Shown: positions 1 to 39,899 of the stretch, piece by piece | Position numbering within the stretch: position 1 is the first letter of the stretch | Layout of the letters: every line of letters begins with the position of its first letter | Source of the DNA: a virus | IMG/VR virus record: IMGVR_UViG_3300001728_000002 | Span: 1-39,899 of that record | DNA length: 39,899 bases | Strand: one strand, 5' to 3' | The notes under the pieces: model-generated | Database searches by the model: none | What the model was told of the DNA's origin: nothing | What the model saw: only the letters and a program-made list of their open reading frames with translations | Position numbers and translations under genes: made by a program

Positions 1-59
1 AAATCCAAAAATTGACTGTGGCATGCGCCCGCCGATGTGGCTAAACCCGTCGCTACCAA
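1..59. other. host flank left of prophage
   Basis: This is host chromosome just upstream of the left tRNA fragment. It should hold the native promoter of the tRNA-Arg gene. A TTGACT box is visible at 12-17, but no convincing -10 box follows at the usual distance. No coding region can be judged in so short a stretch. The assignment as host DNA follows from the att repeat starting at 60. Confidence 0.7.
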
Positions 60-101
60 GCGCCCGTAGCTCAGTCGGATAGAGCATCAGATTCCTAATC
101 T
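60..101 (+). repeat. attL: attL core: 42-bp copy of the tRNA-Arg 5' half
   Basis: These 42 bases are identical to 39799-39840. They hold the 5' acceptor strand, the D-arm, the anticodon stem-loop and the first three bases of the 3' anticodon stem of tRNA-Arg(CCU). Identity stops sharply at 102, where phage sequence begins, so no functional tRNA is encoded here. The fragment would still be transcribed from the host promoter to its left, reading into the integrase gene from the antisense side. Confidence 0.93.
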
Positions 102-141
102 TGATTGCGCATTGGCTGTAACCCTCGTGAAACTGCAATTT

Positions 142-1200
142 TCAGGCTTTCTTTTTTTCGATTGTGCCGTGGATTGTGCCGTTGGTGCCGGTTTCGGTGC
201 CAATTTCGGCGGCGTTGTCGATCGCGCTTTGCATGGCGCTGCTGGCGTGGTCGAAGGGGGTTTGCTGCTGATCGCTGACGATATGCGCATAGCGCATGGT
301 CATGTCGATGCTGCTGTGATCAAGCGCGTCGCGCAGTGATATCAGGTCTGCGCCGCCCTTACGCGCCCAGCTGGCGAATGTGTGGCGCAGATCGTGAAAC
401 CGGAAGTCCTGCAGCCCGGCATCGGCGACGGCGCGGATCCAGCGGCGTTTGAAATTGGTCCAGTCGAACACATCGCCTTTCGGCCTGCGGATCGCGACCA
501 GCGCGGTGCGCAGCGGCGCGGAGATGCGCACGGTCACCGGTCTGCCGGCCTTTGTCCGGGGCACGGTGATCGTGCCGCCGGGCAGGTCGACCTGATGCCA
601 TTGCATTTCGCGCAAATTGCCCCGGCGCAGGCCGGTGGCGACGGCGGCGATGATGATCGGGCGCAGGTCGGCATGGGCGGCCGCGATCAGCGCGGCATAT
701 TCCTCCGCCGACAGAAAGCGCACACGCCACGGGCTTTCCGGATATTTCAGCGACTTCCAGTTGAGTGCCGGCGCAGTCTTTCCATGCAATTTGACCGCAT
801 GGTTGATCGCCGCTTTCAGATAGGCCAAATCGCGGTTGATGGTCGGGCCGCTGGCGCCCTCTCCGCGGCGGCGGGCGCGAAAATCGAGCAGGCGGGGGGC
901 GAGTAGATCCTCCAGCATGATCGAGCAGTCGAGACAGCGGGACAGATTTTCAATATTGGACCAGATCGCATCGCTGCTGCGGGTGTGGCGGGCATGTTCG
1001 TCCCACCAGGTGGCGATGACATGGGTGAGCGCCCAGCTTTGCCGGTGGGTGGGCCGCGCCTTTATTTCCGCGAGGAGCGTATAGGCATGGATTTCGGCTT
1101 CGCGCTGGCTCTTGCAGCCCGAGCTGCCGCGATATCGCTGACCGTTCCAGGCAAAGTCATATTGCCAGTAGGGCGAACCGGTTCTTTGATAGATGCGCAT
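142..1200 (-). CDS. int: phage tyrosine integrase
   Basis: A 352-residue site-specific recombinase that inserts the phage into, and with an excisionase removes it from, the tRNA-Arg gene. The N-terminus (about 1-50) resembles the arm-binding domain of lambda-type integrases, followed by a core-binding region (about 55-140) and the catalytic domain. The catalytic set is visible: Arg192 (TGLRRG), His269 and Arg272 (HDLRH), His295 (DHSS) and the nucleophile Tyr304 (MRYAH). The ATG at 1200 has an AGAGG ribosome binding site about 9 bases upstream. It lies at the very end of the prophage next to attL, as expected. Its first 139 bases overlap the HTH gene in another frame, and its Gly-Thr-rich C-terminus coincides with the TGTGCC array. 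Confidence 0.96.
   Translation of the reverse strand: MRIYQRTGSPYWQYDFAWNGQRYRGSSGCKSQREAEIHAYTLLAEIKARPTHRQSWALTHVIATWWDEHARHTRSSDAIWSNIENLSRCLDCSIMLEDLLAPRLLDFRARRRGEGASGPTINRDLAYLKAAINHAVKLHGKTAPALNWKSLKYPESPWRVRFLSAEEYAALIAAAHADLRPIIIAAVATGLRRGNLREMQWHQVDLPGGTITVPRTKAGRPVTVRISAPLRTALVAIRRPKGDVFDWTNFKRRWIRAVADAGLQDFRFHDLRHTFASWARKGGADLISLRDALDHSSIDMTMRYAHIVSDQQQTPFDHASSAMQSAIDNAAEIGTETGTNGTIHGTIEKKKA
161..201 (+). promoter_or_regulatory. left array of TGTGCC repeats, candidate integrase arm sites
   Basis: Four phased copies of a KGTGCC motif lie at 163-168, 175-180, 184-189 and 196-201. The first two are inside perfect 10-bp repeats (ATTGTGCCGT, 161-170 and 173-182). A matching array in the same orientation lies on the other side of the att core at 39672-39710. 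Spacing of 9-12 bp is close to one helical turn, as expected for arm-type sites of lambda-like tyrosine integrases. The array lies in the last codons of the integrase gene, where it encodes repeated Gly-Thr pairs. Confidence 0.5.
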
Positions 1201-1364
1201 TGGCGGTGCCTCTTGATGAATGCGACCAGATCATCCGGCGCATAGAAAATTGACCCGCCAATCTTTACAAAGTCAAGTTTGCCGGTTTTGCGCTGTTCCC
1301 GCAACCACCGCGACGAGCGGCGCAATTCGGTAGCGGCCTCCGACTCGGTGTAGAGGAGGGTCAT
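1062..1364 (-). CDS. excisionase-like helix-turn-helix protein
   Basis: A 100-residue protein with an AlpA/MerR-like winged HTH in residues 1-57 (TESEAATELRRSSRWLREQ, then FVKIGGSIFYAPDDLVAFI). This is the form of many phage excisionases. The longer open frame upstream is ignored because the ATG at 1364 forms an exact ATGA overlap with the preceding gene. The HTH domain ends about where the integrase starts; the remaining Ala/Arg/Ser-rich tail is encoded across the first 139 bases of int in another frame, reminiscent of the smaller xis/int overlap of lambda. An excision role is inferred from position and fold; a regulator is also possible. Confidence 0.75.
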   Translation of the reverse strand: MTLLYTESEAATELRRSSRWLREQRKTGKLDFVKIGGSIFYAPDDLVAFIKRHRQCASIKEPVRPTGNMTLPGTVSDIAAARAARASAKPKSMPIRSSRK

Positions 1365-1906
1365 GGGTGGGTTTTCTCGGTAGCAGATGCCTGGACAACC
1401 TTCCCGTTGCTGAACTTGGTCGGGGTGACTGTCGCATTGCGATCTATAGGGGGTGATAGGGCGGCGATTGCTTCGTCCAACTCGGTCGCGGCAATCTGTA
1501 TGTCTTCCCAATGGGTGGCACCTGCCTCCGCAACCTTGTCGCCAATCTCCCTGTAGTCTAGTGCGGAAATTAGCGCCTTTCCCTTTGCGGCAACCTCCCC
1601 CGCATTATCGGGGGAGGGGTGGACGTATAGGGCGGCATCGGCCATCGCACGGTATCGGCCAGCGTCCTGCGGCCATGTTGCACCGGCAGCGTCTGCTATT
1701 GCCTTCGCCACTGATTCTCGGTCGGGGGAGGGGCGGGTGTTCCATGCCTTGACTGCTTCGGCTTCCGTATCAGCCCAAACTTGCGCTGGGCAACCAGTCA
1801 GGCATTGGATGATAAATCCACCGCAGTCCAAATCATCAGCAGAAAACAGGCTGATTTTTTTATTTCCACAAAACGGACACGGCAACAGTTCCTTAACGTC
1901 TGTCAT
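1361..1906 (-). CDS. Lar-like restriction alleviation protein
   Basis: A 181-residue protein whose first 60 residues match the Lar/restriction alleviation zinc-ribbon family: LLPCPFCGN, a second pair in CLTGC, then the typical T-EAV-AWNTR ending. Family members such as Rac-prophage Lar modify type I restriction activity, so this may protect incoming phage DNA. Residues about 65-181 are an Ala/Glu-rich helical extension of unknown role, much longer than the usual short Lar. ATGA overlaps join it to the genes on both sides. Confidence 0.75.
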   Translation of the reverse strand: MTDVKELLPCPFCGNKKISLFSADDLDCGGFIIQCLTGCPAQVWADTEAEAVKAWNTRPSPDRESVAKAIADAAGATWPQDAGRYRAMADAALYVHPSPDNAGEVAAKGKALISALDYREIGDKVAEAGATHWEDIQIAATELDEAIAALSPPIDRNATVTPTKFSNGKVVQASATEKTHP

Positions 1907-2010
1907 GATGATACCAAGGCTGCTATGCCAGCAATGAGGAAGATTAGCGCACCAAGCCCCAGCAGGGCCATGACTATCGCGTTCTGGTTGTGCTCTTGGT
2001 CTGGGGTCAT
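1903..2010 (-). CDS. 35-residue single-pass membrane microprotein
   Basis: A very short frame (35 residues) with a polar start (MTPDQEHNQN) and one long hydrophobic segment, residues about 12-33. Its ATG (2008-2010) overlaps the stop of the upstream gene as ATGA, and its TGA (1903-1905) overlaps the start of the Lar-like gene as ATGA. Linkage at both ends strongly suggests a translated gene. The function is unknown; a small membrane effector or part of a superinfection block is possible. Confidence 0.7.
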   Translation of the reverse strand: MTPDQEHNQNAIVMALLGLGALIFLIAGIAALVSS

Positions 2011-2309
2011 TGCGATTTCTCCGGCAACTCCGTATCAGGCTCTTTCATCCGGTCTGGAAACTCTTTTTTGAACGCCTCAAACTGCTCTATCCGCCTCAAC
2101 ACAATGTCAGCGTGCTCCTGATCATTCACAAGCTCGCGGTAATAATACAGCATTTGAATTGCATGAATATCTCGTGCTCGAAAAATCATCACAGGCTCAT
2201 TTTTCGGGATAGCCTCACCGCTGAAACGGTTAATGACTTGACCTTGCTCAAACTTATATTTTGGTTCCTGCATTTTCATATCTCCATCTATCGTTTTCTC
2301 TGCGGTCAT
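2007..2309 (-). CDS. conserved-looking phage protein, unknown function
   Basis: A 100-residue soluble, charged protein. The central part (FSGEAIPKNEPVMIFRARD) resembles a short motif common in small phage proteins (I-P--EPV-LLRA-D), followed by helical sequence rich in Glu and Lys. The start at 2309 overlaps the previous stop as ATGA; a second in-frame Met at residue 11 could also be used. No enzymatic motif is seen. Confidence 0.7.
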   Translation of the reverse strand: MTAEKTIDGDMKMQEPKYKFEQGQVINRFSGEAIPKNEPVMIFRARDIHAIQMLYYYRELVNDQEHADIVLRRIEQFEAFKKEFPDRMKEPDTELPEKSQ

Positions 2310-2692
2310 GGCTTGCGCTCCTGTAGGGCTGCTCGGGCGGAAATAGCTTTCATGATTTCCTTAACGGTTATCCACGGCACCGCAATTTCCCGCTCATAGT
2401 CCTCATCCATTTCATCATCGTATTCAGTGATGGAAAACTTGAACTCTCCGCTATATGCAGCCTTGGTGCTGCCACTTGGCTCCAAAGCCTCCCGCAACCG
2501 CTCATTCTTGGCGGTTAGGTCGGCTATTGCTTGGGCTGCTTCGGTCAATATTGGAAGGTGAGAAGATCGCCACCAATACGTCATCCCTAGCCCGCGCTTT
2601 ATTTGTGGATCGCCAAACCATATCCCCTGAAGGCTGCTTCTGCCGGAAAGAAATTCTCGAAATTCTTTCAACCGCCCTACAATGTCATTCAT
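2306..2692 (-). CDS. hypothetical phage protein
   Basis: A 128-residue protein with no recognised domain. Residues about 46-72 look like a coiled coil (LTEAAQAIADLTAKNERLREAL in part). A very acidic stretch follows (EYDDEMDEDYERE, about 90-102), then a helical C-terminus. ATGA overlaps with both neighbours place it firmly in the leftward operon. The acidic, helical make-up is compatible with a DNA mimic or protein-binding inhibitor, but that is speculation. Confidence 0.65.
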   Translation of the reverse strand: MNDIVGRLKEFREFLSGRSSLQGIWFGDPQIKRGLGMTYWWRSSHLPILTEAAQAIADLTAKNERLREALEPSGSTKAAYSGEFKFSITEYDDEMDEDYEREIAVPWITVKEIMKAISARAALQERKP

Positions 2693-2871
2693 GGCTGTTC
2701 TCCGGTGGGGATTAAGCGCCTATAGACGCGATGCGACATATAATTTGGGTCAGGCGCTTTAGTGCCAGCGACGATTGTTTCCCGCCATGTCCCGTCATCG
2801 TTTTGGACTTCATCGGTCGACAGGATCACCTCGCCCATTTCTAAGCGCCGATAGTTTTTATCCCACTCCAT
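2689..2871 (-). CDS. small hypothetical phage protein (YRRL-GE-I type)
   Basis: A 60-residue protein starting MEWDKNYRRLEMGEVIL and ending in a second YRRL. The pattern Y-R-L--GE-I---DE----G-W is common in small phage proteins of unknown role. The ATG at 2871 has an AGGGGG ribosome binding site about 8 bases upstream; a GTG three bases earlier (2874), just after the preceding stop, is an alternative. The 3' end overlaps the next gene as ATGA. Confidence 0.65.
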   Translation of the reverse strand: MEWDKNYRRLEMGEVILSTDEVQNDDGTWRETIVAGTKAPDPNYMSHRVYRRLIPTGEQP

Positions 2872-2874
2872 CAC

Positions 2875-3081
2875 TCACCCCCTTCTGTCGATATGGGGAT
2901 ATGGCTTTCCCTCTATCGCGTCCGCGATGCGGGCGACTTTGTCCATTTCGGCGCAGGTGGGGCCGGTGAGGTCGGGATAGGGTCCGCGATAAGGGCGGGG
3001 CGGGACGTTGCGCTGGGTGACCTGTTTCTTGCTCCACGCGAGTGTCTGGTCGATCGCGCAATCTCTGGCTATGTCGGTCAT
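2875..3081 (-). CDS. small hypothetical phage protein
   Basis: A 68-residue protein. I take the ATG at 3081 because it overlaps the preceding stop as ATGA; the longer open frame upstream is a shadow. The middle is proline/arginine-rich (NVPPRPYRGPYPDLTG), and a short helix (CAEMDKVARIADAIEG) follows. No domain is recognised. Confidence 0.65.
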   Translation of the reverse strand: MTDIARDCAIDQTLAWSKKQVTQRNVPPRPYRGPYPDLTGPTCAEMDKVARIADAIEGKPYPHIDRRG

Positions 3082-3452
3082 GCTGCTTGCTCCAGTTCCA
3101 TCGGCCGCGCGCATTTGCGGGCGCTGTTCAGGCGGATTTCGAGGGTTCGGGTGATGTGGCACAGGGCGCGGGCGCGGGCGTTGATCGCGCTGTCCGCCGG
3201 ATCGGCGCGATGTTTGTCCAGCCAGATATCGCGGCAGTGGGTCGCCTCTGCCGTCATCGCCGCCAGTTCCTGTTCGGCGATGAACAGCGCCGCTCCCTCT
3301 GTCCGGCCCGCCGGGTCGAGCAGCCACGCGATCCGCTGCCAATTGTGCAGCCGTTCGGCGATCGCGTGGGTGAAGCCATGGCTGCTTTCCAGTGCCTCTG
3401 CCGTCGCCAGGCGGCGACCATATTCGGTGCGGGCGCTGTCGGGGACGTTCAC
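3078..3452 (-). CDS. hypothetical helical phage protein
   Basis: A 124-residue, mostly helical protein of unknown function. The start is the GTG at 3452, which overlaps the preceding stop as GTGA and has GGAAGA 7 bases upstream; this is better supported than the upstream ATG at 3506. Sequence such as AEALESSHGFTHAIAERL and ALFIAEQELAAMTAEATHC suggests a helical bundle. No catalytic motif is seen. Confidence 0.65.
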   Translation of the reverse strand: MNVPDSARTEYGRRLATAEALESSHGFTHAIAERLHNWQRIAWLLDPAGRTEGAALFIAEQELAAMTAEATHCRDIWLDKHRADPADSAINARARALCHITRTLEIRLNSARKCARPMELEQAA

Positions 3453-3643
3453 TGCGAAGTCTTCCAGATCAGCGCGGTGATAGCCAATGCCGCGAGGATT
3501 CCGCAAAACAGGCCACGTTTCAGGCGGGCAGTGCGTTGCAGTTTGATGTCGAAGTCCCAGATGCCGTCATTGGCGCGCATAGCCCATGTGCGGGGTGGTT
3601 CATCGCCGGTGCGACCGTGCGAGTGAAAGCGCAGTCCGCTCAC
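3449..3643 (-). CDS. small membrane protein
   Basis: A 64-residue protein with a soluble N-terminus, a basic stretch (QRTARLKR) and one C-terminal transmembrane segment (GLFCGILAALAITALIW), leaving only KTSQ outside it. This is a tail-anchored topology. The GTG start at 3643 overlaps the previous stop as GTGA. One of three small membrane proteins in this operon; function unknown. Confidence 0.65.
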   Translation of the reverse strand: MSGLRFHSHGRTGDEPPRTWAMRANDGIWDFDIKLQRTARLKRGLFCGILAALAITALIWKTSQ

Positions 3644-3795
3644 CGCAGCCACCCGACATAGGCGGGTGCGAAGATCAGGGTGGGGACCAGGATGATCACC
3701 GCGCGATCAAGGATCGGCAGGCCGTGATCGGCCCAGAAGTCGCGCATGTTGCGGGTGAAACTGATTCTCTGATCCGCTGTCAGGGAGCGGTTCAT
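3640..3795 (-). CDS. small membrane protein
   Basis: A 51-residue protein with a polar N-terminal half (MNRSLTADQRISFTRNMRDF) and a hydrophobic C-terminal half (AVIILVPTLIFAPAYVGWL) that should span the membrane once. The ATG at 3795 overlaps the previous stop as ATGA and its own stop overlaps the next start as GTGA. The function is unknown. Confidence 0.65.
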   Translation of the reverse strand: MNRSLTADQRISFTRNMRDFWADHGLPILDRAVIILVPTLIFAPAYVGWLR

Positions 3796-4055
3796 GCCGT
3801 CAACCGGAAGGCATGTTTGCCGCGAGCAGCAAGGCAGCGGTCGCGGGTCGCCGGTAGCAGATCGTCTATGTCCACGTTGCAATTGATGCTGGCGCTGTTG
3901 CGCCGCCGGGCGCCTCCGACAGGATCACCGGTCAGCAGGGTGCCGTCCCCGTTGTTTCGCAATATCCGAACCGGCAATTCATATTTGCCGGTGGCCGCAT
4001 CGCGACGCATGGCGAAGCTGCCACTGTGGGGAAAAAGTGTTTCGGTGTTCAGCAT
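3792..4055 (-). CDS. first gene of the leftward operon, hypothetical
   Basis: An 87-residue soluble, Arg-rich protein of unknown function, the first reading frame after the leftward promoter at 4081-4109. GGGAG lies about 8 bases before the ATG. Its sequence (ATGKYELPVRILRNNGDGTLLTG, in part) suggests a small beta-rich fold. Being first under a repressor-controlled promoter, it should be among the earliest proteins made after infection or induction. Confidence 0.65.
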   Translation of the reverse strand: MLNTETLFPHSGSFAMRRDAATGKYELPVRILRNNGDGTLLTGDPVGGARRRNSASINCNVDIDDLLPATRDRCLAARGKHAFRLTA

Positions 4056-4080
4056 GGGTCACTCCCGTTTGTTGGGAGCG

Positions 4081-4109
4081 TTATAAATGCGGAACTATTT
4101 CCTTGTCAA
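4081..4109 (-). promoter_or_regulatory. leftward early promoter (PL-like)
   Basis: Read on the minus strand: TTGACA (4109-4104), exactly 17 bases, then TTATAA (4086-4081). The -35 is perfect and the -10 near consensus. The start of transcription should lie near 4075, about 20 bases before the first gene. A repressor palindrome (4089-4104) fills the spacer and another (4118-4133) lies just upstream. Confidence 0.85.
4089..4104. promoter_or_regulatory. operator O1
   Basis: GCGGAACTATTTCCTT, the least symmetric copy of the 16-bp palindrome GCGGAA-N4-TTCCGC. It occupies the spacer of the leftward promoter, so a bound repressor would block RNA polymerase. Confidence 0.7.
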
Positions 4110-4117
4110 TACGGAAT

Positions 4118-4133
4118 ACGGAATAAATTCCGC
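4118..4133. promoter_or_regulatory. operator O2
   Basis: ACGGAATAAATTCCGC, a nearly perfect palindrome just upstream of the leftward -35 box. An extra half site, ACGGAA at 4111-4116, lies between O1 and O2. Confidence 0.75.
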
Positions 4134-4151
4134 TTCATGCAGGCGGTGATG

Positions 4152-4862
4152 TCAGCCTCCGAGCAGATCCCCTGCCGGACAAATGCGATGCAGTCGTTTT
4201 ACACGCGTAGCATCGATGCGAAATACCGCCTGTGGGTTGAATTGTTCCAGCTCGACAAAGCTGGCGCTGCGGCGGACCAAACGTTTTATCAATATGGCAT
4301 GAATTTCATCGTCGCCATTTTCAGATAGTTGCACGATAACATCGTCGCCGATGCGTGGCGGGACACGCGGGTCAACCACGGCCATTTCACCAGGGCCAAA
4401 GCGGGGATACATGGATTCGCCCTCTACATAGATGGCGTAGGCGTCCCGGGCATCGGTCAAGGCGCGGGGACGCGTGATATAGCGGATGATCTGGGTTGGT
4501 TCGAACAGCGTTTGCTCTACTTTTGTATCACTATTGCCGTCAATGATGCTCACCGTTCCGCCATGGGCTGTGCCCAGAACAGGCAGGTCGCCGCGATGCG
4601 GTTGCGGTTTGAACGCGAGCGGACCATCGCGAACGGAGGCGTCTGAGCGGATTTCGGTACCGCTCACTAAATAATCGGCAGTGGTCCCCAGCACATCGGC
4701 CAATCGCATCAAGCTGTCGCCGGTGGGAAGTGCCTGTCTCTTACGGATCGTGCGAATAAGGTCGGGTTTTCCGGTGACCTCAATGGACAGCGACCGATCC
4801 GAAAAATCTTTTTCGACGCGCAGGGCGTCCATTCTTTCAAGGAATTCTGCGAATTTCGACAT
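4152..4862 (-). CDS. CI/LexA-type phage repressor with S24 protease domain
   Basis: A 236-residue repressor expected to hold the lysogenic state. Residues about 5-67 form an XRE-like HTH domain ending in the typical ADVLGTTADYLVSG. The C-terminal half is an S24 self-cleavage domain with Ser150 (EGESMYPRF) and Lys193 (ILIKR); the Ser-Lys spacing of 43 equals that of lambda CI. The linker has T-A-H-G-G at 98-102 where an Ala-Gly scissile bond is usual, so the cleavage site is not obvious. I use the ATG at 4862 rather than the longer frame because the HTH begins there and operator O3 directly precedes it. Five matching operators surround the gene. Confidence 0.9.
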   Translation of the reverse strand: MSKFAEFLERMDALRVEKDFSDRSLSIEVTGKPDLIRTIRKRQALPTGDSLMRLADVLGTTADYLVSGTEIRSDASVRDGPLAFKPQPHRGDLPVLGTAHGGTVSIIDGNSDTKVEQTLFEPTQIIRYITRPRALTDARDAYAIYVEGESMYPRFGPGEMAVVDPRVPPRIGDDVIVQLSENGDDEIHAILIKRLVRRSASFVELEQFNPQAVFRIDATRVKRLHRICPAGDLLGG

Positions 4863-4878
4863 GCGGAACTTATCCCGC
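4863..4878. promoter_or_regulatory. operator O3 (over the repressor ribosome binding site)
   Basis: GCGGAACTTATCCCGC, palindromic, ending one base before the repressor start codon and covering its GGGA ribosome binding site. Binding here would give negative autoregulation. Confidence 0.7.
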
Positions 4879-4897
4879 AAATGTTCAGTCTCGTCAC

Positions 4898-4913
4898 GCG
4901 GAAAGATTTCCGT
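4898..4913. promoter_or_regulatory. operator O4
   Basis: GCGGAAAGATTTCCGT, a strong palindrome touching the -35 box of the rightward promoter. Confidence 0.75.
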
Positions 4914-4942
4914 TGACAAGAGCGGATTAAATTCCGCATTAG
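4913..4942 (+). promoter_or_regulatory. rightward early promoter (PR-like)
   Basis: TTGACA at 4913-4918 and a weak -10 (CATTAG, 4937-4942) 18 bases later. It would start the rightward early operon just before the Cro-like gene at 4971. Overlap with O4 and O5 supports repressor control. The -10 is the uncertain part. Confidence 0.55.
4922..4937. promoter_or_regulatory. operator O5
   Basis: GCGGATTAAATTCCGC, a near-perfect palindrome in the spacer of the rightward promoter, the same placement as O1 in the leftward one. Confidence 0.75.
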
Positions 4943-4970
4943 TAGCTGGACCAAATCTGGAGACTTCAAC

Positions 4971-5267
4971 GTGCAACTCGCTGATCATCTTTGTCGCCTA
5001 GCCGAAATCTGGGCGGAAACGAACAATAGAAGTGAAGCAACACTTGGCAGCAAAGTGGCAAATGACAGTAAATTGTTTGATCGGCTGCGGGCGGGCTCGT
5101 CCTGCACAATTTCGACATTTGAAAAGTTGCTAGCGTTCTTCCGGATTGGGGAAAACTGGACTGATAACTGCATTCCTGACTCCGCTCTTATGTTTTTGGA
5201 ACGTCTCGACAATATCTCGACGGATGGCGCGATGTCATCCGGCAAAGCTCGGGAGATTGCCGCATGA
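4971..5267 (+). CDS. Cro-like regulator (divergent from repressor)
   Basis: A 98-residue protein, first of the rightward operon and divergent from the repressor, the position of Cro. Its pattern (LADHLCRLAEIWAE, then KLFDRLRAGSSCTISTFEKLLAFF) fits a small atypical HTH family seen in alphaproteobacterial phages: a helical start, an F--RL--G--C turn and a recognition helix. The start is the GTG at 4971 with GGAG 8 bases upstream. It ends in an ATGA overlap. The Cro role is inferred from position. Confidence 0.7.
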   Translation: MQLADHLCRLAEIWAETNNRSEATLGSKVANDSKLFDRLRAGSSCTISTFEKLLAFFRIGENWTDNCIPDSALMFLERLDNISTDGAMSSGKAREIAA

Positions 5268-5752
5268 ACCGCACCGTGCAACTGGCGCCGCGCCTGCAGC
5301 TACTCAAATCCGCAACGCGGGCATTGATCCGTTCTTTCGGTGGCCAGGTCGCCGCAGGCGAGCATCTGGGCAAACGGCATCAGCGTTATTCCGATGTGGC
5401 CTTGCCCAACACAGAAGATTTTCTGACCATCGCCGAGGTTATGGAGTTGGAAGCCAATACCGTTGGCATGGCCGACCATCCCCCGGTCACCCGCGCGCTG
5501 GCGCGAGAACAGGGTTTTGTCCTTGTGCCAGCATCGGATGATACGCCGGATGGGCATGACTGGTTGACCCATGTTGCGCGCCTTTCCGCCGAAGCGGGTG
5601 AAATCACCTCCGATATCGCAGCCTCTGTTGCCAATGGTGACGGCGTGACCGCGAGCGAGGTCGATCAACATCAGATGGAGGCGCGTGCCGCGCGATTGAT
5701 GGATATTGGCGCTGCGATCCACCGGACTGCGCAATTGACCAAGGGGGGATAG
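5264..5752 (+). CDS. CII/CP76-like phage regulatory protein
   Basis: A 162-residue protein resembling the Phage_CP76 (CII-like) group. Residues about 15-65 carry SATRALIRSFGGQVAAGEHL and LPNTEDFLTIAEVMELE, the usual arrangement of an HTH that senses or sets the lysogeny decision. The C-terminal half is helical. It directly follows the Cro-like gene (ATGA overlap), the place of cII in lambdoid maps. Exact targets are unknown. Confidence 0.65.
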   Translation: MNRTVQLAPRLQLLKSATRALIRSFGGQVAAGEHLGKRHQRYSDVALPNTEDFLTIAEVMELEANTVGMADHPPVTRALAREQGFVLVPASDDTPDGHDWLTHVARLSAEAGEITSDIAASVANGDGVTASEVDQHQMEARAARLMDIGAAIHRTAQLTKGG

Positions 5753-5755
5753 GCG

Positions 5756-6283
5756 ATGCTGTTGATGCGCGGAGAAGAATTGATGGGATGGGCAGAGCGG
5801 GCGCGTCCCGGCGACACAATCGCCTATGCCCGTGACCATATTACGCCCGCCCTCGCCGCGCAGACGCGTCCGATGATTGATGCCGGGATCATCATCCCCC
5901 TGTTTACCCGCGACCGGGGTGAGGGTGTCTACCTGGCCAAACGCGGCGAGGGCCGGATCGCGCGGATGAAGCGGCGTCAGGCACAGATGAAAAATGACGG
6001 GCGGTTCGCCCGCAAGCCGCGCCGGTCGATCGAGGGCGTGTTGCTGCGCATATTGCGCCATGCGGCTAGCCAAAAGCGGCCATGCCCGACCAACCGCGAA
6101 CTCGCCCGTGCGTGCAAATTGTCCGATGACAAATCGGCCAGCTACCGGATGCGGCGCCTGGTCAAGGCGGGTTATATTTCCGTCGAGGATCACAGTCCGT
6201 TCGGGCGCCGCGTGGTCACGATTTTAACCGGCAAATATGCCGGCATGAAAACGGCGGAAGCTGCGTTGCAGGGGGCATTATGA
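5756..6283 (+). CDS. winged-helix DNA-binding phage protein
   Basis: A 175-residue protein. Residues about 95-160 resemble the LexA-type winged helix used in many small phage regulators: RILRHAASQKRPCPTNREL, ARACKLSDDKSASYRMRRL, then a GRRVVTIL wing. The N-terminal part starts with GWAERARPGDTIAYARDH, a short motif common in phage regulatory proteins. The gene follows the CII-like gene by 3 bases and overlaps the next as ATGA. A second Met at residue 4 is an alternative start. Confidence 0.65.
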   Translation: MLLMRGEELMGWAERARPGDTIAYARDHITPALAAQTRPMIDAGIIIPLFTRDRGEGVYLAKRGEGRIARMKRRQAQMKNDGRFARKPRRSIEGVLLRILRHAASQKRPCPTNRELARACKLSDDKSASYRMRRLVKAGYISVEDHSPFGRRVVTILTGKYAGMKTAEAALQGAL

Positions 6284-6432
6284 CCGACAGGAACGCACAG
6301 GAACGCGCCCGCAAATCACCGGTCAACCGGATGATCGACGAAGATGACGATCCGGTGATGCAGAGGGACGCGGATCCGCGGCACATGGTTGGCGATCGGC
6401 CCGATGGAAAATCAAGCGAGGAGGCGGCGTGA
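6280..6432 (+). CDS. 50-residue hypothetical protein
   Basis: A short, highly charged frame (MTDRNAQERARKSPVNRMI, then an acidic DEDDD run) with no hydrophobic core. Its ATG overlaps the preceding stop as ATGA and its TGA overlaps the next start as TGATG, so coupled translation is likely. It ends in -SSEEAA, whose codons form the ribosome binding site of the next gene. Confidence 0.55.
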   Translation: MTDRNAQERARKSPVNRMIDEDDDPVMQRDADPRHMVGDRPDGKSSEEAA

Positions 6433-6998
6433 TGGTTCGGAAATGTGAAGGGTGCGGGATCGGGTTTCAACGGTCGGATGATCGCCCCGAATGTTCCGAA
6501 TGCGAAGAGATCGAGTCCGCAGTCGACAGCAGTTTCTTTGCGCAGCCATTTGCCGACCTGGCCGACATGCAATTGTGGGCGGCGGAAATCATGCAGCGCG
6601 AACCCGATTTCGTGATCGGTGACAATTATCTGCGCCGGTGGTGGGTCGTGCCGCGCAATGAGCAGCATAATATGTATCTGCACGAGATTTTGCACAGCGA
6701 CGATGATCGTGCGCTGCATGACCATCCATGGGAAAATATCAGCTGGTTGCTGGAAGGCGAATATCTGGAGCATCTTCCCGATGGCAGTGTCGTGCATCGC
6801 AAGGCGGGTGATTTCGTCAAGCGCGAGGCAACGGCACTGCACCGGTTGGAAATTCCCGAAGGGGGCCGGGCGGTGTCTCTGTTCATCACCGGGCCGAAGG
6901 TCCGCGAATGGGGTTTTGCCTGTCCGCAGGGATGGCGCCACTGGAAAGATTTCGTTGCCGAAAATCCTGGACAGATTGGGCGGGGGTGCGGCGAATGA
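6432..6998 (+). CDS. phage cupin-domain protein with N-terminal zinc ribbon
   Basis: A 188-residue protein. The N-terminus has two CxxC pairs (CEGCG and CSEC), a likely zinc ribbon. The rest is a cupin barrel: a metal-binding HDHP at about residue 98, then a glycine turn, KAGDFVKREATALHRLEI with a third His, and LFITGPKVREWGF near the end. Such cupins are frequent in phage early regions but their substrate is unknown. The ATG at 6432 follows GGAGG and is preceded by an in-frame GTG that could also start. Confidence 0.7.
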   Translation: MVRKCEGCGIGFQRSDDRPECSECEEIESAVDSSFFAQPFADLADMQLWAAEIMQREPDFVIGDNYLRRWWVVPRNEQHNMYLHEILHSDDDRALHDHPWENISWLLEGEYLEHLPDGSVVHRKAGDFVKREATALHRLEIPEGGRAVSLFITGPKVREWGFACPQGWRHWKDFVAENPGQIGRGCGE

Positions 6999-7684
6999 TC
7001 CAGATCACCCCGCGCGAGCAGCGGATGCTCGATATATTGACCGCCGCTGCGGAGGCGGGGCAGGTCTGTCCGACCAATGACGCGCTGTGCGGCGAACTTG
7101 GGATGAACAGCGTTGGCGCGCCACCGCAGATCATGAACAAGCTGGTCGCCCAGGGGCTGATCACAATCGAGCGGTTCAAACAGTCGCGGATCGTGACGAT
7201 CGTGGCCACCGGCAAGTCGACCGCCGGTGAGCGCGGGGATCCGCATTGCAGTGAAGCGGAATCGCGCAATGTGCCGATGCACCGGTTGAATGATGACGAA
7301 GCGGTGGCGTTCAAGCGCGAGCTGGAGGATTATCTGGTCAATACCGGCAGCGCGCGGGTGCGCCTGTCGCTGGAGGCGCTGGCGCACGGGTCGGGCGTGC
7401 AGAATATTCTCGCCGCGCGCAACCCGAACCGCGACACGGTGGAAGCCTTTCGATCGGCGATGCGCCGTTTCCCCGACGGGCTTCCGGCGTTGAAAAAGGA
7501 ATCGCGATCCCCGACCGGCAAAAAACAGACACCCGAACCGATGATGCGGGCCGATGAACTGGACGCGCGGCGCGGCGAGGGCGATCGTCGTCATGCCGCG
7601 CATGTGCAGCGATGCGAAGCCGCGCATCGGGCGCGCCATGGTGATGCTCCCTTTGGCAAGCCGCTGGAAAGCATGGTGGTGTGA
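6995..7684 (+). CDS. winged-helix phage regulatory protein
   Basis: A 229-residue protein. Residues about 5-66 form a LexA-like winged helix (REQRMLDILTAAAEAG, CGELGMNSVGAPPQIMNKL, then QSRIVTIV). A second helical region (about 90-150) contains LSLEALAHGSGVQNILAA, similar to short HTH motifs in lambda-type repressors. The C-terminus is charged and probably disordered. I use the ATG at 6995 (ATGA overlap), not the longer frame. Confidence 0.6.
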   Translation: MIQITPREQRMLDILTAAAEAGQVCPTNDALCGELGMNSVGAPPQIMNKLVAQGLITIERFKQSRIVTIVATGKSTAGERGDPHCSEAESRNVPMHRLNDDEAVAFKRELEDYLVNTGSARVRLSLEALAHGSGVQNILAARNPNRDTVEAFRSAMRRFPDGLPALKKESRSPTGKKQTPEPMMRADELDARRGEGDRRHAAHVQRCEAAHRARHGDAPFGKPLESMVV

Positions 7685-8505
7685 TGGCTGATTCTTCAAA
7701 CGCTATATTGGGTACTCCTCCGACGCTGGAGTGGATCGATATCGATCGGTTGCAGATCGACCCGGTCTATCAGCGGGTGACCGAGGGCGTGCAATCAAAG
7801 CGTATCATCAAGTCGATGGTCCACAGTTGGGACTGGCGACTTTGTCTTCCCTTATCCATTTCCCGGAGAGATGATGGGGCCTTGCTGGTCGTTGACGGTC
7901 AGCACCGGCTGTTTGGCGCGCGCGACAGGGGTGATATTCCGCACCTGCCTTGCGTTGTTTCCAGCCACGCCAATGCAGCGGAAGAGGCGCGGACCTTTGT
8001 CGCGTTGAACCAGCAGCGGCAGAAACTGTCGCAGGGCGATATATTTCGCGCCAGCCTGGCGAGTGGTGATGTGGAAGCGAAAGCGACGTTACGGTTGATC
8101 GAAAAGACCGGACTATCGCTGGCACCACATTCCAACTGGACCGGGTGGAAGCCGCTGCAGATATTCTGCGCGCCGGCGATTACCAAGGCGCGTCTGCAAT
8201 ATGGTGATGGTGTCGTCGGGAAAGCGCTGGCGGTTCTGGCCAAGGCCTATTGCGACGAACCGCTGCGCTTTGCCGGGACATTGCTACCGGCGCTCTATCC
8301 GGTTTTTCAGGGTCGGGCGAAGATGGCCGGTTTTGACCAGGACCGTTTTGCCGAGGCAATTGCCAGTGTCGAACAGCAGGGTTGGCTCGATGAAGCCAGT
8401 GTGATCCGCATACAAAACCAATGCTCCCGTCGGGAGGCGCTGATCACCGCGTTCATCATCGAATATGATGCCTTGTGCGCCGCCGATAAAGGAATAGCCG
8501 CATGA
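7684..8505 (+). CDS. ParB/DGQHR-like phage protein
   Basis: A 273-residue protein with a ParB/Srx-like N-terminal domain: IDIDRLQIDPVYQR, then VVDGQHRLFGAR, the DGQHR box of the superfamily, at about residues 63-74. Members may bind or nick DNA, or hydrolyse nucleotides as ParB does. The C-terminal half is helical and unassigned. It begins with a TGATG overlap and ends in ATGA. In a replication operon it could act on DNA organisation or host take-over; a nuclease role is possible but unproven. Confidence 0.7.
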   Translation: MADSSNAILGTPPTLEWIDIDRLQIDPVYQRVTEGVQSKRIIKSMVHSWDWRLCLPLSISRRDDGALLVVDGQHRLFGARDRGDIPHLPCVVSSHANAAEEARTFVALNQQRQKLSQGDIFRASLASGDVEAKATLRLIEKTGLSLAPHSNWTGWKPLQIFCAPAITKARLQYGDGVVGKALAVLAKAYCDEPLRFAGTLLPALYPVFQGRAKMAGFDQDRFAEAIASVEQQGWLDEASVIRIQNQCSRREALITAFIIEYDALCAADKGIAA

Positions 8506-8744
8506 CCCGCCGCACTTTCGCCGACGTCGAGCGCGGCGCCAAAAGCGCGGAACGGGTGCTGGAGCGCGACGGGTTTCGTGAATTGATCGAACAGAAACGG
8601 GCCGGATTGCGCCGCGCGATCACCCAGGGCCGGATCAGCGCCGATATGGCCGACCAGATCGAACGGGTGATGATCAGCATGACCGACGATGTAAACGCCG
8701 GGCTGCACCGGATGGATTTGAGTGAAATGGGGACAAAGTCATGA
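8502..8744 (+). CDS. small helical hypothetical protein
   Basis: An 80-residue, nearly all-helical, charged protein (ERGAKSAERVLERDGFRELI and later DMADQIERVMISM). No domain is recognised. ATGA overlaps join it to the ParB-like gene and to the DnaA-like gene, so it may be an accessory factor for one of them. Confidence 0.6.
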   Translation: MTRRTFADVERGAKSAERVLERDGFRELIEQKRAGLRRAITQGRISADMADQIERVMISMTDDVNAGLHRMDLSEMGTKS

Positions 8745-9025
8745 TCCATGATCCGTTCCTGTGCCGTGCCGCATCGGTGACCGGTGTCGCGCGGGCGGTC
8801 ATTTGTGCGTCCGGACGCGCGGCCGATAACCGGATTTCCAAAGTGCGCTTTGCGGTCGCCCATGTGATGCGCGAACAGCTTCACTGGTCCTATCCGCGGA
8901 TCGCCGGTCGGCTTGGTTTTCGCAACCACAGCAGCGCGCTGTACGCTGTCCGGCAATCGCGCAGGCTGCGGACAAACTGCAGCGATCATGCGCGGATGCT
9001 GAGTGAACTGGAACGGGTTATATGA
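8741..9025 (+). CDS. stand-alone DnaA domain IV-like DNA-binding protein
   Basis: A 94-residue protein whose residues about 32-75 resemble the C-terminal DnaA-box-binding domain of DnaA: a basic helix (RISKVRFAVAHVMREQ), then YPRIAGRLGFRNHSSALYA, which parallels the DnaA signature GGRDHTTVLHA, then a further helix. There is no AAA+ domain. It could bind DnaA boxes at the phage origin or compete with host DnaA. It lies in the replication operon with ATGA overlaps on both sides. Related single-domain proteins are found in some proteobacterial phages; the precise role here is inference. Confidence 0.7.
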   Translation: MIHDPFLCRAASVTGVARAVICASGRAADNRISKVRFAVAHVMREQLHWSYPRIAGRLGFRNHSSALYAVRQSRRLRTNCSDHARMLSELERVI

Positions 9026-9153
9026 CCGTCTTCCCACCCAGCTTTGCCGATAAATTCGGCCTGATATTGTGCGATCCGCCTAGGGCTTTTCGCACCTATT
9101 CGGGCGGTGACCGCACGCCGACGCAAAAGAAATTCAATGCGGAGGCGGCGTGA
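9022..9153 (+). pseudogene. N-terminal remnant of an MT-A70-type adenine methyltransferase
   Basis: A 43-residue frame with FGLILCDPPRAFRTYSGG followed by RTPTQKKF. This matches the start of MT-A70-like phage DNA adenine methyltransferases, which begin around a DPPW catalytic motif. Here the motif reads DPPR, and the protein stops about 25 residues later instead of after about 200. It then runs straight into the shared GGAGGCGGCGTGATGG junction of the next gene. The simplest reading is a deletion that removed most of the gene while keeping the coupled start and stop signals. The alternative is a functional short peptide. Confidence 0.6.
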
Positions 9154-10793
9154 TGGGGTTGATCATTGACAATTTTGCCGGTGGTGGCGGTGCCTCAACG
9201 GGGATCGAGGCGGCAATAGGGCGTTCGGTCGATGTCGCGATCAACCATGATCCCGAAGCGATTGCGATGCACAAGGCCAATCACCCTGCGACCCGGCATT
9301 TTTGTCAGTCAATCATGGCGATTGACCCACTGGATGCTACCGGCGGTCAGTCCGTCGATCTGGCGTGGTTCAGCCCAGACTGCAAGCATTTCAGCAAGGC
9401 CAAGGGCGGCAAGCCGGTCAGCGCGAATATTCGGGATCTGGCGTGGATTGTGATTCACTGGGTAAAGCGGCTCGGGGCCAATAAACCGCGCGTGATCATG
9501 CTGGAAAATGTCGAGGAATTTCGCACTTGGGGCCCGATCGGTGATGATGGCCGCCCTTGTCCGGATCGCAAGGGGCAGACGTTTGACAAATGGGTCGGAC
9601 AACTGCGCCGGCACGGCTATCGCGTTCAGTGGCGCGAGCTGCGCGCGTGCGATTACGGCGCGCCAACCACGCGCAAGCGTCTTTTCCTGATCGCTAGGTG
9701 CGATGGCGAGCCGATTGTCTGGCCGTCCCCGACGCATGGCGAGGGGCGTCCACATCCATGGCGCACGGCGGCGGAAATCATTGACTGGTCGATACCTTGT
9801 CCCAGCATATTTACCCGCAAGCGGCCATTGAAAGACGCGACCTGCAGGCGGATTGCGGTGGGGATCCAGCGCTATGTGATCGATGCGGCGCAACCCTTCA
9901 TTGTTCCACTGACCCATCATGGCGGCGAGAGCCGTGTCTATGGGCCGGAACAACCCTTGCCGACGGTGACGGGTGCCAATCGCGGCGAGATGGCCCTGGT
10001 CAGTCCGTCCATTATACCGGTGACGCACACGAACGGTGGCAATCTTGCCAATACGGCGGACGAACCGTTGCGGACTATCACCACAGCCAAGGGTGGGGAA
10101 TTTGCTTTGGCGGGTGCGACGCTGGTGCAAACCGGATATGGTGAGAGAAAAGGGCAAAAACCGAGGGTACCCGGGTTACACAAGCCGCTCGGGACGGTGG
10201 TCGCTGGTGGCGGTAAACACGCTTTGGTGTCCGCCTTCATGGCGCAACATAATACTGGTGTGATCGGCCATGAAGCGAAAAAACCGCTGTCGACGATCAC
10301 CCAGCGCGGCACCCAGCAAAATCTGGTCACCAGCAATCTGATCAAGCTGCGCAATAACGCGATTGGCCAGTCGGTCGATGAGCCGGTTGGAACATTGACC
10401 GCCGGTGGTGGGCATTTTGCCGAGGTTCGCGCGTTCATGGTCAAATATTACGGCAATGAACAGGGTGGCCACGGCATGGATGCGCCGATCGGTACGGTAA
10501 CGACGAAAGACCGGTTCGGTCTGGTCACTGTCACGATCGAAGGCATCGAATATGCAATTGCCGATATCGGGATGCGAATGCTGGCCGCGCACGAACTTTA
10601 TGCGGCACAGGGTTTTCCGCCAGACTATAAAATCGCGGTCGACGGGCCTCCGGATCGGCATGGCCGGATCAAGCCGCTGACCAAGACCGCCCAGGTGCGA
10701 ATGTGCGGCAACAGCGTTTGTCCGCCTATGCCGGAAGCGCTGGTGCGGGCGAACATGCCTGAAATTTGTTCAACTGTGCGGGAGGCGGCGTGA
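9153..10793 (+). CDS. C5 cytosine DNA methyltransferase with internal repeats
   Basis: A 546-residue cytosine-5 methyltransferase, probably protecting phage DNA from host restriction. Visible motifs: I (IIDNFAGGGGAST), IV with catalytic Cys77 in SPDCKHFS (PDC instead of PPC), VI (LENVEEF, about 118), VIII (TRKRLFLIAR, about 170) and the final GNSVCPPMP (about 519). Residues about 250-460 contain five degenerate repeats of 40-50 residues with the core P-L-T-I-T---GG--ALV. They sit where target recognition is expected. The ATG at 9153 follows GGAGG; the GTG three bases earlier is an alternative. Confidence 0.9.
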   Translation: MGLIIDNFAGGGGASTGIEAAIGRSVDVAINHDPEAIAMHKANHPATRHFCQSIMAIDPLDATGGQSVDLAWFSPDCKHFSKAKGGKPVSANIRDLAWIVIHWVKRLGANKPRVIMLENVEEFRTWGPIGDDGRPCPDRKGQTFDKWVGQLRRHGYRVQWRELRACDYGAPTTRKRLFLIARCDGEPIVWPSPTHGEGRPHPWRTAAEIIDWSIPCPSIFTRKRPLKDATCRRIAVGIQRYVIDAAQPFIVPLTHHGGESRVYGPEQPLPTVTGANRGEMALVSPSIIPVTHTNGGNLANTADEPLRTITTAKGGEFALAGATLVQTGYGERKGQKPRVPGLHKPLGTVVAGGGKHALVSAFMAQHNTGVIGHEAKKPLSTITQRGTQQNLVTSNLIKLRNNAIGQSVDEPVGTLTAGGGHFAEVRAFMVKYYGNEQGGHGMDAPIGTVTTKDRFGLVTVTIEGIEYAIADIGMRMLAAHELYAAQGFPPDYKIAVDGPPDRHGRIKPLTKTAQVRMCGNSVCPPMPEALVRANMPEICSTVREAA

Positions 10794-11545
10794 TGGTGGA
10801 ACTTGTACAGACGGATGGACCGCCCTTGCCCGATGCATTGAAAGGCGATGCTATGGCCGAATCCATCTGGGCTGGGACGTTCGATTTCCTGAAATTTTAT
10901 GCCTGGTGTGAGGCGCATGAAGATGACGCTCCATGGTCGTTAAAGGCATCGGTCTTTGACTGGGACCGCGAACTGGCCTCCGAGATGGACCTATCCATCT
11001 TTGGCCTGAAATTCACCGCAGTCACCGCGCTTCGCGATATGGGGATGGAGGTCGGTCAGATATTGCGCTGGCAGAGCCAATATGCGCTGGGCCGGATGCG
11101 GGTGGAATTTGGCCGCGGTGGCTTTTGGAACCCGATTGATATCGGCGGTGTGCCGGCGCTGGTGCTGCCGGTGATGGATGGGCCGATGCTGGTCGATATA
11201 GTCGCCTTTTCCCCGTTATCGCCCGATCAGTGGTATCTGCGCCGCGGTGATGGTCGGATATTGGGATCTGGCGGAGGCAAGCCAGACTGGGAAACCGGCG
11301 TCGAGGAAATACCGATATTTGCCACGCCATTTGATTGGATGATGGCCGGTGGCGACGGGGTCTGCGTGCTGGTCTGGGATGAACGGGCCATTCGTGAACT
11401 GGCGGCGCTGGGATCGAAGATCAGGCTGATGGCCGACAGCGATATTCTGGCCGACCATATCGAGCAGAAAATCAAGGCGGTGCCGGTCTTGCCCGAAGTG
11501 GGCGTGCAGACGGCGCAAATCATGACATTGGAGGCGGCAGAATGA
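10793..11545 (+). CDS. hypothetical phage protein upstream of gapR-like gene
   Basis: A 250-residue soluble protein with no recognised domain. Residues about 110-165 are beta-rich and hydrophobic ([20 protein letters not shown]), followed by [20 protein letters not shown] and a helical end. The layout suggests an alpha/beta domain, perhaps associated with the primase two genes downstream, but no catalytic residues are convincing. It starts at the third copy of the GGAGGCGGCGTGATGG junction and ends in an ATGA overlap. Confidence 0.6.
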
Positions 11546-11784
11546 GCGAGGGAAATGTGGCAGCGGAGCAGCTGCGCCTGTTTATCGAGCGTATCGAGCG
11601 CCTGGAGCAAGAGAAAAAGGGCATGGCGGATGACATCAGGGATGTCTATTCCGAGGCCAAGTCGCAGGGATATGACGCAAAAATCATGCGTGAGGTGATC
11701 CGGCTCCGCAAAATGGAGACGCACGACCGACAGGAACATGACGCGATATTGGACACGTACAAGGCGGCGCTGGGTCTGGCATGA
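11542..11784 (+). CDS. GapR-like (DUF2312) nucleoid-associated protein
   Basis: An 80-residue protein matching the GapR/DUF2312 family nearly end to end: [39 protein letters not shown], and [10 protein letters not shown]. In Caulobacter, GapR is a dimeric or tetrameric clamp that binds overtwisted AT-rich DNA and supports replication and topoisomerase action. A phage copy directly before the primase-helicase suggests a role in phage replication or in displacing host GapR. It has ATGA overlaps at both ends. Confidence 0.88.
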
Positions 11785-13649
11785 GCGCAGCCACGTCCAA
11801 CCCGGTCGCGGGGAAGCGGGATGCTTCCGCCGCCGGATCCGCTCCGGATCCCGCAAGCCCCGATCATGGCGGCGCGGTGCACAAGGTGCGCTGCGCGCCC
11901 GACATGGCCAAGGATCGCGCGGCCAGTTTCCTGCCGCTGACCGATCTGGGCAATGCCGAAAGGTTCCGGTTGCGCTATGGTGATGATTTCCGCTTTTGCC
12001 CCGAAATAGGCTGGTATGCTTGGGACGGACGCCGCTGGGCGTTGCTGAGCGAGGAAAAGGACAAATTGCCGGCACGCGTGATGCAGGCGGTCTATGCCAC
12101 GGTGCGCGGGATTATGTTCGAGGCCAGACTGGTCGAGGCAACCGGTTTCGAGGCACCGGATCCGGTGGTGCTGGATATTGACCGGCGACAGGCAGTGCTG
12201 GCCGAGGTGGGCAAGAACCCGCAGCTTTATGATCGCAGTCTGGCCGACGATCCTGAGCGGATGGCGGAATTCGAGAAACTGGGCCATCTGAACCGGGTGA
12301 TCAAGATCAAGCCGAATAAAGAGGCGATCATCCATGCCGACCTGCTGAAAATATGGGCACGTGCGTCCGAGGGCAATGCGCGGATCAATTGTATCGCCAG
12401 CCTGGCCAAGAATTTTGACGATATCGTGATCCGGCCTGAATCGCTCGATCGCGACCGGATGGCGATCAATTGTCTGAATGGCACGTTGCGCATCGAACAG
12501 ATGCCGAAAAAGCGGCCCGATGCCGATATCAAGGCGGGAAAGTCCAAATTTCACACGGTGTGGGGCGCGAAGCTCTATCCGCACGCGCGCGGTGACCTGA
12601 TCACCAAAATTGCCAATGTCGAGTGGAAGCCGGCAAAGAAATGCCCGCAATATGATGCGTTCATGGAGCAGGTGCAGCCCGATCCGGCAATGCGCCAATT
12701 TCTCGACCAATGGGGCGGTCTGTCGATGACCGGAGACATAAGCGAACAGAAAATGGCGTTCTTCTATGGTCAAGGACGCAACGGCAAGGGTGTAACGGTC
12801 GAGACATGGGCCTATATTGCCGGGGATTATGCCGGCAGCGTTCCGATCGAGAGTTTTCTGTCCGGTGGCGGGCAGCGGCGCGGTGACCAGGCAACCCCCG
12901 ACATCGCCCGTCTGCCCGGGGTGCGGTTCCTGCGCGTTTCCGAGCCTTCCAAAGGCGGGACGCTGAATGAAGGGCTGGTCAAGATGGTTACCGGCGCCGA
13001 TCCGGTCGACGCGCGGCACCTGAACAAGGGGTTTTTCACCTTTCTTCCCGAGTTCAAGATGACGATATCGGGCAATCACAAGCCGAAAATCAAGGATAAT
13101 AGCGACGGTATATGGCGGCGGATGCAGTTGGTGCCGTGGAATGTCCAGATCCCGTGGGACAAGGTCGATCGCGAGCTGGGCGACAAGCTGCACAGCGAGG
13201 CATCGGGGATATTCAGCCGGCTGATCATGGGATTGCTCGACCTGCGCCAGAATGGCCTGCAGACGCCAGACCAGATCACCGCCGCTACCCAGCAATATCG
13301 CGATGACAGTGACCCGCTGGGCCGCTTTCTGGCGCAATGTTGCCTGATCAGTGGTGACGTGCCCGCACGCGAGCGGGCGCCATCCAAGGAACTATACGAG
13401 CTGTTCGTTGCCTGGGGCAAAGAAGCGGGGGCGGCCGAGTGGACCACCCAGGGCTTTGCCGCGGCGATGCGGGACAAGGGATTTGAGTCCAAGCATAGCG
13501 ACGGCACCAAGTGGATCGGGGTGCAGATACTGGTCGCCCGAAGCGAAATAGAGAGCGGTCAGTGGACAGCTGTCAACGACAGCTCGACCGATGATGACCG
13601 TCCTCCGGGCCATGATAGCGGTGATCCTGTGCCGGGATTTGATGACTGA
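11781..13649 (+). CDS. D5/P4-type primase-helicase
   Basis: A 622-residue phage/plasmid replication protein. The superfamily III-like helicase core is at about 290-500, with a Walker A ([11 protein letters not shown], about 330) and the downstream [17 protein letters not shown] typical of D5/P4 helicases. The C-terminus (about 515-590) is the winged helix that ends this family. Residues 1-50 are Ala/Asp-rich and look disordered. No clear catalytic primase motifs are seen in the N-terminal half, so priming may rely on the host or an unrecognised domain. It is the last gene of the early operon, followed by a terminator. Confidence 0.9.
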
Positions 13650-13729
13650 TGGCCGGTGAGTTCCTTTCTCGGCCATATAGGGCTGTGTCCGGCAGTGGTG
13701 GCGGGTTTGAGGGTGATTTCCTCTGGCCA

Positions 13730-13768
13730 CCGTCTCTCCGAATGGAAGGGCGCGGAGAGACGGCTTTT
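13730..13768 (+). terminator. candidate terminator of the early operon
   Basis: A perfect 11-bp inverted repeat, CCGTCTCTCCG (13730-13740) and CGGAGAGACGG (13753-13763), with a 12-base loop and a short CTTTTC tail. It lies 80 bases after the primase gene. The T-tract is short, so termination may be partial or factor-modulated. Its arms are also two of the GGAGAGA/TCTCTCC elements. Confidence 0.6.
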
Positions 13769-14016
13769 CACCGGAATGGAGGGAGGAAAGGGCGGAGCCG
13801 TGCGCCTTTGGAGGGAGTGGAGGGCAAATCGCCATGGTTTCACATATGTATGCGCGCAGGGGCGCACATCTGGAACTATAGTGAATCTCTCTCCAGTCTC
13901 TCCATTATTCTAAATATCTTTCTAGGAAAGAAGGGCAAGACTATGAATGATAGGGATAATCTGGTTGTTCATGGAAATGGAGAGAAGTCTCCATTTCGGG
14001 TGATCATGTGGAGAGA
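13733..14016. promoter_or_regulatory. cluster of GGAGAGA/TCTCTCC heptamers
   Basis: Six copies of the heptamer in either orientation: 13733-13739, 13754-13760, 13888-13894, 13897-13903, 13979-13985 and 14010-14016. Several form inverted repeats, including a perfect 10-bp stem with a 4-base loop at 13974-13997. The stretch 13650-13942 has no convincing gene. It separates early from late functions and may hold a binding array or RNA structures for late control. Confidence 0.4.
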
Positions 14017-14056
14017 GGCTCCAGCTTTCGCAGTTTTGCGTGGAGGGAGTGTCTGA
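13943..14056 (+). CDS. possible 37-residue peptide
   Basis: A short frame (MNDRDNLVVHGNGEKSPF at the start) whose TGA overlaps the next ATG as TGATG. AAGGG lies about 9 bases before its ATG. The 10-bp hairpin at 13974-13997 falls inside it. Weak support: it could be a leader peptide coupling translation of the next gene, or chance. Confidence 0.3.
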   Translation: MNDRDNLVVHGNGEKSPFRVIMWREAPAFAVLRGGSV

Positions 14057-14571
14057 TGGGTAGGGAGGCGCAGGGGCCGACGCCCGCAATGGGGCACTGG
14101 ACGTTTGATATGGTGCAGGAACAAATGGTCGAGGCCGTGCGCATCTGGTGGCGGACACCGGGGCGGGTCGGTCCGGGCCGTGGTCCTTATGCCGGTGATG
14201 GTCCGTGGGAGTTGATGGTGCGCGAGGCTTGGCTTGGTGACTATGACGCGCGCGGCGGTGATGGTGTGTCCAGCGATGTGCCGCTGCGGTCGGCAGCAAT
14301 GACGCGGGCCGATGTTGCTGCGCGTGATCTGGCCAGCGACTGGCTGACCCATGTGCCAGAGCGTGATCGCAAGCTGGTGGTGATGGCGCTGGGTCAGTTG
14401 GCCAGCGGTAGATCACGCGTGTCCTGGATGAAGTTGCGGCGTCCGATGGGGGTCCAAATAGGCGCGCATGGGCTTCGGCGGCGATACACCCGCGCAATCG
14501 GTGGTATTGCCGATAAGCTTAATCGGCGGAAATGCGAAGGTAGACACGGTCAAGGCCTAGAATTGTCATGA
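14056..14571 (+). CDS. DUF6362-like phage protein, candidate late regulator
   Basis: A 171-residue protein. The N-terminal part (MVEAVRIWWRTPG then GPWELMVREAW) and the C-terminal part (VPERDRKLVVMALGQLASG, then RRPMGVQIGAHGLRRRYTRAI) resemble DUF6362-type proteins found just before terminase genes in alphaproteobacterial phages. The C-terminal part looks like a sigma region 4 or HTH-type domain. Function is not established; position suggests control of late transcription. GGAGGGAG precedes the ATG at 14056. The longer frame upstream is rejected because of the TGATG junction. Confidence 0.6.
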   Translation: MGREAQGPTPAMGHWTFDMVQEQMVEAVRIWWRTPGRVGPGRGPYAGDGPWELMVREAWLGDYDARGGDGVSSDVPLRSAAMTRADVAARDLASDWLTHVPERDRKLVVMALGQLASGRSRVSWMKLRRPMGVQIGAHGLRRRYTRAIGGIADKLNRRKCEGRHGQGLELS

Positions 14572-14821
14572 CCGCAAATATAGTTTGTCCACTAATCGCT
14601 GGAAATCTGCTATCGAAACGATATGTTGGCGACTTGCCTATGCACACCACCCAGATATCAGGATCGATCAATGACCAAGTAGCGGAGGCCCTTATGGGAT
14701 CGAAGGTACTCCCTGGCATCCCCGCGAGTACGGGGGCCGAAGGCGCGGCGTGTGGCAGTGTTTCAGATTTTTTCAGAAGCTGTTGTTTTTGTTTGTTTTT
14801 TGCTAGGATTGGGGCGGTCAG
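14572..14821. other. non-coding region before terminase, likely cos site
   Basis: About 250 bases with no convincing gene between the late-regulator candidate and the Nu1-like terminase. In lambda-type phages with a Nu1/GpA terminase, cos lies here. A dyad, CCCCG-CGAGTA-CGGGG (14720-14735), is a candidate nicking-site symmetry element, followed by T-rich sequence at 14760-14800. No 5'/3' overhang can be deduced from the prophage form. The call is by position. Confidence 0.4.
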
Positions 14822-15400
14822 ATGATCGTGTCGTTCGGTGAATTTGCCAGCGCGATCGGCAAGAGCGAGCCGTGGCTGCGCAAGTTCCTGAACGAACATC
14901 CGGATTTTCCGGTGGTGTCCAAGGGCAAGAACGGCGTCTCTTACGAAATCGACATGGAGAAGGGCGCGGCCTATCTCGGCAACCTGAAGGAAGCCGAGCA
15001 GGAAGCGGCGCGGCGGCGACAGCAACAAATTCAGGAACAGGCGCTGGATCTGTTCGGCGGTGACCGGGCGGTCGGTGATGAACGGGCGGAACTGAGCGCC
15101 CAGGAGCGTAAACAGCTTCTTGAGGAAGAGTTGGTGGCGATGCGGATCGCCAAAGAACGCGGTGATCTGATCCGCAAGGATAGCGTCGAGGAAGCAATTG
15201 CCTCCGCCCTGGTCAAGGACAGCGATCGATCTAAAAGTTTTTCAGCGCGGCTTGGCCGCAGACATGATGTGCCGCGCCATCTGGTGACGGCGATCGACGA
15301 AATGATGGAGGCAGACCAGCACGCTTTTGCCGATGATTTGAAACGCGCGGTTCAGAACGGAAATGATTCAGGAGAAAATAACAGCAATACCGCCGTTTGA
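14822..15400 (+). CDS. terminase small subunit (Nu1-like)
   Basis: A 192-residue DNA-packaging protein that should recognise cos and load the large subunit. Residues about 1-55 form a winged HTH like lambda Nu1 (SFGEFASAIGKSEPWLRKFL, then FPVVSKGKNG-SYEID). A long charged helix (about 57-130) and a C-terminal region for large-subunit contact follow. The ATG at 14822 precedes an open frame that overlaps the start of the large terminase by 38 bases. Confidence 0.85.
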   Translation: MIVSFGEFASAIGKSEPWLRKFLNEHPDFPVVSKGKNGVSYEIDMEKGAAYLGNLKEAEQEAARRRQQQIQEQALDLFGGDRAVGDERAELSAQERKQLLEEELVAMRIAKERGDLIRKDSVEEAIASALVKDSDRSKSFSARLGRRHDVPRHLVTAIDEMMEADQHAFADDLKRAVQNGNDSGENNSNTAV

Positions 15401-17414
15401 AACCGGGGCGGCGCTTTTGGCGCGATTGTCCTATCTGACCAGACCGAAACAGCATTTGACCGTGAACGAATGGGCCATCCGCAATATGGCCCATTATGAT
15501 TCCCAGGCGCTTCCTTTTCTGGCCGAGATCATGGACGCTCTGTCGGATCCGGCAACATCCGAGGTTGGCGACATGGGCCCCGCGCAGGGCGGCAAGTCGA
15601 TGATTGGTGAAGCCTGGATCGGATGGTCGATCGATCAAGACCCGGCAGATTTTCTGATCTGCCAGCCTGACAAACAATTGATGCAGGATTTCGTGGTGCG
15701 GCGGATACAGCCGTTGATCCAGAACACGCCGGCGCTAAAGGCACAAATGCTGTCGGCTTCGAATGCGGACAATATTTTCCTGAAACAGTTCAGGGGGATG
15801 TTGCTGACATCGATCTGGCCGGTCGGTTCGCAATTTCGGGCACGGCCCGTGCCGCGTGGCTGGCTGGATGACTATGACCAGTTCGACGATGATATCGAAG
15901 GGCAGGGCAATGCGATCAAGTTGCTCGATGGCCGCCAAACGACATTCGAGGGACGCGACACGAAATTGGTGAGTTCGTCTCCCGCAAAAGACAGTGGCGG
16001 GATCGAGGTGTTTATCGCCGAGGGTACAGACGAACGGCTGCAACCGGTTTGTCCTTCGTGCGGCGAGCGGATCGAGCTCAACATAAAACGGGATTTGAAG
16101 TTTGACCAGGGTAGCCTGGACGATGCGGAAGCCAGCGCCCATGTGATCTGCCCGGCGCACGGGTGCATCCTGGAGCCGCTGGCCAAGCGCCAGTTGCTGG
16201 ATAGTATGACCGATCTGCCGCAGCGCGGATTTGTCGCCCATAATAAAAATACATCGCTCCGCCGCCGGACATTCCGGCGCGACGGTCTGCTGGCTTTTAC
16301 GAGCTGGCCGAAACTGGCGCGGGAATGGAGGGAGGCCCAGATTGCATGGGAAGCCCGTCAAGATGAAAACCCGCTGCGCACGTTTTTCAACGTCAAGGGC
16401 GGGCAGAATTATCGGTCGCAACTGAGCGGGGAAAAACCGGTGAAGGCCAGCGATTTGCGGACCCGTCGGGAAGCGGGATGGGCAATGGGGACGGTTCCCC
16501 GCGGGCCGAAGGTTTTGAATATCACGATCGATGTCCAGCAGGACCGTTTCGAACTTTCCTGCCTGGGCACGGCCGCAGGCCGGGAGACATGGTATATCGA
16601 CCGGTTCGCGATTCATGTGCTGGATGATGGACTGACCGGTGTGCAGCCGTTTATCCATAAGGAACACTGGAAGGTTTTACTGCCGCTGTTCGACCGGAAA
16701 TATCCGCTCGCGGCTCGGGGTCACGACGGGAAGCCGATCGGCCATGCACCAGTCTTGTCGGTGACGGTCGATACCGGCGGTTCTGGCCGGAAGGGCGACC
16801 AGGCCACCGAGGGCGCGAAATATTTCTACCAGGCGGCTGTCGCACTCGGCATTCACCACTCTCGCATCACGTTGGTAAAGGGTGGATCAAAAATAACCGC
16901 GAAGATAATGCCTCCGGGAGAATTTGCAGATCAAAAAACACGGGGTGGTGCCAAGCGGCGCAGCGCGAGATTGTGGATACCCAATGTCCACAAGATCAAA
17001 AATGTTATCGATGCGCGTCTGCGCCGGTCGAAACCCGGTCCCGGCTATGTGCATTTTCCGGAAGATTTTTCGGATGAACATTTCGACGAACTGACGTCCG
17101 AAGAACTGGTCGACGGCAAGTGGAAGCAGATCCGGGCGCGCAATGAAACGCTCGATCTGCTGGTCTACGGAGAGGCGGCGCTTTTGAAGCCGCCTTTCGC
17201 CCAGAGTCAGAACCACATGCGCTGGATCCCGCGGGGGTACAGCATCGCCTGGCCCAAGCTTAGTTCCGGGCCGGTGGTCGAAGAAGAAGAAATCAGCGCC
17301 TTGGCTGCTCCGGTTGTGGAGGAAGACAAGGCCCAGACTGTGAAGCCGACCCGCCGACCGCGCAAGGTGCGCCGGAAAAAGGGCTGGATGACCGGTCATA
17401 AGGGGAATTTTTGA
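15363..17414 (+). CDS. terminase large subunit (GpA family)
   Basis: A 683-residue packaging ATPase-nuclease of the lambda GpA family. The ATPase has a Walker A-like GPAQGGKS (residues 72-79) and an acidic Walker B stretch (DDYDQFDDDI, about 169-178). A zinc-finger-like insert follows: CPSCG (Cys230, Cys233) and CPAHGC further on. The nuclease half begins near ITIDVQQDRFELSC and includes VTVDTGGSG. The C-terminus is a basic tail (RRPRKVRRKKG). It starts inside the end of the small subunit gene and ends in a TGATG overlap. Confidence 0.95.
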   Translation: MIQEKITAIPPFETGAALLARLSYLTRPKQHLTVNEWAIRNMAHYDSQALPFLAEIMDALSDPATSEVGDMGPAQGGKSMIGEAWIGWSIDQDPADFLICQPDKQLMQDFVVRRIQPLIQNTPALKAQMLSASNADNIFLKQFRGMLLTSIWPVGSQFRARPVPRGWLDDYDQFDDDIEGQGNAIKLLDGRQTTFEGRDTKLVSSSPAKDSGGIEVFIAEGTDERLQPVCPSCGERIELNIKRDLKFDQGSLDDAEASAHVICPAHGCILEPLAKRQLLDSMTDLPQRGFVAHNKNTSLRRRTFRRDGLLAFTSWPKLAREWREAQIAWEARQDENPLRTFFNVKGGQNYRSQLSGEKPVKASDLRTRREAGWAMGTVPRGPKVLNITIDVQQDRFELSCLGTAAGRETWYIDRFAIHVLDDGLTGVQPFIHKEHWKVLLPLFDRKYPLAARGHDGKPIGHAPVLSVTVDTGGSGRKGDQATEGAKYFYQAAVALGIHHSRITLVKGGSKITAKIMPPGEFADQKTRGGAKRRSARLWIPNVHKIKNVIDARLRRSKPGPGYVHFPEDFSDEHFDELTSEELVDGKWKQIRARNETLDLLVYGEAALLKPPFAQSQNHMRWIPRGYSIAWPKLSSGPVVEEEEISALAAPVVEEDKAQTVKPTRRPRKVRRKKGWMTGHKGNF

Positions 17415-17959
17415 TGTCGAATATCTTGTCGGCCATGCCTTCCAGACTGGTTGCCGGGGATAGCCTGGCGCTGGCACTGGTTCAGGCGGCGCAGGATTAT
17501 CCGGCGTCCGCCGGATGGGCAGCAAAATTGACACTGGTGCCGATTGCAGGCGGCACGCCTATGGAAATAATAGGTTCGGGTGGCGCGGATAGTTGGGATT
17601 TTTCGGTGACATCGGCGCAGACAGCTGTGTTGGTGGCCGGTCTCTTTCGCTGGTCCACATCGGCAGTGAATGCAGGCGAGCGGACGACGCTGGATAACGG
17701 TGAAATACAGGTTCTGCCCGATCCGGCGGGAAGCGATGTCGACGCGCGCAGTCATGCCCGCAAGGTGCTGGATGCGCTGAACGCGACGATCGAGGGCCGC
17801 GCGACGACAACCCAGCTGGAGGTCGAGTTCGAGGATGGGCGCAGGATAAAACATATGGAGAATAGCGAAATTCTGAAACTGCGCAGGGAATATGTCCGCA
17901 AGGTGGCGGCGGAAGATCAGCGGCGGTCCGGTCCTAAAAAAGTTCTGGCGCGGTTATAG
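17414..17959 (+). CDS. hypothetical protein, possible gpW-like head-tail joiner
   Basis: A 181-residue protein between the large terminase and the portal, the place of gpW in lambda-type maps. Its C-terminal 65 residues (IEGRATTTQLEVEFEDGRRI, then ENSEILKLRREYVRKV) resemble the gpW pattern of a G-- turn, a beta strand pair and a final helix. The N-terminal 110 residues are beta-rich (SAGWAAKLTLVPIAGGTPME) and not part of gpW. Assignment is tentative. Confidence 0.55.
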   Translation: MSNILSAMPSRLVAGDSLALALVQAAQDYPASAGWAAKLTLVPIAGGTPMEIIGSGGADSWDFSVTSAQTAVLVAGLFRWSTSAVNAGERTTLDNGEIQVLPDPAGSDVDARSHARKVLDALNATIEGRATTTQLEVEFEDGRRIKHMENSEILKLRREYVRKVAAEDQRRSGPKKVLARL

Positions 17960-17962
17960 ATC

Positions 17963-19486
17963 ATGCGGATTTTGGGTTTTGAGATTGGTCGTTCGCGCGC
18001 CGATGACGCTGTTGTCGTGCCTGCCAAGCGGCAGTATATTGCCAAGGGCGCACAGAAGCGCAGTTTTCAGTCGGGTATCACCGACCGGTTGACCAGCAAA
18101 TGGACGGTGGCGGACCAGACGGTCAACCAGTCGCTGCTCAAAAACCTGCGGGCGATGCGTGCGCGGAGCCGGGATTTTGCCAAGAACAACGAATATGGGC
18201 GGAAATTTTTTGGCATGGTGCGGGCAAACGTCGTCGGCAGCGCCGGTTTCACGTTGAAGGTCAATTGCCTGAACCATGACGGTTCGTGTGATCATGAAGA
18301 CAGCAAACGGATCCGCAAGGCCTATCTGAAATTTGCCAAGCCTGGCAATTTCGATGTGACCGGCAAGCTGAGCGAAACCATGTTCGACATGCTCGCGATG
18401 ACGATGATTGCTCGCGACGGCGAGGTGCTGGTGCGCAAGGTGACCGGTGGCGGCTTCGGCATCCACGGATGCCAGCTGCAGCTGCTATCGGCGCATCTGC
18501 TGGACGAAGAATATAATATGGATCTGGCGGGCGGCAACCGTATCCGTATGGGGGTCGAGTTCAATCGCTGGATGAAGCCGGTCGCCTATCATCTGCGGAT
18601 CATGAACGGAAATGCCGACATGCACGGCGCGGCGGGCCAGAGATACGAGCGAGTATCGGCGGACGAAATGCTGCATCTGTTCGTGCCGGAAGAGGTTGAC
18701 CAATGGCGCGGTGTGCCGTGGCCTTTTGCCGCGCTGCGCAGCGCCAAGCATCTGGATGAATTTCAGGAATCGGCGCAGGTGAACGCCCGCGTCGGTGCCG
18801 GCAAGATGGGATTTTTTCAGCAGAAGGATCCGGAAGCCGGCGCGCCGATGGGTGTCGAAGATGAAGGGGAAGAATCCGGTTACGGCGGTGATGGCGATTT
18901 TATCGACGAAGCAGACCCGGGCACGTTCAATGTTATTCCGGACGGCTATGAATTTTCGGAGTTCAACCCGTCCTATCCCAATGATGTCTATGACCCGTTT
19001 GTAAAATCGACGCTGCGGACCATGGCTATGGGATTGCTGGTCAGCGCGCATGGCCTGTCGGGCGATCTGACCGATGTGAATTTCAGTTCCATCCGGTCCG
19101 GCACGCTGGACGAGCGCGAAATGTGGAAGGTGATCCAGAACTGGTACATTGATGCCAAGAAAATGATGATCTTCCCGTGGTGGCTGACCAGGGCGTTGAT
19201 GAACGATGATGATCTGAAAAAGCTGCCGTTCACCAAATTCGAAAAATATGACGCTGCGGAATATTTTGGCCGGGGTTGGGACTGGGTCGATCCGCGGGCC
19301 GACGCACTGGCGGCAAAAGAGTCTGTCGCGCTGGGCGTAAAGAGCCGGGCCAGCATTATTCGCGCCAACGGGCGTGACCCGCAGGATGTATGGGACGAAC
19401 TGGACGCGGAAGCAGAGCGCGGTTTTTCAGCGCCTGCAGCGCCGACCAGCGATGCGAAGCGGCCTCCGCCCGAAGACGAAGACTGA
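17963..19486 (+). CDS. portal protein (lambda family)
   Basis: A 507-residue lambda gpB-type portal forming the dodecameric DNA gate at the capsid vertex. Typical signs: KNLRAMRARSRDFAKNNEYG, VRANVVGSAGF, AMTMIARDGEVLVR, and MGLLVSAHGLSGDLTDVNF. The length agrees with the family. The ribosome binding site is weak; coupling to the preceding gene, 3 bases away, is likely. The C-terminus is a Pro/Asp-rich tail. Confidence 0.93.
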   Translation: MRILGFEIGRSRADDAVVVPAKRQYIAKGAQKRSFQSGITDRLTSKWTVADQTVNQSLLKNLRAMRARSRDFAKNNEYGRKFFGMVRANVVGSAGFTLKVNCLNHDGSCDHEDSKRIRKAYLKFAKPGNFDVTGKLSETMFDMLAMTMIARDGEVLVRKVTGGGFGIHGCQLQLLSAHLLDEEYNMDLAGGNRIRMGVEFNRWMKPVAYHLRIMNGNADMHGAAGQRYERVSADEMLHLFVPEEVDQWRGVPWPFAALRSAKHLDEFQESAQVNARVGAGKMGFFQQKDPEAGAPMGVEDEGEESGYGGDGDFIDEADPGTFNVIPDGYEFSEFNPSYPNDVYDPFVKSTLRTMAMGLLVSAHGLSGDLTDVNFSSIRSGTLDEREMWKVIQNWYIDAKKMMIFPWWLTRALMNDDDLKKLPFTKFEKYDAAEYFGRGWDWVDPRADALAAKESVALGVKSRASIIRANGRDPQDVWDELDAEAERGFSAPAAPTSDAKRPPPEDED

Positions 19487-19501
19487 ACAAAGGAAATCGA
19501 G

Positions 19502-21544
19502 ATGAAAAAATCACTTATGCTCGCCGGGGCAGCATCACTGATAACATCAGCAACAGCGGTCGCGCAGGTGCGCGATAGCGAAAACCCCAAAGATTCGATC
19601 ACCCGCGAAATGACTTTCGATATTCGCGCTGAACTGATCGATGAAGAAACCCGCACGGTCGAGCTCAGCTTCTCTTCCGAGGAGCCTTATGAGCGGTGGT
19701 GGGGCGTAGAAATTCTGGATCATGGCAAATCCGCTGTCGAGCTTGGTCGCTTGAACGGGTCTGCTTCGCTCCTGATGGACCATAATATCCGTGATCAGGT
19801 GGGTGTTGTGGAGAAGGCCTGGTTGAAGGGCAAAAAAGGTCGCGCGCTGGTCCGATTTGGAAAATCTGCCCGTGCCGATGAAATTTTCAATGATGTCAAG
19901 GATGGCATCCGCAAGCTGGTCAGCGTCGGTTACCGCATCAAAAAACTTGTTCTTGAAAAAGAGGAAGATGGCGAATGCACCTACCGCGCACTTGAATGGG
20001 AACCCTATGAAATCAGTCTGGTTTCGGTTCCCGCAGATACCACCGTGGGTGTGGGCCGCGATGGTGAAATCAAGGATTTTGATCCCCGAACTTTAGTCAA
20101 TGAAGAGGAAGAAGATATGTTTAACGGAACTCGTGATGGTTCGGACAATGGTCCGGCACCAGTTGCAACCTCGGCACCTGCAGCGGCCCCTGCGGCAACT
20201 GCACAGCGCGACAATGGCGGCGGTGCTGCCCCGGCACAGGTTGTTGATCAGGATGCTCTGCGCGCGGCAGCGGCATCCGAAGAGCGCCAGCGTGCAGCCA
20301 ATATTCGGGCGATGGGCCAGCGCGTCGGCGCTACCGAACTGGCCGAGCAGGCTGTTGCGGATGGCAGGTCGGTCGAGGACTTTGTCCGCGCTTTCAATGC
20401 CGCGGCGCCTGATAGCCAGGCCATTCGTGCGGCGGAAGATCCCGCCATCGGCCTGAACGGTCAGGAGCGTGATCGGTACAGTTTTCTGCGCCTGATGAAT
20501 GCCGCCGCCAATCCCGCCGATCGGCAGGCTCAGGAGGCTGCTGCTTTTGAAATCGAATGCTCAACCGAAGCGCAGCGCAAGCGCGACAAGGTTGATCAAA
20601 AGGGCATGACAATCCCGGTCGACATGCTGCGCGCTCCGATCGTGCCCGAGGCTCAGCGCGATCTGGTGGTGGGCACGAACACTGCAGGCGGCCATACGGT
20701 GGCAACAGAGTTGCTGGCCGGATCGTTCATCGACCTGCTGCGCAACAACATGTCGATTATGACGATGGGTGCGCGGATGCTGACCGATCTGAATGGCAAT
20801 ATTGCCATTCCCCGTCTGACCGGCGGCGCGACGGCTTACTGGGTAGGTGAATCGGCGTCTCCGACCGAAAGCCAGCAGGCCTTCGACCAAGTATTGCTGT
20901 CTCCCAAGACCGTGGGTGCCTTCACCGATATGAGCCGGAAGCTGTTGCTGCAAAGCTCTATCGACGTCGAAGCGCTGGTCCGTCAGGATCTTGCAACTAT
21001 CGTCGCCCTGGCCATCGATCTTGCCGGTATTAACGGATCGGGCAGTTCGAACCAGCCACGGGGTGTATTGAATACCAGCGGGATCGGTTCTGTCGCCGGC
21101 GACACGAACGGGCTTGCTCCGGCCTGGTCTCATATTGTCGACCTTGAAACCGAGGTCGCGGTTGACAATGCCGCGGTGGGCAGTCTTGGTTATCTCACCA
21201 ACACCAAGGTGCGCGGCAAGCTGAAAAAGACCGAGACCTTCTCCGGTTCCAACGGAATGCCAATCTGGGACAAGGGGGCTGAGCCATTGAACGGATATTC
21301 CACCGGCGTGTCCAATCAGGTCCCGTCCAACCTTACCAAGGGTAGTGCGTCGGGTGTTTGCTCCGCGATCATTTTCGGCAACTGGGCTGATCTTCTGATC
21401 GGCATGTGGGGTGGGCTGGATATTCTGGTTGATCCATACACGCACAGCACCAGCGGCACGGTACGCGTTACCGCGCTGCAGGATGTGGATGTTGCGGTTC
21501 GTCATCCGGAATCCTTTGCCGCGATGGTTGATGCACTCACCTGA
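19502..21544 (+). CDS. prohead protease-major capsid protein fusion
   Basis: A 680-residue fusion. Residues about 35-185 are an S78-type prohead protease with His94 (LLMDHN), Ser141 (KLVSVGYR) and an acidic residue in WEPYEISLVSVPAD (about 167-179). Residues about 206-375 are an Ala/Pro-rich and helical scaffold-like delta region, and about 385-680 the HK97-fold capsid (NIAIPRLTGGATAYWVGE, SPKTVGAFTDMSRKLL). The first 22 residues (MKKSLMLAGAASLITSATAV, then AQ) look like a Sec signal peptide, which is odd for a capsid gene. AAAGGA precedes the ATG. An internal in-frame ATG at 20117 has its own ribosome binding site. Confidence 0.92.
   Translation: MKKSLMLAGAASLITSATAVAQVRDSENPKDSITREMTFDIRAELIDEETRTVELSFSSEEPYERWWGVEILDHGKSAVELGRLNGSASLLMDHNIRDQVGVVEKAWLKGKKGRALVRFGKSARADEIFNDVKDGIRKLVSVGYRIKKLVLEKEEDGECTYRALEWEPYEISLVSVPADTTVGVGRDGEIKDFDPRTLVNEEEEDMFNGTRDGSDNGPAPVATSAPAAAPAATAQRDNGGGAAPAQVVDQDALRAAAASEERQRAANIRAMGQRVGATELAEQAVADGRSVEDFVRAFNAAAPDSQAIRAAEDPAIGLNGQERDRYSFLRLMNAAANPADRQAQEAAAFEIECSTEAQRKRDKVDQKGMTIPVDMLRAPIVPEAQRDLVVGTNTAGGHTVATELLAGSFIDLLRNNMSIMTMGARMLTDLNGNIAIPRLTGGATAYWVGESASPTESQQAFDQVLLSPKTVGAFTDMSRKLLLQSSIDVEALVRQDLATIVALAIDLAGINGSGSSNQPRGVLNTSGIGSVAGDTNGLAPAWSHIVDLETEVAVDNAAVGSLGYLTNTKVRGKLKKTETFSGSNGMPIWDKGAEPLNGYSTGVSNQVPSNLTKGSASGVCSAIIFGNWADLLIGMWGGLDILVDPYTHSTSGTVRVTALQDVDVAVRHPESFAAMVDALT
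20105..20119 (+). promoter_or_regulatory. internal ribosome binding site and start for capsid alone
   Basis: GAGGAAGAAGAT directly precedes an in-frame ATG (20117-20119, residue 206 of the fusion). Initiation here would give a 475-residue delta-plus-capsid protein without the protease. The site falls at the natural border between protease and scaffold regions. Confidence 0.55.
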
Positions 21545-21567
21545 TAGCTGATGCTTGATAGTGTAGG

Positions 21568-21597
21568 CGGGGCCGGACTGATTCCGGCCCCGTTTTT
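21568..21597 (+). terminator. rho-independent terminator after capsid gene
   Basis: A 9-bp GC-rich stem, CGGGGCCGG / CCGGCCCCG, with a 7-base loop, followed by TTTTT. It lies 24 bases after the capsid stop and would reduce transcription of the genes further down relative to capsid, a common way of setting capsid stoichiometry. Confidence 0.85.
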
Positions 21598-21634
21598 CCC
21601 AGCTGCATGGCAGCAACAGAGAAGGACATTAGTC

Positions 21635-21973
21635 ATGAACAAGAAATTATTTGCCCAAAAGGCGGTTGCCATCGCCGGTATTCACTTCGCGCGCGGCGAG
21701 GAAATCAAGGGCATCGATGATGAAGAGCAGATCGCAATCTGCGAACGGATTGGCAAGGTTGGTCCCAAGAGGCCCGGCAAGAACAAACCTGCGCCGGAGA
21801 AGAAATCGGTGAATCCCAAGCCGGAAGTCAATGAAGACGCTGAGTTGACTGGTGAGGGGCAATCTGTCGCCGACGTCAAAGATGACGGCGATGCCAACGA
21901 TGACGATGCCCAGGGTGGTGATGCCACTGACGGTGATGCCCAGCAACATGCCGAGGGTGCCACCGGCAGCTGA
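21635..21973 (+). CDS. hypothetical protein after capsid, acidic tail
   Basis: A 112-residue protein with a basic, structured N-terminus (MNKKLFAQKAVAIAGIHFAR, then ICERIGKVG) and a Lys/Pro linker. The last 45 residues are strongly acidic (DDGDANDDDAQGGDATDGDA). GAAGGA lies 9 bases before the ATG; the upstream part of the open frame contains the terminator and is not coding. Its position suggests a head-associated or decoration role, but no domain is recognised. Confidence 0.65.
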   Translation: MNKKLFAQKAVAIAGIHFARGEEIKGIDDEEQIAICERIGKVGPKRPGKNKPAPEKKSVNPKPEVNEDAELTGEGQSVADVKDDGDANDDDAQGGDATDGDAQQHAEGATGS

Positions 21974-22031
21974 TCCCCTTTTTCACATTTTAGCCGGATG
22001 CCATGCTGGCGTCGGTTTTCGAGGACACATC

Positions 22032-22220
22032 ATGAAAGAGATTCAAATCTATACCGCGGCGGTTGACAATGCCGGCGTGCGACGGGAATCCGGAGTGCTT
22101 CTGAAGGTTGGAAGCGACAAGGACGCAATTTCCGCGACCCGGGCAAAAGCCATGGTTGATGCCGGAACAGCGGTCGAGGTTAATGCCGTAAAGGCCTCTG
22201 CCAAAAAGTCCGACGACTAG
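22032..22220 (+). CDS. small hypothetical head-region protein
   Basis: A 62-residue protein (KEIQIYTAAVDNAGVRRESG, then VGSDKDAISATRAKAMVDAG). GAGGA lies about 6 bases before the ATG. Small proteins of this kind often stand between capsid and head-tail joining genes in siphophages. The function is unknown. Confidence 0.65.
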   Translation: MKEIQIYTAAVDNAGVRRESGVLLKVGSDKDAISATRAKAMVDAGTAVEVNAVKASAKKSDD

Positions 22221-22223
22221 GCA

Positions 22224-22622
22224 ATGACCAATGTGCCGGGCGCGGATGCCGATGCTATCGCCATCCACAATGCCTTTGCAAAGACCGTGCAATATTCCGG
22301 CGAGGGATTGCGTGTGTCGGATGTCGGGGTGCTGCTCGACGGAAAGGCGATCGTGCTGGCTGGATATCGCCCCTTAATCTCTTGGGCGCCCGATGCTGCA
22401 GTGATCAGCGCGGTCAAGTCTGATCAGCCCGCCGACCCGTTCCAGGGGGCGGGCAATAGCGCGCGAATGATCAAATTCGAAATATTGAAGTCGGCGCTGC
22501 CGTCGGTGCCAAGCAAAGACGACGAAATCGTGGAAGTCTCCGGAATCGACTGGTCGGTGATCGATATTACCGATCGCGACGATATCGGTGCCTGGCACCT
22601 GATCGTCGAGCGTGCAGCATGA
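22224..22622 (+). CDS. head-tail joining protein (lambda FII-like)
   Basis: A 132-residue protein with the position and approximate length of lambda FII-type proteins. The C-terminal half has the usual pattern of an alternating beta barrel: KFEILKSALPSVPSKDDEIV, then GIDWSVIDITDRDDIGAWHL and VERA. The ATGA overlap with the next gene supports its place in the connector group. Residues about 36-56 share a motif with the large tail protein at 33365-33425. Confidence 0.65.
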   Translation: MTNVPGADADAIAIHNAFAKTVQYSGEGLRVSDVGVLLDGKAIVLAGYRPLISWAPDAAVISAVKSDQPADPFQGAGNSARMIKFEILKSALPSVPSKDDEIVEVSGIDWSVIDITDRDDIGAWHLIVERAA

Positions 22623-23047
22623 CGGCGGCACGCGAGGCGATATTCGCCAAAATCGAAGCGCTGCTGAACGCGATATCCGGCGTCAATGAAGTCGAGCGAA
22701 TGCCTTCGGGTGATCCGGCGACATTCCCGGCGCTGCATATCTGGGACGAGGGTCAGCGGCCCGAGCAAGCCGAGGCCGGTGTGACCGAATATGGCATGAC
22801 GTTCAATATCGACGGCTATGTGCAGGCTGCGGGCGGTTCAGCAGCCCATACGGCTTTGAACGCGCTGCACAGCAGTATGGTCCAGGCACTGGTCACCGAG
22901 CCGCCGATCGGCGGGCTGGTCGATGAAATTACCGAAGGCGCAATGAATGTTTCGATCGCGCCGCTGGCGAGCAACAGACGGCTTGCTTTTACCGCAGAAT
23001 TTACAGTGAATTTTCCCACCAATCGGGGAAACCCGGACGCGATTTAA
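22619..23047 (+). CDS. tail terminator / tail completion protein (gpU-like)
   Basis: A 142-residue protein beginning with a helix (AAREAIFAKIEALLNAISGV) and followed by beta strands (FPALHIWDEGQ, then EYGMTFNIDGYVQAAG). Layout and position just before the tail tube gene fit tail terminator proteins of the lambda gpU / HK97 gp10 type. It ends with a strand pair (RLAFTAEFTVNFPT). Family assignment is by pattern and context. Confidence 0.65.
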   Translation: MTAAREAIFAKIEALLNAISGVNEVERMPSGDPATFPALHIWDEGQRPEQAEAGVTEYGMTFNIDGYVQAAGGSAAHTALNALHSSMVQALVTEPPIGGLVDEITEGAMNVSIAPLASNRRLAFTAEFTVNFPTNRGNPDAI

Positions 23048-23068
23048 TTTTTCCTAGAGGAGTAGAAG

Positions 23069-24304
23069 ATGGTTGATCCAATTATTCGCCCACGCAATGT
23101 GGCCATGCTGTTCAAGCTGGAAGCCACGCAGAACACGGACGCTTCGCCCAGTGCCAGCGATGCCTTTCCGTTCGAGGCAGACGGGTACAGCTATAACGCG
23201 CCCTACACCAACGAGGCGAGCAATGAGGTCAACGGAACTCTGGTTGACGCCGCTCCGTTGATTGTCGGACAGCCAGCGGAAGTCAGTATCCGGGTCCGGA
23301 TGAAAGGTGTGGGCGGTAGCTCTGCCTATTCTGCATCGATCAAACCGCCGCATCACAGCTTGCTGGAAGTGTGCGGGAAGCGCGGCGTGTTCACCGCCGC
23401 AGTCCCTGCTGCGGTCCTGACTGCGGGAACAACGACCAGCGCGACGCTGGGCACCGGCTTTGCGGCGGTAGCGCAATCCTATCGCGGAATGCCCCTGGTG
23501 CTGTCGGGTGGAACCAGTGGCGGCCGCACGGTGCATGTTGCCGATTATAGCGCTGCCAAACTGGCCACCCTGACCGATGTTTTCGGTTCGGCACTCACCG
23601 TGGCCGGTTCTGCGGCACTGCCAGCCAACTGGACCTACGCCGGCACGTCTCCGAAGGATGTGGCGTCCCGCGCAACTGATCATCCGACCGGCACTCTGTA
23701 TATTTACGAGGATGGTTCGCTGCATAAATTTGTCGGGTGTCGTGGCAGCATTTCTGACTGGTCCGGCAACACAGCGCGCCCGGGGTTCATGACGTTCAAC
23801 TTGATGGGAATTTATGCCGGCAAGACCACGGTGGCTATCCCGACAGTGACGATCCCGCAACATAGCGCGCCTGTGCTGGCCATGGGCAATGGCGGCGTTA
23901 ACCCGGCGCTGTTGATCAATCGCAAGGAACTGCGGATCAGCAATTGGGGAATTGCAGAAAGCACCAGCAAGGAAGTGATCGACGATCCCAACACACCATT
24001 CGGGTTCGGATCTCCGGAAATCGCCGGGCGGTCGCCGCTTCTTACCATTGATCCGCTGACCACCCATGTCGAAAATCGCAATACGATTGCGGAAATGGAA
24101 GCGGGAACGGAATATAGCGGCGTGATCCGGATGGGGAATACCGCGCAAAACCGTGTTTCCATCACCTTCCCGAAGCTGTTGCCGGTCAGTCCTGCCGTTG
24201 GTCAGCGCGGTATCGCGCGGACCGAACAGCTTGGTCTGCGGGCGTTGACCGCCGGTCCGGACGCGTCGCTGCGTGATTCTGACTCCATCCTGTGTTACAG
24301 CTGA
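23069..24304 (+). CDS. major tail tube protein
   Basis: A 411-residue beta-rich protein in the place of the tail tube gene. The length exceeds lambda gpV (246), with Ala/Thr/Gly-rich strands and DNPNTPFGFGSPEI-like loops near the C-terminus. A strong AGAGGAG ribosome binding site before the ATG fits a highly made structural protein. The tail chaperone and tape measure genes follow. The tube assignment rests on context and composition. Confidence 0.75.
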   Translation: MVDPIIRPRNVAMLFKLEATQNTDASPSASDAFPFEADGYSYNAPYTNEASNEVNGTLVDAAPLIVGQPAEVSIRVRMKGVGGSSAYSASIKPPHHSLLEVCGKRGVFTAAVPAAVLTAGTTTSATLGTGFAAVAQSYRGMPLVLSGGTSGGRTVHVADYSAAKLATLTDVFGSALTVAGSAALPANWTYAGTSPKDVASRATDHPTGTLYIYEDGSLHKFVGCRGSISDWSGNTARPGFMTFNLMGIYAGKTTVAIPTVTIPQHSAPVLAMGNGGVNPALLINRKELRISNWGIAESTSKEVIDDPNTPFGFGSPEIAGRSPLLTIDPLTTHVENRNTIAEMEAGTEYSGVIRMGNTAQNRVSITFPKLLPVSPAVGQRGIARTEQLGLRALTAGPDASLRDSDSILCYS

Positions 24305-24996
24305 TGATCGGTACCAGCACCAGCAAAACAATGCCCTATGTCCCGCCATGGCTGCGGGACCGGAAAAACCCTCCGACCTTTCATCTGCGCACCGCTTCGA
24401 CGCTGGAACGGGACGCGTTCGAGGCGGAACTGGAGGGCGTCCACAATGCCGGGGCGGTCTATGACGTCGTGGTGCGCGAAGTCACCATGGCCGGTGTCCG
24501 CGCATTGGCGGATGAAAGCGATAAGGGCCACCTGATCGATCTGCTGGATCAGGAGGCGGCTCTTGATAAAGGTGAAGAGCTGGCACCGGAAGAGGTGGCG
24601 CTGCTGCGCGGATTGCGGGAGGTTCTGTCGCTTCACTGGCCCGAGTATCGGACCGTCCAGGCGCAGATTTCGCGGCGGAACAAGTTGCTGCCGACGCTGG
24701 CATTCATGACATTCTGCAGCGGTTGGACCGATGTCGTCGGCAATGATGGCAAGCCGCTGGAATTTTCAACCAACGCGCTCGGCCAGATTGACGAGGATGT
24801 GCTGCGCAAGGTTCCCCATATCATGCTGCACGTTACCGGCATGGAGGCCTATGCGATGCAATATGGATCCGGAGAGGCAAAAAACTCCGGGCCGCTTTCG
24901 AAGTCATCCGGAAACCCCGGGACTTCGACTTCGGGCGGCGGATCAACAAAGGGTGGGAAATCGCCGGCGAAATCTGGGAAGAAAATCCCAAAATAA
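24304..24996 (+). CDS. tail assembly chaperone G-like protein
   Basis: A 230-residue protein between the tail tube and tape measure genes, the place of lambda gpG. It is mostly helical, with a Gly/Ser/Lys-rich C-terminal tail. Its last codons are CCA AAA TAA, where C-CCA-AAA (24987-24993) forms a canonical -1 slippery heptamer. The ATG at 24304 overlaps the preceding stop as TGATG; a further Met nine residues in (MPYVPPWLRD) is an alternative. Confidence 0.75.
   Translation: MIGTSTSKTMPYVPPWLRDRKNPPTFHLRTASTLERDAFEAELEGVHNAGAVYDVVVREVTMAGVRALADESDKGHLIDLLDQEAALDKGEELAPEEVALLRGLREVLSLHWPEYRTVQAQISRRNKLLPTLAFMTFCSGWTDVVGNDGKPLEFSTNALGQIDEDVLRKVPHIMLHVTGMEAYAMQYGSGEAKNSGPLSKSSGNPGTSTSGGGSTKGGKSPAKSGKKIPK
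24987..24993 (+). promoter_or_regulatory. -1 programmed frameshift site CCCAAAA
   Basis: The heptamer is in the right phase (C CCA AAA) directly before the TAA stop. A GTTTCG/CGAAAC hairpin lies further down (25034-25052). The -1 frame is open to 25187. Confidence 0.75.
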
Positions 24997-25187
24997 TATT
25001 GCCGAAAAATATCATCAATATCGCTTTGCTGTGGTTTCGTCTGCGGCGAAACGGGGGAGGCGGGCTGATCGCGTCCCAGCCACTGCTTCCCTGTACGGGT
25101 GGTTTTGGGGATCAGCCCGCCGCTTTGATGGATGCGTTTGAAATGCTGGACGGATTCGCGGCGGAGGGAAAGGGTGATGTCGAATAA
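24994..25187 (+). CDS. frameshift extension of tail chaperone (GT product)
   Basis: After a -1 shift at 24987-24993 the ribosome continues for about 64 residues (IILPKNIINIALLWFRLRRN at the start, LMDAFEMLDGFAAEGKGDVE at the end) to a TAA at 25187. The product would be a G-T fusion of about 294 residues. In lambda-like phages such a minor product links the chaperone to the tape measure and tube proteins. The extension starts at the last base of the slippery site, read again. It overlaps the start of the next gene. Confidence 0.7.
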
Positions 25188-25857
25188 GCCGCAGATTGAT
25201 ATCGAAATCGACGAAGCGCAGCTGACCGAAGTAGAGCGGGAGATTGTCAGTTTCGTTCTGAAATCCGGCGTGCGGGCAGTCAAGGCGACCACGCGCGGTC
25301 TGGAGCGGGAATTCGAGGCGCTGACCAGGGCCAAGGTCAAGGGAAAGGCGTGGCAGGCGTGGAAGTCCACCAGTTTTCCCAAAGCGGATATCGGCGCCTA
25401 TGACCCGGTCGGAACGGTGTTTATCAATGGCGGCAACCGGTCGCGCGGCATGGTGCTGTATTTTACCACGCCGGGCGTCAACCGGGCCAAACAGGGCAAA
25501 TATCTGGCGGTGCCGCTGGATGCCGCAGTTAATACGTCGAGGGGACGGGATATCACCCCGCGACAATGGGAAGGCCATAATGGCGTCAAATTGCGGCCAT
25601 TGTTTCGACCAGGCAAAACACCGTTGCTGGTCGCGGACGGGGCAGTGACGGCAACCGGTGCATTTCAGGCGATATCGCCGGGCAAGTTGCGCGCAAAACA
25701 ACGTGGTGGACAGAATTTGAAGCGGGCAACGGTGCCGATATTCGCGCTGCTGACCGATCAGGATCATGCAAATAGTGTCAGCCTGTATCCCGCAATTGTG
25801 CGGGCTCGGGCCGATCTGGTGACGAATTTTAGAAAAAGGATTGGTGCGCGGGGTTAG
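25177..25857 (+). CDS. DUF6441-like minor tail protein
   Basis: A 226-residue protein. The pattern of an early helical part (VKATTRGLEREFEALTRAK), then KAWQAWKSTSFPK and GKYLAVPLDAA, resembles DUF6441 proteins located between tail chaperone and tape measure genes in alphaproteobacterial phages. GCGGAGGGAAAGG precedes the ATG at 25177. Its end overlaps by 4 bases the stop of the convergent membrane protein gene. The role is probably in the tail, not established. Confidence 0.65.
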   Translation: MSNKPQIDIEIDEAQLTEVEREIVSFVLKSGVRAVKATTRGLEREFEALTRAKVKGKAWQAWKSTSFPKADIGAYDPVGTVFINGGNRSRGMVLYFTTPGVNRAKQGKYLAVPLDAAVNTSRGRDITPRQWEGHNGVKLRPLFRPGKTPLLVADGAVTATGAFQAISPGKLRAKQRGGQNLKRATVPIFALLTDQDHANSVSLYPAIVRARADLVTNFRKRIGARG

Positions 25858-26204
25858 CGGAAACTTTTGAAAGTATCTGACAGAACATCGAGAAATTTAG
25901 GTGGATCGGGAAGGGGGTCTACCTCGGACCGGCAATGTTTGCATATCCTGGCATCGTGATTGATGATTTCGGAACAATAGGGGCATTTGCGGGCATAGCC
26001 TTGTTTAATCTTTATTTTCCCAAGCCGTTCCTCATTTGGAGAAACGAGAGCGGCGATACCTAGACCAAGGGGGCCGAGAGCAAATCCAATAATCAGAAAA
26101 AGACAACCGCTATGACCTTTTTTTTCGGCGATCTGCGCGGCAACTAGTCCGCATATACCCCAGAATAACGCCGATAATATAATGAGGCCTATTGCGGCAG
26201 ACAT
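25854..26204 (-). CDS. two-pass membrane protein with cytoplasmic zinc ribbon
   Basis: A 116-residue protein on the strand opposite to all neighbouring late genes. Two hydrophobic segments (LIILSALFWGICGLVAAQIA and CLFLIIGFALGPLGLGIAAL) come first, then a zinc ribbon (CPYCSEIINHDARICKHC, about 74-91) and a short tail. The ATG at 26204 overlaps the RHH gene stop as TAATG. As a lysogeny-expressed moron it could act in superinfection exclusion or phage defence; this is inferred from topology and position only. Confidence 0.75.
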   Translation of the reverse strand: MSAAIGLIILSALFWGICGLVAAQIAEKKGHSGCLFLIIGFALGPLGLGIAALVSPNEERLGKIKIKQGYARKCPYCSEIINHDARICKHCRSEVDPLPDPPKFLDVLSDTFKSFR

Positions 26205-26389
26205 TATTCACTCTCCAATACCAATCGCACTAATCTGCGGATGGCTTCTGGTCGGGATATATCGTCATCCTGTTCTGAAATCCAGTTGTCGATTGCGGCC
26301 AGTTCATCGGGAGGAATGCGAACATTAATGGACGTGTTAACCCCGGTTGCCGGACGGCCTCTTTTTTTTATGGAACCATTTATTGACAT
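26204..26389 (-). CDS. ribbon-helix-helix DNA-binding protein
   Basis: A 61-residue Arc/CopG-type protein. A basic arm (KKRGRPATG) precedes the beta strand (NTSINVRIPPDEL) and two helices (AAIDNWISEQ and RPEAIRRLVRLVLESE). It is likely the autoregulator of this cassette. Its start lies on the -35 box of the opposing promoter at 26383-26411. An A8 run on the coding strand (complement of 26362-26369) falls in codons 7-10. Confidence 0.8.
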   Translation of the reverse strand: MSINGSIKKRGRPATGVNTSINVRIPPDELAAIDNWISEQDDDISRPEAIRRLVRLVLESE

Positions 26390-26411
26390 GTTGATATCTT
26401 GGTGCCATAAA
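26383..26411 (+). promoter_or_regulatory. rightward promoter of the accessory cassette
   Basis: TTGACA (26383-26388), 17 bases, then CATAAA (26406-26411): a perfect -35 and a fair -10. It would drive the small ORF at 26474 and the BRO-type gene from inside the late region, independent of the late promoter. The -35 covers the RHH start codon, so RHH binding here could control both directions. Confidence 0.65.
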
Positions 26412-26417
26412 AAAGCA

Positions 26418-26449
26418 AGCCGGGCAAGTGCTGAAACACTGACCCGGCT
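26418..26449. repeat. inverted repeat in the 5' leader of the cassette
   Basis: AGCCGGG (26418-26424) pairs with CCCGGCT (26443-26449), with an inner AGTG/CACT stem. Read leftward it is followed by a T6 run, so it could act as a terminator protecting the divergent pair from antisense transcription. Read rightward it would be an mRNA leader structure. Confidence 0.55.
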
Positions 26450-26473
26450 CTAACCTGCAACATGGAGAGACCC

Positions 26474-26725
26474 ATGCAACAAGCTGTCACGATAATTAGC
26501 ACAGATGCCGAATGCGCGTCATCCGGTATTATTCATTCTCTTGCCGCCCCGGCAAAAAACCGGTTGGAGGATATTGAACGGCGGCTTCGCCATACGAACG
26601 TCCTGATCGGCACATTGATCACCCATGCGGATGTCAGCGATGAAATGGCATCATTGCTGATGTGCATCGGTGAGAATGTGAATGGAGCGCGCCTGATCGC
26701 CGAACAGCCGGGGGCGGGACTATGA
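26474..26725 (+). CDS. hypothetical protein upstream of BRO-type gene
   Basis: An 83-residue protein of unknown function. The C-terminal part is helical (RLEDIERRLRHTNVLIGTLI, then DEMASLLMCIGENV). GGAGAG lies a few bases before the ATG at 26474; the upstream ATG at 26462 lacks such a site. It ends in an ATGA overlap with the BRO-type gene, and the two are probably co-transcribed. Confidence 0.6.
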   Translation: MQQAVTIISTDAECASSGIIHSLAAPAKNRLEDIERRLRHTNVLIGTLITHADVSDEMASLLMCIGENVNGARLIAEQPGAGL

Positions 26726-27483
26726 GCGACCTGGCATTGCAAAGCTTCGGCTTTGAGGATCATCTGGTGAGGGTGATTGATCAGGATGGTGAAGCTTGGT
26801 TTATCGCACAGGATGTTTGTTCGTGTCTTGAGATTGTAAATCACCGGCATGCTGTCGCAGGATTAGATGATGATGAAAAAGATGGCGTCGCTACTAACGA
26901 CGTCACGGGGCGTCAGCAGACGCAGATAGTTATTTCGGAGAGTGGTCTTTACGCTCTGATCTTTAAAAGCCGGAAGGCGGCAGCGGTGCGTTTTCGCAAA
27001 TGGGTCACATCGGAAGTGCTGCCCACTTTGCGGCGGACGGGCGAATATCAGATGCCGGTTGCCAATGATGATGACCGTCCGGTGATATTACCGTTTCTGG
27101 ATTCCGCCGATGAAGTGGACCGGTTTCGTTCGGCGCTGGCAGCGGTACGGGAATGCCGGATCGTGCATGGGCGCAGCAAGGCAAAGCGGCTTTGGCCTAT
27201 ATTGGGTTTGCCGGAAGCACCCAGAACAAGCATGAATGGCGTACCGGAATTGAACATGGCGCGCAGCCGCAATATTGCCCGGTGGGCGCAGGAGCGGTTG
27301 TCATTCGAACCGGGCGCGCGGATTGCTGCGCAGGATTTGCGCAATGATTATGAAGTTTGGTGTGATGCCAATGACGTGAGTGCGGAGGGTGTCCAGATAT
27401 TCTGGAAGTGCCTGACCGATTTTGGATATGCGAGTTTCCACAGCAATGGAAGCTGGCGGCGGGATTGCCGACTAAAAGACTGA
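26722..27483 (+). CDS. BRO-N antirepressor-like protein with D5-type C-terminal winged helix
   Basis: A 253-residue protein. Residues about 6-115 form a BRO-N domain: LVRVIDQDGEAWFIAQDVC, then the conserved ISESGLYALIFKSRK and FRKWVTSEVLPTLRRTG. The C-terminal part (about 185-253: WAQERLSFEPGARI then DYEVWCDANDVS, FWKCLTDFGYAS) resembles the winged helix at the end of D5/P4 primases, also present in the primase of this phage. BRO-domain phage proteins are often antirepressors. A role in regulating induction or in contact with another prophage is inferred. Confidence 0.8.
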   Translation: MSDLALQSFGFEDHLVRVIDQDGEAWFIAQDVCSCLEIVNHRHAVAGLDDDEKDGVATNDVTGRQQTQIVISESGLYALIFKSRKAAAVRFRKWVTSEVLPTLRRTGEYQMPVANDDDRPVILPFLDSADEVDRFRSALAAVRECRIVHGRSKAKRLWPILGLPEAPRTSMNGVPELNMARSRNIARWAQERLSFEPGARIAAQDLRNDYEVWCDANDVSAEGVQIFWKCLTDFGYASFHSNGSWRRDCRLKD

Positions 27484-27507
27484 ATAGTTGAATTTTTTTG
27501 CAGAATA

Positions 27508-27533
27508 GCCTGCGAAGCAATTGCTTCGCGGGC
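27508..27533. repeat. palindrome before tape measure gene
   Basis: The 18-base perfect palindrome GCGAAGCAATTGCTTCGC (27512-27529), extended by GCC/GGC, lies just before the tape measure ribosome binding site. No T-tract follows on either strand, so it does not look like a simple terminator. It may be a protein site, an RNA hairpin or a recombination scar at the edge of the cassette. Confidence 0.6.
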
Positions 27534-27555
27534 CTTAACCATTTGGAGAACAGGC

Positions 27556-30500
27556 ATGGCTGGTGAAAGTGATATTCTTGTCCGCCTTCGCCTGAAGGGC
27601 GAGGAGTTCGGGCAGGGGGTCAAAGATGCCTTTTCCGGTGTCGGCGATGAAGCGGAAAGAGCAGGAGAAGAAGCCGGTACGCGGATGGCCAAGGGTTTTG
27701 GCGCAAAACAGGCGGCATTTCTGGCAGCAGGCGCAGCCGCTTTCGGTTTGCTGGTCAAGGCGGTCAACGATTCGGTCGAGCTTGGCGCCAACATTGCCGC
27801 CTCTGCGCAGCAGATCGGCATCGGTACGGATGCGCTGCAGGAATATCAATATGTTGCCGAACAGGTTGGGGTTTCGCAGAACGAGCTGGAAGGCACGTTA
27901 CAGAAACTCACCCTGACCATTGGCGAGGCCGCGTCCGGTAACAAGAAATTTACCGATGGTTTTGCTGAATTGGGTGTCTCGCTGACTGATACCGAAGGTC
28001 GCGGACGGACCACAGATCAGGTGTTCCAGGATATCATCAAGACCCTGACCGCGATAGAAGACCCATCAGAACGCGCGCGGATCGGCGCGCAGTTGCTGGG
28101 CGACCAATATCAGCAGATGGAGCCGATATTGGCACTGGGAGCCGATGGCGTTAGCGAACTGACTGACCGGTTGCATGACATGAACGGCGTCTTGTCGGAA
28201 GAAGAAATTCAAAAATTACAAGAAACTAACGCAAAATTCGATGAAATGCAGCGGATATTGTCGGTCAATATCGCAGGCGCGGTGGCGCAAAATGCCGACG
28301 GTATAATCTATCTGGCCAACGCGCTGGGCAACTTGGCTGTTTACGCTCTGAAAGCTGGATCGGCATGGGCAGACTTTCAGCTCCGGATGGAAAAATTCGG
28401 AAACAATGTCGACCTTATGAATCCGCTTTTGGGTGCCGACGCCCGCGCTAATTTGATTAATCGAAATCTTGAGATAAACGAGGCACGATATAAAATTCAA
28501 AGCGGTGGTCAGGTCACCGGTGGGAGGCCCAAAACCAACCAAAGCCCGGCAGTCCCATCATTTGGCCGTACAGTGACCGCTCCCTCCACCCGTGGAGGCG
28601 GGGGTGGATCATCCCGCAAATCTGGTCCCTCCGCCGAACAGCGCGAACAGGAGCGGGCAGCCAAGGCTATGCAGAAAGAATATGAGCGCCTGGAAGAATC
28701 TCTCGAGCGTCAGGTGGAATCGCAGGAAGATGCTGCCCGGATTGAAGAAGTCAGGCGTACGCAGGGCGAATATGCCGCAGAGGTTGCCAAGAGGCATCTG
28801 GATATCGAGCGGCAGTTTCCCACGTTGATAAATACATCAGTTGAGGCGGTAGCGGAGCGATACAAGATCACCTCTGCCGAAGCTCAAAAATTGCTCGAGC
28901 TGGTGGGGCATTATAAGGAGCTGACCGAACAGGCGAGCCTGGACAAATGGTATGATCAGCAAGACCGCAATTTTGAAGAATCCACGGCTTTGGCCGCAAA
29001 GCAGATTAAGGCTGCGCAGGATGAAGCTGCTGAAAAACAGCGTCGAATTCAGGAAGCGGAAATTAGGTATATCTCCGATTTCTATTTCGATCTATTCTCC
29101 GGGAACACCGGCAATATCTGGAAGGATTTCAAGCGGCAGGGTCTGGGCGTTATCTCCGATATCGCCGCGCAGTGGACGCTGGCGCTTATTTCCGGGCAGG
29201 ACACGTCGCTGACCTCCATTGCCGGCAATGTCATGGGAAGTCCCTTTCCCGGTGGCGGGTCTCCATTGGGGAGCCTGCTCGGTGCTATTACCGGTGGTGC
29301 CAGTGGTCAGTCTGCCGCCAATGATAACGGCGCGGCTGTCGGGGGGATTGCCAACGCCGCCGCCCAGTCCGCAGGAGGATCGGCGACAGCCGCAGCGTCA
29401 GGCATACTTGGCGGGTTTCAAGCGGGTGCCGGTCTGGCCGGGCCCGTCGGGCTTTATGCCGGTGCGGTCGCCGTTTCCGATTTGGTTGGGCAGGGTATTT
29501 CGAGTGCCCTGGGGATCAAATATAGCAGAACGGCGGGTGGCCTGTTCGGGGCGATTGGCGGCATTATCGGGGGAATGTTAAAGAAAACCGACAAGGGATA
29601 TGCGCAAGCATCGATATCCCAGAGCGGTGAACTGGAATATTCTCTCGCGAAGGTTAACGGGAGCGGTCGCGCCGATGCCGCAACCGGTCAGATCAACGCC
29701 TTGTTCGAGGGATTGAAATCCATATCGGAGCAGTTGGGCGGTAACCTGAAAGGTGGCTTCACGCTCGGTTCGATTGGTACCTATAAGGATAAATACAGTT
29801 TCGATCCGACCTTTGGCAGCCCGTCCGATACGCAATATTTTGCCAATGCCGAAGATGCTGTCAGAGCCGGGTTGATGGACGCCCTGGGCCGCGGTGTCAT
29901 CGACGGAATTTCCGATGCGTCGCAGAAAATATTGAGCAGTGGTCAGGATCTGGAAACCGCAATCGAAAAGGCGCTGATGATAGAGCAGCTGCCCGATCTG
30001 TTGCAGCAACGGCTTGATCCGTTGGGCTATGCGCTCGACCAGATATATGACAAATACAAGCTGCTTGCCGATGCGCTGCGCGAGGGCGGGGCGAGCGCGG
30101 AACAATATGCCCAGGCGCAGCAATTGTGGGAACTGGAAAAGGCCGATGCGATTGCCGCGATCGGCGGTGCCAGCGACGGTTTGAAAGATTTTCTGTTGTC
30201 GCTCAACGCCGGATCCGCAAGTCCGCTGTCCTTGCGTCAGCAGCAGGCGGAGGCAGAGGCAGCGCTGGCGCCCTATATCGCCCAGATCAGGGAAGCGGAG
30301 GCCGCCAAGGCCGAGCTTGACCGGTTGCGCGCATTGGGTGGCAGTGCTTCGGATATCGAGGCAGCAGAAACCGCCGCGCGTATCGCTTCACAGAAAATTG
30401 ACCAGAGCGGTTTTCAGGACAGCGGGTCATTGTTGCTGAATATATCCCGGCAGATCGATGCCAGCGGCAATGGGTTCTTCACCCAGTTTGACCGGATCCG

Positions 30501-30705
30501 TGATCTGACCAACAGCGCGATTTCCCTGATCGACAATGCGGTGCCGATGCGTGAAGCGGCGCAGGATCCGTTTACCGAGGCGACCGCCAATATTTTGACC
30601 GATCACACTGATTTGCTGCACAGCATCAATGACAATCTGGCCAAATATCTGTCGGGCAATGGCAATGGTTCGTTCGATTCGCGCAACTATGCGGTGTCAA
30701 AATGA
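27556..30705 (+). CDS. tail tape measure protein
   Basis: A 1049-residue tape measure protein that sets tail length and is released with the DNA. The N-terminus has the typical start (GESDILVRLRLKGEEFGQGV and an Ala-rich helix), then a long helical region (about 355-500). The middle is Gly/Ala-rich and hydrophobic (GGFQAGAGLAGPVGLYAGAV, GGLFGAIGGIIGGML, about 580-680). The tail end is helical and Gln-rich. GGAGA lies 7 bases before the ATG. At roughly 0.15 nm per residue, tail length would be near 150 nm. Confidence 0.9.
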   Translation: MAGESDILVRLRLKGEEFGQGVKDAFSGVGDEAERAGEEAGTRMAKGFGAKQAAFLAAGAAAFGLLVKAVNDSVELGANIAASAQQIGIGTDALQEYQYVAEQVGVSQNELEGTLQKLTLTIGEAASGNKKFTDGFAELGVSLTDTEGRGRTTDQVFQDIIKTLTAIEDPSERARIGAQLLGDQYQQMEPILALGADGVSELTDRLHDMNGVLSEEEIQKLQETNAKFDEMQRILSVNIAGAVAQNADGIIYLANALGNLAVYALKAGSAWADFQLRMEKFGNNVDLMNPLLGADARANLINRNLEINEARYKIQSGGQVTGGRPKTNQSPAVPSFGRTVTAPSTRGGGGGSSRKSGPSAEQREQERAAKAMQKEYERLEESLERQVESQEDAARIEEVRRTQGEYAAEVAKRHLDIERQFPTLINTSVEAVAERYKITSAEAQKLLELVGHYKELTEQASLDKWYDQQDRNFEESTALAAKQIKAAQDEAAEKQRRIQEAEIRYISDFYFDLFSGNTGNIWKDFKRQGLGVISDIAAQWTLALISGQDTSLTSIAGNVMGSPFPGGGSPLGSLLGAITGGASGQSAANDNGAAVGGIANAAAQSAGGSATAAASGILGGFQAGAGLAGPVGLYAGAVAVSDLVGQGISSALGIKYSRTAGGLFGAIGGIIGGMLKKTDKGYAQASISQSGELEYSLAKVNGSGRADAATGQINALFEGLKSISEQLGGNLKGGFTLGSIGTYKDKYSFDPTFGSPSDTQYFANAEDAVRAGLMDALGRGVIDGISDASQKILSSGQDLETAIEKALMIEQLPDLLQQRLDPLGYALDQIYDKYKLLADALREGGASAEQYAQAQQLWELEKADAIAAIGGASDGLKDFLLSLNAGSASPLSLRQQQAEAEAALAPYIAQIREAEAAKAELDRLRALGGSASDIEAAETAARIASQKIDQSGFQDSGSLLLNISRQIDASGNGFFTQFDRIRDLTNSAISLIDNAVPMREAAQDPFTEATANILTDHTDLLHSINDNLAKYLSGNGNGSFDSRNYAVSK

Positions 30706-31067
30706 CCGCAGTGGCAGCGGATATTGTCGCCGCGGGGCGCGTTGCCCGCATCGTCAAGCGCGAGGACGCGGCGATAAAATCATCCTATCCCGGTGCGCGG
30801 GATAATCTGGAGAGCCCGTCGACCGGATATTTCGACAGCCAGAGTGATGCGATGGCGGCGTTGAATATCGAGGGGGCATTGACCGGTGTCGCCCGGCGCC
30901 GCTTTTCCGCGCGGGTGCAGGACATGATCATATTGGATCCGGCGACCGATGGTGTCCCGACCTATCATCTGGTTGACGCCGAACAGCAGGTCGACACGCC
31001 GTGCCTGGTGTCCAGGATGGTGATCGATCTGGAAAATGAAACAACCGATCTGGAGTTATTTGGCTGA
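30702..31067 (+). CDS. tail tip-associated protein, hypothetical
   Basis: A 121-residue beta-rich protein directly after the tape measure gene (ATGA overlap). Typical sequence: IEGALTGVARRRFSARVQDM, then DGVPTYHLVDAEQQ. Position suggests a tail-tip or distal-tail adaptor. No family is recognised. Confidence 0.6.
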   Translation: MTAVAADIVAAGRVARIVKREDAAIKSSYPGARDNLESPSTGYFDSQSDAMAALNIEGALTGVARRRFSARVQDMIILDPATDGVPTYHLVDAEQQVDTPCLVSRMVIDLENETTDLELFG

Positions 31068-31864
31068 TGACTAATGCCTTGATCATCGAGCCGCTGGCGA
31101 TGTCGTCGATCAGCGCCAGCAACACCGCGTCCGGATATGATGCCCAGTATATGGGAAATGATTTTATCGGAGTGGTCTGGAAATCCGGCAGCGGCCTTTC
31201 CAGCGTCACGGTGACGGTCGACCTGGGCAGCGATGTTGCGTTTGATACGGCCAGTCTGATCGGGTGCGTTGCGGCGCAGTCGGGATGGACGTTGCAAGTG
31301 AAGATTGCCACGGCGGCGCAGGGAAGTGGCTTTGCCGGAGCATGGACCGGCAGCACGGAGACATTTCTGGCCGGCACGGTATCGCCGCGCCACGGGCGCA
31401 GCAAGGCGTTGTGGATGGCGCCATCGGGCGCTCCGGCACTGGGCCGCTATGTCCGCTTTACCATTGCTTCGCTAAGCAGTCTTCCAGTGACGATTGGCCG
31501 GATTGTTATCGGCAAGAAAATCCAGCTGGCGCGCAATTTTTCCTTTGGCGGTGCTTTTGGTGTCAACGCGCTGGGTAATGTCGAATTTTCGGTGAATGGC
31601 GTGCCGTTGCGCCGGTTCGGCAAAAAGCTGCGGGCGATGGGGATCAGTTTCGGCCATGTCCACCGGGACGAGGTGGAGGAAAAGGTCCAGCCATTGCTGG
31701 AAGCGGCGGGCAATGACACGCCGATCATGGTGGTGACCGACCCTGATGCCCATGCGCAGCGGCAATCGCGGATATATTTTGGTTTTCTGGTCGGCAATAT
31801 CGGCACCGTGTGGGCGCGGGCCAATGGCTTTCAGGCCCAGATCAATCTTGTCGCGATAGACTGA
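31067..31864 (+). CDS. minor tail / distal tail protein
   Basis: A 265-residue protein, beta-rich in its first 150 residues, with a discoidin/galactose-binding-like look (VTVTVDLGSDVAFDTASLIG, ALGRYVRFTIASLSSLPVTI). A second part (NGVPLRRFGKKLRAMGISFG, IYFGFLVGNIG) contributes further strands. The position after the tape measure fits a distal tail or hub protein. TGATG overlap at the start. Confidence 0.6.
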   Translation: MTNALIIEPLAMSSISASNTASGYDAQYMGNDFIGVVWKSGSGLSSVTVTVDLGSDVAFDTASLIGCVAAQSGWTLQVKIATAAQGSGFAGAWTGSTETFLAGTVSPRHGRSKALWMAPSGAPALGRYVRFTIASLSSLPVTIGRIVIGKKIQLARNFSFGGAFGVNALGNVEFSVNGVPLRRFGKKLRAMGISFGHVHRDEVEEKVQPLLEAAGNDTPIMVVTDPDAHAQRQSRIYFGFLVGNIGTVWARANGFQAQINLVAID

Positions 31865-31868
31865 ATCC

Positions 31869-34800
31869 ATGAAAGCATATTTGATCCAGATCGATGCACG
31901 CGACAGTGCAGGCGACCCGCTGTCCATGCGTTTTGCCAGCCATGATGACGCGGGATTGTGCCATTATGACGGCGAAACATGGTGGCCGGCGATCGCGCAG
32001 CTGCCGTCGATCAGCTATGATTTTTTTGATGGCGGTTTTCGGGGCGATATCGGTAATCCGTCGGGCAGTTTTTCATTATCGATGCAGGCCTATCCCGATA
32101 TGGCATCGGCGATCTGGTCGGATGCGGCTTTCTCTCTCTACCAGATGGATTTCGATGACTCGACGATCGCCAATCTGGTGACATTATTTGCCGGTCGCAT
32201 CCGGTCACAACCGCGATTTTCGGGCGGGCGCGCAGAGGTTGAGTTTGAAAGCGATGACCGCTGGCTGGATGAAGTGTTGCTGGATACTTATGCCGGCACG
32301 GGCGGTGTGGAGGGGCCGGACGAACTGGAAGGAGCGGTCAAGCCGTTGCTGCTGGGCGCGCCGCGCTTTGCTCCGGGCGTTTTGATTGACGCGGTCGACA
32401 ATGTCTATCAGCTGTCTGCTTATGGGGCTATTCAGGGTGTCGATGCGGTCTATGACCGATTGTCGAGCCTTGGCGCTTCGACAGGTGATCATGCATCGCT
32501 GGCGGCGTTGCTGGCCGCCGATATTGCCAATGGTAGCTGGGCCACCTGTCTGGCCCTTGGGCTGGTCCGTCTGGGCGCGCCTCCGGACGGTCAGGTTTGT
32601 TTTCATGTCCGCGCCGATGCTGTTGGCGGTTGGTCGCGTCTGCCTGGCGCTCTTGTCGACAGAATAGCCGGCATCGCGAGCGGGTCGGCTTCCTCCGCTT
32701 CCCTGTTGGCGATTAACGGCACGCGGCCCTATAATTTATCGGTGGCCATCGCCGACCAGATCACGCCGCGGGAATTGATCCAGTCGATCGCAGCCAGTAT
32801 AAAGGCGGTTGCGGGGGTGAACTGGTCCGGAGAGCTTTTTCTGGCGCCGATCGCGATTACGGCTGCGGTCAAGACATTGAAGTCAGACGGCATGACGCTG
32901 CCCCCGATAGCAGAGGTCACCCAGTTGCCGGTCGATCCACCGTTCTGGCGACTGGCCACCGAGGCGGAAAAAACCTGGGTGGTGCACGGTGCCGCCGACA
33001 TTGCCTATCAGTTTAATTTTCGGGGTGCCTATTCGGAAGAGCGGGTTTATCGCCTGGATGACGTGGTCAGCGTGGGCGATGGTTCGACATGGCGGTTCAT
33101 TGGCGATGATCCGGTAGCGGGATCGGTTCCGTCTGACGGAAATCCGGATTGGGAGCGGCGCAGCGCGGCCACAGTGGTGGATTTTGCGAATGTTACTGGC
33201 ACCGATGCGCTGTTGGCCGATATCAGCGAGGCGCTGGAACTTGCGGCCGCCCGCGGCAAAGTGTGGACCACGGTAACAATCCCGTCTGTTGCGCAAAGCA
33301 ATGTCGGCGATACGTGGATAGCACCGGATGGCGTTTTCTATGACCGTGTGCCGGCAGGCGGAATATTGCTGGATGGCAAGATTGTTGTCCTGGGCGGTTA
33401 CCGGCCCTTTATTGCATGGACGCCATCGGTCAACCAGCCATTGCGCGATACCATCGCCGCGACGACGTCCGCGCAGGCCACGGCAGATTCAGCGCTTCTG
33501 GCCCTGTCTTATCTGGACGATGATGGCATTTTGACGGTCGACGAAAAGGTTCGCCGTCTGATTCCCGAAGATGCGGTGCTCGAGCAATCCTATGCCACGA
33601 TCACGGCTACTGCGACCGGCCTGAGTGTCAGCACGGCGGGCATTACCGCTGCACGGGCGGCATGGATTTTGCTGCGCGACGCGATCAGCCCGGCGTGGAA
33701 CGACACGACCCAGAATAGCGTCGTGGTGCGCAATTCACTGGATGCGACGTTGCTCGCGTATCGGGACGAGTTTGATGCGCTGCGCGCGGCGATCGAGACC
33801 AAGATTGAAGATCTTACTTCTGACGCCCAATCTACCGCCGACGATGCCTATGCGGCGGCGGGACAGGCGAATACAATATTGGCGAACATCGCCAATGATG
33901 ATCTGCTGACGCCGGATGAAAAGCCGGATGTGGTTCTCAATCGCGATGTCATCGTGGGCGAGCAGGCCGGCATCGAGGCCAGCGCCGATATATATGGGAT
34001 AACGACCGAGAAAACCGCTTATGCCGCATCGATCACTGCGCTGACCGTCTATCTGGCCACGCTGACGACGCCGGTTCTGTGGAGCAGTCTGGCGGGCAAC
34101 ACGACCATTGTAGGCGCGACGTTCCGATCCAAATTCGCGGGCGTATATGCCGCCCGGCAAGTGCTGCTGAACAAGATCGCCGCTGTGGCTGCTGTCAAAA
34201 TCGAAAGCATCGGCGATGACGGGATATTGTCCCGCAACGAAAAGCTGCAGCTTGTTCGCGAGGTGGCGGCGATTCTGGCCAATCACGCTGCGCTGGATGC
34301 AAAGGCGACGACGCTGGGAACGGTCGATACGGAGCAAACGAACGCACAAGCCAGTATCGATGCACTGGACGCCTATCTGACAGGGCTTTCGCCGGCATGG
34401 GATGACAGCAGCCAGGACACGGCGATCGTCCGCGCAATATTCAATACCAAATTTGACGATGTAGCTGATGATGTGGCGGCGCTGCAGGCTGCAATTCAGG
34501 GCCGCAAAGGCAATTTCATCGACATATTGTTCACCGGCCCTGGGCCAGAACCGGCAACGCCCTTTGGAACCAGCCCGGCAGGATGGACCAACCAGCCAAT
34601 GGAAGGCGGTTATTATTCTCGCGCAGAGCGGCGCGCAGAGGATGGCGCGATCGTGACCACATGGTCTGTTCCGGTCAAGCTCGGCACGTTCCGGAACCGT
34701 GGCGCATGGAATGGATCTGATACCTATTATCGAGACGACACGGTTCAATATTCGGGCGGGACCTATGCGGCCTCGACGGAAACCACCGGCAGCGCGCCCA

Positions 34801-35603
34801 GCGGCACCGATCAGGACAATGCGAACTGGTATGTGATTGCAGCGCCCGGTTCTGCCGGAACGCCGGCAACGCCGCCCAGCGCGTTTTCAGACACGATCAA
34901 CCTGACAACCCAGACCGGTCCGGTCAATCTTCGCACTTTGGCCGATGCGGCGGGCTATACCGGCATGAGCGATGCTACGATTACGTTCAATGTTCCTACC
35001 GGTGTGACGATTACCGGTGGCGCGGGCGGCCTGAATGGCATCACGACCGGCACCTGGCCCAGCGGGTACACTATCAACCTCGACCTGAGCGTTACCGGCA
35101 AAGTCTTTGGCGGCGGCGGTAAAGGCGGGAACGGCGAAAGCGGTGATAACGGCGGCTCCAACGGCGGCGCCGGTGGCGATGCGTTCAACGCGCTGGAAGA
35201 CATTGATATCGTCGTGAATTCCGGTGGTGAAATCAAGGGCGGCGGCGGCGGTGGTGGTGGTGGCAAAGGTACAAGCCTCTATGTCGCTGAAGAGCCGATC
35301 TTTTACGGCGGCGGCGGCGGCGGCGGTGGCGCTCCGAACGGCGCGGGCGGGATCCGTGGCAATAGCGATGGCGGAACGCAGGCCAGCAACGGTTCATCCG
35401 GAACGACCGGTGGCGGCGGCGCGGGTGGCGCGCTTGGCAGCGCGAGCTATTCATCTGCAGGCGGCAATGGTGGCGGATTTGCCGCTGCCGGTGCCAATGT
35501 TGCGTCGGGAACGAATGGCGGCGCTGCCGGCTATGCCATCCGCAAAAACGGCAAAACAGTCAACGTAACCAACAATGGAACGATCACAGGAGCGCAAGGA
35601 TAA
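31869..35603 (+). CDS. large tail-tip protein with polyglycine adhesin tail
   Basis: A 1244-residue probable host-recognition protein. Residues 1-300 resemble tail hub proteins (beta-rich, GGFRGDIGNPSGSFSLSMQ). Three helical repeats of about 110 residues begin near 549, 674 and 781, each opening with a D-D-LT-DEK pattern (DDDGILTVDEKVRRL, NDDLLTPDEKPDVV, DDGILSRNEKLQLV). A carbohydrate-binding-like module (GSDTYYRDDTVQYSGGTYAA) follows near 955. The last 190 residues are rich in glycine, with runs of eight or nine Gly, like the polyglycine sandwich adhesins of gp38 type. The repeats resemble those of other sphingomonad phage tail proteins. Confidence 0.8.
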   Translation: MKAYLIQIDARDSAGDPLSMRFASHDDAGLCHYDGETWWPAIAQLPSISYDFFDGGFRGDIGNPSGSFSLSMQAYPDMASAIWSDAAFSLYQMDFDDSTIANLVTLFAGRIRSQPRFSGGRAEVEFESDDRWLDEVLLDTYAGTGGVEGPDELEGAVKPLLLGAPRFAPGVLIDAVDNVYQLSAYGAIQGVDAVYDRLSSLGASTGDHASLAALLAADIANGSWATCLALGLVRLGAPPDGQVCFHVRADAVGGWSRLPGALVDRIAGIASGSASSASLLAINGTRPYNLSVAIADQITPRELIQSIAASIKAVAGVNWSGELFLAPIAITAAVKTLKSDGMTLPPIAEVTQLPVDPPFWRLATEAEKTWVVHGAADIAYQFNFRGAYSEERVYRLDDVVSVGDGSTWRFIGDDPVAGSVPSDGNPDWERRSAATVVDFANVTGTDALLADISEALELAAARGKVWTTVTIPSVAQSNVGDTWIAPDGVFYDRVPAGGILLDGKIVVLGGYRPFIAWTPSVNQPLRDTIAATTSAQATADSALLALSYLDDDGILTVDEKVRRLIPEDAVLEQSYATITATATGLSVSTAGITAARAAWILLRDAISPAWNDTTQNSVVVRNSLDATLLAYRDEFDALRAAIETKIEDLTSDAQSTADDAYAAAGQANTILANIANDDLLTPDEKPDVVLNRDVIVGEQAGIEASADIYGITTEKTAYAASITALTVYLATLTTPVLWSSLAGNTTIVGATFRSKFAGVYAARQVLLNKIAAVAAVKIESIGDDGILSRNEKLQLVREVAAILANHAALDAKATTLGTVDTEQTNAQASIDALDAYLTGLSPAWDDSSQDTAIVRAIFNTKFDDVADDVAALQAAIQGRKGNFIDILFTGPGPEPATPFGTSPAGWTNQPMEGGYYSRAERRAEDGAIVTTWSVPVKLGTFRNRGAWNGSDTYYRDDTVQYSGGTYAASTETTGSAPSGTDQDNANWYVIAAPGSAGTPATPPSAFSDTINLTTQTGPVNLRTLADAAGYTGMSDATITFNVPTGVTITGGAGGLNGITTGTWPSGYTINLDLSVTGKVFGGGGKGGNGESGDNGGSNGGAGGDAFNALEDIDIVVNSGGEIKGGGGGGGGGKGTSLYVAEEPIFYGGGGGGGGAPNGAGGIRGNSDGGTQASNGSSGTTGGGGAGGALGSASYSSAGGNGGGFAAAGANVASGTNGGAAGYAIRKNGKTVNVTNNGTITGAQG

Positions 35604-35607
35604 TAAT

Positions 35608-36579
35608 ATGGCAGACGAACAAGATTGGGCAGCATTTGCCGACCAGAATCACCTGAAAGCCACCGACACAATTTTGGCCCGGACATCCGCAGGAGCCGGG
35701 GTGGAGATACCGGGAGGGCATGTCGTGGCGCGCAGGGCGGATGGAGAGCCGTTTAAAGCTCCTGGTCCGATACAGGGTGGCTTTGGCGGCGATACGACTG
35801 TTGGTGTTGATGATTGGAACGATGGTTCAAATGCTATTTCTGGGAGCGGAAAGAAGATTTTGAATGCCGGTTCGTTAAATCATCCACCGTTCGGATCGTT
35901 ATATTATGCATTTTCATTCGAAGCTGGGTCCGCCAAGGATGGTAGCGGCAATATGACACAGTTTGCCATTCCCTATGTAAGTTCTAATCCATTCTTCCTG
36001 CGGACAAAATTATCGGGAAGTTGGAGCAACTGGCGTGAAATATTGAGCGCCAATAACTCGGGTAATTTTCAACCTTACACAAACGGTACAGCTAATCTGG
36101 GCGGTAGCGCGACCCGTTTTGCGGTCGTTTATGCCGCTACCGGTTCGATCAACACCTCGGACGAGCGCGAGAAAACTTGGCGCGGGGCGATGACCGATGA
36201 TGAATATGCGGCCGCGCTGCAGATCATCGACGAGATGGGTTTTTATCAGTGGAATGATAGCATCGCCGTAAAGGGCGAGGATGCGCGTTATCATTTCGGT
36301 GCGCGTGTGCAGCGGGTCATTGCTATTCTTGATGATCATCTGGGCGAGGACGAGTGGCATAAATATGCTTTTGCCTGCCATGATAGCTGGGATGCCGAAT
36401 ATGCTGATGTTCTCGACGAAGCCGGAGATATCGTCCCCGACGCGCAGGGAGACCTGACCAGGGAAGCGGGTGACGTTTACGGGCTTCGTCCGGACCAGTT
36501 CACGATGTTCCTGATGACCGCGCAGGCGCGCCGGCAATCGGCGCTTGAGGAACGGATAGCTGAGCTGGAAACGGCATGA
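35608..36579 (+). CDS. tail fibre with S74 intramolecular chaperone domain
   Basis: A 323-residue fibre. The shaft and tip region (about 60-180) has glycine-rich beta sequence, ending in NGTANLGGSATRFAVVYA. The C-terminus (about 180-323) is a Peptidase_S74-like chaperone: the self-cleavage motif T-S184-D-E-R-E-K189, then MGFYQWND, RYHFGARVQRV and a final coil. Such domains drive trimer folding and are then released between Thr183 and Ser184. The ATG at 35608 has AAGGA upstream. Confidence 0.82.
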   Translation: MADEQDWAAFADQNHLKATDTILARTSAGAGVEIPGGHVVARRADGEPFKAPGPIQGGFGGDTTVGVDDWNDGSNAISGSGKKILNAGSLNHPPFGSLYYAFSFEAGSAKDGSGNMTQFAIPYVSSNPFFLRTKLSGSWSNWREILSANNSGNFQPYTNGTANLGGSATRFAVVYAATGSINTSDEREKTWRGAMTDDEYAAALQIIDEMGFYQWNDSIAVKGEDARYHFGARVQRVIAILDDHLGEDEWHKYAFACHDSWDAEYADVLDEAGDIVPDAQGDLTREAGDVYGLRPDQFTMFLMTAQARRQSALEERIAELETA

Positions 36580-37016
36580 CCACGCATTACCTGGCGCACT
36601 ATTGGGGCACGGTTGTTTTCTATGGCCTGCGCTATGCCGTGACGATGATCGGCATCATGATTTCGATCTTCCTGTTCAGATATGGCTGGCTTCGCATTGT
36701 CAAGAAACGCCCTGATCAAGATATCCGGATGACCAGCGATGGTGTCGCCCATGTGATGATGGCCGGGGGATTGTCCGCGGCACTGTTCGTGCTGCCGGTG
36801 CTGAATGGTGCCAATTTCAAACTTGGTCTGGGCTATCATCCACCGGTCAATGCGCTGCAGATGGCGTTATTCTACATGATGCTGATCAGCCTGTTCTGCT
36901 GGATGGCCACGGCAAAGCGCCTGATAGTCCGGTTTTCCGTAGTGTTTCTGATCCCGGCGATGATTGCGGCTTTTGCTGATGTCGCAACCGGCAAAATAGC
37001 GGTGCCAGTCCCATGA
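36576..37016 (+). CDS. multi-pass membrane protein
   Basis: A 146-residue protein with four likely transmembrane segments (GLRYAVTMIGIMISIFLF; VMMAGGLSAALFVLPVL; LQMALFYMMLISLFCWMA; FSVVFLIPAMIAAFADV). It lies between the fibre and the lysis genes with ATGA overlaps on both sides. It may be a holin or antiholin, or a lysogenic conversion protein; topology alone cannot decide. Confidence 0.65.
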   Translation: MTTHYLAHYWGTVVFYGLRYAVTMIGIMISIFLFRYGWLRIVKKRPDQDIRMTSDGVAHVMMAGGLSAALFVLPVLNGANFKLGLGYHPPVNALQMALFYMMLISLFCWMATAKRLIVRFSVVFLIPAMIAAFADVATGKIAVPVP

Positions 37017-37396
37017 ATTATACCGAAAGGACGCCCGATGTTCTGGTGGCCCTGTTCTCCGCTCTATCGGCGTGGTTCGCGGCCAATATGGGGGATATCA
37101 TCTATCTGGGCTTTGCCGCTTTGCTTCAGGTGCCCTGCATCGCTGCGGGGTCGCGGTTCCGGGTCGGTGTGATGGCGTCGAGGGTGGAGACCGATCAGGA
37201 GATGATTGAACGGGAAAAGATATTGAGCCGCGAGATCCTGTTCGCGCTGGCGCTGGTGTCCTTTGGACTGGTCCTGATGATCCGGCCCAATTTCGGCGTG
37301 ATCCTGATCAGTGCGGTCATCATGGGCGCGCTTGGCCCGGTGGCGCTTCAGCCCGGATTTGAATGGTTCAACCGGTTGTGGGGAAAAATGCCCTGA
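37013..37396 (+). CDS. membrane protein, holin candidate
   Basis: A 127-residue protein with three or four hydrophobic segments (LVALFSALSAWFAANMG; IIYLGFAALLQVPCIAAG; ILFALALVSFGLVLMI; FGVILISAVIMGALGPVAL). A charged loop (SRVETDQEMIEREKILSRE) separates the two halves. The 3-TM-like pattern and short polar ends fit a holin near the endolysin. It is followed by a strong terminator, so it may belong to the fibre transcript. Confidence 0.6.
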   Translation: MNYTERTPDVLVALFSALSAWFAANMGDIIYLGFAALLQVPCIAAGSRFRVGVMASRVETDQEMIEREKILSREILFALALVSFGLVLMIRPNFGVILISAVIMGALGPVALQPGFEWFNRLWGKMP

Positions 37397-37423
37397 CCGG
37401 CGAATGAAATTTTGATGGAACGG

Positions 37424-37447
37424 GCCTCGCTTCTGCGGGGCTTTTTT
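37424..37447 (+). terminator. rho-independent terminator before lysis genes
   Basis: A 7-bp stem GCCTCGC / GCGGGGC with a TTCT loop and a T6 tail. It separates the tail/membrane genes from the endolysin group, which implies partial readthrough or a separate promoter for lysis. Confidence 0.85.
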
Positions 37448-37485
37448 ATGGGCGCGCCTCGGGCGGGCCGGTGATGGAGAGTGAT

Positions 37486-38295
37486 ATGAGCATCTTGGCA
37501 CAAATTCAAAAGCATGTCGGCGTGGATCCGGATGGCAAGTGGGGGCCCAATACCGCGACCGCGATTGCGCAGGCTCTTGGCCTGTTCTCTGCGGCAAAGC
37601 CGGTCGATCACGCATCTCCGGAAACAGGCAGCCCGATTGACGATATTGATGCCGCCTTGCTGCGCGTGGCGAAGCCTTCGCTATCGGTCGCTGACCTGGA
37701 ACCGTGGGTGGCGCCGATCCGCGCGGCCTGTACCAAGTTCGGCATCGACAATATTCGCCGCATTGCCGCCTTCCTGACCACCCAGGCCCATGAAGGCGGG
37801 TTCAAGGTCGGTGTCCGCGAGGGCATGAACTATTCCGCGCAACGCATGGCAGAGGTCTGGCCGTCCCGGTTTTCGGTCAGCGGGCGCAAGGGCGGCAAGC
37901 CGAACGGGCTGGCGCTGGCGCTTGATCGCAAGCCGGAAGAAATCGCAAACCATGTCTATGCGAACCGTATGGGCAACGGGCCACCCGAAAGCGGTGATGG
38001 CTGGCGCTTCCGGGGCAATGGTCCATCGCAGTTGACCGGTCGTGAAAATCACCAGCGCTTTGCCAAGGCGATGGGCATGACGGTTGAGAAGGCTGTCGAA
38101 TGGATCGGCACGATCGAGGGCGGCGTGATGTCTGCGGCATGGTTCTGGGAAGATAATGACATCAACCGGCTCGCTGATACGCCGGGCGTCGAGGACGAAA
38201 CCCGCAAGATCAATGGCGGCCTCATCGGGGTCGAAGATCGGCGCGCGATATTTGACCGTCTGGTCGCGGAATTACTGCGCAGAGAAAAAACATGA
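37486..38295 (+). CDS. GH19-type endolysin with peptidoglycan-binding N-terminus
   Basis: A 269-residue lysin. Residues 1-33 (LAQIQKHVGVDPDGKWGPNT, then AIAQALG) are a peptidoglycan-binding_1-like unit. The catalytic part (about 75-250) is GH19 chitinase-like: FLTTQAHEGGF with the probable catalytic Glu, MNYSAQRMAEVWPSRF, HVYANRMGNG and GWRFRGNGPSQLTGRENH. There is no signal peptide, so a holin is needed for export. The ATG at 37486 follows GGAG by 7 bases. Confidence 0.9.
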   Translation: MSILAQIQKHVGVDPDGKWGPNTATAIAQALGLFSAAKPVDHASPETGSPIDDIDAALLRVAKPSLSVADLEPWVAPIRAACTKFGIDNIRRIAAFLTTQAHEGGFKVGVREGMNYSAQRMAEVWPSRFSVSGRKGGKPNGLALALDRKPEEIANHVYANRMGNGPPESGDGWRFRGNGPSQLTGRENHQRFAKAMGMTVEKAVEWIGTIEGGVMSAAWFWEDNDINRLADTPGVEDETRKINGGLIGVEDRRAIFDRLVAELLRREKT

Positions 38296-38744
38296 ACTGG
38301 GCCGAGCGCACGTCCCGAATACTTCAATGGATAGGCACTCCTTTCCGCGTCCTGGCTCGCGCAACTATGGTTCTGGTCAACCTGACACCGCGCCAGATGC
38401 AGGCGGCTTGCACCCTCTCCATGATTGGCGGGATTATCTCTAACTCGGTCTGGATATGGCTCTACATCGGCAAGGTCGAACGCGCGGCGCTGCTCGGTCT
38501 GGATCCAGAAAGCCCGTTGTTCACCGTCACGCTATCGGCGGTCAAATATCTGTCGATCATGTCTGGCGGCTTTGCGCTGTTCATGTGCCTGATAGCCTTT
38601 GGAGCTGAGTGGATCCGCGTAAAATATAAGGATTTCGAGGCAGGCACGAGCCGCCGAGCAGCCGATGCGGCGAGAGAGGTCGCTGATGCGGCGGATGATG
38701 CCGCAGACGTCATTGAAACACTGGAAGAGGGAACGGAACGATGA
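38292..38744 (+). CDS. holin-like membrane protein
   Basis: A 150-residue protein with two clear transmembrane segments (AACTLSMIGGIISNSVWIWL and LSIMSGGFALFMCLIAFGAE), a basic loop and a charged Ala-rich helical C-terminus. It overlaps the endolysin stop and the i-spanin start as ATGA, which makes it the best holin candidate. Confidence 0.65.
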   Translation: MNWAERTSRILQWIGTPFRVLARATMVLVNLTPRQMQAACTLSMIGGIISNSVWIWLYIGKVERAALLGLDPESPLFTVTLSAVKYLSIMSGGFALFMCLIAFGAEWIRVKYKDFEAGTSRRAADAAREVADAADDAADVIETLEEGTER

Positions 38745-39157
38745 TCGGAATGGGATGGCTCGCCGGGCTTTTGCTCAAAAAAGGACTTTCAGGCGGCAAG
38801 GTCGAGACGATCAGCAATATCGTCCAGATTGTAATCGTGGCGCTGCTGTTCGGCTCAATCGGTTTCTTCACCGGCTGTCAGCACGGCACGGCGATCGAGG
38901 CCGCTGCTTGGGAGAAGGACGTCCAGAAAAAGGTTGATGCCCGATGGAAGGCGAAGGTCGCGCAGGACAGGCGGGACCAGGCCATTTCTGATGGCGGGAA
39001 AAAAGCAATCGACGAACGTAGAAAGGAACTCGACAATGAAAATAGCAAACTTCCAGATCAAGGCCTTACTGATCGCCAGCGTAATCGTCGCTGTGCCGAG
39101 TTGCGGCGGCAGGGACAGCAATGTGAATTTCCTGCCACCGGCGCCGGCCCAGATTGA
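38741..39157 (+). CDS. inner-membrane spanin (Rz-like)
   Basis: A 138-residue protein with one N-terminal transmembrane segment (NIVQIVIVALLFGSIGFFTG) and a long charged periplasmic helix (AAWEKDVQKKVDARWKAKVA and onward). The C-terminal part is Arg-rich (TDRQRNRRCAELRRQG). This is the topology of Rz-type i-spanins that fuse inner and outer membranes in the last step of lysis. A lipoprotein gene starts inside it, as in Rz/Rz1. Confidence 0.8.
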   Translation: MIGMGWLAGLLLKKGLSGGKVETISNIVQIVIVALLFGSIGFFTGCQHGTAIEAAAWEKDVQKKVDARWKAKVAQDRRDQAISDGGKKAIDERRKELDNENSKLPDQGLTDRQRNRRCAELRRQGQQCEFPATGAGPD

Positions 39158-39368
39158 AACGGACCAGAGGGACGATCCCCGCCCGGAATATCCACAAGGC
39201 GCTGTCGATAGCGAGGATCTGCACGAAAGCTGGGTGAGCAGCGCTCTTGATTGGGGGGACCGCAAAAACCTGCTCGCCTATCGGTGGTGCGAACTCTGGA
39301 ACAAGTTCTCGACCGAAGCGGTGGATTGCGGCGTCAAGCCGCCGGGTGTCGATCGGGGCCCTGATTGA
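39036..39368 (+). CDS. outer-membrane lipoprotein spanin (Rz1-like)
   Basis: A 110-residue protein with a lipoprotein signal peptide (KALLIASVIVAVPSCGG; lipobox VPSC, acylated Cys23), then a proline-rich stretch (FLPPAPAQIETDQRDDPRPE) and a small C-terminal domain. Its first 122 bases lie inside the Rz-like gene in another frame, the classic embedded Rz1 arrangement, but it is longer than most Rz1. AAAGGA lies about 9 bases before the ATG. Its end runs into the convergent HNH gene by 35 bases. Confidence 0.82.
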   Translation: MKIANFQIKALLIASVIVAVPSCGGRDSNVNFLPPAPAQIETDQRDDPRPEYPQGAVDSEDLHESWVSSALDWGDRKNLLAYRWCELWNKFSTEAVDCGVKPPGVDRGPD

Positions 39369-39621
39369 TGCGAGCGGACATATCCCGAGGCGATATGTCC
39401 GCTTTCTCTGAATTACATGGGAAGCAGGACGTCACCAGATTTCTGCTCTTGTTACTGCCGCCTTTGGATCGCGGTATAACGTGATCGACCGTGGCCCCAT
39501 TCCGGACTGTTGACGGATCTATAGCCGGATTGTGAACGACCTTTATGCCGCAATAGCGGCAGCGAAATTTGTCACGGCGCCAGACCTTCCTTTTGACGTA
39601 AGGCTTCGGAGCTCCGGACAT
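39334..39621 (-). CDS. HNH endonuclease
   Basis: A 95-residue HNH nuclease with a zinc-binding CRYCG pair, the HNH core DHVIPRSKGG-N-SRNLV and a second CFPCN pair. Phage HNH proteins of this size often work with the terminase in cos cleavage. Here it lies at the far right end, next to the integrase in the circular form. The ATG at 39621 with AAAGG upstream is preferred to the GTG 60 bases earlier. Its last 35 bases overlap the Rz1-like gene on the other strand. Confidence 0.85.
   Translation of the reverse strand: MSGAPKPYVKRKVWRRDKFRCRYCGIKVVHNPAIDPSTVRNGATVDHVIPRSKGGSNKSRNLVTSCFPCNSEKADISPRDMSARINQGPDRHPAA
39373..39409 (+). terminator. late-operon terminator inside HNH gene
   Basis: A perfect 12-bp stem AGCGGACATATC / GATATGTCCGCT with a 7-base loop, followed by TTCTCT. 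It lies 4 bases after the Rz1-like stop. The same bases encode an A-D-I-S-P-R-D-M-S-A stretch of the convergent HNH gene. Confidence 0.75.
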
Positions 39622-39671
39622 TATTTGGTCGCCTTTGATAATGGTTCTGATCCGTTTGGCTCTGTCATCAC

Positions 39672-39712
39672 TGTGCCGCACATTGTGCCATTAATGTGCC
39701 GTGATGTGCCGT
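39672..39712 (+). promoter_or_regulatory. right array of TGTGCC repeats, candidate integrase arm sites
   Basis: Four copies of TGTGCC at 39672-39677, 39684-39689, 39695-39700 and 39705-39710, spaced 10-12 bp, two inside ATGTGCCGT. They match the array at 161-201 in sequence and orientation. In the circular phage the two arrays would flank the attP core. Confidence 0.5.
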
Positions 39713-39716
39713 ATAT

Positions 39717-39736
39717 TTCCGTTTTGTTCCGTTTTG
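39717..39736 (+). repeat. tandem 10-bp repeat
   Basis: TTCCGTTTTG repeated twice in tandem between the TGTGCC array and the promoter of the tRNA. It may be an accessory (excisionase) site. Confidence 0.6.
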
Positions 39737-39737
39737 G

Positions 39738-39766
39738 TTGACAGGCGGGCGGCGGTTCAATATCGG
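39738..39766 (+). promoter_or_regulatory. phage-borne promoter for the rebuilt tRNA-Arg gene
   Basis: TTGACA (39738-39743), 17 bases, then TATCGG (39761-39766). Transcription would start near 39773, about 26 bases before the tRNA. All of it is phage DNA, left of the att core. It could replace the host promoter that stays at the other end of the prophage. Confidence 0.55.
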
Positions 39767-39798
39767 GAATCCCGCAGAAACCAAGCGTTTCAAGGCAC

Positions 39799-39840
39799 GC
39801 GCCCGTAGCTCAGTCGGATAGAGCATCAGATTCCTAATCT
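39799..39840 (+). repeat. attR: attR core: 42-bp copy, 5' half of tRNA-Arg
   Basis: Identical to 60-101. The host 3' half of the tRNA follows directly, so crossing-over within these 42 bases rebuilt the gene. Confidence 0.93.
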
Positions 39841-39875
39841 GGGGGCCACAGGTTCGAATCCTGTCGGGCGCACCA
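39799..39875 (+). tRNA. tRNA-Arg (anticodon CCU)
   Basis: A complete cloverleaf: acceptor GCGCCCG / CGGGCGC, D-arm GCUC / GAGC, anticodon stem UCAGA / UCUGG with loop UUCCUAA (anticodon CCU at 39833-39835, reading AGG), T-arm ACAGG-UUCGAAU-CCUGU, discriminator A and encoded CCA. Bases 39799-39840 derive from phage attP and the rest from the host. Confidence 0.96.
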
Positions 39876-39899
39876 ATACAGATTTTTCTATTACTGAGT

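Follow-up and report, generated by a model that had tools for sequence, protein, structure and literature searches.

Structure of the prophage and its target tRNA

The DNA analysed here, which we term the window, is the entire IMG/VR virus record IMGVR_UViG_3300001728_000002, a stretch of 39,899 bases. Its sole tRNA gene, detected by both ARAGORN and Rfam, is a tRNA-Arg(CCU) at 39799-39875, and an exact direct repeat of 42 bp occurs in two copies only, at 60-101 and 39799-39840. The left copy corresponds to the 5' half of tRNA-Arg(CCU) alone, and the right copy starts the complete gene, in agreement with the original prediction that the shared 42 bp represent the 5' half of the target. The principal features are:

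1-59 (+): host DNA, in which the upstream gene ends and the native tRNA promoter region is stranded; 69-83% identical to six empty sites
13-18 and 42-47 (+): probable native promoter boxes, TTGACT and the -10-like CTAAAC
60-101 (+): attL core, the displaced 42-bp 5' half of tRNA-Arg(CCU), identical to 39799-39840
142-1200 (-): tyrosine integrase, C-terminus facing attL (PHROG_1 integrase, E 1e-59)
163-180 (+): TGTGCC repeats on the integrase side, within the 3' end of int, read from the sequence
39334-39621 (-): small HNH endonuclease beside the right end, transcribed away from the tRNA
39672-39710 (+): four TGTGCC repeats in the phage arm that precedes the tRNA, shared with related arms
39738-39743 (+): predicted -35 box TTGACA (TTGAC invariant in 9/9 Arg-type arms)
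39761-39766 (+): predicted -10 box TATCGG, consensus TANCG (TA and G invariant in 9/9 arms)
39799-39840 (+): attR core, the phage-supplied 5' half of the rebuilt tRNA; a repeat copy, uninterrupted in a free attP
39799-39875 (+): rebuilt intact tRNA-Arg(CCU), CCA encoded (ARAGORN, Rfam)
39876-39899 (+): probable host DNA 3' of the tRNA, judging from its position to the right of attR

The integrase retains the HDLRHT and RYAH motifs in alignments, and every one of its relatives adjoins a 5'-half tRNA fragment. Inward of it lie genes for an excisionase-like protein, a repressor and a terminase. With an integrase beside att, and an intact tRNA and a fragment of the same orientation at opposite ends, the element fits the tDNA-integrating tyrosine-recombinase type; as the displaced 5' part lies upstream of the intact gene, it also fits the 5'-fragment class. 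The TGTGCC repeats at both ends are candidate arm-type sites for Int. Strand exchange is tentatively placed in the anticodon loop (about 39831-39837): identity between the repeat copies stops at the anticodon stem in the window, and in two related prophages (G622 and G534) the displaced copy loses identity directly past the anticodon loop.

At the right end the rightward late genes stop at 39368, 430 bp short of the tRNA. The HNH gene probably starts at a Met codon near 39621, and its open frame reaches 39681. Past the last rightward late gene, and within the 3' end of the HNH frame, lies a strong hairpin with perfect pairing, GCGGACATATC-GATATGTCCGC, followed by a T-rich tail (39372-39404; the fold of 39365-39425 is -23.5 kcal/mol); a terminator scan did not list this hairpin.

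Polarity of the insertion

Sites free of the element were sought with the exact 77-nt tRNA, using one genome per species, which returned 22 genomes, all of them Sphingomonadales judging from their titles. Six Parasphingorhabdus-type genomes (L012, L014, L019, L020, L021 and L024) have an empty site whose identical tRNA is preceded by 59 bases matching positions 1-59 of the window at 69-83% identity; at a seventh empty site (L028) the figure is 56%. In contrast, the 59 bases that precede the intact tRNA of the window show no similarity to the same seven sites (0.15-0.27, and 0.15-0.22 for the six alone). Since only the left flank resembles the empty sites, it is the native side and the right upstream arm is not native. 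The comparison with an empty attB in related genomes, which had been proposed as a check, thus sustains the view that the host promoter is stranded beside the truncated copy, as window 1-59 matches native upstream regions.

The same polarity emerges from a free phage contig (L003/L006), whose integrase is 67-70% identical to that of the window. Its attP consists of GTTGACT-N17-TAGCGG, the 42-bp core and the integrase, in that order, with a single core, phage arms on both sides and no host DNA between. Because this attP contains, without interruption, both the 5' half and the arm that precedes the tRNA, the two belong to the phage. Accordingly, the only intact gene does lie at the right end with phage-derived DNA upstream, as had been claimed. 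The reverse polarity, in which the left flank would be phage, the right upstream sequence native and the host promoter never displaced, was the arrangement that would have overturned this claim; we found no support for it, and, with both the empty sites and the free attP pointing in the opposite direction, we give it practically no credence. The 24 bases beyond the tRNA (39876-39899) gave no match in relatives because of their short length and variability. Among GTDB r220 representatives, the exact right flank of the window does not occur.

A family of prophages with the same layout

Searches with the integrase across the genus, family and order recovered eight further lysogens with the same layout, at tRNA-Arg(CCU), tRNA-Arg(UCU) or tRNA-Pro(UGG). 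All eight have a 5' fragment beside the integrase and phage-type DNA upstream of the intact tRNA, and in six (the first six below) a single contig contains both fragment and intact gene:

G001: tRNA-Arg(UCU), fragment to intact gene 37.6 kb
G108: tRNA-Arg(UCU), fragment to intact gene 40.3 kb
G201: tRNA-Arg(CCU), fragment to intact gene 38.6 kb
G622: tRNA-Arg(CCU), fragment to intact gene 38.9 kb
G640: tRNA-Arg(CCU), fragment to intact gene 40.6 kb
G400: tRNA-Arg(CCU), 5-kb remnant
G534: tRNA-Arg(UCU), fragment and intact gene on separate contigs
G428: tRNA-Pro(UGG), fragment and intact gene on separate contigs

The last two were presumably split by assembly, given that fragment and tRNA are on different contigs. 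A class-wide search of 385 Alphaproteobacteria genomes at E 1e-60 detected no further members; hence, within this sampling, the lineage looks confined to Sphingomonadales. The 5-kb remnant (L068, G400:C10:879300-885000) retains a truncated integrase frame and an arm with TTGAC-N17-TAACGA. Retention of the arm in such a degraded prophage is as expected if expression of the tRNA needs it.

A conserved promoter-like element in the phage arm

The original prediction had named, from the window alone, a TTGACA-N17-TATCGG box before the tRNA in phage DNA. This box subsequently proved to be present in all eight other Arg-type arms, namely those of the free phage (L006) and of G001, G108, G201, G400, G534, G622 and G640. 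In the window, the -35 and -10 boxes are separated by a 17-bp spacer and followed by 32 nt before the tRNA. The pattern TTGAC-N18-TANCG occurs once in the 39.9-kb window, precisely at this site, against 0.16 expected, and TTGAC-N18-TA is found within the last 90 bases of all nine Arg-type arms; in dinucleotide shuffles of the eight other arms the chance of the latter is 0-0.6% per arm. When the nine arms are aligned on the box, TTGAC, TA and the following G show an identity of 1.0, the C between them is present in 8/9, and identity across the 17-bp spacer falls to background level (0.17-0.44); the arms are mutually related and hence represent observations that are not fully independent. The element lies 49-62 bp before the tRNA, depending on the arm, whereas its -35/-10 spacing is constant. 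This conservation of the two boxes around a drifting spacer lends good support, at the level of sequence comparison, to the earlier proposal that the prophage supplies the promoter. We infer that the -35/-10 pair is a working promoter from which the tRNA would be transcribed.

With a matrix built from the phage arms, native tRNA-Arg upstream regions score higher than shuffles (mean 6.3 versus 2.3), suggesting that the host promoters look alike; the z-score of this test, 8.2, is inflated, since the sequences are related and the shuffles mononucleotide. The -10 consensus, TANCG, is missing its terminal T. In the sphingomonad Novosphingobium aromaticivorans, the -7 T is likewise absent from more than 80% of sigma-70 promoters (PMC8407463). 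A standard scan for sigma-70 promoters of the E. coli type did not report the box, because it demands the final T of the -10 that is missing here, and we accordingly set it aside as a test. The element at tRNA-Pro (G428) has no TTGAC, and carries TTGCGC-N17-TAAACC in the same place, a weak match given a 31% chance for TTG-N19..21-TA.

Between the -10 box and the tRNA, seven of the nine Arg-type arms also contain an inverted repeat of 5-6 bp that ends 5-7 nt before the tRNA (window, 39777-39791; L006, G001, G201, G400, G622 and G640). The repeats differ in sequence, including GAAAC..GTTTC, AAAACA..TGTTTT, GAATTC..GAATTC and GAAATC..GATTTC, with shuffle p-values of 0.01-0.18 each. G108 lacks the repeat, and the only one in G534 is unlike the others; both arms have leaders shorter by about 10 nt.

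The role of the element

Taken together, these comparisons make it very probable that the prophage joins a phage promoter and 5' half to the 3' half of the host tRNA, leaving the gene with a phage-encoded start that is kept by selection. In the proposed sequence of events, the tyrosine integrase of a temperate tailed phage would recombine in the anticodon loop of tRNA-Arg(CCU). On integration, the original promoter and its 5' half would end up at the far side of the prophage, beside the integrase, and the host 3' half would be joined to a 5' half and a promoter brought by the phage. This would leave the sequence of the tRNA as it was but make its transcription start phage-encoded. Selection is likely to have kept the promoter, because in lysogens at the UCU site no second gene for this tRNA is apparent.

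The element could instead serve recombination, with TTGAC-N17-TANCG as a site in the P arm for excisionase, integrase or a host bending protein, and the tRNA expressed from another phage promoter. In phage lambda, Xis, Fis and IHF bind between the arm-type sites and the core, and the element occupies just such a position between the TGTGCC repeats and the core; moreover, its distances cluster at 49-50 and 59-62, about one helical turn apart, as a nucleoprotein complex would favour. However, the invariant 17-bp spacing is the sigma-70 optimum, the two halves of the box do not form a direct or an inverted repeat, and the distance varies both to the core and to an upstream GTTCC element. The same pattern also stands upstream of native tRNA-Arg genes, and the G428 arm retains its TGTGCC and TTTCCG elements while exchanging the TTGAC box for another promoter-like pair. 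On balance, we regard a recombination site as the main alternative, but an improbable one. Still less likely is expression of the tRNA by read-through from upstream phage genes, with the box of little weight. The rightward late genes do run toward the tRNA, ending 430 bp before it at 39368, but late genes are normally silent in a lysogen, the HNH gene intervenes on the opposite strand, and the hairpin with its T-rich tail at about 39372-39404 follows the late genes.

Returning to the promoter interpretation, it appears reasonably likely that the lineage evolved a dedicated, selected tRNA promoter within attP, useful only once the phage is integrated, such that an essential tRNA of its lysogens (UCU in some) is phage-encoded. 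If so, loss of the phage arm would be lethal, and the lysogen would be tied to prophage remnants such as the 5-kb one described above.

Gene copy number and the decoding of AGG

tRNA-Arg(CCU) is single-copy in the relatives examined, and therefore the prophage probably fronts the sole such gene in its host. In the genomes checked, the tRNAs that match next best carry other anticodons, so the gene behind the prophage is the sole one of its kind observed; the completeness of these genomes is unreported, and an extra copy is conceivable. In the UCU-type relatives, no UCU gene was found besides the one behind the prophage. By wobble, tRNA-Arg(UCU) probably also decodes AGG, whereas AGA is not known to have a reader besides tRNA-Arg(UCU). 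The case for control of decoding is thus stronger for the UCU-type relatives. AGG is used at a low 3.3 per 1000 in 11 phage ORFs, and at 2.4-9.4 in small samples of the relatives' genes, so that a phage requirement for additional AGG decoding is not indicated. The suggestion that the prophage controls the decoding of AGG codons was overstated: nothing points to regulation, and tRNA-Arg(UCU) probably also reads this codon. The element looks like an ordinary housekeeping promoter, and the wording we support is that the prophage restores expression of the tRNA with a promoter of its own.

Relationship to known integrative elements

According to a review citing Williams 2002 (PMC8371274), bacterial tRNA genes keep their original promoter upon integration, with very few exceptions. 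Among the islands catalogued by Islander, 159/3919 are of the 5'-fragment kind (PMC4383910). Like the window, these have a tRNA target, a displaced 5' fragment, a rebuilt intact gene and island DNA upstream. Islander lists them by geometry, whereas the present lineage adds a conserved, element-borne, promoter-like box across the lineage and three tRNA targets.

In Thermococcales, pTN3-like integrases use the tRNA 5' half as attB, and the integrase promoter drives the tRNA (PMC8371274). The attB type is shared with the window, as is an element-borne promoter for the rebuilt tRNA, which in the window is predicted. In contrast, the pTN3-like int is split on integration and itself drives the tRNA, whereas the window has an unsplit int that is directed at attL and lies at the end opposite the rebuilt tRNA, and the tRNA is faced, from the other arm, by a separate predicted promoter. 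Islands specific to dusA, and the ICE SXT in prfC, also supply promoters to their target genes, for dusA as established by reporter (PMC8409611). They resemble the window in that insertion is in the 5' end of a gene and the element brings a promoter (predicted in our case), but their targets are protein-coding with an altered N-terminus, rather than a tRNA. Finally, in the tRNA-dependent lysogeny of mycobacteriophages, the phage tRNA promoter has been demonstrated by reporter (PMC10865867), and the lysogen depends on a phage-driven tRNA, as our reading would have it for the window. In that system the core is short and does not rebuild the tRNA, for which the phage has a whole gene elsewhere; in the window a 42-bp core rebuilds the host tRNA, and only the 5' half and the predicted promoter are of phage origin. 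A scan of the window for another tRNA gene found none besides 39799-39875.

The lineage thus belongs to the known, rare 5' class; its new contribution is the evidence, from comparison of relatives, for a dedicated and conserved promoter within attP. This prophage family of Sphingomonadales would constitute an exception to the promoter-keeping rule for which empty sites, lysogens and a free attP are all available for comparison, and offers a tractable system for understanding how a phage promoter gets tuned to replace that of a host tRNA. It also suggests a possible reason for the persistence of degraded prophages, namely that a prophage end may carry the sole promoter of a needed tRNA.

Additional observations at the integrase end

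Two putative promoters are aimed through the 5' half into int, antisense to it: the stranded host promoter in lysogens and, in the free attP (L006), the tRNA promoter of the phage. An antisense effect of either on int is possible. After the 5' half come T-runs derived from Lys codons of the int C-terminus (window 60-142). A terminator on this side that would shield int from the stranded host promoter was considered and rejected: T-runs and some hairpins are present, but the fold z-scores did not exceed those of shuffles. A distant relative of the integrase, with 38% identity, is followed directly downstream, in the same direction, by a tRNA-Arg(CCU)-like 5' half (L004:1317-1358), and the rebuilt tRNA might therefore lie behind int in that element.
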